Part shown: positions 1-57,862 of the stretch, piece by piece
Layout: every line of letters starts with the position of its first letter
Numbering within the stretch: the first letter of the stretch is position 1
Virus record (IMG/VR): IMGVR_UViG_3300030108_003177
Coordinates: 1 to 57,862 of that record
Source: a virus
Strand: one strand, 5' to 3'
DNA length: 57,862 bases
Translations under genes and position numbers: made by a program
Notes under the pieces: model-generated
Databases searched by the model: none
Told to the model about the DNA's origin: nothing
The model's input: only the letters and a program-made list of their open reading frames with translations

Positions 1-63
1 GGTACTTTTACAATTCAATTTCCAACAGCAGACGCATCAAACGCTATTATTAGAATAGCCTAA
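1..63 (+). CDS. C-terminal fragment of conserved virion protein
   Basis: Twenty codons and a TAA stop that repeat the end of the gene found complete at 57326..57781. The protein sequence is identical, because the one base change is silent in a Gly codon. It is the same gene cut by the window edge and not a second copy. Confidence 0.9.
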   Translation, partial: GTFTIQFPTADASNAIIRIA

Positions 64-144
64 CAAAAGGCTAACCAATGGCGAACATTACTGGTTGGGG
101 TCGAGGCACATGGGGTGAAGGAGCGTGGAACGCTCCTCTAGCCG
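1..144. repeat. Left copy of terminal overlap (circular closure)
   Basis: Bases 1..144 match 57719..57862 with a single difference (T at 3, C at 57721). One gene runs unbroken across the join, so the simplest reading is a circular assembly of about 57,718 bp with an untrimmed overlap. A true terminal repeat of the packaged DNA is the alternative. The mismatch suggests that reads from more than one strain were merged. Confidence 0.9.
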
Positions 145-1040
145 TTGAAGTTACTGGCGTTGCTGGTACTACGGCACTTGGAGATGAAGGCACTACTGCT
201 GGAGCCACAGTTATTGAAACTGGTTTAGCAGGCACCTCAGCACTAGGAAATACAGTTGAAACAGGAACTGCTAAAGTTTTACCAAGTGGTGTTGCTGGAA
301 CATCCGCTGTTGGAGATGAGGCGGCAAGTGGCAATATAGCTTTTAACGTCACTGGTGTTGCTGGAACATCCGCTCTTGGTAACGAGAACGCCGCAGGTCA
401 AACAGTTGTAAGTCCTACTGGAGTAAGTGCAACTGGTGCAGTTGGCAATACAGTTGAAACTGGCACGGCATCTTTTTCAGTAACTGGCGTTGCTGGTACT
501 TCTGCTTTAGGAGAAGAGGGAACAACGGCAGGTTCTTTAGTTATTGAAACTGGATTATTTGCTACTGGTGCAATAGGAACTGCTACCGCTGTTCCATCGA
601 TTGAGGTTGTGCCAACTGGTGTATCTGCTACTGGTGGTATTGGTGATGCTTTGGCAGCAGGTGGTGCTAAAGTTGTCGAAGATGCCATTACTGGAACTGT
701 TAATATAGGCGATGAAGCTGTAAGTGGTGGAGCAAATCTTTCAACAACTGGAGTAAGTGCAACTGGAAGTGTGGGTAGCGTTGTAGCTACTGGAGGAGCA
801 GGAGCAAGTCCAACAACAGTAACTGGTACAACTGCTTTGGGAGAAGAAACCATTGATTTAACTTTGGTGGTTCCTGTAACTGATGTTTTTGGTTTAGGAG
901 AAACGGGAACACTTGCCATAGTGGGACAAACTGTGGTATCTTTAACTGGAGTCAGTGGCACTGGTAGCACTGGAGAAGAAATAATATATAGTTTAATTGT
1001 TCCTAACCAAACAGCTAATTGGGTAGAAACGGCGGCTTAA
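78..1040 (+). CDS. Repeat-rich putative tail fibre / virion surface protein
   Basis: 320 aa. The N-terminus carries a Gly/Trp-rich cap (GWGRGTWGEGAWN). About 13 imperfect repeats of 20 to 23 residues follow, built on a VTGVAGTSALG-like core and separated by segments such as GNTVETGTA. The C-terminus is PNQTANWVETAA. The composition is Gly/Thr/Ala/Val with almost no Lys or Arg, as expected of an elongated beta-structured fibre. It sits between a conserved virion gene (57326..57781) and a fibre-like gene (1056..2231). Related VGTV/VTG units occur in the proteins at 2841..3410 and 54693..55031. The structural role is inferred from composition and neighbours. A receptor-binding or capsid-decorating role is possible. 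Confidence 0.65.
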   Translation: MANITGWGRGTWGEGAWNAPLAVEVTGVAGTTALGDEGTTAGATVIETGLAGTSALGNTVETGTAKVLPSGVAGTSAVGDEAASGNIAFNVTGVAGTSALGNENAAGQTVVSPTGVSATGAVGNTVETGTASFSVTGVAGTSALGEEGTTAGSLVIETGLFATGAIGTATAVPSIEVVPTGVSATGGIGDALAAGGAKVVEDAITGTVNIGDEAVSGGANLSTTGVSATGSVGSVVATGGAGASPTTVTGTTALGEETIDLTLVVPVTDVFGLGETGTLAIVGQTVVSLTGVSGTGSTGEEIIYSLIVPNQTANWVETAA

Positions 1041-1055
1041 CAAAAGGAAAGTAAT

Positions 1056-2231
1056 ATGGCTAGTACATTTGTAAATAATCTTAGACTCGAAGAAATGGCG
1101 ACTGGAGAGCAGTCGGGTAACTGGGGTACAAAAACAAATACCAATCTAGAACTTATAGGTGAGGCGTTAGGTTTTGGTACAGAGGGCATAACAACAAATG
1201 CAGATACGCACACAACGACAGTAGCAGACGCTACTTCTGATCCTGGCAGAGCTATGTTTATTAAATATACTGGAACATTAGACTCAGCTTGTACGATTAC
1301 AATAGCACCTAATACAATGAAAAGAGTTCACATTATTGAAAACGGAACAAGTGGCTCACAAAACATTATTATTTCTCAAGGGTCGGGTGCAAATGTAACG
1401 ATAGCACCTGGCACTGTAAAAGTTGTTTATTTAGATGGTGCAGGCTCTGGTGCAGCAGTTGTAGATGCTTTCGCACATTTAGCCGCCGTAGATTTAACAG
1501 TGGATGATGATCTCATAGTTGGAGATGATGTAAGTTTAACCTCAGACGGAGCTGTTTTATCTTTTGGTGCTAATTCTGAAATTGCATTAACTCATGTGCA
1601 TGATACTGGATTGCTTTTGACAGATAGTGGAGGAACACCAACACTACAATTACATGACTCAAACGAGGCTGTTTTATCAGATGGTTCAAATTTAAAATTA
1701 ACCTCTGGTGGTACAACATTTACAATACCATCTTCTGATGGTTCTGACGGACAGTTTTTAAAAACAGATGGAAGTGGAGCACTTTCTTTTGGTACAGTAA
1801 GCACAACCACAGCTTTAGATGACATAGCAACGGGTGATGCAGCATCTACATTAGCAACATCGGCAGGCAATATAACTATTGATGCTCAAGGCAACGATAC
1901 TGATATTATATTTAAAGGCACGGACAACAGTTCTGATATTACCATGTTAACTCTTGACGGCAGTGAAGCAGGTGCTGCTACATTTAATGCAGGTGCCACT
2001 TTTGGTGGAACATTATTACCAGCCGCAGATGATACACATGATTTAGGTTCTTCATCTGCTCAATGGAGGGATATATATACTGGTGATATAAATTTAAATA
2101 ACACCAAAACAAGAGATAATGAAGTAGATGGCACTAGAGGCTCTTGGACAATACAAGAGGGTGCAGAGGATTTATTTTTATTAAATAGATTAAACGGCAA
2201 AAAATATAAATTTAAACTAGAGGAGATGTAA
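1056..2231 (+). CDS. Putative tail fibre protein
   Basis: 391 aa. The N-terminal section (residues 1-30, with GNWGTKTNTNLELIGEALG) resembles the attachment region common to marine phage fibres. The middle is repetitive and rich in Asp, Ser, Gly and Thr. Near the C-terminus is HDLGSSSAQWRDIYTGDINL, a signature often seen at the end of phage fibre shafts, followed by a short Lys-rich tail. The start follows AAAGGAAAG. The next gene begins two bases after the stop, so the two are probably cotranslated. The fibre assignment is from family resemblance recalled by eye. The receptor is unknown. Confidence 0.65.
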   Translation: MASTFVNNLRLEEMATGEQSGNWGTKTNTNLELIGEALGFGTEGITTNADTHTTTVADATSDPGRAMFIKYTGTLDSACTITIAPNTMKRVHIIENGTSGSQNIIISQGSGANVTIAPGTVKVVYLDGAGSGAAVVDAFAHLAAVDLTVDDDLIVGDDVSLTSDGAVLSFGANSEIALTHVHDTGLLLTDSGGTPTLQLHDSNEAVLSDGSNLKLTSGGTTFTIPSSDGSDGQFLKTDGSGALSFGTVSTTTALDDIATGDAASTLATSAGNITIDAQGNDTDIIFKGTDNSSDITMLTLDGSEAGAATFNAGATFGGTLLPAADDTHDLGSSSAQWRDIYTGDINLNNTKTRDNEVDGTRGSWTIQEGAEDLFLLNRLNGKKYKFKLEEM

Positions 2232-2232
2232 A

Positions 2233-2565
2233 ATGGCTTTAATTGTCGGTGGTGTCACAGTAACAGGCACACAAGTATTAGATGCAACAAAATTGTCAGG
2301 TAACTTACCTGCATTAGATGGCTCATCATTAACAAATGTGTCTGCAAGTGCATCAGGTCAAAATGGTAATACAGTGGGTTCATACACTTTGGCAAAAAGA
2401 ACAAATACCAGTCTTACTAAATTTGGAACTGTTTCTGCTGGTCAATTTTATCATGGCACCTCTGTAACTAATGCTGAAAAAGGTAATATATATAGTGGCA
2501 CATGGAGAAACATGTCTGGAACTATGACCACTGGTGAGGGTGGTATTTATCAAAGACAATCGTAA
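2233..2565 (+). CDS. Short fibre-like virion protein
   Basis: 110 aa. The N-terminus (GGVTVTGTQVLDATKLSGNL then PALDGSSLTNV) follows the pattern of the last segment of many marine phage fibres. The rest is low-complexity Gly/Thr/Ser. It starts two bases after the upstream fibre stop. It could be a chaperone-like or tip component of the fibre. No catalytic motif is visible. Confidence 0.5.
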   Translation: MALIVGGVTVTGTQVLDATKLSGNLPALDGSSLTNVSASASGQNGNTVGSYTLAKRTNTSLTKFGTVSAGQFYHGTSVTNAEKGNIYSGTWRNMSGTMTTGEGGIYQRQS

Positions 2566-2577
2566 GAGGGAATAGAT

Positions 2578-2838
2578 ATGACAATAAAAATACAAGGAAA
2601 TGGTGCAACATTAATAGATGCAAAAAATCCAGTATGGGCAAATGAAGAAAAAAATTTAATTACTTTAGAATGTAAGTTTTCTCATTATGCTAATTTAGGA
2701 ATGACAGAAAATAATGGATACTATGAGTTCTTGGCAGATCCTAATGATGCAGAGCAACATGGTAGAGAAATATACGCCAAAGCAGCAAATGGTGACTATG
2801 GAACTGTCGGAGACTATGTAGATCCAACTGGAGAGTAA
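2578..2838 (+). CDS. Small conserved tail-region protein of unknown function
   Basis: 86 aa. It is preceded by AAGAGGGAATAG, a reasonable ribosome site. The C-terminal half (PNDAEQHGREIYAKAANGDY) resembles a short domain often found beside phage fibre genes. It lies between the short fibre gene and the split hub gene, so a virion or fibre-assembly role is likely. No function can be read from the sequence. Confidence 0.5.
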   Translation: MTIKIQGNGATLIDAKNPVWANEEKNLITLECKFSHYANLGMTENNGYYEFLADPNDAEQHGREIYAKAANGDYGTVGDYVDPTGE

Positions 2839-2840
2839 TC

Positions 2841-3410
2841 ATGCCTATTACATCTTTGAAGTTTAGACCAGGCATCAATAAAGAAACTACGTCTTACTCT
2901 AACAAAGGTGGGTGGAATGATTGCGATAAAGTTCGTTTTCGTTTCGGTTATCCAGAAAAACTTGGTGGTTGGGAAAAATATAGCTCCTCTACTTTTTTAG
3001 GAACTTCAAGATCTTTACACGCATGGGCAAACCTCGAAGGGAATGATTATCTTGGAGTAGGCACAGAGATTAAATTTTATATTGAAGAGTCAGAAACTTA
3101 TAACGACATAACTCCGTTAAGAAGAAAAGTTGTTAATGGCGAAGTCGTTTTTGATATAAATGGCAATACAATAGCATTTGGCATAACAGGTAGTGCTGGC
3201 ACAAGTGGTGTTGGAACAGTTGTCATTGAGTCTGCTTATGCAGTAGAATCAACTAACCCAGAAAACAATTTAAGAATATTAGGAACTACAGAAGTAGGAA
3301 CAGTCACTATAAACACTCCTCCTTCTGCTGCTAATTTATTTGGCACTGGTGCAGTTGGAACAGTAACTGTAGATATAAGTAATGAATCGACTGTGGTGGT
3401 AGGTGATTAA
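2841..3410 (+). CDS. N-terminal part of split P22 gp10-like tail hub/nozzle protein
   Basis: 189 aa. Residues 1-95 (MPITSLKFRPGINKETTSYS, then GWNDCDKVRFRFGYPEKLGGW) match the start of the marine podovirus counterpart of P22 gp10 (packaged-DNA stabilisation / tail hub). Such proteins are usually one chain of about 700 residues. Residues 105-189 hold three VGTV-type repeats like those of the fibre at 78..1040. The gene ends in TAA at 3408..3410. The next gene starts 3 bases later in the same frame, so readthrough would give a 704-aa product of normal length. Confidence 0.65.
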   Translation: MPITSLKFRPGINKETTSYSNKGGWNDCDKVRFRFGYPEKLGGWEKYSSSTFLGTSRSLHAWANLEGNDYLGVGTEIKFYIEESETYNDITPLRRKVVNGEVVFDINGNTIAFGITGSAGTSGVGTVVIESAYAVESTNPENNLRILGTTEVGTVTINTPPSAANLFGTGAVGTVTVDISNESTVVVGD

Positions 3411-3413
3411 CAT

Positions 3414-4955
3414 ATGGCGATCACATTCATAACTGCAACTGATAGCACAAGTGTAACAGTAAATGACTCCGATCATGGTGCTTTAGTTGGAGATTTTGTA
3501 ACTTTTAGCAATGCAAATACTGGCACTACAGCATTAAACACACAACTTAATGCAGAGCATCAGATTGTAACTGTTCCAGATTCAGGAACTTATACTATTA
3601 CTTTATCTGACAATGCCGCAGCACCTTTGTCTAGTGCTGGATCAGCAGACGCAGAATATCAAATTAACATCGGTATTAATACTGTAGTACCAGGTGATGG
3701 ATGGGGTGCTGGAACTTGGGGTGCAGATGGATGGGGTTCTGCTTCAAGTGAAACTGCTGGTGGTGGCACACTTCGCTTATGGTCACAAGATAATTTTGGT
3801 GAAGACTTAATTTTTAACCAAAGAGATGGTTTTGTTTTTTACTGGGATAAATCAAATGGGTTAAGCACACGAGCAAAAAATTTAATAGAGTTGTCTGACG
3901 CTGCACCAACAATATCAAGGAAAGTCATTGTATCTGAAAGAGATCGTCATGTTATTTGTTTTGGTGCAAATCCTATAGGTCAAGCAACACAAGACAGATT
4001 ATTAATTAGATTTAGTTCACAAGAGAATCCATTTTTTTGGACACCAACTGCAACAAACACAGCAGGTGATTTAAGAGTGGGAACTGGTTCAGAAATCGTA
4101 AATGCTGTAAAAACAAGAAGAGAAATAATTGTATTAACAGACACATCTGTTCATAGTATGCAATTTATAGGTCCTCCTTTTACTTTTGGCATCAATCAAC
4201 TTGCAAGTAATATAACTGTTCGTGGATTTAACAGTGCCGTGGCAGTGGGTGATGCAGTTTTTTGGATGGGTTATGATCGTTTCTATGTTTATGATGGTCG
4301 TGTACAAGTTATACCTTGCTCAGTAAGAGATCATGTCTTTCAAGATTTTAATGAGACACAATCCAATAAAGTTTATGCTGGTGTGAACTCAGCTTTTGGT
4401 GAAGTCTTTTGGTTTTATCCATCACAAACAAATGCAGTATCTAATGGCGGCACTGGTGAAAATGACAAATATGTTGTGTATAATTACGATCAGAAAATCT
4501 GGTATGTTGGTAGTCTTGCAAGAAGTTCTTGGATAGACAGAGGTGTTTATCAATACCCTATGGCAACAGACTCTAATCTTGTATACAATCACGAAAAAGG
4601 TAACGATAATGATGGCACTGCTTTTACATCATTTATAGAATCAAGTCCGATAGATGTACAAGATGGGGATCAGTTTGTCTTTTTAAGAAGAATGATACCA
4701 GATGTCAGTTTTGATAATAGCGATAGCGATATTAGTAATGATAACAAACAAGCGGTATTTTCTTTAAAAGCACAGAGAAGTCCCGGAGAAGGGTTTGTTA
4801 AAACATCAACAAATACAGTTAGTTCTAACACACAGTTAAATCATTTAAGATTGCGTGGAAGATCATTTGGTCTTAGAGTAGAAAGCACAACACAAGGTGT
4901 AAACTGGAGACTTGGAACACCAAGGGTTGATTTAAGAGCGGATGGAGATAGATGA
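3414..4955 (+). CDS. C-terminal part of split P22 gp10-like tail hub/nozzle protein
   Basis: 513 aa, in the same frame as the gene at 2841..3410 and separated from it by one TAA and a CAT codon. AGGTGA at 3401..3406 lies 7 bases before the ATG, so independent initiation or reinitiation is plausible. The N-terminus carries the DSDHGALVGDFVTFSN segment that in related proteins continues directly from the gp10-like N-terminus. The remainder (residues about 130-513) has the conserved WSQDNFGEDLIFN and beta-propeller-like pattern expected for a tail hub. It overlaps the next gene by four bases (ATGA). Confidence 0.7.
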   Translation: MAITFITATDSTSVTVNDSDHGALVGDFVTFSNANTGTTALNTQLNAEHQIVTVPDSGTYTITLSDNAAAPLSSAGSADAEYQINIGINTVVPGDGWGAGTWGADGWGSASSETAGGGTLRLWSQDNFGEDLIFNQRDGFVFYWDKSNGLSTRAKNLIELSDAAPTISRKVIVSERDRHVICFGANPIGQATQDRLLIRFSSQENPFFWTPTATNTAGDLRVGTGSEIVNAVKTRREIIVLTDTSVHSMQFIGPPFTFGINQLASNITVRGFNSAVAVGDAVFWMGYDRFYVYDGRVQVIPCSVRDHVFQDFNETQSNKVYAGVNSAFGEVFWFYPSQTNAVSNGGTGENDKYVVYNYDQKIWYVGSLARSSWIDRGVYQYPMATDSNLVYNHEKGNDNDGTAFTSFIESSPIDVQDGDQFVFLRRMIPDVSFDNSDSDISNDNKQAVFSLKAQRSPGEGFVKTSTNTVSSNTQLNHLRLRGRSFGLRVESTTQGVNWRLGTPRVDLRADGDR

Positions 4956-5179
4956 GTAGACAATTAGTACCACCAAATTTTTCTTTGCCGCCGGATGAGT
5001 ATGATGTGCAGTATTTTAATGAAATGGTAAGAAGTTTAAGTCAATTGGTTACACAGCTACAAAACCCCGGTGAACTTAGAGGCACGAAGATTACTTTGAC
5101 GGATTTGCCTACAAGTGATACAGGTTTAGAGGTGGGTGCGTTGTTCAATGATAACGGAACAATTAAAATTAAGACATGA
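4952..5179 (+). CDS. Small conserved virion-associated protein
   Basis: 75 aa. It starts on the ATGA overlap with the hub gene. It has a Pro-rich start (QLVPPNFSLPPDEYD), a helical middle (NEMVRSLSQLVTQLQNP) and a short beta end (GALFNDNGTIKIK). Small proteins of this build sit after the hub gene in related marine phages. A role in tail or ejection-complex assembly is inferred from position only. Confidence 0.55.
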   Translation: MSRQLVPPNFSLPPDEYDVQYFNEMVRSLSQLVTQLQNPGELRGTKITLTDLPTSDTGLEVGALFNDNGTIKIKT

Positions 5180-5213
5180 TAGACATAAAAAAGATAATAA
5201 GGTAAACTAGGGC

Positions 5214-6824
5214 ATGGGCCAAGCTACACAACAAATAGATATGCCAGCAGGTGGTATTGGTGACTTTATCTTTACAGATGAAGAAATTAAGCTACTTGAA
5301 AAAAAAGAGGTAGAAGATCAGTACGGTACAGAGGGTATTGCTACTTTTAATGATATTGGCAGAAAGATGGCAAACTATGGTCGTTATGGCGATGATACTG
5401 TTGCTCACGTTGAAACAGGCGAGCTTATCGTCCCACGGGCCTTGATAGAAAACAACCCAAAACTAAAAGAAAGTATCTTTTCTCATCTTAGAGAATTAGG
5501 CGTAGAAGATCCAGAAAGATATGTTGTTGGTACAAGTAAGAATAGTATTAATCCAGACACAGGATTACCTGAGTTTTTTCTTAAAAAGTTATTTAGAGGT
5601 ATAAAAAAAGGCGTTAGTTCTATTGGTAAAGGCGTATCAAGAGCATTAAAAGGCGTCGGTAAAGCCTTAAAAAAAGCAGCTCCTATAGTATTACCTGTGG
5701 CTTTAAATTTTTTATTTCCTGGGTTAGGTGCAGTTTATTCTGGTGCAATTGGATCAGGTATAGCAACTTTAGCACAGGGCGGTAGTTTAAGTGATGCTTT
5801 TAGATCTGCTCTTGTAGGTGGTGCTACTGGTGCTGTAGCAGCTGGACTAGCAGGGCCCGGTGAAGGTTTAAGTGGTTTTGGACAGAATATAGCTGCTGAT
5901 GTAAGCACAGGGACCTCAAATATAGGTAGTGCATTTCAAGGAGATTTTAGTGGGTTACAAGGCAGAACTTTACCTAGCATTAGAGATTTAGGTGGTAGTA
6001 CTACAGACACTGTTCGAGCAGATACTGTTCGAGGCGATGCGGTTAAATTCGACAAAGTTGGTATAGAAAAACTTGACCCAATTGGAGGTTCTGACGTTTC
6101 CGTTGGTTCAGATCTGTATGGAGAATATGATCCATTAGTGCCAAAAAAACCAACAACATTTGATACTTTATCAAAAAATATTCAAACCGGAGCAAGTAAA
6201 GTTAGTGATTTTGCTTTTGGTAAAAGTCCCACACAACTATCAATTAATCAGCGTGCAGCTGAATTGGTGAAAGATTTTCCAGGTCTTTATGGACCACAAG
6301 TGGCTGGCGGTAACAAATTAGCATTAGCAGCTGCTGAAAAAGAATTAGCACCAAAGTTGTTAGGCTCTACTTTTCTTCGTAAAGCGGCTGTACCAACGGC
6401 TGTCGGTATAGCAGCTCTATCTGGAGCAGGAGCTTTTGATGTACCGGAGGAACCGCCATTAGTTAAGCCAGAGTCAGGATTAGATGTTTACAGTAGAAAC
6501 CCTGAGCTTTATAACATAGCAAACTTTAGACCTAGATTTTCTACAGCTAATTATACTGTGCCTTCTAATTTTCAGTTTGATTACACACCTTATCAAATAG
6601 GTTTAGCTGAGGGCGGTGATGTGTTTCCAAGAAGAACAGGTGGTATAGGACCAAACGAAGGCACACCGGGCAAAGACAGCGTGAGAGCTATGCTCATGCC
6701 GGGTGAGTTTGTTATGACAACAGACGCTGTAAGAGGATTAGGTAACGGAAACCTTAACACTGGCATAAAAAATATGTATAGTGTGATGAGTAAATTAGAG
6801 AAAAAAGGAAAGGCGATGGCATAA
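5214..6824 (+). CDS. Putative internal virion / DNA-ejection protein
   Basis: 536 aa. Residues 60-125 include GDDTVAHVETGELIVPRALI, a segment conserved in marine podoviruses. A basic amphipathic stretch (about 125-165) is followed by a long hydrophobic Gly/Ala-rich segment (about 165-215) able to enter a membrane. The C-terminus has AEGGDVFPRRTGGIGPNEG and MPGEFVMTTDAV, motifs seen again in other large virion genes here. It is first of four consecutive genes that each overlap the next. This layout matches an ejection protein set like that of P22 (gp7/16/20) or T7 (gp14/15/16). Function is inferred. Confidence 0.6.
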   Translation: MGQATQQIDMPAGGIGDFIFTDEEIKLLEKKEVEDQYGTEGIATFNDIGRKMANYGRYGDDTVAHVETGELIVPRALIENNPKLKESIFSHLRELGVEDPERYVVGTSKNSINPDTGLPEFFLKKLFRGIKKGVSSIGKGVSRALKGVGKALKKAAPIVLPVALNFLFPGLGAVYSGAIGSGIATLAQGGSLSDAFRSALVGGATGAVAAGLAGPGEGLSGFGQNIAADVSTGTSNIGSAFQGDFSGLQGRTLPSIRDLGGSTTDTVRADTVRGDAVKFDKVGIEKLDPIGGSDVSVGSDLYGEYDPLVPKKPTTFDTLSKNIQTGASKVSDFAFGKSPTQLSINQRAAELVKDFPGLYGPQVAGGNKLALAAAEKELAPKLLGSTFLRKAAVPTAVGIAALSGAGAFDVPEEPPLVKPESGLDVYSRNPELYNIANFRPRFSTANYTVPSNFQFDYTPYQIGLAEGGDVFPRRTGGIGPNEGTPGKDSVRAMLMPGEFVMTTDAVRGLGNGNLNTGIKNMYSVMSKLEKKGKAMA

Positions 6825-7690
6825 TGGCAGTAGAAGAAACCATACAAACCGTCAGGGAAAGTCCCGAAATAGAAGCCTATCGTATTGGCCTTTTAAAAAC
6901 AGCAAAAGAACTTGCGGACTTAGGAATTGATTTACCTCCCCAGCAAGTTGCAGAAATGACAGGGTTACAAAGAGCGGCGATTGCTCAACAGATGGCAGGT
7001 CTTGGTTCTTTTTTACCTTTTCTGCAACAAGCAGGACAAACTTTGGGTGGTGTTGAAGACGCTCTAAGAGCTGGAGCAGGTCCTGTAACAGATGAAATGT
7101 TACAGAGTTATATGAACCCTTTTCAACAAGCCGTACAAGATGAAATAAATAGAAGTTTTGATATACAGCAGAGACAAGCTGCTGCGGGGGCTGTAGGACA
7201 AGGTGCTTTTGGTGGTTCACGAGGTGAAATAGCACAAAGAGAAATAGACAGAAACAGAGCAGATGCTCTAGCGAGATCACAGGCTCAAAACTTTTTACAA
7301 GCACAACAAGCAGCTGAAAGAGAACTAGCAAGGCAAACACAACTTGGCTCTGGAATTGCAGGTCTTGCAATGAGACAAGCGTCTCTCGGCGAAACAGGAC
7401 AAGCCTTACAACAAAGAGATATTGACAGTGCTTACAAACTAGGGTCTTTACAGCAGGCTCAAGATCAAGCTAGAATAGACGCCGCAAGAGCTAGTGATTT
7501 AGCACAGCTTTATGAGCCGTATCAAAGATTAGGCTTCTTATCTGACATTTACAGTAAGGTACCTACATCACAATCAACAATTACACAGGCAAGCACGCCT
7601 AATGTATCACCATTCCAGCAATATTTAGGGCTCGGTATTGCAGGGTTATCGGCAGCAGCAGGGGCTCAGAAAGCAGGGTTATTTGGATGA
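6824..7690 (+). CDS. Putative internal virion protein (FGGSR family)
   Basis: 288 aa. Predominantly alpha-helical, rich in Ala and Gln, with the hallmark GAVGQGAFGGSRGEIAQRE at about residues 123-141. A hydrophobic C-terminal segment (YLGLGIAGLSAAAGAQ) follows. This helical, Gln-rich build with an FGGSR motif is typical of podovirus internal proteins that help move DNA across the envelope. The gene shares its first base with the upstream stop and overlaps the next gene by four bases, so translation is tightly coupled. Confidence 0.6.
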   Translation: MAVEETIQTVRESPEIEAYRIGLLKTAKELADLGIDLPPQQVAEMTGLQRAAIAQQMAGLGSFLPFLQQAGQTLGGVEDALRAGAGPVTDEMLQSYMNPFQQAVQDEINRSFDIQQRQAAAGAVGQGAFGGSRGEIAQREIDRNRADALARSQAQNFLQAQQAAERELARQTQLGSGIAGLAMRQASLGETGQALQQRDIDSAYKLGSLQQAQDQARIDAARASDLAQLYEPYQRLGFLSDIYSKVPTSQSTITQASTPNVSPFQQYLGLGIAGLSAAAGAQKAGLFG

Positions 7691-10116
7691 TGAATAGAGC
7701 ATTATTACAAAGACAGATGTTTGCTAATGGCGGTAAAGTAATACCTGACGATGCAAAAGGTTTACAAGCTTTAGCAAAAGAACGTCCTGACGTTGTTAGA
7801 AAGATGGGTTTTCAAGCAATGCAGGAGGGCGGTTTAGCAGGTCTTATGTCACAACAGGACATGGCGGCTACACCTATGGGGTCACCACCAATGGATCAGC
7901 CACCGATGGCAGCACAACAGCAATTAGACCCAAACATTATAATGGGTGCTTTACAAACAGCATCCGAAACAACTGGAGATTTGGAACAAGCTCCTGACTT
8001 TCAATCTATGATGAATCAGTTTTCTGGTGAAGATAAGACAGAAGAAGAAAGAAGAGATGATTTGGCAAGTATAGTTGGACCAGAGGACGCGGCTCAAACA
8101 CCAGATAGTGTTTTAGCTTTGGTCACACCGGTAGTTCAACTTAGTATGGTAGAAGAAGGCATTGCACCGATGGCTCGCGACGCAATGGACACACCAGTAG
8201 AAGGCGATATGGCTGGCGGAATAATGAGCATGACGGGGGCTGGAAACGAACCACCCGAAAATTTTAAGTTAGGCGGTGAGGTTCGCCGCCGTGGAGACGA
8301 GGACCCAGTTTTAAAATTCGAAAATGCAGGGGTTGTACCTAACGTGGGTGGAATGTCTACTCCTGGTAATTTTGCAGCAGCACAAAATCAAAATATGCTT
8401 AGAAATCTTGCACTAAATCAACTTGCATTAAATAAAAGATTTGATCTGTTAAAAAATCAACCTACGGCAAACACTACTACTTTAGATGACGGTGCAGATT
8501 TGAAAAAAATATTTGAAAGTAGAAGAGGGATTTATAAAGACATACTTGGAGATACTGAAGAACAAAAAAGATTAACACAAGCTCAAATATTGTTTGACAT
8601 TGCCAATACAGCTTTAACTTATGCAGCTCCAATGCCCGGTGAGAAAAAAGGGTTATCTCCTGCTCAAAGATTAGCGATGGCGGCAACTACAACAAAACTG
8701 CCTCAAACCATAGCGGCAAGAGCAGCAAAACTTTCACAAGATAAACAAAAATTAGATTTAGCCGCTCTTACAGCCAGTGAAAGCATATTATCTGCAAAGA
8801 AAAAAGGGGATATTGAGCTTGCAAAAGCTCGGTTGACAAAAAATAAATTTAGAGAAGTCAAGCCTGCAAATATCATGAAAGATGGTAGGATTGTTGAACA
8901 AATAGATTTAAACTCGCCAATAGGCAGAAACAGGTTTAATAATTTACAACCGGGTGAAACTGTAGATAAACTAACAACAAAAAAGCTTGCTCCGAAATTA
9001 TTGGAGGTTCGTAGTAAAGATAAACCCTCAGTAATTGAAGATTTTGTTGACGTAAATGCAGAAGGTTTTAAACCTGAAAATTACAGCGATAAAATACTTA
9101 CTACCATTGGCCAATATGATGTAGAAAAAAGCGGTAGTTCATATAAACCCATGTCAATAACATTTCAGGGCGTAACAACGGTAGTTGATCAAAATTCACC
9201 AACAGGCCAAGAGGCTATAAAAAAAGCAAATAAACATAACGAAAACCCAAATAACAAAGATAAACCTAAATATGTGATGAGTACTTTGTCTTCTGAAAGA
9301 AGTGCAAAAGGCTTTTATGTTGAATATGACGATAACACAAGTGAATTAGTAACCAGTTTAGATGGCGGCAGGTCTTTTTATTCAAATAAGTTTGGTAATT
9401 ACTTACAGGGAACTTCAGGCAAAATCAAAAACTTTGCACCAATTAATGACAATGAAACATTTAAAATAATTAAAGCTGAAAAAGCAAGTAAAAAGGCCAA
9501 AATAAAATTAAAACAAATTGATGAAAGTTTAATTAAGGATCTTAATGCGAGTAATAATGAAAAGAAAGATTTAAGAGACGCTTTTGATTTAGTAAGAGAT
9601 GCAACAGGTCCTTACGCCCAAATTTATGCAGGATTAGATGCCTTAATCGGTGGTTTTGTACCAATTGACGGCGTAAGAAAGTTTTTTAAAGATGATGTCA
9701 AAGCTAGACTTTACGTCAAATCTATTGGAATACTTGGTCGTGCCGCTTTAGCTGTTAACCCAAGATTAGCAGTTGCTGACTTAGAACAAACTATGCAGTT
9801 GTTTCCAGACCCTAATAGGTTCATAGCTAACCCAGAAACAGAAGTTGAGAATTTAAGAAAAGTAAAAAGTATAGCTGTCAAACAACTAGTATTTTTAAAC
9901 AAAGCATTAGCTGAAGGTAATGTGCCTTCTGAAGAAATAGCACAAGTAAACTCTAAAATACTAGAAATAGAAAAACTTATTGATATACTTAACCCAGTAT
10001 CTTTAGATGGTAAAGCAACAGGTGCTGGAAAAGGTTTCAGTTATACACCTAAAAATCAAGGCGGTGGTTTAAGTTTTGAAGATAAATTTATTAAGAAAAA
10101 AACTGGTGGTAATTGA
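7687..10116 (+). CDS. Large virion protein, probable ejection component
   Basis: 809 aa. The first 240 residues are disordered, Met/Pro/Gln-rich and acidic, and contain three GG peptides (MFANGGKVIP, QEGGLAGLM, FKLGGEVRR). Residues about 245-400 are helical and Lys-rich. The middle has repeated short beta stretches. The C-terminal part (about 640-780) is a helical domain that includes DLVRDATGPYAQIYAGLDAL. No enzyme motif is evident. It starts on the overlap with the upstream gene and overlaps the 1902-aa gene by four bases, so it belongs to the same assembly set. Confidence 0.55.
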   Translation: MMNRALLQRQMFANGGKVIPDDAKGLQALAKERPDVVRKMGFQAMQEGGLAGLMSQQDMAATPMGSPPMDQPPMAAQQQLDPNIIMGALQTASETTGDLEQAPDFQSMMNQFSGEDKTEEERRDDLASIVGPEDAAQTPDSVLALVTPVVQLSMVEEGIAPMARDAMDTPVEGDMAGGIMSMTGAGNEPPENFKLGGEVRRRGDEDPVLKFENAGVVPNVGGMSTPGNFAAAQNQNMLRNLALNQLALNKRFDLLKNQPTANTTTLDDGADLKKIFESRRGIYKDILGDTEEQKRLTQAQILFDIANTALTYAAPMPGEKKGLSPAQRLAMAATTTKLPQTIAARAAKLSQDKQKLDLAALTASESILSAKKKGDIELAKARLTKNKFREVKPANIMKDGRIVEQIDLNSPIGRNRFNNLQPGETVDKLTTKKLAPKLLEVRSKDKPSVIEDFVDVNAEGFKPENYSDKILTTIGQYDVEKSGSSYKPMSITFQGVTTVVDQNSPTGQEAIKKANKHNENPNNKDKPKYVMSTLSSERSAKGFYVEYDDNTSELVTSLDGGRSFYSNKFGNYLQGTSGKIKNFAPINDNETFKIIKAEKASKKAKIKLKQIDESLIKDLNASNNEKKDLRDAFDLVRDATGPYAQIYAGLDALIGGFVPIDGVRKFFKDDVKARLYVKSIGILGRAALAVNPRLAVADLEQTMQLFPDPNRFIANPETEVENLRKVKSIAVKQLVFLNKALAEGNVPSEEIAQVNSKILEIEKLIDILNPVSLDGKATGAGKGFSYTPKNQGGGLSFEDKFIKKKTGGN

Positions 10117-13100
10117 TGGCTGAAACACCAAACATTGAACTAAATCCTGAGTTTTCTGATCAACTTGTTGATCCAGAACAACAGTTTCAAAAATTTAGAC
10201 CGATTGATATCTCTCAACAAGATGTTTTAAATTTTGCTGAGTATTATGCTGATCCTGATACAGTCAAAAAATTTGGTAGTGCGGATACTGCATTAGCTGA
10301 AAGCGTTTTAAGAGCAGCTTCAGTTAATTATAATATTCCTAATTTAACCTTAGAAAGTGTGAAAAGAGGTGACTCTGGATTTCAAAAGTTCCTTGAAAAA
10401 GAAGGAATTAGTACAATGTTTGGCAAAAGCATTTACCCTAAAACTGATCGGGATGTTTTAGATTTATTTTCTACCGTAGACGTAGCAAACAATCCTGTAA
10501 TTGAAGGTTTACTTGAGCAAGGCCCCGAATCACTTGGGTTTTCTGGTGGGTTTTTTCTTGGCTCGAAAACTTTTTTTACAAAAGCTCCACCAACTATGGG
10601 TGTTAGGGGCCGTATTTTCGGTGCTTTGGGAGCAGGTGTTACTACAGGTTTGATTACATCAGGTATAGCAAATTATGCCGATGATTTACTTACTGGTCCA
10701 GAAATAATTGTTCCTCCAAGCCAAAGACCATACTACGAAGGTGGCAAGGCTTTAGCTGATTTTTTATCTTTCATGCCTCTACCTTATCTTGTAAAGCCCG
10801 GTGCACAACTTGGGGCGGTTCATCTTGTTGAAAACATAAGAAGAAGAGCTGATTTAATTGAAAATAGTGGTATTACATTTACTGCGGATAAAAGTAAATT
10901 TTTAAAAGATTTACAAGCTTTTCAAAAAAGAGGCAAAGTCCCTTTTACTTTACGTTTATCCAAAGGTATTGATACCTTGTTCGCATCAAGTATTAAACCT
11001 TTTCAGACAAATCCTATCAGGTCAGGAATAACTGAGTTTGGAGCAGGCAGTGGAGCTGCTTTCGCTAGAATTATCTCAGAGCAAGAAAATCCAGGTGAGT
11101 TTTTTCCAGCTTTTGGTGCAGAAGTAGCAGGCGGTGTAGGAGCAGGTTTAGTTACGTCTATTGGTACAAATTTAATAGTTTACCCATCCTACAGAATTTT
11201 AGCTGGTGCATTACCTGTTATAAAAAATATATTTACCAAAGGTAGACTATCTGACAAACCTACAGGTGAAGCTGCCTCTGACTTTTTTACTGGCAAAACA
11301 GGCCCTGGTAAAGTTTTTAAGACTTTTAGAGAAAGAACTGCGGTCAAAGATTTAATTGAAAAAATTGAAATTTTTGGTGAAGACCCTAACCAAATCATTG
11401 CAAAACTAGAAGCAGATTACGAAACACCTGAAGCATATGCTAATAGTAATATTAAAATCGCTTATGACAAATTATCTGAGTTAGCTCAAACGTCCGCTGC
11501 TTTCAAAGCTGATAGTCCAGTTTTAATGTTAATAGAATCAACCTTAGCTAATAAATATGACCATTTAAGTAGTATGAAAAAACAACAACTAATGGACGCT
11601 CAAAAAGGTTTAATTGATTTGTTAACAATATTAAAAGGATCAGGAGATGATGAGGCTTTACTTGTAGCTAGTCAAATTGAGGATGAGATACTTAAAGATA
11701 ACATACAAACTAATCTTGATTATGGTATTGGTGAGATACTGACTGCGTTTAACAAACTTAGAGGTTCTGTAGCTAAAGATGAGAACACTACTCAAGTTTT
11801 ATCACGAAGATTGTTTTCTTTTATTGATGACAGCATGGACAAAGCTAGGACAAAAGAACGTGAACTTTATGAAAACATACCTAATTTTAGCATCAGTATT
11901 TTAAATGATGAAAATTCTAATTTCTTAAAAGCAATGAAAGATAAGGACATCATTCCGCAAAATCCAACAGGAAAAAATATCATTTACAAAAAATTTGAAA
12001 AAAATACAGGTGTTTTTGGTTTTGAGCAAAGAGTTAGAAAAGCACTTGGCCTTGAAACAGACGATACTATTGTCGCAACGCCTAGCACAACAGACAAAAG
12101 ATTACTTCAACTACAAGAACAAGCGGCTAACTTTTCTGCTGATACAAAAAGTAAATATAAAGAATTGTTAGAAAATATTGAAGATCCAATTAAAGTAGCA
12201 GAAATACTCGAAATAGGAGATATGAAAAAGATTGCTCAGTTAGAAGATAAATTAGGGGGTATCGTTGTTGCATTTGACAAAACTTTAGGCGGAAAAAATG
12301 TAAATAGACTATCAAATCATTTAGAATTTATTTATGACCAAGTTGGTATTCCTAGAGAGGGTGCTGAAGGAGGAGAAGAGACAACAGGGTTACTTAGAAA
12401 AGCACTTGCTTATTTGAAAGGTAGACCTCCAACAAAAACTGATAAAAAGGGGCTTAGTAGAGATGACGCTTCTCGACGTACAAAACAAGAAAATGAAGAT
12501 GAAAGGCTTCACAAAGAAGCAATAAAGTATATAGAAACTGAAATTGATATTTCATTGTTACAAGAGGGTAGAGGTGCTGATTACACTTTTAATCCTAATA
12601 TTTCAAATGCAGAAAATTTACAAAACTTAACTGAAGTTTTAATGAGGCAAACTCTGGACTCTAAAGACAAGGCAGGCAGAGATAAGGCAAGGACTTTGAA
12701 CCTTTATGCCAAAAAATTAATTGAAATACAAAATAGAAAAGATATTGTAGATCAATCTTCTGCAAGAACTTTAGATACTGGAGCTGGGTTAGACGAAGTG
12801 CCTCCATTAACTCTTGATGAACTAAGAGACATGAGAACTTTCTTGTACAATGAGGCAAGAGTATTGAAAAAGGCTGGGGATTTTGACGGCCACAGACGAT
12901 TAAATTATCTCGCAGATGCTTTGAGGAAAGATATATTATCCTTAGTAAATGATCCAAATGCAGCTGAGTTTGCCGCTCAACTTAATGCAGCAAACAAATA
13001 TTCCAAGGCCCTTAATGATGTCTTTACAAGAACTGCTATAGGTCAAAAAGTATTTAAAACAAATAGAACAGGAGAACTAACTACTCCTCCTGAACTTTTA

Positions 13101-15821
13101 TACACCGAGCTTCAAGGCTTTAACGATGCAGCAGCTTTACGATACAAAGAGATTGAAAACGTGCACACATTTTTAAAAGATGAAGGTCTTTTAAAAGATA
13201 ATGAAGAATGGACAAGTACACCAACATATCAAACAGTTTTATATGGATTGCTTAGAAACGATCCACGAATCACGGGCCTGTTTTCAGAAAAAAATATACG
13301 AAAAAATATTGATGACCCAAGCAGTGAAATTTCAATACCAAGAATTAACGAAACCACTGCAAAAAAATTGTTAAATGATCCTAAAGCACAAGAAATACTT
13401 AATGCTTTTCCAGCAATCAGAAACGATTTACAAAACTCAATTAGAAAAGAAAACCTTTTCCGAGGATTGTTAGACGAAAATAGCGTTATGATAAAAAGAG
13501 CGAAAGATAAACACGCTTTTGCTTCTCTTCACAATTTTGAAAGTCCTGAAAAATTAATTGCTATAAATTTAAATTCTGACGAACCTATAAAAAATTTAAA
13601 TAATTTAATAGCTGACATAAAAAATTTTGGTAAGAAAATAATTAAAGACCCTTTAGATAAAGACAGTGCAACTGTGACTGGAGCTACGGGAGAGGTGCCT
13701 GTAAATAAGTTTACTAAAGTGGTTACTACTTCCGATGGCGTTCAAAGAGAAATGATTGAAGAAGTCAACGTATCAAGTATGTTGAGGGGACTAAGAGAAT
13801 CTATATTAGGTCATGTTCTTACCAAATCAGGACTTGAAAGCACTGGTCCTTTTAATCCAGCTAAAGCTTATGAAATGTTGTTTCAACCGATAAAGGGTGT
13901 TGGCGGGAGAAGACGTCAATCTTTAGCTACATGGATGAGATCTAACAAGTTAATAACAGATACTGAACTTAAAACTTTTGAAAAAGTTTTAGGTAATATG
14001 CAAAAAATACAATCACAACAAGCGTCAGGCGAAATAGATATATCCACGGCTGAAAATGCTTTTTTTCAATTTACTACTAGAGTTGCAGGTGCTACAGCAG
14101 GTCAAAGTTTTCAAAGATTTATGTTTCCAGCATCATCTGCGGGAGGGTTGATTGCAGAGTCATCAGGTTCTAAATTATTTCAAAAATTTTTATTAGCTAT
14201 ACCTGAGGCTGCAAGACAAGATACAATGTTAGAGGTTATGAAAGATCCAACCTATCTAGCTCAATTAATGAGAGATGTAAGAGACGAAAAAGTCGCACTA
14301 AGTGTTATTGATTTTATGAAAAGAAAGTTAAAAGAAGCATCGATCATAGCAGTAACAGGTTCAGTCAGAAGAACAGCCCCAGCTGCTAAAGAAGAAGATC
14401 TCACAGATATAATTAAAGAGGATCAAAGAGATAGAGACATTGATAAATCAGCTTCTGTTGTTTTGCCACAAGAGGGGTCTCCCACCACCCAAGTAGCAAG
14501 TCGACTAAATAGGGGAATGAAGACCCCCATCGCGGCTAACGTGGGGTCACCCCCACCAGCCGCGTCTATTAATAGAAACAGGTTTGCATCGTTGTTTCCA
14601 AACGATCCCATATCAGGATTAATTAACGCTCAACAACAAGGCACGACACAATTTATGAAATATGGCGGTATGGCCGGCAATCCTTCATATGACATGGGAC
14701 TTGAGACAGATTTTACAGCCCAACAAGCTATACAATCTGCTCTTGAAAATACTACGACAAGAGATGATGATCAGGACACCTCAAATTTAACAAGGACAAC
14801 TTTACCAAGTACTTTAACTAAAAATAGAGGTAATAAATTTACTGGCATTACATCTATAAATCTTCCCGGTTATGCAAATACAATTGTTAATGAGCTGAAG
14901 GATTTTGTAACAGGTAAAAAAGGCTTCCAACCGTTTTTTGAACAATTACCGGGCGGAGGGTTTAATCTTGGAGCTAAAATACCAATGAATTTTTTTGCTG
15001 ATGGTGGGTTTGTTGATGACTCAGAGATAGGAATGAAAGATGATTCCCAACTGACACAAGCTGATATTGATACAATCAACCAAAGTGATAGTGTAGACTT
15101 TGATGCCTATGCTTCTGAATTTGATCCAGTGGGTATAGCACAAATCATAGCTGAACCAAAAGTTGGTCTCAATAGATCAAATATTATAGGTATGACTGAT
15201 AGACAAGGTAGAGATATTTATAGTCCTAAATATGCACAAGCTTTAAATATTACTAGAAATTTATTGCCGGGCAACACTGTAGAACGGGGCTCTAATTTAA
15301 CTAGAAATCAAAACTTTTTTTCTGGTCCAAGAGATTTAGCAAGGCCACAAAATCTGATACCATCGGTCCCAGGTGCTTTAGATATGAGAGCTGGGTTCGG
15401 TTATGAAAGACCAATGTATTTTTCAGGTACTGAAAGATTTTTACAAGAAACGGCTCCTAATTTAGTAAGACAAGCAATGGATATGGGCATCATGGGTTTA
15501 GTTAGAAAAGCTGGAGATTACTTTAGCGGTAATTTTAGTAAACTATTTGGAGGTGATGAAGAGATCACGCCAGAAAAAATAAAAATGGGAGATCAGAAAT
15601 ATACAAATCCAATTCAAACTAAGGGCCTAACAGAGATTCCTTTAAATGAATATCTATTCACTCGTTCAGGAATGAGACCTAGAACTCTTTTTGATTTAAC
15701 AGATCCAGCGTTTGATATAAAAGATTTTCGACCCGGTGGAGCTTACGATCAACGCGAGAATTTTAGAATAGAGGTGTTGCCTGATGGTAGCCAAGTTGTA
15801 AGATCAATAGGTAATGTATAG
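10113..15821 (+). CDS. Giant internal virion protein (1902 aa)
   Basis: The largest gene of the genome. Residues about 140-200 are hydrophobic and Gly-rich (GFSGGFFLGSKTFF, GVTTGLITSGIANYADD), followed by a long helical, charged middle (about 380-1480). The last 400 residues are disordered and carry MKYGGMAGNPSYDMG and FFADGGFVDDSEIG. The size, position between another ejection-type gene and the endolysin, and helical build resemble the giant channel proteins of podoviruses (T7 gp16 role). I see no clear lytic transglycosylase or polymerase motif. The start follows GGTGGTAATTG and overlaps the previous stop. Confidence 0.6.
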   Translation: MMAETPNIELNPEFSDQLVDPEQQFQKFRPIDISQQDVLNFAEYYADPDTVKKFGSADTALAESVLRAASVNYNIPNLTLESVKRGDSGFQKFLEKEGISTMFGKSIYPKTDRDVLDLFSTVDVANNPVIEGLLEQGPESLGFSGGFFLGSKTFFTKAPPTMGVRGRIFGALGAGVTTGLITSGIANYADDLLTGPEIIVPPSQRPYYEGGKALADFLSFMPLPYLVKPGAQLGAVHLVENIRRRADLIENSGITFTADKSKFLKDLQAFQKRGKVPFTLRLSKGIDTLFASSIKPFQTNPIRSGITEFGAGSGAAFARIISEQENPGEFFPAFGAEVAGGVGAGLVTSIGTNLIVYPSYRILAGALPVIKNIFTKGRLSDKPTGEAASDFFTGKTGPGKVFKTFRERTAVKDLIEKIEIFGEDPNQIIAKLEADYETPEAYANSNIKIAYDKLSELAQTSAAFKADSPVLMLIESTLANKYDHLSSMKKQQLMDAQKGLIDLLTILKGSGDDEALLVASQIEDEILKDNIQTNLDYGIGEILTAFNKLRGSVAKDENTTQVLSRRLFSFIDDSMDKARTKERELYENIPNFSISILNDENSNFLKAMKDKDIIPQNPTGKNIIYKKFEKNTGVFGFEQRVRKALGLETDDTIVATPSTTDKRLLQLQEQAANFSADTKSKYKELLENIEDPIKVAEILEIGDMKKIAQLEDKLGGIVVAFDKTLGGKNVNRLSNHLEFIYDQVGIPREGAEGGEETTGLLRKALAYLKGRPPTKTDKKGLSRDDASRRTKQENEDERLHKEAIKYIETEIDISLLQEGRGADYTFNPNISNAENLQNLTEVLMRQTLDSKDKAGRDKARTLNLYAKKLIEIQNRKDIVDQSSARTLDTGAGLDEVPPLTLDELRDMRTFLYNEARVLKKAGDFDGHRRLNYLADALRKDILSLVNDPNAAEFAAQLNAANKYSKALNDVFTRTAIGQKVFKTNRTGELTTPPELLYTELQGFNDAAALRYKEIENVHTFLKDEGLLKDNEEWTSTPTYQTVLYGLLRNDPRITGLFSEKNIRKNIDDPSSEISIPRINETTAKKLLNDPKAQEILNAFPAIRNDLQNSIRKENLFRGLLDENSVMIKRAKDKHAFASLHNFESPEKLIAINLNSDEPIKNLNNLIADIKNFGKKIIKDPLDKDSATVTGATGEVPVNKFTKVVTTSDGVQREMIEEVNVSSMLRGLRESILGHVLTKSGLESTGPFNPAKAYEMLFQPIKGVGGRRRQSLATWMRSNKLITDTELKTFEKVLGNMQKIQSQQASGEIDISTAENAFFQFTTRVAGATAGQSFQRFMFPASSAGGLIAESSGSKLFQKFLLAIPEAARQDTMLEVMKDPTYLAQLMRDVRDEKVALSVIDFMKRKLKEASIIAVTGSVRRTAPAAKEEDLTDIIKEDQRDRDIDKSASVVLPQEGSPTTQVASRLNRGMKTPIAANVGSPPPAASINRNRFASLFPNDPISGLINAQQQGTTQFMKYGGMAGNPSYDMGLETDFTAQQAIQSALENTTTRDDDQDTSNLTRTTLPSTLTKNRGNKFTGITSINLPGYANTIVNELKDFVTGKKGFQPFFEQLPGGGFNLGAKIPMNFFADGGFVDDSEIGMKDDSQLTQADIDTINQSDSVDFDAYASEFDPVGIAQIIAEPKVGLNRSNIIGMTDRQGRDIYSPKYAQALNITRNLLPGNTVERGSNLTRNQNFFSGPRDLARPQNLIPSVPGALDMRAGFGYERPMYFSGTERFLQETAPNLVRQAMDMGIMGLVRKAGDYFSGNFSKLFGGDEEITPEKIKMGDQKYTNPIQTKGLTEIPLNEYLFTRSGMRPRTLFDLTDPAFDIKDFRPGGAYDQRENFRIEVLPDGSQVVRSIGNV

Positions 15822-15830
15822 GAATTTAAC

Positions 15831-16289
15831 ATGAAACTTACAGAAAATTTTAGTTTAGCTGAACTGACAAAGTCTCAGACAGCTGAACGCAAAGGCATAC
15901 CAAACACGCCTACAAAACTACAAGAACAATCACTCAAGCTTATAGCTGAGAAAATACTACAGCCAGTACGCGATCACTACGACATACCTTTCACACCAAG
16001 TTCAGGTTTCCGTAGTCCTGAGCTGTGTATAGCGGTAGGGTCATCTGCAAAAAGTCAGCATTGCTGCAAAGTTAAAGGCGAGGCTGCGGTGGACTTTGAG
16101 GTTCCAGGTGTATCTAATATGGATCTAGCTGTATGGGTCAGTGAGAACTTAGACTTCGATCAGCTGATTTTAGAGTGCTACACAGGCGGTAACACAGGCT
16201 GGGTGCATTGCTCCATAGCAGAAACACCAAGAAAGCAACTGCTTACCTACGACAAGGCTAACGGCTACAGGCAAGGTTTAATAGGTTAA
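15831..16289 (+). CDS. Endolysin, M15-type D-Ala-D-Ala peptidase
   Basis: 152 aa. The sequence matches the peptidase M15 fold used by phage endolysins to cut peptidoglycan cross-links. TPSSGFRSPEL at 55-65 leads into the zinc site, with H77 and D88 in SQHCCKVKGEAAVDFEV and H126 in GWVHCS. There is no signal peptide, so release would depend on a holin. Holin-like candidates are encoded at 45420, 45931 and 51733. It follows the ejection genes by nine bases and meets the - strand helicase tail to tail, with a three-base overlap of the two stop codons. Confidence 0.85.
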   Translation: MKLTENFSLAELTKSQTAERKGIPNTPTKLQEQSLKLIAEKILQPVRDHYDIPFTPSSGFRSPELCIAVGSSAKSQHCCKVKGEAAVDFEVPGVSNMDLAVWVSENLDFDQLILECYTGGNTGWVHCSIAETPRKQLLTYDKANGYRQGLIG

Positions 16290-17737
16290 GCAAGCCAGTT
16301 CTTCGTATCTTCTTTTAATACTTGGTCTGCAAGATTAATCTTATTACGCAACGCTTCGACGATCTTCTCATCTATGGTGCCCGGTGATATAAGGTCTACA
16401 TACGTTACAGACTTCTTTTGTCCTATTCTATGTGCCCTATCTTCAGACTGCAACCGGCTCTCTAAATCATAGCTGTTACTATAATATACAACGGTAGACG
16501 CCTGATTAAGTGTAATACCATAACCACCAGTCTTAGGCTGACCTACAAAAAACCGTAGCGAACTATCAGGATCTTCAAACCTCTGTACTATATCTTGTCT
16601 GTCATCCTGTTTAGTCTCACCATAGTATGTGGCTACACTATCTTTACCATATACTTCAGACAGTCTTCTTTTAATCTCAGCTATACCGTAGACATAGTTA
16701 CACCATATGATAACCTTACCGCTTGTCTCTTCTATAATGTTCATTAGCTCATCTAATCTACGGTTATCTAATACCTCTAGACGGCCCTCGTCACTTTCAA
16801 GATAGCCACAACATATCTGCTGTAATCTCATGAGCTGGGTTAGAATACTAGCTGTCGTGGCAAGCTCGCCTTTAGACAGTCTAGCTAGTGCGAATCGCCG
16901 CATTTCCTCATAAACCTTGGCTTGTTGTGCTGTGAGTTCTACGTTTCTTCTTATGTATATTTTATCAGGTAAGTCCAAACAATCCTTCTTTAGTGTACGA
17001 GCTGAAAAGCTGACAAGCTTAGCATTAAGCTCATCCAGTCTTCTGTATCCTACTATATCATTGAAGCTACGACCACCAAATGTTTTACGCTGTATGATGG
17101 CGTATCTGTTTTGAAATGTAAAATAAGATGACTGACCCAAGGCTTGCGGATCAAGGAACTGACATTGAGAAAACAAATCCATAGGTGACTTAGTCACAGG
17201 CGATCCTGTCAGTATACGTTTGTACTTAGCAAACTTACCCAGCTGCACTAGGTTCTTGGTACGCATGGCTTTTCTATTCTTAACAGTGGTGCTCTCATCA
17301 ATAACCATAATGTTGTCAGGGTTTTGTTTCAGGAAAAAGTATGCAGCCTTTTTACCACGCAAGGTGCTGAATGCTTCTACGTTTATAATAAAGAACTTAA
17401 CGCCAGCCATGATCTCAAACACAACTTTGTTCATATCGTCTTGAAAAGCTTTGGACTTGGACGGTTGCCAACGGACCACGAATCGTTCAAATTCATCAGG
17501 TAAATGGTTTGGTATCTCCTGTTTGACCCAGTTATCATACACGCCTTTCGGTGCAACGATCATAGCTGAATCGATCTCGCCCTCTAATTTTAACTTACCT
17601 ATTGTATCAATAATTACTTTTGATTTACCTAGTCCCATCTCCATAAACAGGGCGTAATACTTACGTTTCCAACTTAAATCTAATATTTCTTCCTGATGTC
17701 TGAATGGTTTTGTTTTAAATAAATATGGCATTTTCAT
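16286..17737 (-). CDS. SNF2-family DEAD-like helicase
   Basis: 483 aa, a superfamily 2 ATPase of SNF2 type. Visible motifs: Walker A MGLGKSK at 34-40, motif II IDEST at 146-150, motif III LTGSP at 176-180, and motif VI EDRAHRIGQKKS near residue 440. It covers only the two-lobed motor, without extra DNA-binding domains. It is one of only two convincing genes on the - strand and is divergent from the replication operon starting at 17832, with a putative operator between them. In phages such motors are linked to replication or recombination. The exact job here is unknown. Confidence 0.9.
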   Translation of the reverse strand: MKMPYLFKTKPFRHQEEILDLSWKRKYYALFMEMGLGKSKVIIDTIGKLKLEGEIDSAMIVAPKGVYDNWVKQEIPNHLPDEFERFVVRWQPSKSKAFQDDMNKVVFEIMAGVKFFIINVEAFSTLRGKKAAYFFLKQNPDNIMVIDESTTVKNRKAMRTKNLVQLGKFAKYKRILTGSPVTKSPMDLFSQCQFLDPQALGQSSYFTFQNRYAIIQRKTFGGRSFNDIVGYRRLDELNAKLVSFSARTLKKDCLDLPDKIYIRRNVELTAQQAKVYEEMRRFALARLSKGELATTASILTQLMRLQQICCGYLESDEGRLEVLDNRRLDELMNIIEETSGKVIIWCNYVYGIAEIKRRLSEVYGKDSVATYYGETKQDDRQDIVQRFEDPDSSLRFFVGQPKTGGYGITLNQASTVVYYSNSYDLESRLQSEDRAHRIGQKKSVTYVDLISPGTIDEKIVEALRNKINLADQVLKEDTKNWLA

Positions 17738-17747
17738 GATAACTCCC

Positions 17748-17776
17748 TTGACAATATATTATATAACGCATATCTT
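17748..17776 (+). promoter_or_regulatory. Putative sigma70 promoter of replication operon
   Basis: TTGACA at 17748..17753, a 17-base spacer, then TATCTT at 17771..17776, in the divergent region between the SNF2 gene and the gene at 17832. The -35 is perfect and the -10 matches 4 of 6 bases. The predicted start near 17783 leaves a leader of about 50 bases ending in CGGAG. Confidence 0.55.
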
Positions 17777-17785
17777 CTTATATGC
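17768..17785. promoter_or_regulatory. Inverted-repeat candidate operator
   Basis: GCATAT, six bases (CTTCTT), then ATATGC: a perfect 6-bp inverted repeat that covers the -10 box of the replication promoter. A protein bound here could control both divergent units. It contains the CGCATA core seen at several other control sites of this genome. Confidence 0.4.
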
Positions 17786-17831
17786 AAGTCAATAATAACG
17801 ACTTTTAATCACGAACAACGGAGATTTGAAC

Positions 17832-18401
17832 ATGAGTGATTTATTAAGACAGGTAGAAGCTGACGCTACTAGTGCAGATTCTATCAGTGATGTTAGCACA
17901 GATAAGCTGAAAAGCGTAGCTGACATTGCACATAAGATAGCCTTAAAAGAAGACGAGGTCTCACAGCTTGAGGATAAACTCAAGACTGCGAAAAAAGAAC
18001 TTCTTGCCTTAACTGATGAAGATATGCCTTTGTTGATGGAAGAGATCAACTTAGAAAGTTTTACTTTATCAGATGGCTCTAAGGTCGAGATTGTGCCTAC
18101 CTATGGTGGGTCAATTAAAGTAGCTGATCGCCCACAAGCACATGATTGGCTGCGAGGCAATGGCTTTGGTGATTTAATTAAATCATCTGTAGCGGCTGAG
18201 TTCGGTATGGGTGAAGACAACATCGCCAAAGATTTCTATGAAGCTGCTTTGTCACGAGGATTTACTGTCGATAAGAAAGAAATCGTACACAGCAGTACAC
18301 TTAAATCTTGGATAAGAGAACAAACTGAAGCCGGTCAAGAGATACCGCCAGTGTTTGGTGCGTGGACAGGCCGTAGAGCTAAAATTATGAAAGGAAAGTA
18401 A
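17832..18401 (+). CDS. Conserved phage protein, first gene of replication operon
   Basis: 189 aa from the ATG at 17832, which has CGGAG eight bases upstream. An in-frame TTG two codons earlier is less likely. Residues 25-70 form a charged coiled coil (HKIALKEDEVSQLEDKLK). The C-terminal half is compact and ends in a basic WTGRRAKIMKGK. I do not recognise a named family. Position directly before the SSB-like candidate and primase suggests a replication or recombination accessory factor. Confidence 0.6.
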   Translation: MSDLLRQVEADATSADSISDVSTDKLKSVADIAHKIALKEDEVSQLEDKLKTAKKELLALTDEDMPLLMEEINLESFTLSDGSKVEIVPTYGGSIKVADRPQAHDWLRGNGFGDLIKSSVAAEFGMGEDNIAKDFYEAALSRGFTVDKKEIVHSSTLKSWIREQTEAGQEIPPVFGAWTGRRAKIMKGK

Positions 18402-19241
18402 ATGGCAGAATCAGTAGTAAAAAAAGAGCAACAACAAATTGCGACACTAGATTTCAGTATGGTGGAAGCCGACTCAGGTCTAGGTAATAAAGAAGTCGAT
18501 CAAGAGACTTTAAGTATTCCGTTTTTAAAAACAAACTTATCAAAGCAGATACTTGAAGCTAATCGAGGATCTGTATCAGGTGATATGTATAATACAGTGA
18601 CTGGTGAGATCTACGATAGAGAGAAAGGCGTGTTGGTTTTACCTTGTGTATTTCAAAGACGTTTTATTCAATGGTCTCCTCTTGGTGATGAGCAGAGTGC
18701 ACCAATAGCTATATATTCTACGAAAGAAGAATGTCCAGCTACAGAGAGATCTAAGGAAGATAATAAAGAATATCTTACCGATGGATCAGGTCACTACATC
18801 GAAGACACTCATCAGCACTACTGTTTAATTATTAAGACAGATGATAACGGTAAGCCGACTGGAGCTACAGATGCTGTCATGATTGCTATGAAAAGCACTT
18901 CTCTCAAAGCAAGTCGTAAATGGAATAGCATTATATCCACAAGACGTAAGCAGAAAGCTGACGGATCTATGTTTATACCGCCAAGGTTTTTATACACTTA
19001 TAGTCTTGGTACCTACATGGAGAGTGGACGTAAAGGTGACTATTTTGTTTGGGACATGAAGCTGAAAGAGGAGCTGACTAATATAAACCTTTATAATGAG
19101 GCCAAGGCTTTTGCTTTGTCTGTTGAGCAGAATAATGTTGATGTGAAGTATGAACAAGATGAACCTCAAGCAGAGGCACCAAAGCCTGCAACACCGCCGA
19201 AAGCTGAGAGCAAAGGCGGTCAAGGAAATATGCCATTCTAA
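18402..19241 (+). CDS. Candidate single-stranded DNA-binding protein
   Basis: 279 aa. A mixed alpha/beta core (residues about 15-235) contains GVLVLPCVFQRRFIQWSP and PPRFLYTYSLGTYMESG. A flexible Pro/Glu/Lys/Gln linker follows, and the chain ends in GGQGNMPF. Many SSBs and phage SSB analogues have a core, a disordered linker and a short tip ending in Pro-Phe that binds partners. The tip here is less acidic than usual. The gene is directly followed by the AEP primase, whose start overlaps its stop. The SSB role is inferred from the tail and context. A replication mediator is the main alternative. Confidence 0.45.
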   Translation: MAESVVKKEQQQIATLDFSMVEADSGLGNKEVDQETLSIPFLKTNLSKQILEANRGSVSGDMYNTVTGEIYDREKGVLVLPCVFQRRFIQWSPLGDEQSAPIAIYSTKEECPATERSKEDNKEYLTDGSGHYIEDTHQHYCLIIKTDDNGKPTGATDAVMIAMKSTSLKASRKWNSIISTRRKQKADGSMFIPPRFLYTYSLGTYMESGRKGDYFVWDMKLKEELTNINLYNEAKAFALSVEQNNVDVKYEQDEPQAEAPKPATPPKAESKGGQGNMPF

Positions 19242-20770
19242 TGTGGGAGACTTTTAGTTCAATATTTGACGGACTAGAAGAGGCGTTTGGCACTTATAAG
19301 ATAGATAAGACCCAAACCAATGGTAAGAAGTCCGGTAGAGCGGCTCTCGTAAGGGAGCCACGGACCAAGGATCATTGGGTGGGTCATCTGTCAGGTAAAG
19401 GGGACTCTCTAGGTATCATACCGATCAATGCACAATCACAGTGTAAGTGGGGTTGTATTGATATTGATACCTATCCTCTTGACCATAAAGTTCTTGTCGA
19501 GAAGATAAGAAAAGTAAAACTACCACTGGTTGTATGTCGTTCCAAAAGTGGTGGGGCACACTGCTTTTTATTCAGCGAAGACTGGGTAGAAGCAAAAGAT
19601 ATGCAACAAACCTTACAACATATATCAGCTGCTCTTGGCTACGGTCAAAGCGAGATATTTCCAAAACAGATTAAATTACATTTAGATCGTGGCGATGTAG
19701 GTAATTTTTTAAACTTACCGTATTATGACGCAGAAAGTGGCCTTAGATACGCGATAAAGGATGACGGCACCTCTGCTACCTTAGAAGAGTTTATCGCCCT
19801 GTACGATCAATATAAGCTTAATAACGAGCAGATACTAGCATTACAAGTAGAAGATATAAAAGATACACCAATTAAAGATGGACCACCATGCTTACAGACT
19901 TTATGTGAAAGTAAAATTAGTGAGGGTGGACGTAACAACGGATTATTTAACCTTGCTGTTTACTTACGCAAAGCGTTTCCTGACAGCTGGGAGACTGAGA
20001 TACTAACCTATAACATGACCTACCTTGATCCACCATTACCATTAAGTGAGGTCAACCTTGTTGCTAACCAAGCCAAGAAGAAAGACTATGCCTACAAATG
20101 CACAGATAGTCCAATCAATGCACATTGTAACAAAGAGCTGTGTAGAACACGACTACATGGCGTGGGGTCGGCCGTACAAGGGGCAACAGTCGCTAATTTA
20201 AGAAAATATAACTCAACACCGCCAGTTTGGTTTTTAGACGTCTCAGGGGAGCCCCTAGAGCTAGACACGGAAGCATTGCTATCACAGCCTACGTTTCAGA
20301 AAGCTTGCATGGAACAGCTTAACTTCATGCCACGCTCTGTACGAAAAGAAACTTGGGAAGCACGGATCAGTGCTTTGCTCAATGAGATGAAAGAAAACGA
20401 TGCAGCTATTATAGAAGTAGCTGAAGACGCAAGCACAAGCGGACAGTTCTATGATTACTTAGAAGAGTTTTGCAGACACTTACAGCAAGCACAAGAAAGA
20501 GAAGAGATATTGTTAAGACGGCCTTGGACCGATGAAGAGGCACACTTAACTTACTTTCGACTTAGAGACTTTGAAAACTTTCTCAAGAAGAATAAGTTTT
20601 TTGAGTATAAGTCGCACAAGATTGCCCAACGCTTACGGGATATTAACGGGTCCAGTACGGTTATGAAAATCAGTAACCGATCCGTCCGCGTTTGGGCAAT
20701 ACCCGCACACCGTAACACGGATCATGAGTTTAATACACCAAATTTACAAACAGAAAAGGAGCCTTTTTAA
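19241..20770 (+). CDS. Archaeo-eukaryotic-type primase
   Basis: 509 aa. The N-terminal catalytic domain (1-200) has the AEP signature: acidic motif CIDIDTYPLDH with D74 and D76, then SKSGGAHCF with H107, and a following basic strand (QIKLHLDRG). Residues about 205-300 form a primase C-terminal (PriCT-like) helical region. A Cys cluster comes next (KCTDSPINAHCNKELCRTR), as in zinc or Fe-S primases. The last 200 residues are helical and may bind partners. No DnaB-type helicase is fused or adjacent, so unwinding presumably falls to the UvrD-like or SNF2 enzymes. Confidence 0.8.
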   Translation: MWETFSSIFDGLEEAFGTYKIDKTQTNGKKSGRAALVREPRTKDHWVGHLSGKGDSLGIIPINAQSQCKWGCIDIDTYPLDHKVLVEKIRKVKLPLVVCRSKSGGAHCFLFSEDWVEAKDMQQTLQHISAALGYGQSEIFPKQIKLHLDRGDVGNFLNLPYYDAESGLRYAIKDDGTSATLEEFIALYDQYKLNNEQILALQVEDIKDTPIKDGPPCLQTLCESKISEGGRNNGLFNLAVYLRKAFPDSWETEILTYNMTYLDPPLPLSEVNLVANQAKKKDYAYKCTDSPINAHCNKELCRTRLHGVGSAVQGATVANLRKYNSTPPVWFLDVSGEPLELDTEALLSQPTFQKACMEQLNFMPRSVRKETWEARISALLNEMKENDAAIIEVAEDASTSGQFYDYLEEFCRHLQQAQEREEILLRRPWTDEEAHLTYFRLRDFENFLKKNKFFEYKSHKIAQRLRDINGSSTVMKISNRSVRVWAIPAHRNTDHEFNTPNLQTEKEPF

Positions 20771-21075
20771 TGCAAGACGATGAAAGAATGGTCAAAGCTG
20801 ATGGACTAGAAGATGCTATCATAGGTACAGGTAGTCGCATCAATATGCCTGATGTATTAGTTTACAGCTACAACAAAGCCGTAAAGATCTTTATGGAACG
20901 AGATGGCATGACACATGAAGAAGCTATAGAGTGGATGGAGTTCAATGTTGTCGGTGCTTGGGTAGGAGAGACAACACCAATCTTTGTCCACGAGATACCA
21001 TCTGATCAAGAGGTCGATGAGTTCTTAGAAGACCTTGGCTTTGAACCACCTATCAGTCCTAGTAATGACAACTAA
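20770..21075 (+). CDS. Small conserved acidic replication-operon protein
   Basis: 101 aa, acidic. The central helix KAVKIFMERDGMTHEEAIEW followed by MEFNVVGAWVGE is a recurrent small phage and bacterial domain without known function. The start overlaps the primase stop and its own stop overlaps the helicase start, so it is translationally coupled to both. It may be an adaptor for one of them. Confidence 0.6.
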   Translation: MQDDERMVKADGLEDAIIGTGSRINMPDVLVYSYNKAVKIFMERDGMTHEEAIEWMEFNVVGAWVGETTPIFVHEIPSDQEVDEFLEDLGFEPPISPSNDN

Positions 21076-22586
21076 TGTTTCGTATATTCGGGCCCCCAGG
21101 TACAGGCAAGACAACAACACTGCTCAATATGGTAGACAACCATCTTAGCCAAGGTGTACATCCAAACCACATTGCCTTTCTTGCTTTCACAAAGAAAGCA
21201 GCCAACGAGGCCAAAGAAAGAGCAGCGTCTAGATTTAAACTAGATCCTGAAAAAGATTTGTTTTTCTTCAGGACTTTACACAGTCTTGCACTAAATTTGT
21301 CAGAAATAAGGCCAGAGCAAGTCTTATCACGAGAACATTTCCTAGAGCTGGGGCAGAAGATAGGTATATCGTTTGGACGTATCAGCGGTATGGATGAAGA
21401 TATTATTGATAAACAGAACAATGATCATCCGATACTAAACACAATTAATTTAGCACGGTTACGCAAAGTCTCACTACGACAACAATACAATGAATCATAT
21501 ATAGAAGATGACTGGAACACAGTAAACTACGTCCACAAATGCTACATCGAATACAAGAAACAACGTAACCTTTATGACTTCACAGATATGCTTGAGATGT
21601 TTGTCAAAGACTATGACCGCATCTGTCCGACTTTTGAGATTACATTTCTTGATGAAGCACAGGACTTATCGCCTTTACAGTGGGACATTGCCCACGCCTT
21701 GGATAAGAAAAGCAAAGCTATGTATGCAGCTGGAGATGATGACCAAGCTATCTACAGGTGGGCGGGAGCTGATGTTGATCAGTTTATTAATTTAGAAGGC
21801 ACCTCAGAAACGCTTGACCAGTCATTCAGAGTACCAAGACAGATACACAAGATCGCTGAATCCATTGTCGATAGAATTAAGCATAGGTATCCGAAACGCT
21901 ATCAGCCCAAAGAAGAAGAGGGCACAGTCAAACACATGGCACGACTTGATGACATTGATCTTACAGAGGGACAATGGCTGATCTTAGCTCAAGCGGGGTA
22001 CATCTTAAATCCAGTCGCAGAAACGCTCAAGTCTATGGGTCTGCTCTTCTCACACAAAGGCCATCGTTCTATATCTGCGAAGATATCTTCAGCTGTGAAT
22101 GGCTGGGAACAACTGCGTAAAGGTAAACAGATTACACTCGATACAGCAAGAGACGTTTACAGCTTCATGTCTAGTGGCACACGGGTCAAGCGAGGTTTTA
22201 AAAAATTAAGTGGCATAGATGATCAGGATTTGCTAGACATGGCAACATTACAGAACAGTCACGGACTTGTTGTAGGGGATGAACTTATATGGCACAAGGC
22301 ACTCGATAGATTGCCCGAAGAGTCAAGAGTATACATTACAGCCCTGTTACGCAGAGGCGAGAAGTTTAATGGCGAGCCTCGCATTACAGTATCTACGATA
22401 CACGGGTCCAAGGGCGGTGAGTCTGAAAATGTTGTGATATTCACCGACTTATCGCCCGCGGCTGACGATGCCATGCGGATTGGTAACGATGACGTACACC
22501 GCGTATTCTATGTAGCCGTTACACGGGCCAAACAAAATCTTTATATCATTGAACCTGATGACAACAATAGGAGCTATCACATATGA
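21075..22586 (+). CDS. UvrD/PcrA-like superfamily 1 DNA helicase
   Basis: 503 aa, shorter than cellular UvrD (about 720). Walker A GPPGTGKTT starts at residue 6. The chain also carries motif II TFLDEAQDLSP near 190, motif III GDDDQAIYRWAGAD near 218, motif IV QSFRVPRQ, motif V STIHGSKGGE and motif VI YVAVTRAKQNLY near the end. The large accessory 1B/2B insertions are reduced. A processive 3'-5' motor next to an AEP primase and PolA suggests that it is the replicative or lead repair helicase. Confidence 0.9.
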   Translation: MFRIFGPPGTGKTTTLLNMVDNHLSQGVHPNHIAFLAFTKKAANEAKERAASRFKLDPEKDLFFFRTLHSLALNLSEIRPEQVLSREHFLELGQKIGISFGRISGMDEDIIDKQNNDHPILNTINLARLRKVSLRQQYNESYIEDDWNTVNYVHKCYIEYKKQRNLYDFTDMLEMFVKDYDRICPTFEITFLDEAQDLSPLQWDIAHALDKKSKAMYAAGDDDQAIYRWAGADVDQFINLEGTSETLDQSFRVPRQIHKIAESIVDRIKHRYPKRYQPKEEEGTVKHMARLDDIDLTEGQWLILAQAGYILNPVAETLKSMGLLFSHKGHRSISAKISSAVNGWEQLRKGKQITLDTARDVYSFMSSGTRVKRGFKKLSGIDDQDLLDMATLQNSHGLVVGDELIWHKALDRLPEESRVYITALLRRGEKFNGEPRITVSTIHGSKGGESENVVIFTDLSPAADDAMRIGNDDVHRVFYVAVTRAKQNLYIIEPDDNNRSYHI

Positions 22587-22882
22587 AAACTTACAAACAA
22601 GGTAAGGCAGAATTAGATGCAGAGTTAAAGAGACTTAATAAAGCCATTAAAGATGCTAAACAAAACATTACTTTTGATTTCCATTGTCCTCAATGTGACA
22701 AAACAAAAAAAATTAAAGTTCATTTAGCAAATACTGGTCGAGGCGGTAAACGATATTGTAGCCATGTTTGTAGAAACAAAGCCTACAGAAACAGAAGACA
22801 AGCAATACAGTTAAAAAAGTTAGGATTAGCACATGAAAAAATCCATGAATTACAGCTACAAATAGATGAGTTAAAAAAATGA
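22583..22882 (+). CDS. Small zinc-binding, coiled-coil protein
   Basis: 99 aa. A central four-Cys site (CPQCDKTKK then YCSHVCRNKAYRNRR) predicts a zinc ribbon, flanked by Lys-rich helices. The C-terminal helix LAHEKIHELQLQIDELKK is a short coiled coil. It overlaps the helicase stop and the next start by four bases each. A DNA- or RNA-binding accessory role in replication is likely but unproven. Confidence 0.6.
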   Translation: MKTYKQGKAELDAELKRLNKAIKDAKQNITFDFHCPQCDKTKKIKVHLANTGRGGKRYCSHVCRNKAYRNRRQAIQLKKLGLAHEKIHELQLQIDELKK

Positions 22883-23196
22883 AAATTAATTATAACAGGT
22901 TTTACTACAATCCATTGCCTGATGAAGTTTGTATACAGGTCAGCCCCATTCATGGTCACGGCATTTACGCCACACAAGATATTAAGAAAGGCACAGACCT
23001 TGGTTCTACACATATCAAGGTGCCGATGATCCTGACTTACATAAGAACACCGCTTGGTGGTTTTATAAACCACGCAGATCAAGCTAACTGTTATCTAGAA
23101 TGTACACAAGACTGGGACGATTATCTTGTCTATAATATAATTACAAAGAGACCGATTAAAAAAGATGAGGAGCTGACGTTAAATTATGAAGTATGA
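22879..23196 (+). CDS. Minimal SET-domain protein (putative protein lysine methyltransferase)
   Basis: 105 aa, essentially a bare SET domain. Visible motifs: SPIHGHGIYATQDIKKG at 22-38 (the SET-N GxG loop), GGFINHADQANC at 60-71 (N64-H65, cofactor-side NHxxxxN) and ITKRPIKKDEELTLNYEV at 88-105 (ELTxxY with the catalytic-type Tyr103). Pre-SET and post-SET modules are absent. The product would be predicted to transfer methyl groups from S-adenosylmethionine to Lys side chains. The target may be a phage replication protein or a host protein. It sits inside the replication operon with four-base overlaps. Confidence 0.75.
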   Translation: MKINYNRFYYNPLPDEVCIQVSPIHGHGIYATQDIKKGTDLGSTHIKVPMILTYIRTPLGGFINHADQANCYLECTQDWDDYLVYNIITKRPIKKDEELTLNYEV

Positions 23197-23479
23197 TGAC
23201 GACAAACCATATAGAGAAATGATACGAGATAAGTACAAAGAGGTAGGAGACATGATACGAAAACAAGATGAAACGGTAAACCATCCACCACACTACAAGC
23301 AGAACGCTGTTGAAGCTATCCATGTCATACAAGCTGGGTTAGGAGCTGGGTTTGCAGATTATCTAAAAGGTAATATAATGAAATATCTTATACGTTATAA
23401 ACATAAAAATGGTGTAGAGGATTTAAGAAAAGCTGAATGGTATTTGGCTAAATTAATAGAGGTAGAAAGTAATGTTTAA
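23186..23479 (+). CDS. DUF3310 family protein
   Basis: 97 aa. VNHPPHYKQNAVEAIHVIQ, then GNIMKYLIRYKHKNG, EDLRKAEWYLAKL: the signature of DUF3310, a small phage family often near nucleotide metabolism genes. The ATG lies within the last codons of the SET gene (11-base overlap) with GAGGAG upstream. Its biochemical role is not established. Confidence 0.8.
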   Translation: MKYDDDKPYREMIRDKYKEVGDMIRKQDETVNHPPHYKQNAVEAIHVIQAGLGAGFADYLKGNIMKYLIRYKHKNGVEDLRKAEWYLAKLIEVESNV

Positions 23480-23672
23480 GGCAATGGCACTTATCTGTGC
23501 CGCATGGATATCAAACGGTCAAGCCAAACAAGCGTGTTTCACACATATGTTTGATTGGGAGTTTGAAACAAAGCGAGAATGTCAGATGAGACTGATCTAC
23601 TATCGGGCAAAAGAATTACCACATTATCACAACATTGTATTAGGCGAATGTATTAAAGTTAACAAACTATAG
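23472..23672 (+). CDS. Small Cys-containing protein, possibly secreted
   Basis: 66 aa. The hydrophobic start MFKAMALICAAWISNGQA looks like a short signal or membrane segment. Spaced Cys residues follow (QACFTHMF, KRECQMR, LGECIKV). A similar short build recurs at 45743..45937. It overlaps DUF3310 by eight bases. Function unknown. Confidence 0.5.
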   Translation: MFKAMALICAAWISNGQAKQACFTHMFDWEFETKRECQMRLIYYRAKELPHYHNIVLGECIKVNKL

Positions 23673-23679
23673 GACTATT

Positions 23680-25572
23680 ATGACACTACAAATGGCAATG
23701 TTTACACCGAAGAGCGAGTGGATACCACCTGAGCAACTTCCTGATCTGTCTTCAGCCAAGACAATAGCAATCGATGTCGAGACCAAAGATCCCGATATCA
23801 AAGGTAGCGGTCCAGGTTGGCCTACAGGTAATGGAGAGATTGTAGGCTACGCCGTAGCTGTCGATGGTTATAAATGTTATGTGCCCATTAAACATCTTGG
23901 TGGCGGTAACCTTGATGAACGTATCGTCAATAACTGGATGAAGAAGATCTGCGAAAGCCCCGCTGATAAAATCATGCATAACGCACAATACGATGCGGGT
24001 TGGCTACGTCGCACAGGCTTTAAAATCAATGGCCGTATCATCGATACGATGGTTGTCGCATCACTTCTTGATGAGAACAGGTTTAGCTACAGCCTCAATG
24101 CATTAGCCTACGATTATATATCGAAGACCAAGTCAGAAAAAGGATTGACTGAAGCAGCACAGGAGTTCGGTGTTGATCCGAAAGCAGAGCTGTGGAAGCT
24201 ACCATCTATGTATGTTGGCCCCTATGCAGAGACTGACGCCGAAGTAACTTTAGAACTTTGGAATTGTTTCAAGGCTCTTATACAAAAAGAAGACCTACAA
24301 TCTATCGTTGATCTTGAGCTGGGCGTCCTACCTGTCCTTATCGATATGACATGGAAAGGTGTTCGTATTGATACAGACCGCGTTGAACGTACAAGAGACT
24401 ATTTGCTCAAAGAGGAAAAGAAAGTTTATTCACAGATCAAGGACCTTACCAATGAAAACGTAGAGATATGGGCAGCCGCTTCGCTTGCCAAGGCTTTCGA
24501 TAACGTCAGCCTACCATATCCAAAGACCGACAAAGGTGCACCAAGCTTCACGAAAGCGTTCCTTGCAGAACATACACACGAACTACCAAAGCTGATCCTC
24601 AGATGCCGTGAGCTCAACAAGACGCACGGTACGTTTATCAGCACCATCATGAAGTATACCACGCCTCAAGGCCGTATACATGGACATATCAATCAGATTA
24701 GATCGGATGACGGTGGTACAGTTTCAGGACGTATCAGCATGAACCATCCTAACTTACAGCAGATACCAGCCCGCGATCCACAGCTGGGGCCAATGATACG
24801 CTCGTTGTTTCTACCTGAAGAAGGAGCCAAGTGGGCTAGTTTAGATTATTCGCAACAGGAACCACGGATCTTGGTTCACTACGCTCATGCTTACGCCCGA
24901 TCACAGAACCACGACATGAAAGGCGTCAATGAGTTTGTAGACGGTTACATTAATGATCCTAACATGGATTTCCATACGATGGTAGCTGAAATGGCAAAGA
25001 TACCACGAAAGCAAGCCAAAACGATTAACTTAGGTTTGATCTATGGCATGGGCGTAAATAAGCTGTCAGATCAACTCGATATACCTGTAGATGAAGCCAA
25101 AGGTTTAATACAACAATACCATGACAGAGTCCCGTTTGTTAAACTTTTGATGAACGGCGTCATGAATAAGCTAAACAATCGCACTAGCTCAGGTTCGATT
25201 CGCTCTATACTTGGTCGTAAGTGCAGATTTGACCTTTGGGAGCCTGATACGTTTGCTCTAAACAAGGCTCTGCCTTATAAAGAGGCGGTCAATGAATATG
25301 GGCCAACGACAAGATTAAAGCGAGCTTACACTTACAAAGCACTTAATAGACTGATCCAAGCTTCAGCAGCTGACATGACAAAGCAAGCTATGGTAAATAT
25401 TTATTCTGAGGGAATTATCCCGCTGATTCAAATACATGACGAGATAGCCGTATCATTTACTTCAACTGATGAGACAAAAAAGGTTGCATCTATTATGGAA
25501 GACGCGGTAAAATTAAATGTCCCTAGTAAGGTCGATGTGGAAGTGGGGCCTTCATGGGGCGAATGTGAGTAA
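23680..25572 (+). CDS. polA: Family A DNA polymerase with 3'-5' exonuclease, Leu762 type
   Basis: 630 aa. Exonuclease domain: ExoI AIDVETKDPD (D32, E34), ExoII NAQYDAGWL (D105), ExoIII YAETDAEVT (D186). Polymerase domain: SGRISMNHPNLQQIP, motif A SLDYSQQEPRI (D389), motif B RKQAKTINLGLIYG (R443, K447, Y455) and motif C QIHDEIAV (H586-D587-E588). The residue equivalent to E. coli Phe762 is Leu451 (codon at 25030). No 5'-3' exonuclease domain is present. It ends the replication operon and is followed by hairpins. Replication polymerase role is well supported. Confidence 0.95.
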   Translation: MTLQMAMFTPKSEWIPPEQLPDLSSAKTIAIDVETKDPDIKGSGPGWPTGNGEIVGYAVAVDGYKCYVPIKHLGGGNLDERIVNNWMKKICESPADKIMHNAQYDAGWLRRTGFKINGRIIDTMVVASLLDENRFSYSLNALAYDYISKTKSEKGLTEAAQEFGVDPKAELWKLPSMYVGPYAETDAEVTLELWNCFKALIQKEDLQSIVDLELGVLPVLIDMTWKGVRIDTDRVERTRDYLLKEEKKVYSQIKDLTNENVEIWAAASLAKAFDNVSLPYPKTDKGAPSFTKAFLAEHTHELPKLILRCRELNKTHGTFISTIMKYTTPQGRIHGHINQIRSDDGGTVSGRISMNHPNLQQIPARDPQLGPMIRSLFLPEEGAKWASLDYSQQEPRILVHYAHAYARSQNHDMKGVNEFVDGYINDPNMDFHTMVAEMAKIPRKQAKTINLGLIYGMGVNKLSDQLDIPVDEAKGLIQQYHDRVPFVKLLMNGVMNKLNNRTSSGSIRSILGRKCRFDLWEPDTFALNKALPYKEAVNEYGPTTRLKRAYTYKALNRLIQASAADMTKQAMVNIYSEGIIPLIQIHDEIAVSFTSTDETKKVASIMEDAVKLNVPSKVDVEVGPSWGECE

Positions 25573-25599
25573 AATCGCATAACAATCCTCCAAAAGTAA

Positions 25600-25625
25600 A
25601 AGGCCCAGCGTAAAAACTGGGCCTT
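25600..25625. other. GC-rich hairpin without T-tract after polA
   Basis: AAGGCCCAG, 8-base loop, CTGGGCCTT: a 9-bp perfect stem 28 bases after the polA stop. The following bases (AGTAACATT) lack a T-run, so it is not a typical intrinsic terminator alone. It may protect the mRNA 3' end or act with the terminator downstream. Confidence 0.5.
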
Positions 25626-25682
25626 AGTAACATTGATCTTTATAAACTAACAGATAAAATACTTTATTACAACTCAAAAAGT

Positions 25683-25713
25683 AAAAGGCTCAGAGCAAAT
25701 CTTGAGCCTTTTT
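25683..25713 (+). terminator. Intrinsic terminator of the replication operon
   Basis: AAAAGGCTCA (25683..25692) pairs with TGAGCCTTTT (25703..25712) around a 10-base loop, with a run of five T. It lies 110 bases after polA and before the regulator gene, so it closes the replication unit. Confidence 0.75.
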
Positions 25714-25807
25714 ACCATTTACACCCCTCAAATGTTTTCAATACTAAAAAGGAGAAAAATTGAGAGACTTAAAAAGTACTAAATAAAATAGTTAATTGCA
25801 ACCTTTT

Positions 25808-25836
25808 TCTTGTAATATCTTGTAAAATCGCATAAT
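25808..25836 (+). promoter_or_regulatory. Promoter/operator region of the ribbon-helix-helix gene
   Basis: Two adjacent 10-bp direct repeats, TCTTGTAATA (25808..25817) and TCTTGTAAAA (25818..25827), run into ATCGCATAA (25827..25835). TTGTAA at 25810..25815 and CATAAT at 25831..25836 make a possible promoter with a short 15-base spacer. Ribbon-helix-helix proteins typically bind tandem repeats in their own promoter, so autoregulation is likely. Confidence 0.45.
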
Positions 25837-25859
25837 ATCTTAGAAAAAACGAGGTTTAC

Positions 25860-26066
25860 ATGGATACAAATAAATGGAAAAGCGTTCTTGTGCCAAAAGA
25901 TGTGTATGAAAAGATAAAAGTTATCGCAAAGACAGAAGGCCGTACCATTGGCGGCCAGCTGAGACACATCTTCTCACAGTATAAGTCAGAAGATCAGGCT
26001 AGAGTTGAAGAGATGGTTGACGCTCACATGAAGCGAAAAAGTCAGTCAGCTGTATCAGCCGAATGA
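25860..26066 (+). CDS. Ribbon-helix-helix transcriptional regulator
   Basis: 68 aa. WKSVLVPKDVYEKIKVIAKT (5-24) then GRTIGGQLRHIFSQYKS gives the beta-strand plus two-helix pattern of Arc/CopG-type DNA-binding dimers. The acidic then basic C-terminus may form a short helix. GAGG lies eight bases before the ATG. It is the first gene of the control region and the only evident transcription factor besides terS. The convergent gene on the other strand overlaps its last 25 bases. Confidence 0.7.
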   Translation: MDTNKWKSVLVPKDVYEKIKVIAKTEGRTIGGQLRHIFSQYKSEDQARVEEMVDAHMKRKSQSAVSAE

Positions 26067-26317
26067 AAACCCTCTTTCTGCATTAATTTAGAGGCCGTAA
26101 CGCCCAAATTATATAAAGCGTCCGTCATGGGCCCGTCTGACGCTTTCTTACCTCTACTCGTTACAAACAGCTCTACAGGTTCTTCCGTATCAGGATGATA
26201 CGATACTGTTATGGATAGGCCCTCTCCTACATCAGTCGTGATGCACGGCCTACGGTTTGGTAATTTTGTGTGATTCGGTATGTTCATTTTTTCCTCTTCC
26301 TTTTGTTCTACTGACAT
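26042..26317 (-). CDS. TSCPD-like small protein on opposite strand
   Basis: 91 aa on the - strand, or 81 from the internal ATG at 26287. Both starts have Shine-Dalgarno matches (AAGGAAAG and GGAAGAGG). The core RRPCITTDVGEGLSITVSYH, then EPVELFVTSRGKKASDGPM and ALYNLGVTASKLMQKEG, follows the TSCPD-type domain found in many phages, where a short beta sheet leads into a helix and a final L-x-KEG. Role unknown. Related domains occur in ribonucleotide reductases. Convergent with the regulator. Confidence 0.6.
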   Translation of the reverse strand: MSVEQKEEEKMNIPNHTKLPNRRPCITTDVGEGLSITVSYHPDTEEPVELFVTSRGKKASDGPMTDALYNLGVTASKLMQKEGFHSADTAD

Positions 26318-26463
26318 GAGCTACTTTCCTTTGTATTTTGTAACAGGTACAACCGCTTGAATACTTTTTTCGTCCACATTGATGGCAAATGACACACGGC
26401 TCTCCTCTGAAAACTTGATTCATAAACCTTTAACTATAAATAACTTTTTACAAATTAATAGAC

Positions 26464-26486
26464 TTGACATCAAAAAAAGTTATAAT
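26464..26486 (+). promoter_or_regulatory. Possible promoter with irregular spacing
   Basis: A perfect TTGACA (26464..26469) and a perfect TATAAT (26481..26486) lie only 11 bases apart, which is too close for one normal sigma70 promoter. Either one belongs to a different weaker partner, or DNA bending or an activator is used. It precedes the gene at 26517. Confidence 0.3.
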
Positions 26487-26516
26487 CGAATCATAACAAC
26501 CGCAGAAAGTTTACAA

Positions 26517-26996
26517 ATGGACCCTGTAACGATTACCGCGGCTCTAAGTGTTGCAAAATCGGCCTTTACGGCGATCAAAAATGGATTCGCCGTCGGAAAA
26601 GATATAGAATCTATGGGAAAAGACCTATCACGCTGGATGGGAGCCCTAAGTGACGTCGATAATGCCGAAAAAACCACGAAGAACGCGTCAGCTCTACAAA
26701 AATTATTCAAGGGCAAAGAAATAGAAGCCTCGGCCATCGAAGCTTTTACAGCTAAAAAGAAACTGGAACAGCAAAGACAAGAGCTGAAGACCTTTATTAA
26801 TTTTCATTACGGAGCTAATTCTTGGAATGAAATACTTCATATGGAAGGACAGATACGAAAGCAAAGGCAAAAAGAAATCTATGAACGCCAAGAACTGATT
26901 AGAAAAATATGGGAATGGATTGGTATTGTTGTGCTGTGTGCCTCGATTATAGGATTTATTACGCTGTTAGCTTATCTTTATATAAATAAAAATTGA
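26517..26996 (+). CDS. Conserved phage protein with C-terminal membrane anchor
   Basis: 159 aa from MDPVTITAALSVAKSAF. A longer frame begins at 26379, but its first 46 codons do not look like the family and cover the promoter region, so I prefer 26517. The family pattern continues with FAVGKDIESMGKDLSRWMG, a helical middle with many Lys/Gln/Glu, HYGANSWNEILHMEGQIRKQ, and a single membrane helix at the C-terminus (IGIVVLCASIIGFITLLAYL). It is predicted to face the cytoplasm from the inner membrane. Function unknown, although the family is widespread in aquatic phages. Confidence 0.65.
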   Translation: MDPVTITAALSVAKSAFTAIKNGFAVGKDIESMGKDLSRWMGALSDVDNAEKTTKNASALQKLFKGKEIEASAIEAFTAKKKLEQQRQELKTFINFHYGANSWNEILHMEGQIRKQRQKEIYERQELIRKIWEWIGIVVLCASIIGFITLLAYLYINKN

Positions 26997-27021
26997 CACA
27001 TATGTGATCATATGCGATAAC
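26993..27021 (+). promoter_or_regulatory. Putative promoter with two CATATG sites in the spacer
   Basis: TTGACA (26993..26998), 17 bases, GATAAC (27016..27021, 4 of 6). The spacer holds CATATG at 26999 and again at 27009, ten bases apart, and TATGCGATAA at 27011..27020. Transcription from here would end at the terminator at 27157, giving an RNA of about 135 bases with no gene in it. Confidence 0.4.
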
Positions 27022-27110
27022 TGGTGTTGAAAAAGAAACAATAAAACTACCTTTTTCAATTATTCTTTATTAAAGACCTTAATTTAAAATAAGAATAATA
27101 ACTATATAAT

Positions 27111-27161
27111 GTGTGATAAAAACTAGCTGCATAGAACTCCTCCGTTTTATGCAGCTTTTTT
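27111..27161 (+). ncRNA. Candidate anti-Shine-Dalgarno hairpin RNA / terminator
   Basis: A 13-bp stem (AGCTGCATAGAAC at 27125..27137 with GTTTTATGCAGCT at 27144..27156, one G-U pair) closes a six-base loop TCCTCC, followed by six T. The loop is the anti-Shine-Dalgarno sequence. A perfect TATAAT at 27105..27110 would start a very short RNA of about 45 bases, and the promoter at 26993 a longer one. It may act only as the terminator of the unit ending at 26996. The loop sequence and the lack of any gene for 130 bases upstream suggest more. Promoter strength is uncertain because the -35 of the near promoter is weak. Confidence 0.4.
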
Positions 27162-27163
27162 AT

Positions 27164-27191
27164 TTGACATACTAAATTATATGTATAAGAT
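27164..27191 (+). promoter_or_regulatory. Putative promoter for the methyltransferase unit
   Basis: TTGACA (27164..27169), 16 bases, TAAGAT (27186..27191). It begins directly after the T-tract of the hairpin at 27125. The leader contains ATCGCATAA (27194..27202) and ACATTATAGGAG, the leader type shared with other early units. Confidence 0.5.
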
Positions 27192-27220
27192 ATATCGCAT
27201 AACACATTATAGGAGATGAT

Positions 27221-27373
27221 ATGGCAAATAAAATAGATCTGTTGTCGATGTTTCAAAAGAAACACTTACTTTTAATCTACCGATTAGAAGATCTAGTGCG
27301 TAAAAATAAAAAAATGATTTGTACAAAAGAAATAGAAAAACTGCTTAAAAAGGCAGAGAACGTAAATGACTAA
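27221..27373 (+). CDS. Small basic helical protein
   Basis: 50 aa, beginning MANKIDLLSMFQKKHLLLIY, Lys-rich and helical throughout. AGGAG lies five bases before the ATG, and the frame overlaps the methyltransferase start by eight bases (ATGACTAA), which supports real translation. No known family. It may be a leader protein for methyltransferase translation or a small regulator. Confidence 0.55.
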   Translation: MANKIDLLSMFQKKHLLLIYRLEDLVRKNKKMICTKEIEKLLKKAENVND

Positions 27374-28091
27374 ACAAAATAAAACACACGCTGTTATGAG
27401 CCAAAGGCATGAGGATAAGGAGAGTAAAGATTACTTTCCTACTCCGCCTTGGGCAACAAGAGCTTTGTTTGAGAAAGTTTTAAAAAAATATTGGCGTATA
27501 CCTGATAAATTTACTGGCCGATATGGACATATAGATTGTTTGGAGCCAGCTTGCGGAGCTGGTCACATGACAAAAGTATTAAAAGAGTATTTTGATACAG
27601 TTGTTTCAGCTGACATAGATGATTATGGCCAAGACCGAATCGCCGATTTCCTTAAAACAGACGAAAAACAGAAGTATCATTACATTGTAACCAATCCACC
27701 GTTTAACCTGGCTGAAGAATTTGTATTAAAAGCATTAAAACAAGCAAGATACTGTGTTGCTATCTTTGCAAGAACACAGTTTTTAGAAAGTGTAGGAAGA
27801 TATGAAAGATTATTTAAAGAGACACATCCTGATTTTGTGGCTCAGTTTACAGAGCGAGTACCAATCCTTAAAGGAAAGCTATCGGCAACGGCGTCCACAG
27901 CTACGAGCTATGCTTGGTTTGTTTGGAAAGGCTTTGAAGAAGATGAAAGGTCGTTTGGAACAGATTTGGTTTGGATACCACCATGTAGAAGTCAGCTTGA
28001 AAAGGAAGGGGACTACGAAGAGAGTTTGGCAACACCATATCCTCGATCCACAAGTCACGCCTCGCAGAGAGACTTATTTCCAAAAAATTAA
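27366..28091 (+). CDS. Orphan N6-adenine-type DNA methyltransferase
   Basis: 241 aa. The N-terminal KDYFPTPPWATRALFE is typical of phage DNA adenine methyltransferases. Motif I is LEPACGAGHM (59-68, S-adenosylmethionine binding) and motif IV is TNPPF (109-113, catalytic). There is no target-recognition domain of the usual size and no restriction endonuclease next to it, so it is an orphan, perhaps protecting phage DNA from host restriction. The last 40 residues are charged and variable. The recognition site cannot be told from sequence. Confidence 0.8.
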   Translation: MTKQNKTHAVMSQRHEDKESKDYFPTPPWATRALFEKVLKKYWRIPDKFTGRYGHIDCLEPACGAGHMTKVLKEYFDTVVSADIDDYGQDRIADFLKTDEKQKYHYIVTNPPFNLAEEFVLKALKQARYCVAIFARTQFLESVGRYERLFKETHPDFVAQFTERVPILKGKLSATASTATSYAWFVWKGFEEDERSFGTDLVWIPPCRSQLEKEGDYEESLATPYPRSTSHASQRDLFPKN

Positions 28092-28147
28092 AAACGCCTT
28101 TATATATAGACAGAAAAATAAAAAAAATAATTTTATTAAAAAATAGG

Positions 28148-28249
28148 TGTAACTAGTGTAACCATGTAACTTTTACTCTGTATCCCTTTATATATAAGGA
28201 TTATAGCAGTTACATATATGGTTACATCACTAATATACAAATATGTAAC
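28148..28249. repeat. Cluster of six TGTAAC / GTTACA hexamers upstream of terS
   Basis: TGTAAC at 28148, 28157, 28165 and 28244. The inverse, GTTACA, is at 28209 and 28221. They fill the otherwise empty 239-base gap between the methyltransferase and terS genes. Orientation (three direct, two inverse, one direct) suggests binding of an oligomeric protein. TerS (as a packaging site), a repressor or a replication initiator are candidates. Confidence 0.55.
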
Positions 28250-28295
28250 TATACTGTTAAATCAAGTTTGGCCTTATAAGAGCCTAAAAAGTTTT

Positions 28296-28324
28296 TTGAA
28301 AAAAAATAATTTCTGTTATATATA
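28296..28324 (+). promoter_or_regulatory. Putative leaderless promoter of terS
   Basis: TTGAAA (28296..28301), 17 bases, TATATA (28319..28324), with a TG extension at 28314 if the -10 is read two bases earlier. The expected start falls at about 28331, the first base of the terS ATG, and no Shine-Dalgarno sequence precedes that ATG. Confidence 0.45.
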
Positions 28325-28330
28325 TAAGAT

Positions 28331-28915
28331 ATGAGTATTTTAAAACCTTTGAAAAAAGGAAGAGGTCGGCCAAAAGTCGATATACATAGCAAGCTTTCTC
28401 GTAAACAAGAGAAGTTTGTTAAAGAGCTTGTCTCTAATGATGGTATGATAACCATGAGAGAAGCTGCAATAAATGCTGGCTTTCCAGCTTCTTCAGCTCA
28501 TACAAGAGCTTACGAAATGACTAATCCTGAAATCTGTCCTCATGTTGTTAGAGCAATTCAACTTTACAGAGATGAACTGGATGAAAAATATGGCGTTAAT
28601 TACAAACGTCATTTAAAAGATTTGCAGACAATTAGAGACAGAGCTTTAGAGAATGGTGCATATTCAGCCGCAGTTCAGGCTGAGTATAGAAGAGGACAAG
28701 CACAAGGTAATATCTATATTAATAAATCTGAGATCAGACATGGCACGATTGATAGTATGTCTAAAGATGAAGTAATAAAAGCTCTCAAGGAGATTAAAAA
28801 TTCGTATGAGCCAAAAAGAGTTGAGGGAGTTATTGACCACGAGAACGCCACCTCAACCGAAGAAGGAAAACGGCTTCTATCAGGAGATCAAAAGAGCAGT
28901 AGAAAAACTGCCTGA
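28331..28915 (+). CDS. terS: Terminase small subunit
   Basis: 194 aa. A basic N-terminal arm (KKGRGRPKVD) is followed by the helix-turn-helix of small terminases, LSRKQEKFVKELVSNDG then REAAINAGFPASSAHTRAYE. A helical oligomerisation region follows (KHLKDLQTIRDRALENG-like), and then GTIDSMSKDEVIKALKEI. It recognises phage DNA and recruits TerL. It is unusually far from terL (37653) and close to the methyltransferase. The last 110 bases overlap the VRR-NUC gene in another frame. Some annotators might call it only a DNA-binding protein. Confidence 0.75.
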   Translation: MSILKPLKKGRGRPKVDIHSKLSRKQEKFVKELVSNDGMITMREAAINAGFPASSAHTRAYEMTNPEICPHVVRAIQLYRDELDEKYGVNYKRHLKDLQTIRDRALENGAYSAAVQAEYRRGQAQGNIYINKSEIRHGTIDSMSKDEVIKALKEIKNSYEPKRVEGVIDHENATSTEEGKRLLSGDQKSSRKTA

Positions 28916-29240
28916 TAATATAATCCTGACAAGAATAGAAAACTGGATGACATTAGGCATACCTGATTTACTTGTCTGTGATGCAAAAGGTAAATTTCAT
29001 TTTATAGAATTAAAAGTTACGGTTGGTAATGTTGTTAAACTTTCTCCAAATCAGGTAGCTTGGTTAACTCGGCATGGACATGGTTCAGCTTGGATTATGG
29101 TAAGAGGACGAGAAGATTTATATCTGTATCAAGGTAAAGATGCAGTAGAGTTGAGAAGCAAAGGCCTTCAGCTTAAACCTTATCTACAACTTAAATATCC
29201 TTTTGACTGGAAAAAACTTTTTGATTTGACAATAAATTAA
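28806..29240 (+). CDS. VRR-NUC-type nuclease
   Basis: 144 aa. The PD-(D/E)xK core is visible: GIPDLLVCDAKGKFHFIELK supplies D (GIPD) and ExK (IELK), followed by LSPNQVAWLTRHGHG and a basic C-terminus. VRR-NUC proteins resolve branched DNA or act as structure-specific nucleases, which would suit clearing replication branches before packaging. The start lies 110 bases inside terS. A later start would cut into the helix before the core, so I keep 28806. Confidence 0.75.
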   Translation: MSQKELRELLTTRTPPQPKKENGFYQEIKRAVEKLPDNIILTRIENWMTLGIPDLLVCDAKGKFHFIELKVTVGNVVKLSPNQVAWLTRHGHGSAWIMVRGREDLYLYQGKDAVELRSKGLQLKPYLQLKYPFDWKKLFDLTIN

Positions 29241-29281
29241 AAGTATGCGACAACTCTTATACACATTATATAGGAGATTGT

Positions 29282-29530
29282 ATGAAAGACTATACTTTTA
29301 AATTAGACGTTGATATTTGGCTTGATCGTAATTTTACAGCTAAAGCTAATTCTTTAGAAGAGGCTAAAGAAAAAGCTAAAGTTATGGCAAAAGAAATTTT
29401 TAAAGACGCCCCAAATGTTTACAATGGTAGAGAGGGAGGTAAATCATTAGAGCTGTTGGCAAACTATTTGTCAGACTGGAATTTTGGAGATTTACGTTTT
29501 GATGTTGTTAATGTCGAGGAGGAAGAGTAA
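29282..29530 (+). CDS. DpnD/PcfM-like small protein, paralogue 1
   Basis: 82 aa, acidic. YTFKLDVDIWLDRNFTAKAN, then SLEEAKEKAKVMAKE, follows the beta-beta-helix pattern of the DpnD/PcfM-like family (x-A-x-N/S-x-x-E-A). Leader ACACATTATATAGGAG, ATG six bases on. First of four members of this family between 29282 and 32499. Function unknown. Confidence 0.6.
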   Translation: MKDYTFKLDVDIWLDRNFTAKANSLEEAKEKAKVMAKEIFKDAPNVYNGREGGKSLELLANYLSDWNFGDLRFDVVNVEEEE

Positions 29531-29946
29531 TGAATAAAGTATTTCAAAAAGCTGTGGCCTCAGCTCGATATTTCAAAAACAAAGGCGAAATAGATATGTG
29601 GCGTAGTGTTTGGCATGACGGCAAACCTTACGACTATCATCTAAACACAGACTTGGATTTAGATTGTCCTGATCGTAGTCATGTTTGTGAAGTTTATGTA
29701 TATGCTTGTATTAAAAAAGCAGATGGATTTTACGATACTGACACAAGCAAAACTTTGCACATTCACAGATTTAGAGATTTACCAAAAGGTTACGACAGCT
29801 GTTGTAAATGTGGAAGCAAAGAACAGCCGATGGAAGATATGGAGCAAAGCTTTGCACCAGTTCTTTTGTGTGACGATTGCTATACAGAACTTAGAGTTAT
29901 GGTAGCTAATTACGTCAATTGTAATCTGCAAAGTTTAGAGATATAG
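29530..29946 (+). CDS. Zinc-ribbon early protein
   Basis: 138 aa. A four-Cys site near the C-terminus (SCCKCGSKEQP ... LLCDDCYTEL) predicts zinc binding. The N-terminal 90 residues are rich in Asp, Tyr and His. It shares one base with the upstream stop. No family recognised. Likely an early host- or DNA-interacting factor by position. Confidence 0.55.
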   Translation: MNKVFQKAVASARYFKNKGEIDMWRSVWHDGKPYDYHLNTDLDLDCPDRSHVCEVYVYACIKKADGFYDTDTSKTLHIHRFRDLPKGYDSCCKCGSKEQPMEDMEQSFAPVLLCDDCYTELRVMVANYVNCNLQSLEI

Positions 29947-29956
29947 GAGGACTATG

Positions 29957-30250
29957 ATGATTAAAGCATATTTTACTACTAGTAAGCATAGCGATTGGAT
30001 AGCTACATTTGATAATGAGGATGTATACAATGTATGTTGGCCGCAATTAGAAAAGTTAGCTAAAAAACACAGAATGGAGCTTTCTGAATCTTGTGCAATG
30101 GATGACAGAGAAGAATTCTTTGAGTGGTTAGAGACTTGTCCAGTTGATTACAATGTAGACCAAACAGACGATGATGGAGACAATGAAATTAAAGTTATTG
30201 GTTTTGTAGTGCCAAAAGAGGATACATATAAGGAGGACTACGATGACTAA
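29957..30250 (+). CDS. Small acidic early protein
   Basis: 97 aa from the second ATG. AGGAGG ends three bases before the first ATG (29954) but six before 29957, so the second is the better start. It has many Asp/Glu, with NVDQTDDDGDNEIKVIGF and a DTYKEDYDD end. No family known. The charge pattern is compatible with a DNA mimic. Confidence 0.5.
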   Translation: MIKAYFTTSKHSDWIATFDNEDVYNVCWPQLEKLAKKHRMELSESCAMDDREEFFEWLETCPVDYNVDQTDDDGDNEIKVIGFVVPKEDTYKEDYDD

Positions 30251-30632
30251 AAAACTGTATAAAGTAACTTGCACCTCTCAGACTTATACACATTATTGGG
30301 TAAGAGCGGAGAATAAAAAAGATGCTGAAGAAAATTATGGCAACTTTGAAAAAACTTTAGACGATCCTTTGTATGGTGCTAATGACGAAGAAGTTTTAGA
30401 AGCTGTACAAGTCAAGGACGATGACTTTCCTTATATCAAAGTTAAGATAGCTTGGGGATCAGATCGTGATGAAAGAAACATCGAAGAATATAGGTTTGAT
30501 ACTAAAGAGGAATACTATGCTTTTATGAAAGGCGTTGATGCTTCAAATGGTTGGTTAGATTATTCAACAATTGGAGATGGAGAATCTTTTGAAACTGTAG
30601 AAGAGTGGAGGAAATACTATGGAAAAGATTGA
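30243..30632 (+). CDS. DpnD/PcfM-like protein with C-terminal extension, paralogue 2
   Basis: 129 aa. Residues 1-40 (LYKVTCTSQTYTHYWVRAEN, then KKDAEENY) match the DpnD/PcfM-like pattern. Residues 65-129 form a second small acidic domain with RFDTKEEYYAFMKGVDASNG and EEWRKYYGKD. AAGGAGG precedes the start. It overlaps both neighbours, so it is cotranslated in the early cluster. Confidence 0.55.
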   Translation: MTKKLYKVTCTSQTYTHYWVRAENKKDAEENYGNFEKTLDDPLYGANDEEVLEAVQVKDDDFPYIKVKIAWGSDRDERNIEEYRFDTKEEYYAFMKGVDASNGWLDYSTIGDGESFETVEEWRKYYGKD

Positions 30633-30837
30633 ACTGACCAAAGAAGATAAACAAGAAATCATATCTTGTGTAATGGAGATCAAATTCATTTTAGAAAATG
30701 GTTTAGATCATGGTTATGAAGCAGTTAATTCAGCTACAATAAACGGTTTTAGTTATGACAATGATGATGATCTTTACAAAGATTTCAAAAAAATTCAAAA
30801 CTTAGATTTAAAACTGGAGGCCTTATGGAAAAGCTAA
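30619..30837 (+). CDS. Small acidic helical early protein
   Basis: 72 aa. ELTKEDKQEIISCVMEIKFI and DLYKDFKKIQNLDLKLEALW are amphipathic helices around an acidic turn (DNDDD). It overlaps the previous gene by 14 bases and the next by 13. No family or motif recognised. Confidence 0.5.
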   Translation: MEKIELTKEDKQEIISCVMEIKFILENGLDHGYEAVNSATINGFSYDNDDDLYKDFKKIQNLDLKLEALWKS

Positions 30838-31202
30838 AAGACTTAGGCAATCTTTGTATCGATTGCAAAAAAGATACAAGTTTTGGATCAGGTAAGTTCG
30901 TCAATCGTATTCCAGCTGATGACGGAGAAGTTTCAGGATTTATGTGTGCTGATTGTCAAATGGTTGAATGTGATTCTTGTAAACAAAAAGTTTTTGAATA
31001 TGAAACAAGTGAACAAGGTGCATGGTATTGTATTGATAAATGTTACAAACCTGAAACATTAGTTGATATTAAGACTAAGTTCAGAGATGCCCAAGGTATG
31101 TTTGAAAGCTTATTAGAAACCTATCCTGATGACGAAGAAATAGACTTATTTAGTAGAAAACTTAACGAACTTTTTGAATTGATGGAGGGAGAAAATGACT
31201 AA
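30825..31202 (+). CDS. Multi-CxxC zinc-binding early protein
   Basis: 125 aa. Pairs of Cys at LCIDCKKD, MCADCQMVECDSCKQK and YCIDKCYK give a compact zinc-binding N-terminal domain (1-75). A helical acidic tail follows (FESLLETYPDDEEIDLFS). It starts inside the previous gene and overlaps the following DpnD-like gene by eight bases. Possibly binds nucleic acid or a host protein. Confidence 0.55.
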   Translation: MEKLKDLGNLCIDCKKDTSFGSGKFVNRIPADDGEVSGFMCADCQMVECDSCKQKVFEYETSEQGAWYCIDKCYKPETLVDIKTKFRDAQGMFESLLETYPDDEEIDLFSRKLNELFELMEGEND

Positions 31203-31377
31203 GTATTATGTAAAAGTTACCCAAATTAATGAGTTTTATATTGAAGCAAAGAACAAAAAAGAAGCTGAAGATATAGCACATCAGGATTACATTTGGGACG
31301 AAGATCAGAATTATCCTGATACCTATGGTTACAAAATAAATGTTGAGGAGGTTAATGATGAAACATTGGCTGACTAA
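31195..31377 (+). CDS. DpnD/PcfM-like small protein, paralogue 3
   Basis: 60 aa. YYVKVTQINEFYIEAKNKKE followed by AEDIAHQDYIWDED is the clearest match in this genome, besides paralogue 4, to the two-strand plus helix pattern of the family. Strongly acidic C-terminus. GGAG lies six bases upstream. Confidence 0.6.
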   Translation: MTKYYVKVTQINEFYIEAKNKKEAEDIAHQDYIWDEDQNYPDTYGYKINVEEVNDETLAD

Positions 31378-31627
31378 AGAAGAAATGGGAGATGGTTTCC
31401 AACACAATGAAGAAGAGCATAAAGAGTTTGAATATAATTCTTTAATAGACGTGGCCGAGCATGAAAAAAATACGATGCGAACCACATATATTGCTCGAGA
31501 TATTTGGACGCCCCAACAAAGACTTCAGCTTAGAGATTTGCTGAACGAACTTATCGAAAATGATCAAGAAGAATTACACAACGATGCTGTAATAGATAAT
31601 CAATATGAAAGGAGCTGTGATGCGTGA
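31358..31627 (+). CDS. Small acidic early protein
   Basis: 89 aa from MKHWLTKEEMGDGF. GAGGAG (31345..31350) is seven bases before this ATG, so starts at 31340 and 31355 are less likely. Rich in Glu, Asp and His, with a helix TPQQRLQLRDLLNELIEND. No family recognised. Overlaps both neighbours. Confidence 0.45.
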   Translation: MKHWLTKEEMGDGFQHNEEEHKEFEYNSLIDVAEHEKNTMRTTYIARDIWTPQQRLQLRDLLNELIENDQEELHNDAVIDNQYERSCDA

Positions 31628-31802
31628 ATATAATTTAAATTTTAAAGATCTAGATAAATCAACAATTCAGAATATAAAACTAGAACTGGCCATTCAAGAC
31701 AAGCTTGGCAAGTTTGAGTTTAGAAACAAATTTATTTCATCAGGATTTTTAAGCAGAGATAAAACTGGTCAAATTACATTTAAACCAGCAATTTATAAAT
31801 AG
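31620..31802 (+). CDS. Small early protein
   Basis: 60 aa from MREYNLNFKDLDKSTIQNIK. GGAG (31611..31614) is five bases upstream, better placed than for the earlier ATG at 31605. Mixed charge, ending in FKPAIYK. Eight-base overlap with the preceding gene. Unknown function. Confidence 0.45.
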   Translation: MREYNLNFKDLDKSTIQNIKLELAIQDKLGKFEFRNKFISSGFLSRDKTGQITFKPAIYK

Positions 31803-31813
31803 GAGGATCTGTG

Positions 31814-32149
31814 ATGAAAGTTAAAGATCTAATAAAACAATTAAAAGATTGCGATCAAGATTTAGAAGTATTTGTTCACTTTAATGATGACACACACGAA
31901 TTGCATTCTATTGACACTTCAATTAAAGATCGTGTTGACATAAATTTAGTAGAAAATGAAGATCAAATATCTGTTGAATGGTGTACTGAAGATGTAATTA
32001 GTCAATGTGATTGGCTGACTAAAGAACAAGCAAGAGAAGTATTGCAAATGTGTAAACATAAACATGATTGTACAATTGGAATTACTTGGGAAGTTATTGA
32101 TGAAATAGCTTGTGCAATGTTCCCAATACACTCAACAAGACAAGTTTAA
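31814..32149 (+). CDS. Conserved small phage protein (MKVKDLIKQLKD type)
   Basis: 111 aa from the ATG at 31814. AGGAGG is seven bases upstream, and a GTG three bases earlier is less likely. MKVKDLIKQLKDCDQDLEVF is a recurring start of small phage proteins predicted to be regulatory or adaptor folds. The C-terminal half has WLTKEQAREVLQMCKHKHD. Function unknown. Confidence 0.55.
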   Translation: MKVKDLIKQLKDCDQDLEVFVHFNDDTHELHSIDTSIKDRVDINLVENEDQISVEWCTEDVISQCDWLTKEQAREVLQMCKHKHDCTIGITWEVIDEIACAMFPIHSTRQV

Positions 32150-32163
32150 CGAAAGGAGGTAGG

Positions 32164-32259
32164 ATGTTTTTTTTATTCGATTGGATTGGAAAAATTTTAT
32201 ACGGAAAAGATTACGAAAAGTATAAAAACCAACGACCCAAAACAAGACGTAAAAGATAA
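32164..32259 (+). CDS. Small basic peptide gene
   Basis: 31 aa beginning MFFLFDWIGKILYGKDYEKY, with a hydrophobic start and a strongly basic tail (PKTRRKR). AAAGGAGGT is an almost perfect ribosome site at the normal distance, which is the main reason to accept so short a gene. It ends just before a terminator. It could be a membrane-active or RNA-binding peptide. Confidence 0.5.
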   Translation: MFFLFDWIGKILYGKDYEKYKNQRPKTRRKR

Positions 32260-32264
32260 AATAT

Positions 32265-32290
32265 AGGCCATGTTTGACATGGCCTTTTTT
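32265..32290 (+). terminator. Intrinsic terminator with TTGACA across loop and stem
   Basis: AGGCCATG (32265..32272) pairs with CATGGCCT (32278..32285), loop TTTGA, then six T. It closes the unit from 29282. TTGACA (32274..32279) begins in the loop. A matching -10 is weak here (GATAAA at 32295). Confidence 0.8.
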
Positions 32291-32337
32291 ATTTGATAAA
32301 TATATAAGATAAATCACATATTATAGGAGAAATATCT

Positions 32338-32499
32338 ATGGAAAAATACAAAGTTTTTATGTCAGGTTGGCTGAAAACTACTGTGTATGTTGAAGCTGAA
32401 AACGAAGATGAAGCTTTAGATAATGCACAAATGGAAATGTCTTTTGATAATTTAGAAGAGATAGAAGTTTTAGGAACTGTAAACGAGGAGGAGGAATAA
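32338..32499 (+). CDS. DpnD/PcfM-like small protein, paralogue 4
   Basis: 53 aa. MEKYKVFMSGWLKTTVYVEA then ENEDEALDNAQMEM: an almost textbook DpnD/PcfM-like sequence, with a Glu-rich end. The leader TCACATATTATAGGAG resembles those of 27221 and 29282, and a terminator precedes it, so it begins a new transcription unit. Function unknown. Confidence 0.65.
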   Translation: MEKYKVFMSGWLKTTVYVEAENEDEALDNAQMEMSFDNLEEIEVLGTVNEEEE

Positions 32500-32501
32500 T
32501 C

Positions 32502-32732
32502 ATGGAATACAGAGAAGCAAAAGAAAAATTTCTAGCTGAAGTAAATGAGTTAGAAGACAGAGATTTAATGTACTTTTTGTTACATCAAATTAGCGGAAAA
32601 AATCCAAATCCTGATTACTATTATGTTTTACAACCTTTTGACGATGATAATTTAACTGGTTTTATGGCAGATCATATTTCAAATAGTGCCGCTAGAAGTT
32701 GGATTAAAGAATTACTTGAAGATAGGGAGTGA
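32502..32732 (+). CDS. Small acidic helical protein
   Basis: 76 aa, with helices YREAKEKFLAEVNELEDRDL and ARSWIKELLEDRE around a Tyr/Asp-rich middle. It starts two bases after the previous stop with GAGGAGG upstream. No family recognised. Confidence 0.5.
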   Translation: MEYREAKEKFLAEVNELEDRDLMYFLLHQISGKNPNPDYYYVLQPFDDDNLTGFMADHISNSAARSWIKELLEDRE

Positions 32733-32736
32733 GTAA

Positions 32737-32955
32737 ATGAAAATCTATAAAAGAAGTATTTATGAAGATCAAAAATATACCATATCTTTTGGAACTGAAG
32801 AAGATTTAAAAGATTGGAAAGATGAAGAACTAAATTGGATCGCTCAAGATTTTTCTGTTGAAGATGACAGCATTGAACAAATTGGAGTATCCACAGATAA
32901 AAACATTGGTGCTTTATTAAACACAATTAATAAAATAATTAGAGAGGATAAATAA
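32737..32955 (+). CDS. Small acidic early protein
   Basis: 72 aa, with a beta-rich start (MKIYKRSIYEDQKYTISFG) then helical acidic sequence (EEDLKDWKDEELNW). One-base overlap with the next gene. Unknown function, same acidic style as its neighbours. Confidence 0.5.
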   Translation: MKIYKRSIYEDQKYTISFGTEEDLKDWKDEELNWIAQDFSVEDDSIEQIGVSTDKNIGALLNTINKIIREDK

Positions 32956-33314
32956 TGCCAGTAATGATAAGAACTGTAGAAAATGAGGGAACTTATGAGC
33001 GTTCCCACAAACATTTTTTTGAACTTTTAGATTGTAAGTTAATTGAACGTGATTTTGAGGGCAGACCTTGGACTGAGAAAATTGCAGTAAATCAAGATGG
33101 TAAACAAATTAAAGAAATAGATTTACTTAGATTAATTTATGCTAATTTTAAAGTTTTTAAAAAAGATGGCTATGATGATTTCTTTATGGTTAGAGAATAT
33201 ATTGACGATGATGGAGATTGTCAGCACTCCCCTGAAATTGAAGTTTATATTGATCGTATCGACAATGTAGATGAAGATGATATTAAAGTTTTAAAAAGAT
33301 GGGGATTTGCATAA
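32955..33314 (+). CDS. Acidic early protein of unknown function
   Basis: 119 aa. It starts on the TAATG overlap (an ATG three codons later is possible). Its sequence has alternating strands and helices and the acidic run YIDDDGDCQHSPEIEVYIDR. Ends the second early unit and is followed by a terminator. No family recognised. Confidence 0.5.
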   Translation: MPVMIRTVENEGTYERSHKHFFELLDCKLIERDFEGRPWTEKIAVNQDGKQIKEIDLLRLIYANFKVFKKDGYDDFFMVREYIDDDGDCQHSPEIEVYIDRIDNVDEDDIKVLKRWGFA

Positions 33315-33345
33315 AGCTTTACATATAAGAAATATCTGATATATT

Positions 33346-33378
33346 AAAAACTGAGTATTTATTGCTCAGTTTTTTTTA
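33346..33378 (+). terminator. Intrinsic terminator
   Basis: AAAAACTGAG (33346..33355) pairs with CTCAGTTTTT (33365..33374) around a nine-base loop, with a run of nine T. It separates the acidic early unit from the DUF932 gene, whose leader ATCACACAAAGGAG follows at once. No convincing -35/-10 pair is nested here. Confidence 0.8.
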
Positions 33379-33407
33379 TGTTTTAACTATCACACAAAGG
33401 AGAAAAT

Positions 33408-34568
33408 ATGAGACATTTAGAAAATGACAGTAGGACTTTAGAGAACCTATTACTTGATATCAAAAGTCATAATGATATGAAACAAGACTTTATTGCACCT
33501 ACAAACCAACTTCAGTTTAAAACCATAGAGAACGACAAAGGCGTTAAAACTAGTCAGATTATTATGGAAGCTGATAGAGGAGAGAAAACTCAAATCTTAA
33601 ATGCAAACCAAGTATGTTTAGATCAAATTGCAAATAAGATTGAAATCCAAGCACCAACATTTAGGCGGCTATTAAATGAAGTTCCAGAGGAAACTGACGC
33701 CGTTGTTAATGCTTTATTTGAAAAGAATCCAGTTAGGAGAATGATCAGAACTTATGATAATCCTCATGCATTATCTCCATTTAATTATGACCATCATACT
33801 GGAATTGCTAGAGCATTTGTTTCTGATAAATTTAAAACTTTTGATAATTCTGATTTATTAGAATCTGCATTGCCTACACTTGGGGAGTCTGGTGCTTCAT
33901 GGAAGATTGTTAACTATGCCAACAGCGATAAAAAACTTTATATTAGATTGAAAAGCGAAGTTATAACAGCTGACGCAGGTGTTAATGATATTATGGCACA
34001 TGGGATAGGTATTTCTAATAGTGAGGTAGGTTTTGGTAGTATTTCAGTTTTTGGTATATCTTGGACATTAGCTTGTTTAAATGGGATGCAAACTGAAAAT
34101 GTAACTAGGAAAGCACATATTACGAGTGCTAGAACTGGAGATCATTATAACATATTAACCGATGAAACTAAGGACGCCGATAACCACGCCCTGAAACTTC
34201 AACTAAGAGATATAATTTCTTCTTATGGTAGTAGAGAAACATTCGATGAAAATGTTGAGAAAATTAGATTAGCTAAAGAAGATAAAATTGCTGTAGGCAA
34301 AAATTATACTGAAGCGGTTGAGGACTTAGGCAAGGTTATGTCTTTATCTAAAAAAGAAACTTCAAGTGTTTTAGATGGTTTATTAAATACCATAGGACAA
34401 AGAGGTTATGAACAAGGACAGCCAATATCAAAGGCAACTTTAGTGAATGCTTGTACTAATGTTGGAAATACAGCTGAAGCCGATAACGTAGACTTTTGGC
34501 AAAAATTAGGTGGAAAAGTTTTAAATCTTAAATCTAATGACTGGAATAGAGTCGCTTTAGCTAGTTAG
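33408..34568 (+). CDS. DUF932-family phage/plasmid protein
   Basis: 386 aa. TGIARAFVSDKFKTFDNSDL (about 129-148) and the later GIGISNSEVGFGSISVFGIS fit the DUF932 family (phage/plasmid-like protein), found on many mobile elements. The N-terminal 90 residues are helical. The C-terminus is a helical extension with KLGGKVLNLKSNDW. Its biochemical role is not established, although it is often near recombination or defence genes. It begins a unit of its own with AAGGAG. Confidence 0.75.
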   Translation: MRHLENDSRTLENLLLDIKSHNDMKQDFIAPTNQLQFKTIENDKGVKTSQIIMEADRGEKTQILNANQVCLDQIANKIEIQAPTFRRLLNEVPEETDAVVNALFEKNPVRRMIRTYDNPHALSPFNYDHHTGIARAFVSDKFKTFDNSDLLESALPTLGESGASWKIVNYANSDKKLYIRLKSEVITADAGVNDIMAHGIGISNSEVGFGSISVFGISWTLACLNGMQTENVTRKAHITSARTGDHYNILTDETKDADNHALKLQLRDIISSYGSRETFDENVEKIRLAKEDKIAVGKNYTEAVEDLGKVMSLSKKETSSVLDGLLNTIGQRGYEQGQPISKATLVNACTNVGNTAEADNVDFWQKLGGKVLNLKSNDWNRVALAS

Positions 34569-34576
34569 GTTATTTT

Positions 34577-34744
34577 ATGAAAAATATAAAATTAGAAGAT
34601 CTAGACTTTTGGATTGGTGACATGAGTAAACAAGAAATTTTAAAAGAAGTTATTTTGCCAGTGATTAATTTTGAGTATAGAGTTAGTCAATTTAGACAAG
34701 ATATTTTAGATACAAAACAAGAAACTGACGATATGTCACAATAA
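34577..34744 (+). CDS. Small acidic helical protein
   Basis: 55 aa beginning MKNIKLEDLDFWIGDMSKQE, followed by helical EVILPVINFEYRVSQFRQD. It lies eight bases after the DUF932 stop and ends before the terminator, so it belongs to the same unit. No strong ribosome site. Unknown function. Confidence 0.4.
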   Translation: MKNIKLEDLDFWIGDMSKQEILKEVILPVINFEYRVSQFRQDILDTKQETDDMSQ

Positions 34745-34765
34745 CCTAACTTTAAAACCTACTAT

Positions 34766-34806
34766 AAACGGCGTAATTTGACTTTTACGCCGTTTTTTTT
34801 TATTAT
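34766..34806 (+). terminator. Terminator with embedded promoter
   Basis: AAACGGCGTAA (34766..34776) pairs with TTACGCCGTTT (34785..34795), loop TTTGACTT, then eight T. TTGACT in the loop (34778..34783) is followed by exactly 17 bases and TATTAT (34801..34806, 5 of 6), so the same DNA can be read as terminator and as promoter for the next unit. Confidence 0.7.
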
Positions 34807-34836
34807 CTTAACATCACAATTATATAGGAGATTAAA

Positions 34837-34992
34837 TTGAAAAAAATAAAATGGATTCTCTATTTAAGAGGACAAAAAGGTTGGACTGAAGAAGCTCAAT
34901 ATGACAACCAAGATGATGGAGAGTATTATCTTGAGGAATGGAAACAAGAGTTTCCAGAGTGTAAATTTAAATTAGTCAAAATGGAGGTATAA
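34837..34992 (+). CDS. Small protein with TTG start
   Basis: 51 aa from TTG: (M)KKIKWILYLRGQKGWTEEA. AGGAG is six bases upstream. The leader ATCACAATTATATAGGAG is shared with other early units, and the stop is directly followed by the next ATG, so translation is likely despite the rare start. Acidic middle (YDNQDDGEYYLEEWKQE). No family recognised. Confidence 0.5.
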   Translation: MKKIKWILYLRGQKGWTEEAQYDNQDDGEYYLEEWKQEFPECKFKLVKMEV

Positions 34993-35319
34993 ATGCCGTT
35001 ACATTATGATACTAGGAAATGCGATTTAAATGACATTTCAAAAGATACTATTAGTGCAATGATTCATGTTACAATGGTCATTGATGTTGGGGAGTTTACC
35101 GAAAAAAATGTAAAAGATATTTTTTATCGTATTAAAATATCTGAAATGTTTAATGGTACCCCTTTTTTATATACTGATCCTAAAAATCCAAAATCAGTTT
35201 TAGCTGATCAAGATTTAATTAAAAAATTTATTGGTTTAAAAACTAATGTTAGAACGATCAGTTTAAAAAAATGGTTTAGTAATAAAATCAAACAATATGG
35301 AGTCTTAAATGGAAAATAA
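34993..35319 (+). CDS. Small conserved phage protein
   Basis: 108 aa. CDLNDISKDTISAMIHVTMV, GEFTEKNVKDIFYRIKIS, then TPFLYTDPKNPKSVLADQDL and a basic C-terminus. The pattern looks like a compact alpha/beta domain seen in other phages, without known function. GGAGG precedes the ATG. Confidence 0.5.
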   Translation: MPLHYDTRKCDLNDISKDTISAMIHVTMVIDVGEFTEKNVKDIFYRIKISEMFNGTPFLYTDPKNPKSVLADQDLIKKFIGLKTNVRTISLKKWFSNKIKQYGVLNGK

Positions 35320-35482
35320 TCAAAAGAAAAAAATAATTAATGAATTAGAACGAATAATTGATGAAACTAATTACTCAAGTTATGACGATTATAATTCTGA
35401 AACAATTTGTCCTGAAACGATTCATTTTGATAGAGGAAGACTATTTGTTGCTAACTTTATTTTATGGGAAATGAAAAAATGA
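35309..35482 (+). CDS. Small helical protein
   Basis: 57 aa beginning MENNQKKKIINELERIIDET and ending DRGRLFVANFILWEMKK. It overlaps the previous gene by 11 bases and the next start by four (ATGA), as expected for coupled translation. No ribosome site stands out. Unknown function. Confidence 0.45.
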   Translation: MENNQKKKIINELERIIDETNYSSYDDYNSETICPETIHFDRGRLFVANFILWEMKK

Positions 35483-35673
35483 AAGATAATTTAGGACTCG
35501 AAAATACTAGAAGACAATTACAACAATTAATTAATTTTCTTAATAAGCAAAGTTTAAAAGAAAATGATAATTTATTAAATGAAGCTGTTAATAATTTAAT
35601 GGCTTCACAAAGTTATTTAAATAAATTTGCACAAAATAAAATGTTAAATTGGAGGTTAAAAAATGAAAATTAA
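35479..35673 (+). CDS. Small helical protein
   Basis: 64 aa from the ATG in the ATGA overlap (an ATG at 35464 is also in frame). Gln/Asn/Leu-rich helices (RRQLQQLINFLNKQSLKEND) suggest a coiled coil. Unknown function. Confidence 0.45.
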   Translation: MKDNLGLENTRRQLQQLINFLNKQSLKENDNLLNEAVNNLMASQSYLNKFAQNKMLNWRLKNEN

Positions 35674-35866
35674 TTATAAAAAAATAAATTGTGAAGTTTG
35701 TTATCTTATCAATGAGACATTAATTGGAAATGAAGAAATAAAAGATTCAGATGATTATTTATTTTGTGACGAATGCCAAAAAGATTTACCCTTTTATTAT
35801 GCTTTAAAAAATAACGATAAAAGAGCAATCAGGGAGTTAAAAAAATCATTTACTTATTTACGTTAA
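35663..35866 (+). CDS. Small zinc-finger-like protein
   Basis: 67 aa. INCEVCYLINETLIGNEEIK, then LFCDECQKDLPF: two CxxC pairs that could bind one zinc. The basic C-terminal helix DKRAIRELKKSFTYLR could touch nucleic acid. Overlaps the upstream gene by 11 bases. GGAGG precedes the ATG. Confidence 0.5.
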   Translation: MKINYKKINCEVCYLINETLIGNEEIKDSDDYLFCDECQKDLPFYYALKNNDKRAIRELKKSFTYLR

Positions 35867-35889
35867 ATTTAACTAACTTAACAGATCCA

Positions 35890-35929
35890 AACGCCAGTAT
35901 TTGACTCTACTGGCGTTTTTTTTTATATT
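35890..35929 (+). terminator. Terminator with embedded promoter
   Basis: AACGCCAGTA (35890..35899) pairs with TACTGGCGTT (35908..35917), loop TTTGACTC, then nine T. TTGACT in the loop (35901..35906), 17 bases, TATATT (35924..35929, 5 of 6): the same nested design as at 34766. Confidence 0.7.
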
Positions 35930-35959
35930 AATAGTTCACACATTTAAAAAGGTAAATTT

Positions 35960-36625
35960 ATGTTAAAAACTACAATATATAAAAAGAACATTTTTGAATT
36001 AGAAAATTATCAATTCAAAATATTAAAACCCAGTACAAATAAAAAGCTTGGAAAAAAAGTTTTAAAAGGTAAATACAAAGATTATAAATTTGTAACTTTA
36101 ACACTTGTAGAGCGTGAGACGTGCCCCAAAGATTGCGTCCATTGGTCAGATTGTTACGGCAATAATATGCCTTTTGCTCATCGAATGAGTGCAAAAGATG
36201 AAGAGCTATTGATGAAGAGAATCTACAATGATTTATTAAATAGTGTTAATCAATTTTTATTAATTCGCTTGCATATTTTAGGCGATTTTTTCAGCGTGAA
36301 ATATGTAAAATTTTGGCGTAAAATGTTAAACACTTTTAATAATATTGCTTTATATGGATATACAGCAAATAATATTAAATCGATTTATTCAGATTCCAGA
36401 GCAATTGCAAAAGAGATAATTAAATTAAATAAAAATGAAGATTGCCACATTAGATTCAGTAATGATTTACAAGCTTCTTTTTCTGCGAATTCATACGACA
36501 TTGTAAAACCTGTTAAAGGTGTTTCAATAGTATGCCCAGTTCAAGAAAATAAAACCGCTAATTGTGGAACTTGCGGACTATGTTGGAATCAAAAAGAACA
36601 ACAAATTATATTTAAAACGCATTAA
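35960..36625 (+). CDS. GP88-like Cys-rich protein
   Basis: 221 aa. Cys residues group at ERETCPKDCVHWSDCYGNN (about 52-70) and, near the C-terminus, at IVCPVQENKTANCGTCGLCW. A central LLIRLHILGDFFSVKYVKFW and YGYTANN resemble the gene product 88 family of mycobacteriophages and other mobile elements. The two Cys groups could hold metal or an Fe-S cluster. A nuclease or modification role has been suggested by such motifs but is unproven. It forms a unit of its own between two terminator/promoter cassettes. Confidence 0.6.
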   Translation: MLKTTIYKKNIFELENYQFKILKPSTNKKLGKKVLKGKYKDYKFVTLTLVERETCPKDCVHWSDCYGNNMPFAHRMSAKDEELLMKRIYNDLLNSVNQFLLIRLHILGDFFSVKYVKFWRKMLNTFNNIALYGYTANNIKSIYSDSRAIAKEIIKLNKNEDCHIRFSNDLQASFSANSYDIVKPVKGVSIVCPVQENKTANCGTCGLCWNQKEQQIIFKTH

Positions 36626-36654
36626 AAAAACTAGTTGCTGCTTTTTTAAAATTT

Positions 36655-36695
36655 AAACGCTGTAATTTGACATTTACGGCGTTTTTTTTTATTCT
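36655..36695 (+). terminator. Terminator with embedded promoter
   Basis: AAACGCTGTAA (36655..36665) pairs with TTACGGCGTTT (36674..36684) with one G-U pair, loop TTTGACAT, then nine T. TTGACA in the loop (36667..36672), 17 bases, TATTCT (36690..36695, 4 of 6). Stem and loop are close copies of those at 34766. Confidence 0.65.
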
Positions 36696-36737
36696 TTTTT
36701 TATCACACAATTAATAATTATATAGGAGGTTTTTATT

Positions 36738-36920
36738 GTGAAAAATTCAAAATTTAAATATGAATTAAAAAAGCAATTTGATGATTTAATTTATGAAATT
36801 GTTAAAACTAGAACGCTTAATTATAGCGATGATATTAATCAGCTGGTCAAACAAATGACTCCAACAATTGAGAAAATTAATAATTTATTGGAGGATAAAA
36901 ACAATGAAATTATTAAATAG
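36738..36920 (+). CDS. Small helical protein with GTG start
   Basis: 60 aa from GTG, with TATAGGAGG eight bases upstream. Lys/Asn/Ile-rich helices (YELKKQFDDLIYEIVKTRTL). It overlaps the next gene by 17 bases. Unknown function. Confidence 0.45.
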   Translation: MKNSKFKYELKKQFDDLIYEIVKTRTLNYSDDINQLVKQMTPTIEKINNLLEDKNNEIIK

Positions 36921-37110
36921 TTTTAAATTTATTGATGCCTTTTATAAGTTTATTGATAACAAAATTAATCTAAATGAATTAGAAAATATTTATTATTCTT
37001 ATAAATTTAAATTAATTGGATTTAGATTCCATAAAGAAAAATCTAATGGAGCTAATCATATTTTAATTAAATCTTTGGACACTGACCAGACATTTAAATT
37101 AACAATTTAA
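36904..37110 (+). CDS. Small protein closing the early region
   Basis: 68 aa from MKLLNSFKFIDAFYKFIDNK. GGAGG (36890..36894) is nine bases upstream, so the earlier ATG at 36868 is less likely. Aromatic- and Lys-rich, then a short strand end (DTDQTFKLTI). Last gene before the noncoding block. Unknown function. Confidence 0.45.
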   Translation: MKLLNSFKFIDAFYKFIDNKINLNELENIYYSYKFKLIGFRFHKEKSNGANHILIKSLDTDQTFKLTI

Positions 37111-37130
37111 CAGCTGTTAGAAGCTGATAG

Positions 37131-37160
37131 AACGCCGTTAATTATTGACGGCGTTTTTTT
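37131..37160 (+). terminator. Intrinsic terminator ending the early region
   Basis: AACGCCGT (37131..37138) pairs with ACGGCGTT (37148..37155), nine-base loop, seven T. TTGACG (37145..37150) starts in the loop, but no good -10 follows. Confidence 0.8.
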
Positions 37161-37556
37161 ATGTTTTAAATAGTTAAACATCGTCCAGACGGACGCAAAC
37201 AGCTGTTTAAAACCTACGGCGTAATAATAACAGCTGTAGAACTTTGAACCGAGAACCGCGAATTAAAAACCTTGGAGAAATTAAAAAGCAATTTGGACAA
37301 CTTGCCGTGATCCACGAACCAAACGACCTGGAATTTTTAAAATTAAATCACTGATGTTATTAACTTTTTTTAGTGTTTAAGCTGCGGAAAAAGTTTAAAT
37401 TAAAACGGCATCAGGACGCCAAATAATGAGCCGTGAGCCGTGAAACTTTAGGCTAGAGACTCCGATAAATAAAGGTTAATTTATAAGGCTAGAGCAAAGA
37501 AAAATGGGCAAAAAATCACGGACGGCGTGCAATCGCCTGCGGGTGCTTGTGCCAAG

Positions 37557-37575
37557 TTTTTCACAAATATTCACA
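37557..37575 (+). other. Two DnaA-box-like 9-mers in helical phase
   Basis: TTTTTCACA (37557..37565) and ATATTCACA (37567..37575) each differ from the DnaA box consensus TTATNCACA at one position and start ten bases apart. A very AT-rich stretch follows (37576..37640). This arrangement is origin-like, but such 9-mers also arise by chance in AT-rich DNA. Confidence 0.3.
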
Positions 37576-37581
37576 TATAAT

Positions 37582-37609
37582 TTGAAATAGCCATTAACTA
37601 TATTATAAT
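37582..37609 (+). promoter_or_regulatory. Putative late promoter for terL and head genes
   Basis: TTGAAA (37582..37587), 16 bases, TATAAT (37604..37609, perfect). The expected start near 37616 gives a leader of about 37 bases. It is the strongest promoter-like sequence in front of the structural module. Confidence 0.6.
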
Positions 37610-37639
37610 AAGCGATAAATGGCATAAAATAACATAGCA

Positions 37640-37651
37640 TAGGGGCCCCTA
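37640..37651. repeat. Perfect 12-bp palindrome at the terL start
   Basis: TAGGGGCCCCTA ends two bases before the terL ATG. Its AGGGG half would serve as ribosome site. The palindrome may bind a protein. GGGGCCCC recurs at 38227..38234 and 39475..39482 inside the next genes. Confidence 0.5.
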
Positions 37652-37652
37652 C

Positions 37653-39107
37653 ATGGATGGTAATAGACAGGAGGAGAGACGCTTAAAACTGCAATTAAGA
37701 TTGGCACAGTTAGAGAAGAATGAAGCTTGTAAAAATAACTTTTTATCATTCGTCAAAACCATATGGCCGTCTTTTATACAAGGGCGTCATCATGAAATCA
37801 TCGCAGAGAAATTAGAACGAGTTGCGAATGGGGAACTAAAGAGACTTATTATCAACATGGCACCAAGACACACGAAGTCAGAGTTCGCATCTTTTTTGTT
37901 TCCAGCATGGATGATGGGCAGAAATCCAAATATGAAAATCATTCAAGCAACTCACACAACAGAACTTGCAGTTAATTTTGGTCGTAAAGTAAAAAACCTT
38001 TTGGACACGGATGAGTTTCATGAAGTTTTTCCAGAAGTTAAACTTGCAGCAGACAGTAAAGCGTCAGGAAGATGGGATACAAACAAGGGCGGTATGTATT
38101 ATGCCGTCGGTGTAGGATCAAACCTAGCTGGTCGTGGTGGCGATCTTGTTATTATCGACGATCCACACTCAGAACAGACTGCAATGAGCAACAATGGTTT
38201 TGAAGATGCCTGGGATTGGTACACTGGGGGCCCCCGACAGAGGCTACAGCCCGGTGGTACAATCGTTTTAGTGCAGACCCGATGGTCCGAAAAGGATTTA
38301 ACTGGTCAGTTGATACGTTCTATGGCTAAAGACCCGTTGGCCGATCAGTGGGAAATCGTGGAACTACCTGCAATATTCGAGAGTGGTGAGCCGTGTTGGC
38401 CCGAATACTGGAGCTTGAAAGACCTGACGGCTGTAAAAGCGTCAATACCTCCGAGCAAATGGAACGCCCAGTATCAGCAGCAGCCAACGGGCGAGGAAAA
38501 TGCTATCATTAAACGCGAATGGTGGCAAAGATGGGAAAAAACAAGCGTTCCAAACCTACAATATGTTATTCAAAGCTATGATACAGCTTTCTCAAAGCGT
38601 GAAACAGCAGATTTTAGTGCGATTACAACGTGGGGCGTGTTCTATCCAGAAGAAGAAGGCGGTCAACCCGCTTTGATTTTGCTTGATAGCAAGAAAGGAC
38701 GGTGGGATTTTCCAGAATTAAAAGATTTAGCGTTAGAAATGTATAAATATTGGGACCCAGAGACAGTAATTGTTGAAGCTAAGGCGTCAGGTATGCCCTT
38801 GACCCACGAATTACGGAACATGGGCATTCCGGTTGTCAATTTTACACCTAGTAAAGGTAACGATAAGGTGTCAAGAGTACATTCCGTGTCTCCGTTGTTT
38901 GAAGCAGGCATGGTTTGGGCCCCCGATGAAACTTTTGCAGACGAAATGATAGAAGAGGTTGCAGCTTTTCCAAATGGAGAGTATGATGACCTTGTAGATA
39001 GTATGACACAGGCCTTAATGAGATATCGTCAGGGTAATTTTGTACAGTTACCGAGTGATGATTGGGGCGAAGAGGTTGATTCTGTCAAAGTAAGAGCGTA
39101 TTATTGA
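37653..39107 (+). CDS. terL: Terminase large subunit
   Basis: 484 aa. ATPase domain: Walker A-like APRHTKSE (70-77), Walker B LVIIDDP (165-171), coupling segment VLVQTRWSEKDLTG (about 205-218). Nuclease domain: first acidic site QSYDTAFSK (about 310-318), VIVEAKASG, and the C-terminal DDLVDSMTQALM. It cuts concatemeric phage DNA and drives it into the prohead through the portal. It is not adjacent to terS, which is 9 kb upstream. The ATG follows the GGGGCCCC palindrome, and a good promoter precedes it. Confidence 0.95.
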   Translation: MDGNRQEERRLKLQLRLAQLEKNEACKNNFLSFVKTIWPSFIQGRHHEIIAEKLERVANGELKRLIINMAPRHTKSEFASFLFPAWMMGRNPNMKIIQATHTTELAVNFGRKVKNLLDTDEFHEVFPEVKLAADSKASGRWDTNKGGMYYAVGVGSNLAGRGGDLVIIDDPHSEQTAMSNNGFEDAWDWYTGGPRQRLQPGGTIVLVQTRWSEKDLTGQLIRSMAKDPLADQWEIVELPAIFESGEPCWPEYWSLKDLTAVKASIPPSKWNAQYQQQPTGEENAIIKREWWQRWEKTSVPNLQYVIQSYDTAFSKRETADFSAITTWGVFYPEEEGGQPALILLDSKKGRWDFPELKDLALEMYKYWDPETVIVEAKASGMPLTHELRNMGIPVVNFTPSKGNDKVSRVHSVSPLFEAGMVWAPDETFADEMIEEVAAFPNGEYDDLVDSMTQALMRYRQGNFVQLPSDDWGEEVDSVKVRAYY

Positions 39108-39114
39108 GGGTAAA

Positions 39115-39540
39115 ATGGCTAAATCAGTAGTAAAAAATGCAACTAAAGAAACCATAGAGGAACTCATGGATAAATTTTATCCAGAGACTGATATATTTGA
39201 TCGTTTGTTGGGAAGACCAACACAGCCCGAAGTCTTTGATCTAAGAGAAGAACAGTATGAAGGCATGGCACCTCCTCTTTTTGACGTTGATGTCGATGAT
39301 ATTACTTACGAAGCCCCGACAGAACTACCTATGGAATCAGAAGGCATTCGCTCTATTGGACTAGAGAGCGGAGGTAATGCTGGTATTGAAACTTTAAAAC
39401 AAACAACCATACAGCTACAAGAGATCCCGCCTGACAGAAACATGACTGTCCTGCAAAGAATGATGAAACAAGCAGGGGCCCCGGCACAGGACCCGAAGCT
39501 CTTGGCTCAAGTGTCACAAGTCTTAGGAAGAGATGACTAG
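39115..39540 (+). CDS. Conserved protein after terL
   Basis: 141 aa, acidic, largely disordered, beginning MAKSVVKNATKETIEELMDK. The C-terminal segment MTVLQRMMKQAGAPAQDPKL and LAQVSQVLG is helical. No family recognised. Overlaps the following 963-aa gene by eight bases, so it may be its partner or a head protein. Confidence 0.5.
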   Translation: MAKSVVKNATKETIEELMDKFYPETDIFDRLLGRPTQPEVFDLREEQYEGMAPPLFDVDVDDITYEAPTELPMESEGIRSIGLESGGNAGIETLKQTTIQLQEIPPDRNMTVLQRMMKQAGAPAQDPKLLAQVSQVLGRDD

Positions 39541-42424
39541 CTATTTAGCAAAACAGCAAGCTTACAAAGAAGACCCAGAAGCATTTGCGGAAGGGCAATA
39601 TTTTGGTGCTTCTATGATGCCCGTATCAGGTGAAGCTATAGCGGCTTACGAGCTACCGGGTATTTTATCTCAGGCTAAAACTTTGATGCAAGATCCGAAC
39701 TACAAAAAGGCGTTGTTAGGTCTTGGCTTAGGTATATTAGGCACAGCTTCAGTTGCTCCGGGCATAGGTCCTGTGGCAAGATATGCCAAAAAAGGGATTG
39801 AAGATTTTATTCCTTATTTAGGTCCGCAAACAGCTGCTGACGGTGTAGACACTTCTATCTTGATGGCAGGGTTTGGCAAAGATCCAACAAGATTTACCCC
39901 TGGAAAAGTTCCTGATATAGAAAAAGCAAGAGAGCTGGGACAAGAAGAGCTGTTCCCATCAGCTGTAAAAAAAGAAGATGACGTAGAGGATCTTATTTAC
40001 GCCACAAAAGATGTTAAAGGTGAAAAAGCTGAAGATGTATTTACTTTTGGTCCGGGAAGCTTATTTGATCCGAAAGAGAAAAAAGGACGTAAGCTTTTGA
40101 TTATATCCTGTAGTGAAACAAAATGCCCTGATGATAAAAATATGAAAGCGATAGATAGATATCTGGGACCTGTCTTCCAAACGCTTAAAGCTCAAGGTGT
40201 TCCAGAAAATGTAGATGTCGCTATTATGTCCGCGAAACACGGACTTATAAGATCGAATACCCCATTGAAAAACTATAATGAGAAAATGACTAAAGCAAAA
40301 GCTCAGGCATTTAAAAACGATCCTGATCAATTAAACAGGATTAGAAATACCATGATGGGGTACGACAAGGTTATTGTGCAGGGCGGCGAAGACTATAAGG
40401 ATGTTCTAAGAACAGCTGCTGGAGATCTGAAGATTAATGAGATACCGGGTGGCAGGGGCATAGGCGATCAACGAGAATTTGTTATGGACGCTATTAATCC
40501 TTTTAGAAAAATTAAAACACCGGTTTATCATTTTACTTTAAATCCAGGTTTTACGAAATTTGATAAATCAAAGCAAGCTTTGTATGATTTTGGACCTCAT
40601 GTATCTTCTACTCCAAAAGGAGCTCAAGATCGTTTTGTAAGTCAAGTTGGAGGCGTAACCACAAAAGAGGGAGAGTTAATTGTTAAAACAGATTCAGATT
40701 TAAAAGGCGGTTCAATCCCTTTAAAAGCTAATTTGACTAGACCTTTTAATAATCCAAACACTAAAAAACCTTTTACTGAAGGTGAACTTATGGACTATAA
40801 GGTTGAAAGGCTAAAAAAAATATTAGGAGATAATTTTACTAAAGATGATTTGTTATTAGAAACAGACAACTTTAGCGTGACAGAAATTAGAAACGCTATT
40901 GATAAAGTTTCTAAAGATTTAGCAGATAAAGGTTTTACCCATGTTCCTTATGTCAATGAGTTTGAAGATAAAGGTCAGTTATCTTTTGAGATGTTAATAG
41001 ACCGACCCAAAGGCAAGCCTAAGGTTTTGCAGGGAACCTTTGCTAAGAAAGACCCTGAAGCTTTTGACGATCCAGACTTTATGATGAAAGCAGGCGGCGT
41101 GGTTGAAATGAAAGACAAGGCAATCAATATGAACCGCGGCCCACGGGGCATAGGACCTTTTGCACAGTATCTTGAAACTGGAGGTGAGGTTCAGCCAGAA
41201 AGAAATATATTTGAAGAGCAAGCTCCAAAAATAGTCCCTGCCAAGACAGAGGCAGAGGCTCTATCAGAACTTGCTGACCAGGAAATGGGTTTAGAATTAA
41301 TTAACAGGGTAGGCTTTGATCCACTGGCTTACAAAATGATGCAAGCTGGTTTGAGAGATAACAGAACTTTGTCTGATTTTCTGACAATATATCCAACAGT
41401 AACGGACGATATGACCGAAAAACAAAGAAAAGATGCTTTAACAGAACAGATAAGAGGCCTCGGACTTGCTCAAGGTATGTATTTCCCTTTGGATAATATG
41501 GTAGTAGTAGCCCCAATGAACGTAGCAGATGATTATTTTCAAAGTCCTACCGACATGATAATTATGCACGAAATTTTACACAAGGGGGCAGAGACTTTAA
41601 AAAAAGATCCTAACGTAAATATAAAAACTTTGAGAGAAAAGTTAGACACAGATGACTATGCAAACATAGGTGATGATACAAAACCGGGTCGTGCTGAACA
41701 TAGATACATTCAAGCTATAGTTAACAAAGCTTATGTAGATGATATGCTAACACAGTCTTCAATTTACGCTAACAGAGCTATTAATAAGGCTCGAAAAATT
41801 TTAAATGATCCAAAATCTGATGATTTTAAAAAAGAGCTTGCTGAAGATGCCATAAAATTTGAATCCAAATATGTAGAAAGAAATCAAAAAAGAGCTTTAT
41901 TAAAAGAAATTAGACGATCTACAGACTTCTATATGGAGCAATCAGGTAAAAATAAATTTAAACAAGCAATGAATAAAATGTATCCGAACAAAGGTTTATT
42001 TGATGAAGATGCAGAGGATGTAGAAAATAATTTTACATTAAAAGAATTAAAACAAATATTTAATTTACTTAACACTACGATGTTAGACCAACCAGGCACT
42101 AAAGAATTTGCTTTAGAAATGTCAAAGTCAGCTCCAGCAGGAGCATCGATCAAAGGTTATTCAGATCTTTTTCCTACTCAGTTTGCAGATCCAACCAAAC
42201 CTTATTTCAATGAACGACGAAAAAGAACATATGAATTAGAAGGAATTGATGACCCAAGCTATATTGAGGTTATGAGTGCAAGAAGTAAATATTTAGAAAA
42301 AATGAGAGAAGATAGAAAAAAACAAAATAAGGCTAAAGGCGGCGTGGTTGAAATGAAAGATAAAGCTGTTAATATGTACAGAGGTACACGAGGTATTGAA
42401 CCTTTTGTTAAATATATGGTATAG
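39533..42424 (+). CDS. Polyvalent-like multidomain protein (YaaA/DUF6884-like, ART-like, HExxH peptidase)
   Basis: 963 aa. Residues 58-80 are a hydrophobic Gly-rich segment. Residues 186-292 resemble DUF6884/YaaA-type domains (LLIISCSETKCP at 188, AIMSAKHGLI at 230, PLKNYNEK at 244). Residues 328-490 look like the ADP-ribosyltransferase-type domain of polyvalent proteins (TPVYHFTLNPGFTKFD at 329, FGPHVSSTPKGAQDRF at 353). Residues 640-760 contain the zincin motif HEILH (679-683) with E722 as a likely third ligand. The peptide GGVVEMKDKA occurs at 521 and again near the C-terminus. Polyvalent proteins are known to enter the host with phage DNA and counter defences. The domain calls are by eye. 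Confidence 0.6.
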   Translation: MTSYLAKQQAYKEDPEAFAEGQYFGASMMPVSGEAIAAYELPGILSQAKTLMQDPNYKKALLGLGLGILGTASVAPGIGPVARYAKKGIEDFIPYLGPQTAADGVDTSILMAGFGKDPTRFTPGKVPDIEKARELGQEELFPSAVKKEDDVEDLIYATKDVKGEKAEDVFTFGPGSLFDPKEKKGRKLLIISCSETKCPDDKNMKAIDRYLGPVFQTLKAQGVPENVDVAIMSAKHGLIRSNTPLKNYNEKMTKAKAQAFKNDPDQLNRIRNTMMGYDKVIVQGGEDYKDVLRTAAGDLKINEIPGGRGIGDQREFVMDAINPFRKIKTPVYHFTLNPGFTKFDKSKQALYDFGPHVSSTPKGAQDRFVSQVGGVTTKEGELIVKTDSDLKGGSIPLKANLTRPFNNPNTKKPFTEGELMDYKVERLKKILGDNFTKDDLLLETDNFSVTEIRNAIDKVSKDLADKGFTHVPYVNEFEDKGQLSFEMLIDRPKGKPKVLQGTFAKKDPEAFDDPDFMMKAGGVVEMKDKAINMNRGPRGIGPFAQYLETGGEVQPERNIFEEQAPKIVPAKTEAEALSELADQEMGLELINRVGFDPLAYKMMQAGLRDNRTLSDFLTIYPTVTDDMTEKQRKDALTEQIRGLGLAQGMYFPLDNMVVVAPMNVADDYFQSPTDMIIMHEILHKGAETLKKDPNVNIKTLREKLDTDDYANIGDDTKPGRAEHRYIQAIVNKAYVDDMLTQSSIYANRAINKARKILNDPKSDDFKKELAEDAIKFESKYVERNQKRALLKEIRRSTDFYMEQSGKNKFKQAMNKMYPNKGLFDEDAEDVENNFTLKELKQIFNLLNTTMLDQPGTKEFALEMSKSAPAGASIKGYSDLFPTQFADPTKPYFNERRKRTYELEGIDDPSYIEVMSARSKYLEKMREDRKKQNKAKGGVVEMKDKAVNMYRGTRGIEPFVKYMV

Positions 42425-42443
42425 TTCTCGGAAGGAGACTTAG

Positions 42444-44849
42444 ATGGCAGAAAAACCAAGCATGGTGGACAAAGTTCCAACTCAACTCGATGAACAAGAA
42501 CTTAAAGCTGAAATGGATATTGAAATACCTGAGGGTATGGATATTAACGAAATGCCGGACAATGTAGAGATTGTGGAAGAAGAGGACGGTAGTGTAGTTG
42601 TTGATTTTGATCCTCGTGAAGATAAAGGCATGGACGGTGATTTTTATGCAAACTTAGCAGAAGATATGTCGGATGATGAGCTTGGTCGTTTGTCAGGTGA
42701 GTTGAGCGGAGAGTTTGAGGAAAACAAAAACAGCAGACAGGAGTGGGAAGATGCCTTTGCCAATGGTCTTGAATTACTTGGATTTAGCTACGAAGAAAGA
42801 GCACAGCCCTTTAGGGGTGCCAGCGGAGTTACGCACCCATTACTTGCAGAGTCCGCTACACAGTTCCAAGCACAAGCTTTCAATGAGCTCCTTCCACCGG
42901 GCGGTCCAGTTAGAACTCTTGTTATGGGAACAAGCACACCAGAAAAAGAAGATCAGGCCCAAAGAGTAAAAGAATTTATGAACTATTACATAACTTCGGT
43001 TATGGAGGAGTATACTCCTGAATTCGACCAAATGTTATTCTATTTGCCACTTGCAGGATCTACATTTAAAAAAGTTTACTATGATGAGAACTTAGATAGA
43101 GCTGTAAGTAAGTTTATACCAGCTGAGGATCTAGTTGTGCCATATAGTACATCTGATCTAGAGACCTGTCCTAATATCACTCATGTTGTAAAAATGAGCC
43201 TAAATGACCTTAGAAAGAGACAATTATCGGGTTTCTACAGGGACATACCTGTCATTCCGGCACAGGGCGAAGGATCAGCCTTAAAAGATGAGTTAGAACG
43301 TATAGACGGTATGTATGCCTCTAACGTCGATTATGACTGTACTTTACTTGAGTGTCATGTGGACTTAGATCTTGAAGGTTTTGAAGAAAAAGATGATGAC
43401 GGTGAATCTACAGGCATTAAAGTCCCTTATGTAGTCACTATATCGCAGGACAACGGACAAATACTATCAATACGCAGGAATTACAAAGAAGACGATGCGA
43501 AAAAGAAAAAGATACAATATTTTGTACATTACAAGTTTTTACCGGGGTTTGGGTTCTACGGATTAGGGTTGATACATACCATAGGCGGACTATCAAGAAC
43601 AGCAACAGCTGCACTAAGACAGTTGATTGATGCAGGTACGCTATCGAACTTACCAGCAGGTTTTAAGGCCCGCGGCCTACGGATCAGGGATGATGACGAG
43701 CCTTTACAGCCCGGAGAGTTTAGAGACGTCGATGCACCCGGCGGAGATATTAAAGCCAGTCTTATGTCTTTACCGTTCAAGGGTCCAGACCAGACATTGA
43801 TGGCACTTTTAGGCTTTGTAGTTGACGCTGGACGGCGATTCGCAACGATTACAGATATGAAAGTGGGTGATGGTAATCAGCAGGCGGCGGTCGGTACTAC
43901 GATTGCTATGTTGGAACAAGGCTCACGGGTCATGTCAGCTGTGCACAAAAGACTGCATTATGCAATGAGGTTAGAGTTTAAATTACTCTCTAACGTCATG
44001 TCTGAGTTTTTACCAGACAGTTATCCTTATACGATTGCTGGTGTAGACAGCTCTGTTAAGTCAGAGGACTTTGATGAGAGAGTAGACGTACTACCTGTAT
44101 CTAATCCTAACATTTTTTCACAGGCACAGAGGATAGCATTGGCACAGACTAAGATGCAAATGGCTACAGCGGCACCAGAAATGCACAATATGTATGAAGT
44201 GTTTAGAGATATGTACGAGGCGTTGGGTGTAAGAGATATAGACAGAATACTGAAAAGAACACCTGAGCCAGAGGCAGAGCCAAAAGATCCTGCTTCAGAA
44301 AACATAGATGCATTAGATATGTTGCCTATGGTGGCATTTGAGGGTCAAGATCATGAGGCACACATTATGTCTCATATGGTTTTTGGATCAACACCGCTTG
44401 TAGCTGGTACACCGCAGATTGCTGTGTCTTTACAGAAGCATATAATGGATCATGTAAGAATTAGTGCAAGAGAGAAAGCAGCTGTAGAAATGATACAAAG
44501 CAGTGGTGGTCAGGCGTTGTCAGAAGAGCAGATGCTTGATGTAGAAGCTAGGACAGCACAATATGTTGCAGAGGGCATGACAGCCCTGAAGCAGTTAAGT
44601 GCTCAGTTATCAGCACCAGGCCCTGATCCGTTAGTACAATTAAAAGAAAAAGAGCTACAGGTTAGAGCACAAGCTGAAGAAAACGATGCACAGATTGATG
44701 CAGCTAAACTAGGTCTTGAACAGCAGAAGGTACAGCAAAGAAGCGATCAGTTTGATAAGAGACTTGAGAGTCAAGAAAGACAGACTGCGGCAAGAATAAA
44801 TGCGGCTCAACAGCGTGAAATGATGAAACAACAAAAAGGAGGTCAGTAA
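42444..44849 (+). CDS. P22-like portal protein
   Basis: 801 aa. After an acidic disordered 60 residues, the sequence has the pattern of P22-type portals: ELLGFSYEERAQPFRGASGV (about 110), HPLLAESATQFQAQAFNELL, LPLAGSTFKKVYYDE, FLPGFGFYGLGLIHTIGGLS and VGTTIAMLEQGSRVMSAVHK. The C-terminal 130 residues are a helical, Gln/Glu-rich coiled coil (barrel-like). It forms the DNA gate at one capsid vertex and contacts TerL and the adaptors. AAGGAG precedes the start. Length fits the family (P22 gp1 725 aa). Confidence 0.9.
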   Translation: MAEKPSMVDKVPTQLDEQELKAEMDIEIPEGMDINEMPDNVEIVEEEDGSVVVDFDPREDKGMDGDFYANLAEDMSDDELGRLSGELSGEFEENKNSRQEWEDAFANGLELLGFSYEERAQPFRGASGVTHPLLAESATQFQAQAFNELLPPGGPVRTLVMGTSTPEKEDQAQRVKEFMNYYITSVMEEYTPEFDQMLFYLPLAGSTFKKVYYDENLDRAVSKFIPAEDLVVPYSTSDLETCPNITHVVKMSLNDLRKRQLSGFYRDIPVIPAQGEGSALKDELERIDGMYASNVDYDCTLLECHVDLDLEGFEEKDDDGESTGIKVPYVVTISQDNGQILSIRRNYKEDDAKKKKIQYFVHYKFLPGFGFYGLGLIHTIGGLSRTATAALRQLIDAGTLSNLPAGFKARGLRIRDDDEPLQPGEFRDVDAPGGDIKASLMSLPFKGPDQTLMALLGFVVDAGRRFATITDMKVGDGNQQAAVGTTIAMLEQGSRVMSAVHKRLHYAMRLEFKLLSNVMSEFLPDSYPYTIAGVDSSVKSEDFDERVDVLPVSNPNIFSQAQRIALAQTKMQMATAAPEMHNMYEVFRDMYEALGVRDIDRILKRTPEPEAEPKDPASENIDALDMLPMVAFEGQDHEAHIMSHMVFGSTPLVAGTPQIAVSLQKHIMDHVRISAREKAAVEMIQSSGGQALSEEQMLDVEARTAQYVAEGMTALKQLSAQLSAPGPDPLVQLKEKELQVRAQAEENDAQIDAAKLGLEQQKVQQRSDQFDKRLESQERQTAARINAAQQREMMKQQKGGQ

Positions 44850-45142
44850 TGAGCGACAAAGCAAAAAATAGGGCTAAACAAAAAAGTAAAACCAGAACAG
44901 GTTTTCAAGAGCAACAAAAAATGTATGATGCTAAAACAGGCGAAGAAATAACGAACTATGCAAAAAGTTTTGATGAGGTAGAAAAAGAAGAAAGAAGATT
45001 AAAAAGACTTAGAGGAAAAGGTGTGGCTAGAGCAGACAGCAAAAAACCTTTTACAGGTAAATATGACACAAGTCCTTATAACAAACCTTTAGAAAAAAAA
45101 TTTGGTGGGGTAATTAATACAACAGTCGTAAGGGGATATTAA
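44849..45142 (+). CDS. Small basic virion-region protein
   Basis: 97 aa, Lys/Arg/Gln-rich (MSDKAKNRAKQKSKTRTGFQ), with C-terminal KKFGGVINTTVVRGY, one of the GG peptides shared by several virion genes. Starts on the last base of the portal gene. Possibly a DNA- or scaffold-binding head protein. No family recognised. Confidence 0.5.
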   Translation: MSDKAKNRAKQKSKTRTGFQEQQKMYDAKTGEEITNYAKSFDEVEKEERRLKRLRGKGVARADSKKPFTGKYDTSPYNKPLEKKFGGVINTTVVRGY

Positions 45143-45143
45143 T

Positions 45144-45353
45144 ATGGCAAAAGAAAGTGATAAAAGAACCGAAAAAGATTTGAGAGAAGAGTTTTTTGAT
45201 GGTCCAGCCTCAGATATTATGAGCTTTGAACAGTTTCTCATACAACAAGGTAGAGGTGATCTTGTTAAACCAATAGGTAAAGAAGCTGGCGGCGTCGTTG
45301 GCGGGTATGAGCTAGTGAAAGGTGATCCAAACTATTACAAAGATTTATTATGA
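45144..45353 (+). CDS. Small virion-region protein
   Basis: 69 aa, with acidic helical ESDKRTEKDLREEFFDGPAS, IMSFEQFLIQQGRGDLVKP, then EAGGVVGGYELVKGDPNYYK with the GG peptide. Starts one base after its neighbour. Function unknown. Confidence 0.5.
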   Translation: MAKESDKRTEKDLREEFFDGPASDIMSFEQFLIQQGRGDLVKPIGKEAGGVVGGYELVKGDPNYYKDLL

Positions 45354-45427
45354 GTAATGAAGAGTGGGTTTATCTTATTCTTGGGTTTTGGAGCTATAGC
45401 TTTTTAGCAGGGTTTTATTTTGGTTAG
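45350..45427 (+). CDS. 25-aa membrane peptide
   Basis: MSNEEWVYLILGFWSYSFLA then GFYFG: one hydrophobic helix after a short acidic start. It is coupled by ATGA to the upstream stop and overlaps the next start by eight bases. The tight coupling and membrane character make translation plausible. It may be a small lysis or membrane-targeting peptide beside the holin-like genes. Confidence 0.45.
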   Translation: MSNEEWVYLILGFWSYSFLAGFYFG

Positions 45428-45746
45428 TAGACAAAAAAAACTACAAAAACAATCAATCTATGCTGAATATGATGAAGATGGTGATGGTATAGTCTCTGAC
45501 GAGGAGCTAAGTCATGTTGCCGATATCAAAAAACTTGAACACGATCTTAGGAAGCAGAGAGCACAAAGGCGGATGGCAACTGCCAGTCTGGTTGCTATGG
45601 CTACTTTTACTGCTGCAATGTTCTTTGTCGATCTCGAAAGAGTTAAAGCACTTGCCGATATTAGTAATCTTTTCTACCTCACTGGTGGTGGGATTGTGTC
45701 TGTATATATGGGTGCATCGGCTATAATGAATAGAAACGGAAAATGA
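45420..45746 (+). CDS. EF-hand plus two-helix membrane protein (holin-like)
   Basis: 108 aa from a TTG start inside the upstream overlap. Residues 18-29 form a canonical EF-hand loop, DEDGDGIVSDEE (D18, D20, D22, G23, E29), flanked by charged helices. Two hydrophobic helices follow (SLVAMATFTAAMFFV, LFYLTGGGIVSVYMGAS). Such a protein could insert in the inner membrane with a calcium-binding N-terminus. The holin role is inferred from topology and from the second holin-like gene at 45931. The rare start is the best available. Confidence 0.6.
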   Translation: MVSRQKKLQKQSIYAEYDEDGDGIVSDEELSHVADIKKLEHDLRKQRAQRRMATASLVAMATFTAAMFFVDLERVKALADISNLFYLTGGGIVSVYMGASAIMNRNGK

Positions 45747-45937
45747 AGCCTGCCTTTTTGCTCATGTGTTATTTGGCGGGTAATCCAGCGGGCACCTTGC
45801 ATTTTCAGTCAGTCAAGACAGCAGACTATTTTAAATCCTATCTTGATAACCAGACTGTAAGGATTGGTGATGACACGAAGAAATACGATTGTTTCGTAAA
45901 GTTGGTAAAAGTAAACAAAGAAATGAGGTTATGGTGA
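45743..45937 (+). CDS. Small protein with hydrophobic start
   Basis: 64 aa. MKPAFLLMCYLAGNPAGTLH resembles a signal or membrane segment. The remainder is mixed, with YDCFVKLVKVNKE. Its general build is like 23472..23672. ATGA-coupled to the EF-hand gene. Unknown function, perhaps lysis-related by position. Confidence 0.4.
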   Translation: MKPAFLLMCYLAGNPAGTLHFQSVKTADYFKSYLDNQTVRIGDDTKKYDCFVKLVKVNKEMRLW

Positions 45938-46341
45938 TACAAGCATTAATAGGTCCAGCAACTAAGTTGTTAGGAAAATTTATAGAGGATAAAGATCAAA
46001 AAAACAAATTGGCACATGACTTGGCAACGCTTGCCTCCCGTCATGCTCAGGAGCTGGCCAAAGGTCAGATAGCCGCCAATACAGAACAGGCAAAGCACCC
46101 TAGTTTATTTGTAGCTGGGGCACGCCCGGCCATAATGTGGATCTGTGCTCTCGGCCTCCTAACTCAATTTTTTATCATGCCCATTGCTGAATGGGCAACA
46201 GCAATATGGATGCCTGAGATTAGTTTGCCAAAACTTCAAACAGGGGAACTTATGACCTTAACTCTTTCATTATTAGGATTGGGTGGAATGAGATCCTATG
46301 AAAAGTCAAAAGGTGTAGCAAGGGAGAATATGAAAAAATGA
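45931..46341 (+). CDS. Three-helix holin-family protein
   Basis: 136 aa from ATG 45931 (MVIQALIGPATKLLGKFIED), preferred over 45889 because family members begin here and GAGG is close by. An amphipathic helical N-terminus is followed by GARPAIMWICALGLLTQFFI and a Pro-containing link. The end has LTLSLLGLGGMRSYEK, the signature of the holin 3TM-type phage family. It would form the membrane lesions that release the endolysin at 15831. Confidence 0.75.
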   Translation: MVIQALIGPATKLLGKFIEDKDQKNKLAHDLATLASRHAQELAKGQIAANTEQAKHPSLFVAGARPAIMWICALGLLTQFFIMPIAEWATAIWMPEISLPKLQTGELMTLTLSLLGLGGMRSYEKSKGVARENMKK

Positions 46342-46478
46342 GTTTATATAGAAACATACACGCAAAAAAGAAAAGAATTGCAGCTGGCAGTGGAGAACGT
46401 ATGCGAAAAAAAGGACAAAAAGGTGCACCAACTGCAAAAAACTTTAGACAAGCAAAAAAAACTGTGAGAAAGACATAA
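46338..46478 (+). CDS. Small very basic protein
   Basis: 46 aa, about 40 percent Lys/Arg (YRNIHAKKKRIAAGSGERMR). It overlaps the holin stop by four bases (ATGA). Similar short Lys-rich proteins that begin MSLY occur in other marine phages. Likely nucleic acid-binding, and related in style to the basic cluster at 51449..53353. Confidence 0.5.
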   Translation: MSLYRNIHAKKKRIAAGSGERMRKKGQKGAPTAKNFRQAKKTVRKT

Positions 46479-46522
46479 CGCAGGATTTATTTAGACATTT
46501 AAGAATACATACGGGTCATAGA

Positions 46523-46660
46523 ATGGAAACAATATTGTGTGAAAGATGTAAGGTTGCGATGAACAAAACAGAACTAGCTTATGTTTATCGTTGCCCTGTA
46601 TGTTTTACAGTTGTCGAAGAACCACCAAAAGATCAAACAATAGTTGAAGAACAAGACTAA
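46523..46660 (+). CDS. Small zinc-ribbon protein
   Basis: 45 aa. LCERCKVAMNKTELAYVYRC then CPVC: two CxxC pairs form a zinc ribbon, followed by an acidic tail. No ribosome site is evident, so the call is tentative. Unknown function. Confidence 0.4.
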   Translation: METILCERCKVAMNKTELAYVYRCPVCFTVVEEPPKDQTIVEEQD

Positions 46661-46715
46661 ATCTGTTACTGTGTATAAGAAGATATAAGACAAAGTAGGA
46701 AGTTATAAGTTAATT

Positions 46716-46919
46716 ATGTCAAAAAGTGAGATTTATCTTGCAGAAGCAGTTTTTCGTATTATAAATGAAAGAAAGAAACAAATTTCTGAGGCTTTGTTGT
46801 ACGACAGCGTAAAAAATATGGAGCAGTATCGACAGCTCATGGGTGAAAGAAAAGCTTTAGAGTATGTTGACGAGGAACTAAAAAGTTTACTGGACCGTCA
46901 GGAGAAAGACGATGAATGA
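46716..46919 (+). CDS. Small conserved helical head-region protein
   Basis: 67 aa. YLAEAVFRIINERKKQISEA and ALEYVDEELKSLLDRQEKDD are helices of a kind common before the capsid genes of marine phages. Two TATAAGA copies (46673 and 46683) lie upstream and may be part of a promoter. Eight-base overlap with groES. Confidence 0.5.
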   Translation: MSKSEIYLAEAVFRIINERKKQISEALLYDSVKNMEQYRQLMGERKALEYVDEELKSLLDRQEKDDE

Positions 46920-47325
46920 TACAGCATTAGACAAAATGTATGTAGAGCCCCAAGAAAGGGTCTTAGACCCGAGTTTAGCAGATCAGAGCCTAATAGACCG
47001 AATGCCAAGTCCAACCGGCTGGAGACTGCTTATTTTGCCTTACAGGGGCAAAGGAAAGACAGAGGGTGGTTTATACCTACCTGATAAGGTTGTAGAAGAT
47101 AATCAAATATCAACTCAAGTTGGTTTCGTACTTAAAATGGGTCCTATGGCTTACAAAGATCCAGAGAAGTTTCCAAGCGGGGCTTGGTGTGCAGAAAAAG
47201 ACTGGGTGATGTTTGCACGTTATGCAGGATCAAGGTTTAAAATAGACGGCGGTGAGGTGAGAATACTTAACGACGATGAGATTTTAGCTAAAATACAAGA
47301 ACCTGAAGATATTTTACATTTTTAA
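46912..47325 (+). CDS. groES: GroES-like co-chaperonin
   Basis: 137 aa. After a 30-residue N-terminal extension, SPTGWRLLILPYRGKGKTEG, then GLYLPDKVVEDN, corresponds to the GroES beta-barrel and mobile loop. FVLKMGPMAYKDP, DWVMFARYAGSRFKIDGGEV and LNDDEILAKI complete the fold. It would replace host GroES on GroEL to fold the capsid protein, as gp31 does in T4. It sits directly before scaffold and capsid genes, which supports that role. Confidence 0.8.
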   Translation: MNDTALDKMYVEPQERVLDPSLADQSLIDRMPSPTGWRLLILPYRGKGKTEGGLYLPDKVVEDNQISTQVGFVLKMGPMAYKDPEKFPSGAWCAEKDWVMFARYAGSRFKIDGGEVRILNDDEILAKIQEPEDILHF

Positions 47326-47334
47326 GAGGAAGAT

Positions 47335-48234
47335 ATGAACCAACCAAAAAAAGAAGAACAATTAGACTTAGAAATAGACCAGCAAGAGGAGGCTCAAGAT
47401 GTTGAAATCCCTGTCCAAGACGCGGCAGAAAATGCTGAAACTACAATTATACAAGAAGCTGACCCAGCTGAAGACCAGTTTGAAGAAGCTAAAAACAAAA
47501 CTGAAAAGCGTATTAACAGGCTTACTAAAAAAATGCGGGATCACGAAAAAAACGCAGATGAAGCCCTCAGGTTCGCCCAGCAAAAGGAAAAAGAAAACCA
47601 AGAGTTAAAAAATCGTCTTAACAAAATGGATACCAGTTATTTAAGTGAGTACACTGGTAGAGTAGATAGTCAAATGGCTCAAGCAGAAGCCACCCTTAAA
47701 GCAGCTATGGATTTAGGTGACACTGAAGCTGCTGTGGCCGCTCAAAAACAAATTAGTCAATTAGCAGTCCAAGCTGACAGAGCAAGTCAAGCAAGAGCGG
47801 CTCAAGAGAAAAAAGAAGAGCAGCTTAAAGCACAGCCGCAGGTGCAACCTCAGGCTCAACAACCTGTTGCTCCGCCCCCACCAGACCCAAAAGCTCAGGC
47901 TTGGGCAGAGCGTAACGATTGGTTTGGTAATGATAGTGCGATGACTTATGCTGCTTTTGGAATACATAAAGAATTAGTAGAACAAGATGGTATTGACCCA
48001 AAGACTGATGAATACTATACTGAATTAGATAAACGTATGAGCGAAGAGTTTCCTCATAAGTTTGCTAGTAAGACGCAAGGCAAAAAACTCGTCCAGAACG
48101 TAGCCTCCGCGTCAAGATCAAGTTCTGGACGTAGTAGTGGGAAGAAGTCTGTCAAGCTTACAGCAAGACAGGTTGCGTTAGCAAAAAAACTAGGCGTTCC
48201 TTTAGAAGAGTACGCAAAATATGTGAAGGAGTAA
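47335..48234 (+). CDS. Capsid assembly scaffolding protein
   Basis: 299 aa. An acidic N-terminus is followed by a long coiled coil (residues 45-160, KTEKRINRLTKKMRDHEKNA-like). A Gln/Pro linker and a globular C-terminus ending in KLTARQVALAKKLGVPLEEY are next, a helix-turn-helix end typical of scaffold proteins that bind capsid. It lies directly before the capsid genes and after groES. GAGG precedes the start. Confidence 0.75.
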   Translation: MNQPKKEEQLDLEIDQQEEAQDVEIPVQDAAENAETTIIQEADPAEDQFEEAKNKTEKRINRLTKKMRDHEKNADEALRFAQQKEKENQELKNRLNKMDTSYLSEYTGRVDSQMAQAEATLKAAMDLGDTEAAVAAQKQISQLAVQADRASQARAAQEKKEEQLKAQPQVQPQAQQPVAPPPPDPKAQAWAERNDWFGNDSAMTYAAFGIHKELVEQDGIDPKTDEYYTELDKRMSEEFPHKFASKTQGKKLVQNVASASRSSSGRSSGKKSVKLTARQVALAKKLGVPLEEYAKYVKE

Positions 48235-48240
48235 TTGATT

Positions 48241-48726
48241 ATGGCAACACAAGACGAAATGTTTGAGAAACCTATTTCGAGGTCTCCTAGAACATCTAAT
48301 ACAAGAGAAAAGACAGCTGCAAGAAAACCGTGGGCTCCACCATCTATGTTGGACGCACCTCCTGCACCTGATGGCTTTAAACATCGCTGGATAAGAGCGG
48401 AAACCAGAGGGTTCAACGATAGTAAGAACATCTCTGCTAGAATACGAGAAGGTTGGGAACTCGTAAGAAAAGATGAATATCCAGATTTTGAAGCACCAGT
48501 TATAGATTCAGGCAAGTATGAGGGTGTATTTGGAGTTGGTGGACTAATTTTAGCTCGTATACCAGAAGAAACTGTTGCAGAACGCACAGCTTACTTTAAT
48601 GCAAGAAGTGCAGATCAAATGGAAGCAGTAGATTCTGATATGATGAGAGAAAATGCTCATTCTACTATGACAATTAGTAGACCAGATCGTCAGTCTCGCG
48701 TGAGCTTCGGAGGGAAAAAATCTTAA
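48241..48726 (+). CDS. Conserved head-region protein
   Basis: 161 aa from ATG 48241 with AAGGAG upstream. The earlier in-frame TTG is less likely. A disordered basic start (SRSPRTSNTREKTAARKPWA) is followed by a compact domain with KHRWIRAETRGFNDSKNISA and GWELVRKDEYPDF. Common between scaffold and capsid genes in marine podoviruses. Role unknown, perhaps head assembly. Confidence 0.55.
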   Translation: MATQDEMFEKPISRSPRTSNTREKTAARKPWAPPSMLDAPPAPDGFKHRWIRAETRGFNDSKNISARIREGWELVRKDEYPDFEAPVIDSGKYEGVFGVGGLILARIPEETVAERTAYFNARSADQMEAVDSDMMRENAHSTMTISRPDRQSRVSFGGKKS

Positions 48727-48750
48727 CTTTTAACTTTAATGGAGACTTAA

Positions 48751-49383
48751 ATGGCTAATAATTTAGCAGGCGGCTATGGCTTACGTCCTATTGGGTTAGT
48801 AGGTGCGGGTGCTAACACTACTGGTACTACACAGTATGAAATTGCGTCCGATAATACAAACGCCATCTATCAAGGTGGTATAGTAATTCCTACTGCGGCA
48901 GGAGTCATAGACATAACTGACCAAGCGGTTGCACCGTTAGGAGTTTTTTATGGTGTTGAATATGTCGATTCAGGCACAAAGAAAACAACATTTAAAAACT
49001 TTTGGCCAGGATCAAATAATGTCAGTGTTGATACAAACTTCCCTATAAAAGCGTTTGTATTTGACAACCCTATGCAATTATTCACAGTAGTTGCAGACGG
49101 AACTAACACAAATAGAGCGACAGCCTTGGCTGATATTTTTGCAAATGCTAGTATGGCAAGTGTAAATAACGGTAGCACCAACACGGGTCAGTCTACTGAT
49201 ATGCTTGACATATCTACAGCTGCAACAACAGCAACTTTGGATGTCAGAATTGTAGGGTTGTATGAAGATGAAGGCAATACAGATTACTCAGCATTGGGTC
49301 ATCAGTATATTGTACGTCTTCTAGGACACTTTAACTCAGGCTTTGCGGCTGCCGTTGGTACCGCTGCCAATACTGGTATATAA
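48751..49383 (+). CDS. Capsid-associated structural protein
   Basis: 210 aa. AGGYGLRPIGLVGAGANTTG and TFKNFWPGSNNVSVDTNFPI, with a beta-rich Thr/Asn/Ala composition. The family sits next to the major capsid protein in many marine podoviruses and is probably a decoration or lining protein. GGAG precedes the start. There is no catalytic motif. Confidence 0.6.
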   Translation: MANNLAGGYGLRPIGLVGAGANTTGTTQYEIASDNTNAIYQGGIVIPTAAGVIDITDQAVAPLGVFYGVEYVDSGTKKTTFKNFWPGSNNVSVDTNFPIKAFVFDNPMQLFTVVADGTNTNRATALADIFANASMASVNNGSTNTGQSTDMLDISTAATTATLDVRIVGLYEDEGNTDYSALGHQYIVRLLGHFNSGFAAAVGTAANTGI

Positions 49384-49395
49384 GGAGAATAGAGT

Positions 49396-50301
49396 ATGGC
49401 TATATCAAGAGCACAATTAGCGAAAGAGCTAGAGCCTGGTCTTAATGCCTTATTTGGCCTTGAGTATGACAGGTATGAAAATGAACACGCAGAAATATTT
49501 GATGAAGAGTCATCAGATAGAGCGTTTGAAGAAGAAGTGATGTTAGCAGGCTTTTCAACTGCACCGACTAAATCAGAAGGTGGAGCTGTGAGCTTTGATG
49601 ATGCACAAGAAACATTTACTGCAAGATATACACATGAGACTATTGCTCTTGCTTTCTCAATCACTGAGGAGGCAATTGAGGATAATCTTTATGATAGACT
49701 TGCAAGTAGATACACCAAAGCATTAGCTAGATCTATGGCACAGACCAAACAGATCAAAGCAGCTGCTATCCTAAACAATGCGTTTAGTACAAGTAGTGCA
49801 ATCGGTGACGGTGCTGCATTAGCATCTGCTTCTCACCCAACCATCAATGGTAACCAAAGCAACATTTTATCAACTGCTTCTGACTTAAATGAAACATCAC
49901 TTGAGCAGGCATTGATTGATATTGCTGGTTTCAAAGACGAAAGAGGGTTAAAAATTGCTGTAAGAGGCACAAAACTCATAATTCCAAAAGAATTACAGTT
50001 TACTGCTGAAAGAATTATGAACAGTAATTTAAGAGTTGGCACTTCAGACAATGATGCAAACGCAATCAAAAACATGGGTATGTTACCAGAAGGAGCGGTT
50101 GTAAACCACTTCTTAACAGACACAGATGCGTTCTTCATCAAGACTGATGCACCAAACGGTTTTAAATATTTCAACCGTTCACCTATCAAGACAGCTATGG
50201 AAGGCGATTTTGATACAGGAAACATGAGATTTAAAGCCAGAGAGCGTTACAGCTTTGGTGTTTCCGACTGGAGATGTGTATTCGCAACTCCTGGAGCATA
50301 A
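49396..50301 (+). CDS. Major capsid protein
   Basis: 301 aa. RAQLAKELEPGLNALFGLEY, SDRAFEEEVMLAGFSTAPTK, TARYTHETIALAFSITEEAI, SRYTKALARSMAQTKQ and the C-terminal RERYSFGVSDWRCVFATPGA follow the HK97-fold capsid family widespread in marine podoviruses and related to the Mu gpT type. A strong AAGGAG site and the terminator directly after the gene fit its need for high expression. Confidence 0.85.
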   Translation: MAISRAQLAKELEPGLNALFGLEYDRYENEHAEIFDEESSDRAFEEEVMLAGFSTAPTKSEGGAVSFDDAQETFTARYTHETIALAFSITEEAIEDNLYDRLASRYTKALARSMAQTKQIKAAAILNNAFSTSSAIGDGAALASASHPTINGNQSNILSTASDLNETSLEQALIDIAGFKDERGLKIAVRGTKLIIPKELQFTAERIMNSNLRVGTSDNDANAIKNMGMLPEGAVVNHFLTDTDAFFIKTDAPNGFKYFNRSPIKTAMEGDFDTGNMRFKARERYSFGVSDWRCVFATPGA

Positions 50302-50320
50302 AAATATTTACATATTTTAT

Positions 50321-50356
50321 AAGGGGTCTTTTCAGGCCCCTTTTTTTATGTATAAT
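50321..50356 (+). terminator. Terminator with embedded promoter after the capsid gene
   Basis: AAGGGGTC (50321..50328) pairs with GGCCCCTT (50335..50342, one G-U), loop TTTTCA, then seven T. The loop TTTTCA (50329..50334, 4 of 6 to TTGACA), 16 bases and a perfect TATAAT (50351..50356) form a promoter inside the terminator. The new transcript would begin near 50363 and carry the hairpin CGAAG/CTTCG (50370..50385) at its 5' end. Confidence 0.65.
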
Positions 50357-50411
50357 AGAAGTACCTTGACGAAGAATTAACTTCGACAATAGCCAAGACA
50401 AGGAGAAACAT

Positions 50412-51038
50412 ATGGCTAATTCAACTTTTTCAGGTCCTATAAGATCTGAAGGTGGTTTTACTTCTATAAGTAAAAATGCCTCTACAGGTGCAATCACAAC
50501 ACTATCAAGCATCAACTCAAGTGGAATCTCATCTTTTGATGCTAACACTATGCCAGTAGAAGCTGGCACAGGTATTACTGGTGGAACAGGAACCATTTAC
50601 AGAAGTTCTGTTCAAAGAGTTGGTGGAATTATAACAACAAGAATTTTAATTGACTTGACTGGTTTAAGATCAACTGCATCTGGAGACATCATCGGTGTTA
50701 ACGGTACATCTAATGTATGTCACATAGGTCAGATTACAGCTGCTAGAAACGGTACAATCTTAACAGGTAGTATGGAGTGTTTTGAAGCACCAGCAGGTGG
50801 TGATCCAGACATAAACGTACATTCTGCAACAGAAGGTACTGGTGTAGAAGATGGTGCTATTTCAAGTTTAACAGAAACATTATTGGTTAATGCTGGTGAT
50901 GCAACTCTTGGAAGTAAAGTTTATTTCACTGCGGTGCCAGCTGCTGATGAGTTTTTATATTTAACCCTTGGTGATACAACAGATGCCGATTATACAGCAG
51001 GTAAATTGTTTATTGAATTAATGGGCTACGAAGCTTAG
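50412..51038 (+). CDS. Virion structural protein
   Basis: 208 aa. ANSTFSGPIRSEGGFTSISK is the usual start of a marine phage structural family. The remainder is beta-rich with Gly/Thr/Ser and ends FLYLTLGDTTDADYTAGKLF. AGGAG precedes the start, and a promoter and hairpin leader lie upstream. Probably an external head or fibre-base protein. Confidence 0.55.
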   Translation: MANSTFSGPIRSEGGFTSISKNASTGAITTLSSINSSGISSFDANTMPVEAGTGITGGTGTIYRSSVQRVGGIITTRILIDLTGLRSTASGDIIGVNGTSNVCHIGQITAARNGTILTGSMECFEAPAGGDPDINVHSATEGTGVEDGAISSLTETLLVNAGDATLGSKVYFTAVPAADEFLYLTLGDTTDADYTAGKLFIELMGYEA

Positions 51039-51051
51039 TTAGGAGATACAA

Positions 51052-51456
51052 ATGGCTGACGCAGTAACATCTCAAACTATTTTTGATGGCGATAAAAAGG
51101 TCATTCAGAAGTTTACAAATATTTCTGATGGAACCGGTGAGTCTGAAGTCAAAAAGGTGGATGTAAGTGCTTTAAACACAAATGGTCATGGACAAACTTG
51201 CACAGGTGTAACCATAGAAAAAATATGGTGGCAGTGTGTAGGCATGAAAACTCGGTTGTTTTTTGATGCCACTTCAAATGCTTTTATAATAGAATTAGGT
51301 GAAAACCAAAGTGGTTATCACGACTATTCTAGCTTTGGGGGCTTAAAAAATAATGCAGGTTCTGGTGTAACAGGAGATATTCTTTTTACAACGGTAGGTC
51401 ATTCAAGTGCAGATACTTATACTATCACGCTTGAAATGAGAAAGAACTATGACTAG
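51052..51456 (+). CDS. Virion structural protein
   Basis: 134 aa, beta-rich: SQTIFDGDKKVIQKFTNISD, EKIWWQCVGMKTRLFFDATS, DILFTTVGHSSADTYTITLE. A single compact domain, likely a capsid or neck surface protein. It ends inside the first gene of the basic cluster (eight-base overlap). Confidence 0.55.
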   Translation: MADAVTSQTIFDGDKKVIQKFTNISDGTGESEVKKVDVSALNTNGHGQTCTGVTIEKIWWQCVGMKTRLFFDATSNAFIIELGENQSGYHDYSSFGGLKNNAGSGVTGDILFTTVGHSSADTYTITLEMRKNYD

Positions 51457-51733
51457 GAAAAGGGACAAACAACCGCCTAGAACAAAAAAATATTACCGCC
51501 CCACTAAAAAAGGGGCGGGCATGACAGCAGCTGGGGTAGCTAAATACAGACGCGATAATCCGGGTAGTAAGCTTAAAACAGCTGTAACAGGCAAGGTAAA
51601 AAAGGGTTCAGCAGCCGCAAAACGGAGAAAGTCATTTTGTGCGAGAAGTGCAGGCCAGATGAAAAAATTTCCGAAAGCAGCTAAAAATCCTAATAGTAGA
51701 CTAAGACAAGCAAGAAGACGATGGAAGTGTTAA
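51449..51733 (+). CDS. Very basic protein, marine phage DUF type
   Basis: 94 aa, about one third Lys/Arg. KGAGMTAAGVAKYRRDNPGS, KLKTAVTGKVKKGSAAAKRR, KSFCARSAGQMKKFP and the final RRRWKC with paired Cys match a small domain repeatedly found in marine phages without known function. It would bind DNA or RNA through charge, and may be packaged in the head. First gene of the basic cluster. Confidence 0.6.
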   Translation: MTRKRDKQPPRTKKYYRPTKKGAGMTAAGVAKYRRDNPGSKLKTAVTGKVKKGSAAAKRRKSFCARSAGQMKKFPKAAKNPNSRLRQARRRWKC

Positions 51734-51939
51734 TGGCAACTAAGAGAGAAAAAGATTTTTTACATAATTTAGATAAAAGAATGTCTGTACTTGAAGAAGT
51801 AATAAAAAGATTAGAAAGTAACCATCTTACACATCTACAGGCACAAATTGACAAAATTGATAGGCGTGTGTGGATGTTAATAGCTGGTGTAGTGTTACAG
51901 CTAATATCAATCGTATTTATTTTTGTAGGGGGTAAATAA
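51733..51939 (+). CDS. Coiled-coil plus membrane helix protein (XhlA-like)
   Basis: 68 aa from the TAATG overlap. LHNLDKRMSVLEEVIKRLES, then LQAQIDKIDRRVWMLIAGVV and LQLISIVFIFVGGK: a coiled coil ending in one membrane helix, like hemolysin XhlA-type phage proteins that assist lysis. Oddly placed inside the basic cluster. Confidence 0.5.
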   Translation: MATKREKDFLHNLDKRMSVLEEVIKRLESNHLTHLQAQIDKIDRRVWMLIAGVVLQLISIVFIFVGGK

Positions 51940-52094
51940 TGGCCTTAACAGGTGTAGCAAAAAGAAAAGTCAAAAAAGTACAGGGTAAATTAAAAAAAGC
52001 AAGTAGAGCTCATGCTAATCAATCTAAAATATTAGGAAGTTTACTTAAAAATGGTAGCAAGACTAGAAACAATAAGAAAAAAAATAAAAGGTAA
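51939..52094 (+). CDS. Very basic small protein
   Basis: 51 aa, about 40 percent Lys/Arg, beginning MALTGVAKRKVKKVQGKLKK. The ATG overlaps the previous stop (TAATG). It overlaps the next frame by 44 bases, which is unusual and may mean that one of the two is not translated. Candidate DNA-condensing protein. Confidence 0.45.
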   Translation: MALTGVAKRKVKKVQGKLKKASRAHANQSKILGSLLKNGSKTRNNKKKNKR

Positions 52095-52194
52095 AAAAAA
52101 ACTGGGGTTTAGTGAAAGAGCAAGAGCTGTAAATAAGGGTTTATTGCCTAGTAAAGCGAAAAAAAATGACAAAAAAAAGAAAAAAAGATCCTAA
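52051..52194 (+). CDS. Very basic small protein
   Basis: 47 aa, beginning MVARLETIRKKIKGKKKLGF and ending in a Lys run (KKNDKKKKKRS). Its start lies inside the previous gene and its end overlaps the next by 29 bases. GGAAG upstream is a weak ribosome site. Accepted because charge and style fit the cluster. Confidence 0.4.
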   Translation: MVARLETIRKKIKGKKKLGFSERARAVNKGLLPSKAKKNDKKKKKRS

Positions 52195-52462
52195 AGTTGG
52201 AACAGGAAAAAAGCCGAAAGGTTCTGGCAGACGCTTATATACGGACGAAAACCCTAAGGACACGGTTAGTATTAAATTTGCTACGCCGTCGGATGCCAGA
52301 GCAACTGTTGCCAAGGTTAAAAAAATCAATAAACCGTTTGCGAGAAAGATACAAATACTTACGGTCGGTGAACAAAGAGCAAAAGTGATGGGCAAAACTC
52401 AAGTTGCAAATATATTTAAAAAAGGTAAAGATAGTATTAGAAAACAGAGGAGCACAGCATGA
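52166..52462 (+). CDS. Basic conserved marine phage protein
   Basis: 98 aa. KKDPKVGTGKKPKGSGRRLY, TDENPKDTVSIKFATPSDAR, then a basic helical end with VMGKTQVANIFKKGKDS. It has a recognisable conserved middle, unlike its shorter neighbours. Probably nucleic acid-binding. Overlaps the next gene by four bases (ATGA). Confidence 0.6.
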   Translation: MTKKRKKDPKVGTGKKPKGSGRRLYTDENPKDTVSIKFATPSDARATVAKVKKINKPFARKIQILTVGEQRAKVMGKTQVANIFKKGKDSIRKQRSTA

Positions 52463-52689
52463 CCGTTGTAAGAACTGGACCCAAACCAGGTAAACAAACT
52501 GTTACATATTTTAAAAAGGGCGGTGCAGCAAAAAGCAAAGGTAGTAAAATATGTCCTGAAGGTAAAGCATGGGCAAAACGAACCTTTGATACATATCCTA
52601 GTGCATATGCAAATTTAGCCGCCTCAAAATATTGTAAAGATCCAAATTACGCAAAAAAGGCCAAGGGCGGTAAAAGAAAGGGTCGCTAG
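52459..52689 (+). CDS. Basic conserved protein with GG motif
   Basis: 76 aa. YFKKGGAAKSKGSKICPEGK, AWAKRTFDTYPSAYANLAAS, KYCKDPNYAKKAKGG: a small conserved domain with two Cys and a tyrosine/alanine helix between Lys-rich ends. Similar proteins lie in the structural module of other marine phages. Shares its last base with the next GTG start. Confidence 0.6.
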   Translation: MTVVRTGPKPGKQTVTYFKKGGAAKSKGSKICPEGKAWAKRTFDTYPSAYANLAASKYCKDPNYAKKAKGGKRKGR

Positions 52690-53069
52690 TGGGTGAATTA
52701 AAAAAATGGTTAAAGCAAGATTGGGTGCGAATCGGCACTGACGGTAAGATTAAAGGGCCTTGCGGTACATCCAAAGATAAAAAAAATCCAGATCGTTGTT
52801 TACCACGAGCAAAGGCAAATAGCTTATCCCAATCAGAACGTGCCGCTACAGCAAGAAAAAAGAAAAAAGCAGGTGCAAAAGGTAAAACAGTTGTGGGTAA
52901 TACACCAGCAGCTAAAGTAAGAAAAATGGGTTCTGGAGGTGCAATACCTAGCACAAAAGCAAAAAGACCCTTTAAAGGTAAAGTAAAAACAGGTAGTGTA
53001 GTAGCCAGAGGCTGTGGAGCTGTTATGGCAAACAGACGTAAGGTTACACAGGGTTCAGTCAGTAGTTAA
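52689..53069 (+). CDS. Basic Cys-containing conserved protein (GTG start)
   Basis: 126 aa. LKKWLKQDWVRIGTDGKIKG then PCGTSKDKKNPDRCLPRAKA and SLSQSERAATARKKKKAGAK: the W-x-x-DG...CG...C pattern of a small family (DUF5872-like) common in marine phages. The C-terminus has GSGGAIPSTKAKRPFKGKVK. GTG overlaps the previous TAG. Function unknown. High basic charge. Confidence 0.6.
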   Translation: MGELKKWLKQDWVRIGTDGKIKGPCGTSKDKKNPDRCLPRAKANSLSQSERAATARKKKKAGAKGKTVVGNTPAAKVRKMGSGGAIPSTKAKRPFKGKVKTGSVVARGCGAVMANRRKVTQGSVSS

Positions 53070-53083
53070 CAAAGGAGGGCAAA

Positions 53084-53353
53084 ATGCCAGCAAAAAAGAA
53101 AAAAAATATGAAGAAAAAAGGTTACGCCAAAATGATGGGTGGCGGTGCAGCCGGAATGAAAAAGAAGGGTTTCGCTAAAGGCGGAACTGTGAAAAAGATG
53201 AGAGGCGGCGGTGCAGCCGGAATGAAAAAGAAGGGTTACGCCAAAGGTGGTGCTGTCAAAAAGATGATGGGTGGCGGTGCAGCTGGCATGAAGAAAAAAG
53301 GTTTTGCTAAAGGCGGTGCTATTAAAAAGATGAGAAGAGGCGGCCGAGCATAA
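53084..53353 (+). CDS. Lys/Gly repeat protein, histone H1-like
   Basis: 89 aa made of three near-identical units of about 23 residues (GGGAAGMKKKGFAKGG, then TVKKM or AVKKM/AIKKM). Nearly one third of residues are Lys or Arg. The protein resembles histone H1-type tails and would be expected to condense DNA. AAAGGAGG precedes the ATG, indicating strong translation. Each repeat carries the AKGG motif also seen in large virion proteins. Confidence 0.6.
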   Translation: MPAKKKKNMKKKGYAKMMGGGAAGMKKKGFAKGGTVKKMRGGGAAGMKKKGYAKGGAVKKMMGGGAAGMKKKGFAKGGAIKKMRRGGRA

Positions 53354-54022
53354 GTGCCTTATCTTCAAAGTAACATCCCGCATTTTAAATGCTGGGTGAG
53401 AAGAGAGTATACGCACAATCACGAAAAATATCATGGTGAATTTATTCATGCTATGGCTATTGCAGTCACTACCGTGCCTGATAGATGTTTAAGTTTTCAA
53501 ATGATTTTTACAGGTTGTGAGTCTGATTTTGATGAAAGTCAAAATATTAACGGTGGGGCTATGTGGGCTCGTATGCCGATCACAGCTCTAGTTGCAGATA
53601 CTCCTTTGGACAATTGGCCAGAGCCTATGCCTGTTCATTTAGTCCAACCTTGGGATTGTAGTTCTCATCATCATTCAATAATAAAACTAGACCGAGTGAG
53701 CTCTAGTCCTTGGAAATGTAAGATCGATGGTAAGTTTTACACAGGTAAATATCTTTTTACCGTAGATTATACAGAGTCAGATATAGCTGATGATCCTGCT
53801 CAACACAAACAAAGTCATGTAATAGAATTAACTGATGCTGGTAAATGGACTGGAAATATAGTAGCATTACCTAATAACAGGGTTCGTGCAACAAGTCCTG
53901 CATTATGGGAGACTGGTGAGGGTGCACCTGATTTTAAACCAAGCCAGTGGATTCATAACGCAGAATGTGATAATAGTTATATGGACCCTAGTGTTACATT
54001 TGATAACTTGTATAAGGATTAA
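53354..54022 (+). CDS. Conserved marine phage protein
   Basis: 222 aa from GTG directly after the previous stop. HFKCWVRREYTHNHEKYHGE, MPITALVADTPLDNWPEPMP and LVQPWDCSSHHHSIIKLDRV are rich in His, Trp and Cys. The family is widespread in marine phages near neck genes, with no known activity. A structural or metal-binding role is possible. Confidence 0.6.
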   Translation: MPYLQSNIPHFKCWVRREYTHNHEKYHGEFIHAMAIAVTTVPDRCLSFQMIFTGCESDFDESQNINGGAMWARMPITALVADTPLDNWPEPMPVHLVQPWDCSSHHHSIIKLDRVSSSPWKCKIDGKFYTGKYLFTVDYTESDIADDPAQHKQSHVIELTDAGKWTGNIVALPNNRVRATSPALWETGEGAPDFKPSQWIHNAECDNSYMDPSVTFDNLYKD

Positions 54023-54024
54023 AC

Positions 54025-54693
54025 ATGGCAACATCAAGCTCAACAGATTTTGAATTAGACGTAGCAGAATATATAGAGGAGGCTTTTGAAAGATGTGGTC
54101 TTGAAGTAAGAACAGGCTATGATTTAAAAACTGCAAAAAGATCCATGAATTTAATGTTAGCTGAATGGGCTAATCGTGGTTTAAATCAATGGACAATAGA
54201 GCAGAGAACACAATCTTTGACTGCGAATGATACAGACTATTCTTTGGGCACAGATGTAATCGACATACTTTCAGCTGTTGTTAGACGAAGCAGCACTGAT
54301 TTTAGTTTAAGTAGAATTAGTAGAGACAGCTATTTAGCAATACCTACAAAAACTTCAACAGGACGTCCGACACAATTTTTTCTTGATAGACAAATCACAC
54401 CTAATTTAAAGATTTGGCCTGCACCTGAAAACAGTACAGACGTTATAATTTATGACGCCCTGACACGAATACAGGATGCAGATGCTCCTGTGAACACACT
54501 TGAGATACCATTTAGGTTTTATCCTTGTTTGACAGCTGGCCTTGCTTATTATTTATCCTTGAAAAAAAATCCTCAACTCACTCAAATGTTAAAGGTTATT
54601 TACGAAGAAGAGTTTGAAAGAGCTATGGGCGAGGACAGAGATAGATCAAGCTTTACTGTTACCCCAGAGTATCAATATTTTAGGAGCAACTGA
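54025..54693 (+). CDS. Head-tail adaptor-like protein (SU10-type)
   Basis: 222 aa. DVAEYIEEAFERCGLEVRTG, LKTAKRSMNLMLAEWANRGL, NQWTIEQRTQSLTANDTDYS and the final PEYQYFRSN fit the SU10/P22 gp4-like adaptor family that forms the ring under the portal. First of two adaptor-like genes here, separated by a small gene at 54693. It shares a base with that gene. Confidence 0.7.
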   Translation: MATSSSTDFELDVAEYIEEAFERCGLEVRTGYDLKTAKRSMNLMLAEWANRGLNQWTIEQRTQSLTANDTDYSLGTDVIDILSAVVRRSSTDFSLSRISRDSYLAIPTKTSTGRPTQFFLDRQITPNLKIWPAPENSTDVIIYDALTRIQDADAPVNTLEIPFRFYPCLTAGLAYYLSLKKNPQLTQMLKVIYEEEFERAMGEDRDRSSFTVTPEYQYFRSN

Positions 54694-55031
54694 TGGGTAG
54701 ATTTGCTTCAGGTAAACACTCGTTTGGGATATCTGACAGATCTGGTATGAGATATCGACTTAGAGATATGAAACTTGAGTGGAATGGTTCTTTAGTTGGA
54801 CCAGATGAATATGAAAGAAAACACCCACAGTTAGGCCCATTTAATGTCCCAGTTGACGGTCAAGCGATAAAAAACGCTAGGCCTGATAGTCCTACAGTGC
54901 CTGTTGACTTTTTAGTGTTTACAACTAATCCTATTGATAAGCCTACCTATACAGATAGCCATATACCAAAAAAACTTGATAGTTTTGAGGTTACAGGTAG
55001 TATTGGTAGTGTAACAGTGAGTGTGGCATGA
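54693..55031 (+). CDS. Small neck-region protein with C-terminal VTG unit
   Basis: 112 aa. GRFASGKHSFGISDRSGMRY, MKLEWNGSLVGPDEYERKHP, QLGPFNVPVDG, and C-terminal FEVTGSIGSVTVSVA, which looks like one unit of the repeat in the fibre at 78..1040. A common neighbour of adaptor genes in marine phages. Four-base overlap with the next gene. Confidence 0.55.
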   Translation: MGRFASGKHSFGISDRSGMRYRLRDMKLEWNGSLVGPDEYERKHPQLGPFNVPVDGQAIKNARPDSPTVPVDFLVFTTNPIDKPTYTDSHIPKKLDSFEVTGSIGSVTVSVA

Positions 55032-55675
55032 GTTTTACATTAACAACATTGACAGCTTCAATTCAAGAATGGACAGAGAACGATGAAACTACGTTTGTAG
55101 CAGAAATACCTTTTTTTATAAAAAACGCAGAAGAAAGAATTTTTAAATCAGTAGACTTAGATTATTTTAGAAAAAATGTTACTGGTACAATGACAAGTGG
55201 TAATAAGTTTCTTGAAAAACCTTCAGATTATTTGGCAACGCACTCTTTATCCTATGTGAACGCTAGTAGCGAAAATGTTTTTTTGTTACAAAAAGATGTA
55301 AACTTCTTACAAGAATATACTCCTAATCCAGCAACTACTGGCTCTCCAATATATTATGCACAATTTGATGTAGATACATTTATAGTAGCCCCTACACCAA
55401 ATAGTGATTTTTCTGTAGAGTTGCACTATTATTATAGACCCGCTTCTCTTACTACAGACGATAGTGGTACAACATGGATTAGCACAAATGCCCCAGATGC
55501 TTTACTTTATGCAAGTTTAGTAGAGGCTTACACCTTCATGAAAGGTGAAAATGATCTAATTAAACTATACAATGATCGATATATGGAAGCTATAACAAGA
55601 CTTAAAGTATATTCTGAAGGTAGAAATTATTCTGACTCTTACAGAGATGGGTTGGTAAAAGTTCCTAAGTCTTGA
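55028..55675 (+). CDS. Second adaptor-like neck protein (SU10-type)
   Basis: 215 aa. SIQEWTENDETTFVAEIPFF, IKNAEERIFKSVDLDYFRKN, ETPNPATTGSPIYYAQFD-like middle and LLYASLVEAYTFMKGENDLI. The helical frame with a beta insertion fits SU10-type adaptors or tail tubular proteins. Together with 54025 it would link portal to nozzle. Confidence 0.65.
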   Translation: MSFTLTTLTASIQEWTENDETTFVAEIPFFIKNAEERIFKSVDLDYFRKNVTGTMTSGNKFLEKPSDYLATHSLSYVNASSENVFLLQKDVNFLQEYTPNPATTGSPIYYAQFDVDTFIVAPTPNSDFSVELHYYYRPASLTTDDSGTTWISTNAPDALLYASLVEAYTFMKGENDLIKLYNDRYMEAITRLKVYSEGRNYSDSYRDGLVKVPKS

Positions 55676-55699
55676 CGTTTATAAGATATTATGTATAGT
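55672..55699 (+). promoter_or_regulatory. Putative leaderless promoter
   Basis: TTGACG (55672..55677), 16 bases, TATAGT (55694..55699, 5 of 6), overlapping the stop of the upstream gene. The expected start near 55706 coincides with the ATG at 55707, and no ribosome site precedes that ATG. Confidence 0.5.
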
Positions 55700-55706
55700 A
55701 TCTTAT

Positions 55707-56435
55707 ATGAAGAAGAAAAGCATAGCTATTGTTGGTTTAGGCAATAGTTTTTCAGAGTACATTTTAGCTAAAATAAGAAGCGAAAAGTTTGATGAGGTTT
55801 GGGCAATAAACTCCATGTCTGGAGTAATTTATCACGATAAGTGTTTTATGATGGATCCACCATCAAGGTTTCTTGATACACCTAATGCTGGTAAACAAAC
55901 AACTATCATGTCAGATAGATTGAAACAAAAAATAAATATTCCTATTTTTAGTTGCACTTTAGATAAAAGATGTCCAGATGTTGTAGAGTTTCCATTACAA
56001 GAAGTAATTCAAAAAACTGGATATGCTTATTTTAATAATACTGTATCTTATTCATTTGCATATGCTATATCGCAAAAAGTTACAGATTTACATTTATACG
56101 GAATAGATTTTACTCACAAAGCAGTTAACTTTGCAGAAGCAGGTAGAGCTTGTTGTGAGTTTTGGTTGGCTATTGCTATATCAAAAGGTGTAAAAGTTAA
56201 CATCGCTCACAATTCATCTTTACTTGATATGAATGTGCCAAATGATCAAAAACTATATGGCTATCATAGATTAGATGATCCACTTGTCTCTACTGCTACA
56301 AATGGCAGTATGTTGATTACAAGAAAATCCAAACTAGAACCACCAGAGCCATTAGATGCAACACCAAATATAATTGGTAGAGAAGATATACCAGGTTTAA
56401 CTTATGAGGAGAAAAATAAATGGATAAAGAAATGA
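55707..56435 (+). CDS. Rossmann-like conserved protein
   Basis: 242 aa. IAIVGLGNSFSEYILAKI at the N-terminus is a Rossmann-type nucleotide-binding loop. FDEVWAINSMSGVIYHDKCF, MMDPPSRFLD, YAYFNNTVSYSFAYAIS and LHLYGIDFTHKAVNFAEAGR are conserved in marine phages, with some likeness to DUF115/MptE-type folds. Possibly a modification enzyme acting with the oxygenase that follows (16-base overlap). It has its own promoter in the tail module. Confidence 0.55.
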   Translation: MKKKSIAIVGLGNSFSEYILAKIRSEKFDEVWAINSMSGVIYHDKCFMMDPPSRFLDTPNAGKQTTIMSDRLKQKINIPIFSCTLDKRCPDVVEFPLQEVIQKTGYAYFNNTVSYSFAYAISQKVTDLHLYGIDFTHKAVNFAEAGRACCEFWLAIAISKGVKVNIAHNSSLLDMNVPNDQKLYGYHRLDDPLVSTATNGSMLITRKSKLEPPEPLDATPNIIGREDIPGLTYEEKNKWIKK

Positions 56436-57037
56436 CAAGAGAATTGTTTTTTTCTGTTCCCGTATTTCATTATAACATTAAACAACATGAAGAGATAAAT
56501 AAAAAACTTAAAAAAATAATTTTAGATTGGAAAGAAAAACAAGAAGGTCTGCAAGTAAGCAATGTATTAGGTTGGCATAGTAACTATGTTGAGTCTGCAA
56601 TATCTTTTGCACCAGAAAAAATTAACTTCTTCACAAATATTATTGATGAGTTGCAGAAAAAAATTTGCGAAGTAGAGGAATATAAGTTTGACCTAAAAAT
56701 AACTAGCTTGTGGGCAATGGTAAATAAAAAATATGCTTATAATACACAACATACGCATCCTGGATGTCATTGGGCTGGAGTGTATTATGTGCAGTGTCCT
56801 CCAAAATGTGGCTCTCTTGTTTTTAAAATAGGAGAACCAAGACAAGGCTATCCACAGCCAATATACAAAAAACAAAGCCATGAACTACAACAACATCAGT
56901 TTACAACTCTTCGTATTCAACCAGAAGAAGGTCAAGTGGTAATGTTTCCTAGTTGGCTTCAACATGAAGTAGAGCCTAATTTATCAGACGAAGATAGAAT
57001 TTCAATTTCTTTTAATTTAGCACAAGAGGTTAAATAA
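56420..57037 (+). CDS. 2-oxoglutarate/Fe(II)-dependent oxygenase
   Basis: 205 aa. NTQHTHPGCHWAGVYYVQCP (108-127) supplies the first His ligands, and VVMFPSWLQHEVEPNLSDED then RISISFN supplies the distal His182 and the 2-oxoglutarate-binding Arg193. This is the phage 2OG-FeII_Oxy_5-like pattern. Such enzymes hydroxylate proteins, nucleobases or small molecules. The substrate is unknown. GAGGAG lies eight bases before the ATG. Placement among tail genes hints at virion modification or an injected enzyme. Confidence 0.75.
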   Translation: MDKEMTRELFFSVPVFHYNIKQHEEINKKLKKIILDWKEKQEGLQVSNVLGWHSNYVESAISFAPEKINFFTNIIDELQKKICEVEEYKFDLKITSLWAMVNKKYAYNTQHTHPGCHWAGVYYVQCPPKCGSLVFKIGEPRQGYPQPIYKKQSHELQQHQFTTLRIQPEEGQVVMFPSWLQHEVEPNLSDEDRISISFNLAQEVK

Positions 57038-57324
57038 TGTTTAATGTTAATGTATCACAATTAGGAAGTGTAATTGTAAAAACCTCAGAACAAGGAGGCT
57101 TGAGTAATGAACAAATAGCAGATCTAGCTGTCGAAAAAATTGCAAGTGTATCAGAAGATGCACCTTCACATTTGAAAGAACAAGCTAAATTATTTAAAGA
57201 ACAACTGAAAGGGATAATTCATCATTATCTTCTCTTGGCAAGAAAGGAAGAGCGTGGTACAATCATTCAAGCCTTGCGATCAAGTGGTCACAAGGAAATG
57301 GCTGAATATATAAGGAGACTCTAA
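57037..57324 (+). CDS. Small conserved tail-region protein
   Basis: 95 aa. GGLSNEQIADLAVEKIASVS, then SHLKEQAKLFKEQLKGIIHH and GHKEMAEYIRRL: a helical protein almost always found at this place in marine podoviruses. It shares one base with the oxygenase stop. No known function. Probably structural or chaperone-like. Confidence 0.6.
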   Translation: MFNVNVSQLGSVIVKTSEQGGLSNEQIADLAVEKIASVSEDAPSHLKEQAKLFKEQLKGIIHHYLLLARKEERGTIIQALRSSGHKEMAEYIRRL

Positions 57325-57325
57325 T

Positions 57326-57781
57326 ATGGCTATAGCACAAGCAATGTGTACTTCCTTCAAGCAAGAGTTACTAGAAGGTGTACACAATTTCAAAAACTCT
57401 GGTGGAGACACTTTTAAACTAGCTTTATACGCAGAGGGAAGTGGCGGAAAATCATCAACAACTGCAACATTAGGAGCAACAACAACTGCACTTGTAACAA
57501 CTGGTGAAGTTGCTTCAAGTGGAACTTATGCAACTGGTGGTGGTACTTTAACAAGAGTAGATCCAACTACTTCTGGAACAACTGCATTTACAGATTTTGC
57601 TGATTTAAGTTTTACAACTGCGACAATTACTGCAATGGGAGCTTTAATTTATAATAGTTCTGATAGTAATAAAGCAGTTGCTGTTTTAGATTTCACATCT
57701 AATAAAACATCTACAGCAGGCACTTTTACAATTCAATTTCCAACAGCAGACGCATCAAACGCTATTATTAGAATAGCCTAA
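57326..57781 (+). CDS. Conserved virion structural protein
   Basis: 151 aa. AIAQAMCTSFKQELLEGVHN (helix), then beta-rich sequence with YAEGSGGKSSTTATLGATTT and TGEVASSGTYATGGGTLTRV, ending in TFTIQFPTADASNAIIRIA. A single domain common in marine phages before the GWG-type fibre gene. AAGGAG precedes the ATG. The last 63 bases are repeated at the window start. Confidence 0.65.
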   Translation: MAIAQAMCTSFKQELLEGVHNFKNSGGDTFKLALYAEGSGGKSSTTATLGATTTALVTTGEVASSGTYATGGGTLTRVDPTTSGTTAFTDFADLSFTTATITAMGALIYNSSDSNKAVAVLDFTSNKTSTAGTFTIQFPTADASNAIIRIA

Positions 57782-57862
57782 CAAAAGGCTAACCAATGGC
57801 GAACATTACTGGTTGGGGTCGAGGCACATGGGGTGAAGGAGCGTGGAACGCTCCTCTAGCCG
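57719..57862. repeat. Right copy of terminal overlap (circular closure)
   Basis: Second copy of bases 1..144, with C at 57721 where the left copy has T at 3. It contains the end of the gene at 57326..57781 and the beginning of the fibre gene. Confidence 0.9.
57796..57862 (+). CDS. N-terminal fragment of the repeat-rich fibre (same gene as 78..1040)
   Basis: The first 22 codons of the gene that is complete at 78..1040, repeated because the assembly overlaps itself. It is cut off by the window edge. Confidence 0.9.
   Translation, partial: MANITGWGRGTWGEGAWNAPLA

Follow-up and report, generated by a model that had tools for sequence, protein, structure and literature searches.

The window considered here, the whole stretch of 57,862 nucleotides of the IMG/VR virus record IMGVR_UViG_3300030108_003177, carries a hairpin with an anti-Shine-Dalgarno sequence, UCCUCC, in its loop. 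The hairpin lies between a gene of unknown function (26517-26996, phrog_32327) and a small gene (27221-27373). What is this hairpin part of, and which bases of the locus would meet a messenger RNA? The sequence-only reading had taken it for a possible phage small RNA that may repress host or early phage mRNAs by means of the loop.

The DNA polymerase of this phage is nearest to those of phages DSL-LC04, 023Pt_psg01 and HTVC023P. The host is likely an alphaproteobacterium, because the upstream gene has relatives in Roseobacter phages and an 80% relative of the polymerase occurs in a Rhodobacteraceae metagenome bin. The record yielded no integrase. Genes are called early throughout on the basis of gene order and small size, which suggest that status. 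The elements of the locus are as follows.

26993..27021, + strand: predicted promoter P1, composed of TTGACA (26993-26998), a 17-nt spacer and GATAAC (27016-27021); based on sequence and conservation
27027..27059, + strand: 5' hairpin TTGAAAAAG...CTTTTTCAA with the conserved loop AAACAATAAAACTAC; based on the fold, the stem being invariant in 12 distinct sequences
27059..27099, + strand: second hairpin, variable in sequence, folding in every relative and with two compensated pairs
about 27100..27118, + strand: putative antisense seed AACTATATAATGTGTGAT, containing TATAAT at 27105; invariant, unpaired in the predicted fold and antisense to leaders
27125..27161, + strand: terminator hairpin with UCCUCC loop and T-tract, the predicted 3' end of the small RNA; based on sequence, energy and a compensated stem
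27164..27191, + strand: promoter of the next early unit, TTGACA-16-TAAGAT, right after the T-tract; based on sequence

The hairpin is exactly as it had been described from the letters. Its stem (27125-27137 with 27144-27156) comprises 13 pairs, of which five are G-C and one (27134-27147) is G-U, the TCCTCC hexaloop occupies 27138-27143, and the T-tract (27156-27161) contains six T, the first of which is paired. With a free energy of about -19 kcal/mol (z = -7.0 against shuffles) and a G+C-containing stem with a run of T immediately behind it, it has the make-up of an intrinsic (Rho-independent) terminator, and it is the sole strong terminator on the + strand between 23.0 and 29.5 kb. It is retained in every additional contig of the same lineage that covers the locus, and the stem changes seen in close relatives are compensated (A-U to G-C, A-U to G-U).

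The loop is conserved over a much narrower range. Close relatives carry TCCTCC, ACCTCC, CTCCTTC or TCCTC, all of which preserve 5 nt or more of anti-Shine-Dalgarno sequence, and these variants include ACCTCCTT. In the more distant group defined below by the seed TCCCGTAGT, however, the terminator has its own stem and the loop drifts (gaaa, ttcg, ttcagg, tcacggc, and tcctcg once), so that the anti-Shine-Dalgarno loop is confined to the lineage of the window. The sequence-only reading had itself named a stem kept without its loop in related phages as the observation that would speak against it. The loop is anti-Shine-Dalgarno-like in the close relatives, but since the distant terminators keep a stem and vary the loop, the latter is not essential across the family. 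The TCCTCC hexamer is not enriched across the window (21 observed, 18 expected), and in about 1.8 Mb of control phage sequence the loops of 37 distinct strong terminators contained neither CCTCC nor CTCCT. GGAGG ribosome sites do cluster in the early block (12 of 28 genes, against 2 of 52 elsewhere; p = 3e-5), so an accessory contact by the loop is possible, although strong early ribosome sites can also be explained in other ways. Being kept in the closest relatives only, the UCCUCC loop would be an accessory contact at most. The further suggestion that the RNA titrates ribosomes is called for by nothing that was observed. A separate set of small-RNA terminators (L244-L263) shows a CTATC loop that is invariant despite stem changes at several pairs.

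Upstream of the hairpin lie both boxes, TTGACA at 26993 and TATAAT at 27105, and no gene separates them from it. Variation among close relatives is very uneven over this interval. Only 3 of 60 columns (5%) vary in 26997-27055, compared to 48% of third codon positions in the neighboring gene; the value rises to 54% in 27056-27100 and falls to 0% in 27101-27117. Two blocks without a gene, P1 with the 5' hairpin and AACTATATAATGTGTGAT, are therefore strongly constrained. With transcription from P1 expected to start at about 27028, a small RNA of about 135 nt is predicted, consisting of the 5' hairpin, an unpaired seed and the UCCUCC terminator. Promoter and terminator of such a short noncoding transcript are both predicted and conserved, as judged from sequence. 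Other groups have a predicted promoter of their own at the same point, either TTGAC-17-TAGTNT or TTGCAA-16-TATAWT, and their RNAs would measure about 80-105 nt or about 70 nt.

The loop of the 5' hairpin, AAACAATAAAACTAC (27036-27050), is almost invariant and resembles a site for the distal face of Hfq (ARN). Around P1, another motif was noticed: TATGCGAT/ATCGCATA has all four of its window copies (25574, 25827, 27011, 27194) within 1.6 kb, adjoining a ribbon-helix-helix-like gene (25860-26066), P1 and the next early promoter. It also occurs in the early promoters of relatives and is a candidate operator. Two noncoding stretches further downstream are repetitive as well. The one at 28115-28260, before the terminase small subunit, contains GTGTAAC/GTTACA repeats, may be a packaging or replication site, and has a lead-in, AAAAAATAGGTGTAAC, that is also present in distant relatives; the one at 37108-37250, before the large terminase gene, holds several copies of the palindrome ACAGCTGT.

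The TATAAT at 27105 had been read as a perfect promoter element. It is probably not a promoter: the block has no conserved -35 at 16-18 nt, merely a weak TTTAAA, it tolerates a 6-bp indel just upstream, and it is antisense to early leaders. Not one of its 17 columns varies among close relatives. In the predicted P1 RNA the block forms the unpaired linker that precedes the terminator, and the same holds in all close relatives that were folded. Its reverse complement is the leader ATCACACATTATATAGGAG, which seven early transcription units carry ahead of their first gene. Where the gene adjoining the RNA has no such leader (L003, L005, L008, L092, L123), the seed is unchanged, which fits an action in trans on other units. 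Two coding candidates at this place were rejected. The minus-strand peptide GGAGGAGTTCTATG (17 aa, hydrophobic) loses its start in L222 and L225 and has an altered frame in L005, and a plus-strand mini-ORF from the ATG at 27109 runs for just 5 codons in the window and is different in relatives.

When the whole 58-kb window was searched with the reverse complement of the seed, the top four hits on the + strand and 8 of the 11 best were leaders of early genes. At a score of at least 8, leaders of 7 of the 27 early genes match, compared to none of the 55 other genes. By duplex energy, the seven target genes rank 1-5, 8 and 10 among 80. The matched genes start at 27221, 29282, 32338, 33408, 34837, 35960 and 36738, and most of the leaders lie directly behind an internal terminator or promoter-like site.

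27199..27215, + strand: predicted target leader of gene 27221-27373, ATAACACATTATA then GGAG
29261..29277, + strand: predicted target leader of gene 29282-29530, ACACATTATATAG then GAG, with 13 contiguous pairs
32313..32329, + strand: predicted target leader of gene 32338-32499, ATCACATATTATA then GGAG
33388..33401, + strand: predicted target leader of gene 33408-34568, TATCACACA
34811..34830, + strand: predicted target leader of gene 34837-34992, ATCACAATTATATAGGAG
35935..35944, + strand: predicted target leader of gene 35960-36625, TCACACATT
36697..36729, + strand: predicted target leader of gene 36738-36920, TTTTTATCACACAATTAATAATTATATAGGAGG, with the top score in the window and the lowest duplex energy of the 80 genes

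The seed is AT-rich, and AT-rich segments match one another easily. Under a strict control within the window, a 9-mer in common with the antisense to at least six leaders occurs in 21 of 34,828 segments of 26 nt, the seed itself accounting for three of the 21, so that the window alone gives only about p = 6e-4. A fixed duplex-energy threshold of -9 separates the seed poorly from shuffled seeds (7 of 300 shuffles reach it), because bulged AT-rich duplexes are counted; the ungapped score discriminates the seed better.

Several of these early units share a further layout. The terminators at 32265-32285, 34766-34795, 35889-35918 and 36655-36684 have TTTGAC in their loops. In the last three, the -35 lies in the loop, the remainder of the hairpin together with the T-tract serves as spacer, and a -10-like element (TATTAT, TATATT or TATTCT) and a ribosome site follow, which makes them terminator-promoter-leader cassettes before small early genes. 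Gene 35960-36625, which opens one of the predicted target units, has a Pfam match, GP88, that passes the cut-off (1.8e-6).

In relatives whose DNA polymerase is about 71-81% identical, an RNA built in the same way occupies this position, after the DNA polymerase and before the early operon, but its sequences are different. In one group the predicted RNA is about 70 nt long and consists of a 5' hairpin, the linker ATTCCCGTAGT with the seed TCCCGTAGT, and a terminator. The group's own early leaders carry ACTACGGGA and read ACTACGGGAG. The match spans 9 bases or more and is generally present in one to three leaders of a contig. This seed has a match in 11 of the 56 own-group leaders, compared to 0/27, 0/55 and 1/44 elsewhere. 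ACTACGGGAG was found in six phage records, where 18 of 18 copies have the same orientation within each record; a control pattern gave none. In another group a hairpin with a covarying stem displays the element as its loop, TACTCCTATT, and the leaders are AATAGGAGTA or ATAGGAGT; 4 of 44 own-group leaders are matched, by a match that is short and includes the universal AGGAG. Control segments taken 300-900 nt upstream matched at least one leader in 44 of 970 cases and at least two in 4 of 970.

Overall, the seeds match leaders of their own group and scarcely any of the other groups. Complementarity is retained between groups through change in both partners, seed and leader, and it joins RNA that is unpaired in the predicted folds to ribosome-binding regions of the phage. 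The stems covary as well. For A1, 22 cells are changed on both sides (4.8 when shuffled) in 7 pairs (2.8 when shuffled; 0/500), and for A3 the value is 14 cells (5.3). Covariation is well over the shuffled and slid controls in both groups, so the constraint acts on RNA. The bases flanking the TCCCGTA core in the TCCCGTAGT group show no significant covariation with the leaders (p = 0.06), and the claim consequently rests on the core and on the differences between groups. Anatomy, complementarity, group specificity and stem covariation are all properties of the sequences themselves. No clear case of the same arrangement was seen in the examined stretches of DSL-LC04, 023Pt_psg01 and HTVC023P. 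A possible fourth seed in L292 and L304, AGTTAGTTG against CAACTAAC, was set aside, there being too few leaders for judgement. The 5' hairpin of the ~70-nt RNA in L265-L356 keeps a CCCCAA loop in most members while its stem covaries; it is possibly a second contact site.

With a probability of roughly 0.7, the locus encodes an antisense RNA of about 135 nt whose seed pairs with early leaders and represses the translation of the phage's own early genes. Its transcription, the pairing, and the direction and timing of repression are inferred, as would be a part played by the loop or by Hfq. Transcription of the RNA would begin at its own promoter (26993-27021) and stop at the UCCUCC hairpin. The seed (27100-27117) would then pair with the leader AUCACACAUUAUAUAG and the adjoining GAG before the first gene of each early unit. 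This pairing would cover the standby and Shine-Dalgarno region, leaving ribosomes unable to load, and the small early proteins would jointly be turned down after the RNA had built up. It is position that suggests the RNA would repress, and not activate. If a superinfecting phage carried this leader, its early genes would be silenced likewise. A second contact, of lower specificity, is possible between the UCCUCC loop and the GGAGGA ribosome sites that lie within the early operon. What had been proposed from the letters survives as a likely small-RNA locus directed at early ribosome sites of its own phage; the main targeting element is moved from the loop to the block 27100-27117.

The locus might instead be no more than an intrinsic terminator of the usual kind, acting as an insulator between the replication and early operons, with the loop and the promoter-like boxes incidental. 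Many relatives do have terminators of varied stem and loop at the same place, often followed by a TTGACA promoter. We nevertheless regard this as unlikely, as a plain terminator leaves the upstream promoter, the 5' hairpin, the invariant seed outside any gene and the group-specific complementarity to leaders unexplained. A small RNA whose functional element is the UCCUCC loop, pairing generally with host or phage Shine-Dalgarno sequences, appears rather improbable. The close-relative loop variants that all keep at least 5 nt of anti-Shine-Dalgarno sequence and the concentration of GGAGG sites in the early block speak for it. In the wider family, however, the terminator loop drifts while a leader-matched seed is retained, and the loop changes represent few events, since the close relatives are nearly one lineage.

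Pairing of RNA would not be needed at all if the block were an inverted copy, at the DNA level, of an operator or promoter element in the early leaders. A DNA-binding regulator might, for example, recognize the leader as well as the block. These leaders directly follow early promoters, and a separate candidate operator, TATGCGAT, lies in the region beside the ribbon-helix-helix gene. Yet in all cases found the copy runs opposite to the leaders, the match takes in Shine-Dalgarno bases, the element sits in loops or linkers of hairpins with covarying stems, and an interpretation of TATAAT as a -10 cannot be transferred to TCCCGTAGT, which makes this explanation very unlikely. The seed and the leader at 27199-27211 are also on the same strand, complementary and 100 nt apart. 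In a read-through transcript the seed could fold onto this leader and hide the ribosome site, so that late read-through would go untranslated. An action in cis limited to the adjacent gene is highly improbable, because relatives lacking the adjacent leader keep the seed; furthermore, the best matches are 2-10 kb away (29282, 36738) and a strong terminator ends the RNA.

The antisense RNA acting in trans would imply that, in phages that are frequent in marine metagenomes, a single RNA addresses a whole set of early units via one leader common to them. Most of the phage small RNAs that have been studied well stem from temperate phages, and each has one or few targets. The pairing partners differ in step between groups, and this yields a simple rule for finding such RNAs in metagenomes. 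Whether two related phages can coexist in a cell may likewise depend on seed-leader matching. A broader proposal, which we put forward tentatively, is that in a widespread group of marine phages one small RNA and one repeated leader control a modular early regulon that leader-bearing cassettes can join, and that joint change of seed and leader amounts to an RNA-based type of immunity, with no sign of lysogeny.

A search of Rfam returned no family at gathering score (CyaR, RF00112, reached 22.1 bits, E = 0.11, against a threshold of 47 bits), no nucleotide matches were found among named phage genomes, and searches of open-access literature turned up no account of a comparable system, which speaks weakly for novelty. 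Anti-Shine-Dalgarno loops are shared with the CcsR/cuckoo-type RNAs and with SmelA075 and SmelA099, alphaproteobacterial RNAs encoded by host genes that carry CCUCCUCCC in three or four hairpins (PMC3927594). Several hairpins with a CCUCCUCCC loop are not seen here. There is instead a single short UCCUCC loop, unconserved beyond close relatives, and no Rfam match to the cuckoo, CcsR or SmelA075 type.

Among phage-derived RNAs, DicF of the Qin prophage (53 nt, terminator-like) also represses translation, but its target is the host ftsZ, whereas phage genes are the predicted targets here (PMC12197685). PreS of lambda and VpdS of VP882 are likewise trans-acting phage small RNAs; they are about 50-90 nt long, depend on Hfq and, in contrast, are described as acting largely on host genes or host small RNAs (PMC12197685). 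The sar RNA of P22, a 68/69-nt antisense RNA that blocks translation initiation of ant, is similarly a small phage antisense RNA, with a single target and no repeated leader (PMC12197685). The c4 RNA of P1 and P7 acts on the antirepressor (ant) mRNA and sets the heteroimmunity between the two phages; in common with the RNA proposed here, it is phage-encoded, aimed at the ribosome-binding region of a phage mRNA, specific to the phage type and equipped with complementary segments that are probably exposed in loops (PMC12197685). It is not c4 RNA proper that is found here, as the predicted targets are the leaders of small early genes and no Rfam family is reached. Unlike c4, the RNA proposed here is predicted to possess a promoter and a terminator of its own, and up to seven targets with a repeated leader. 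In mode of action, c4 and sar would be its closest counterparts; new relative to both are the predicted promoter of its own, the many targets sharing one leader, and the seeds that change between groups.
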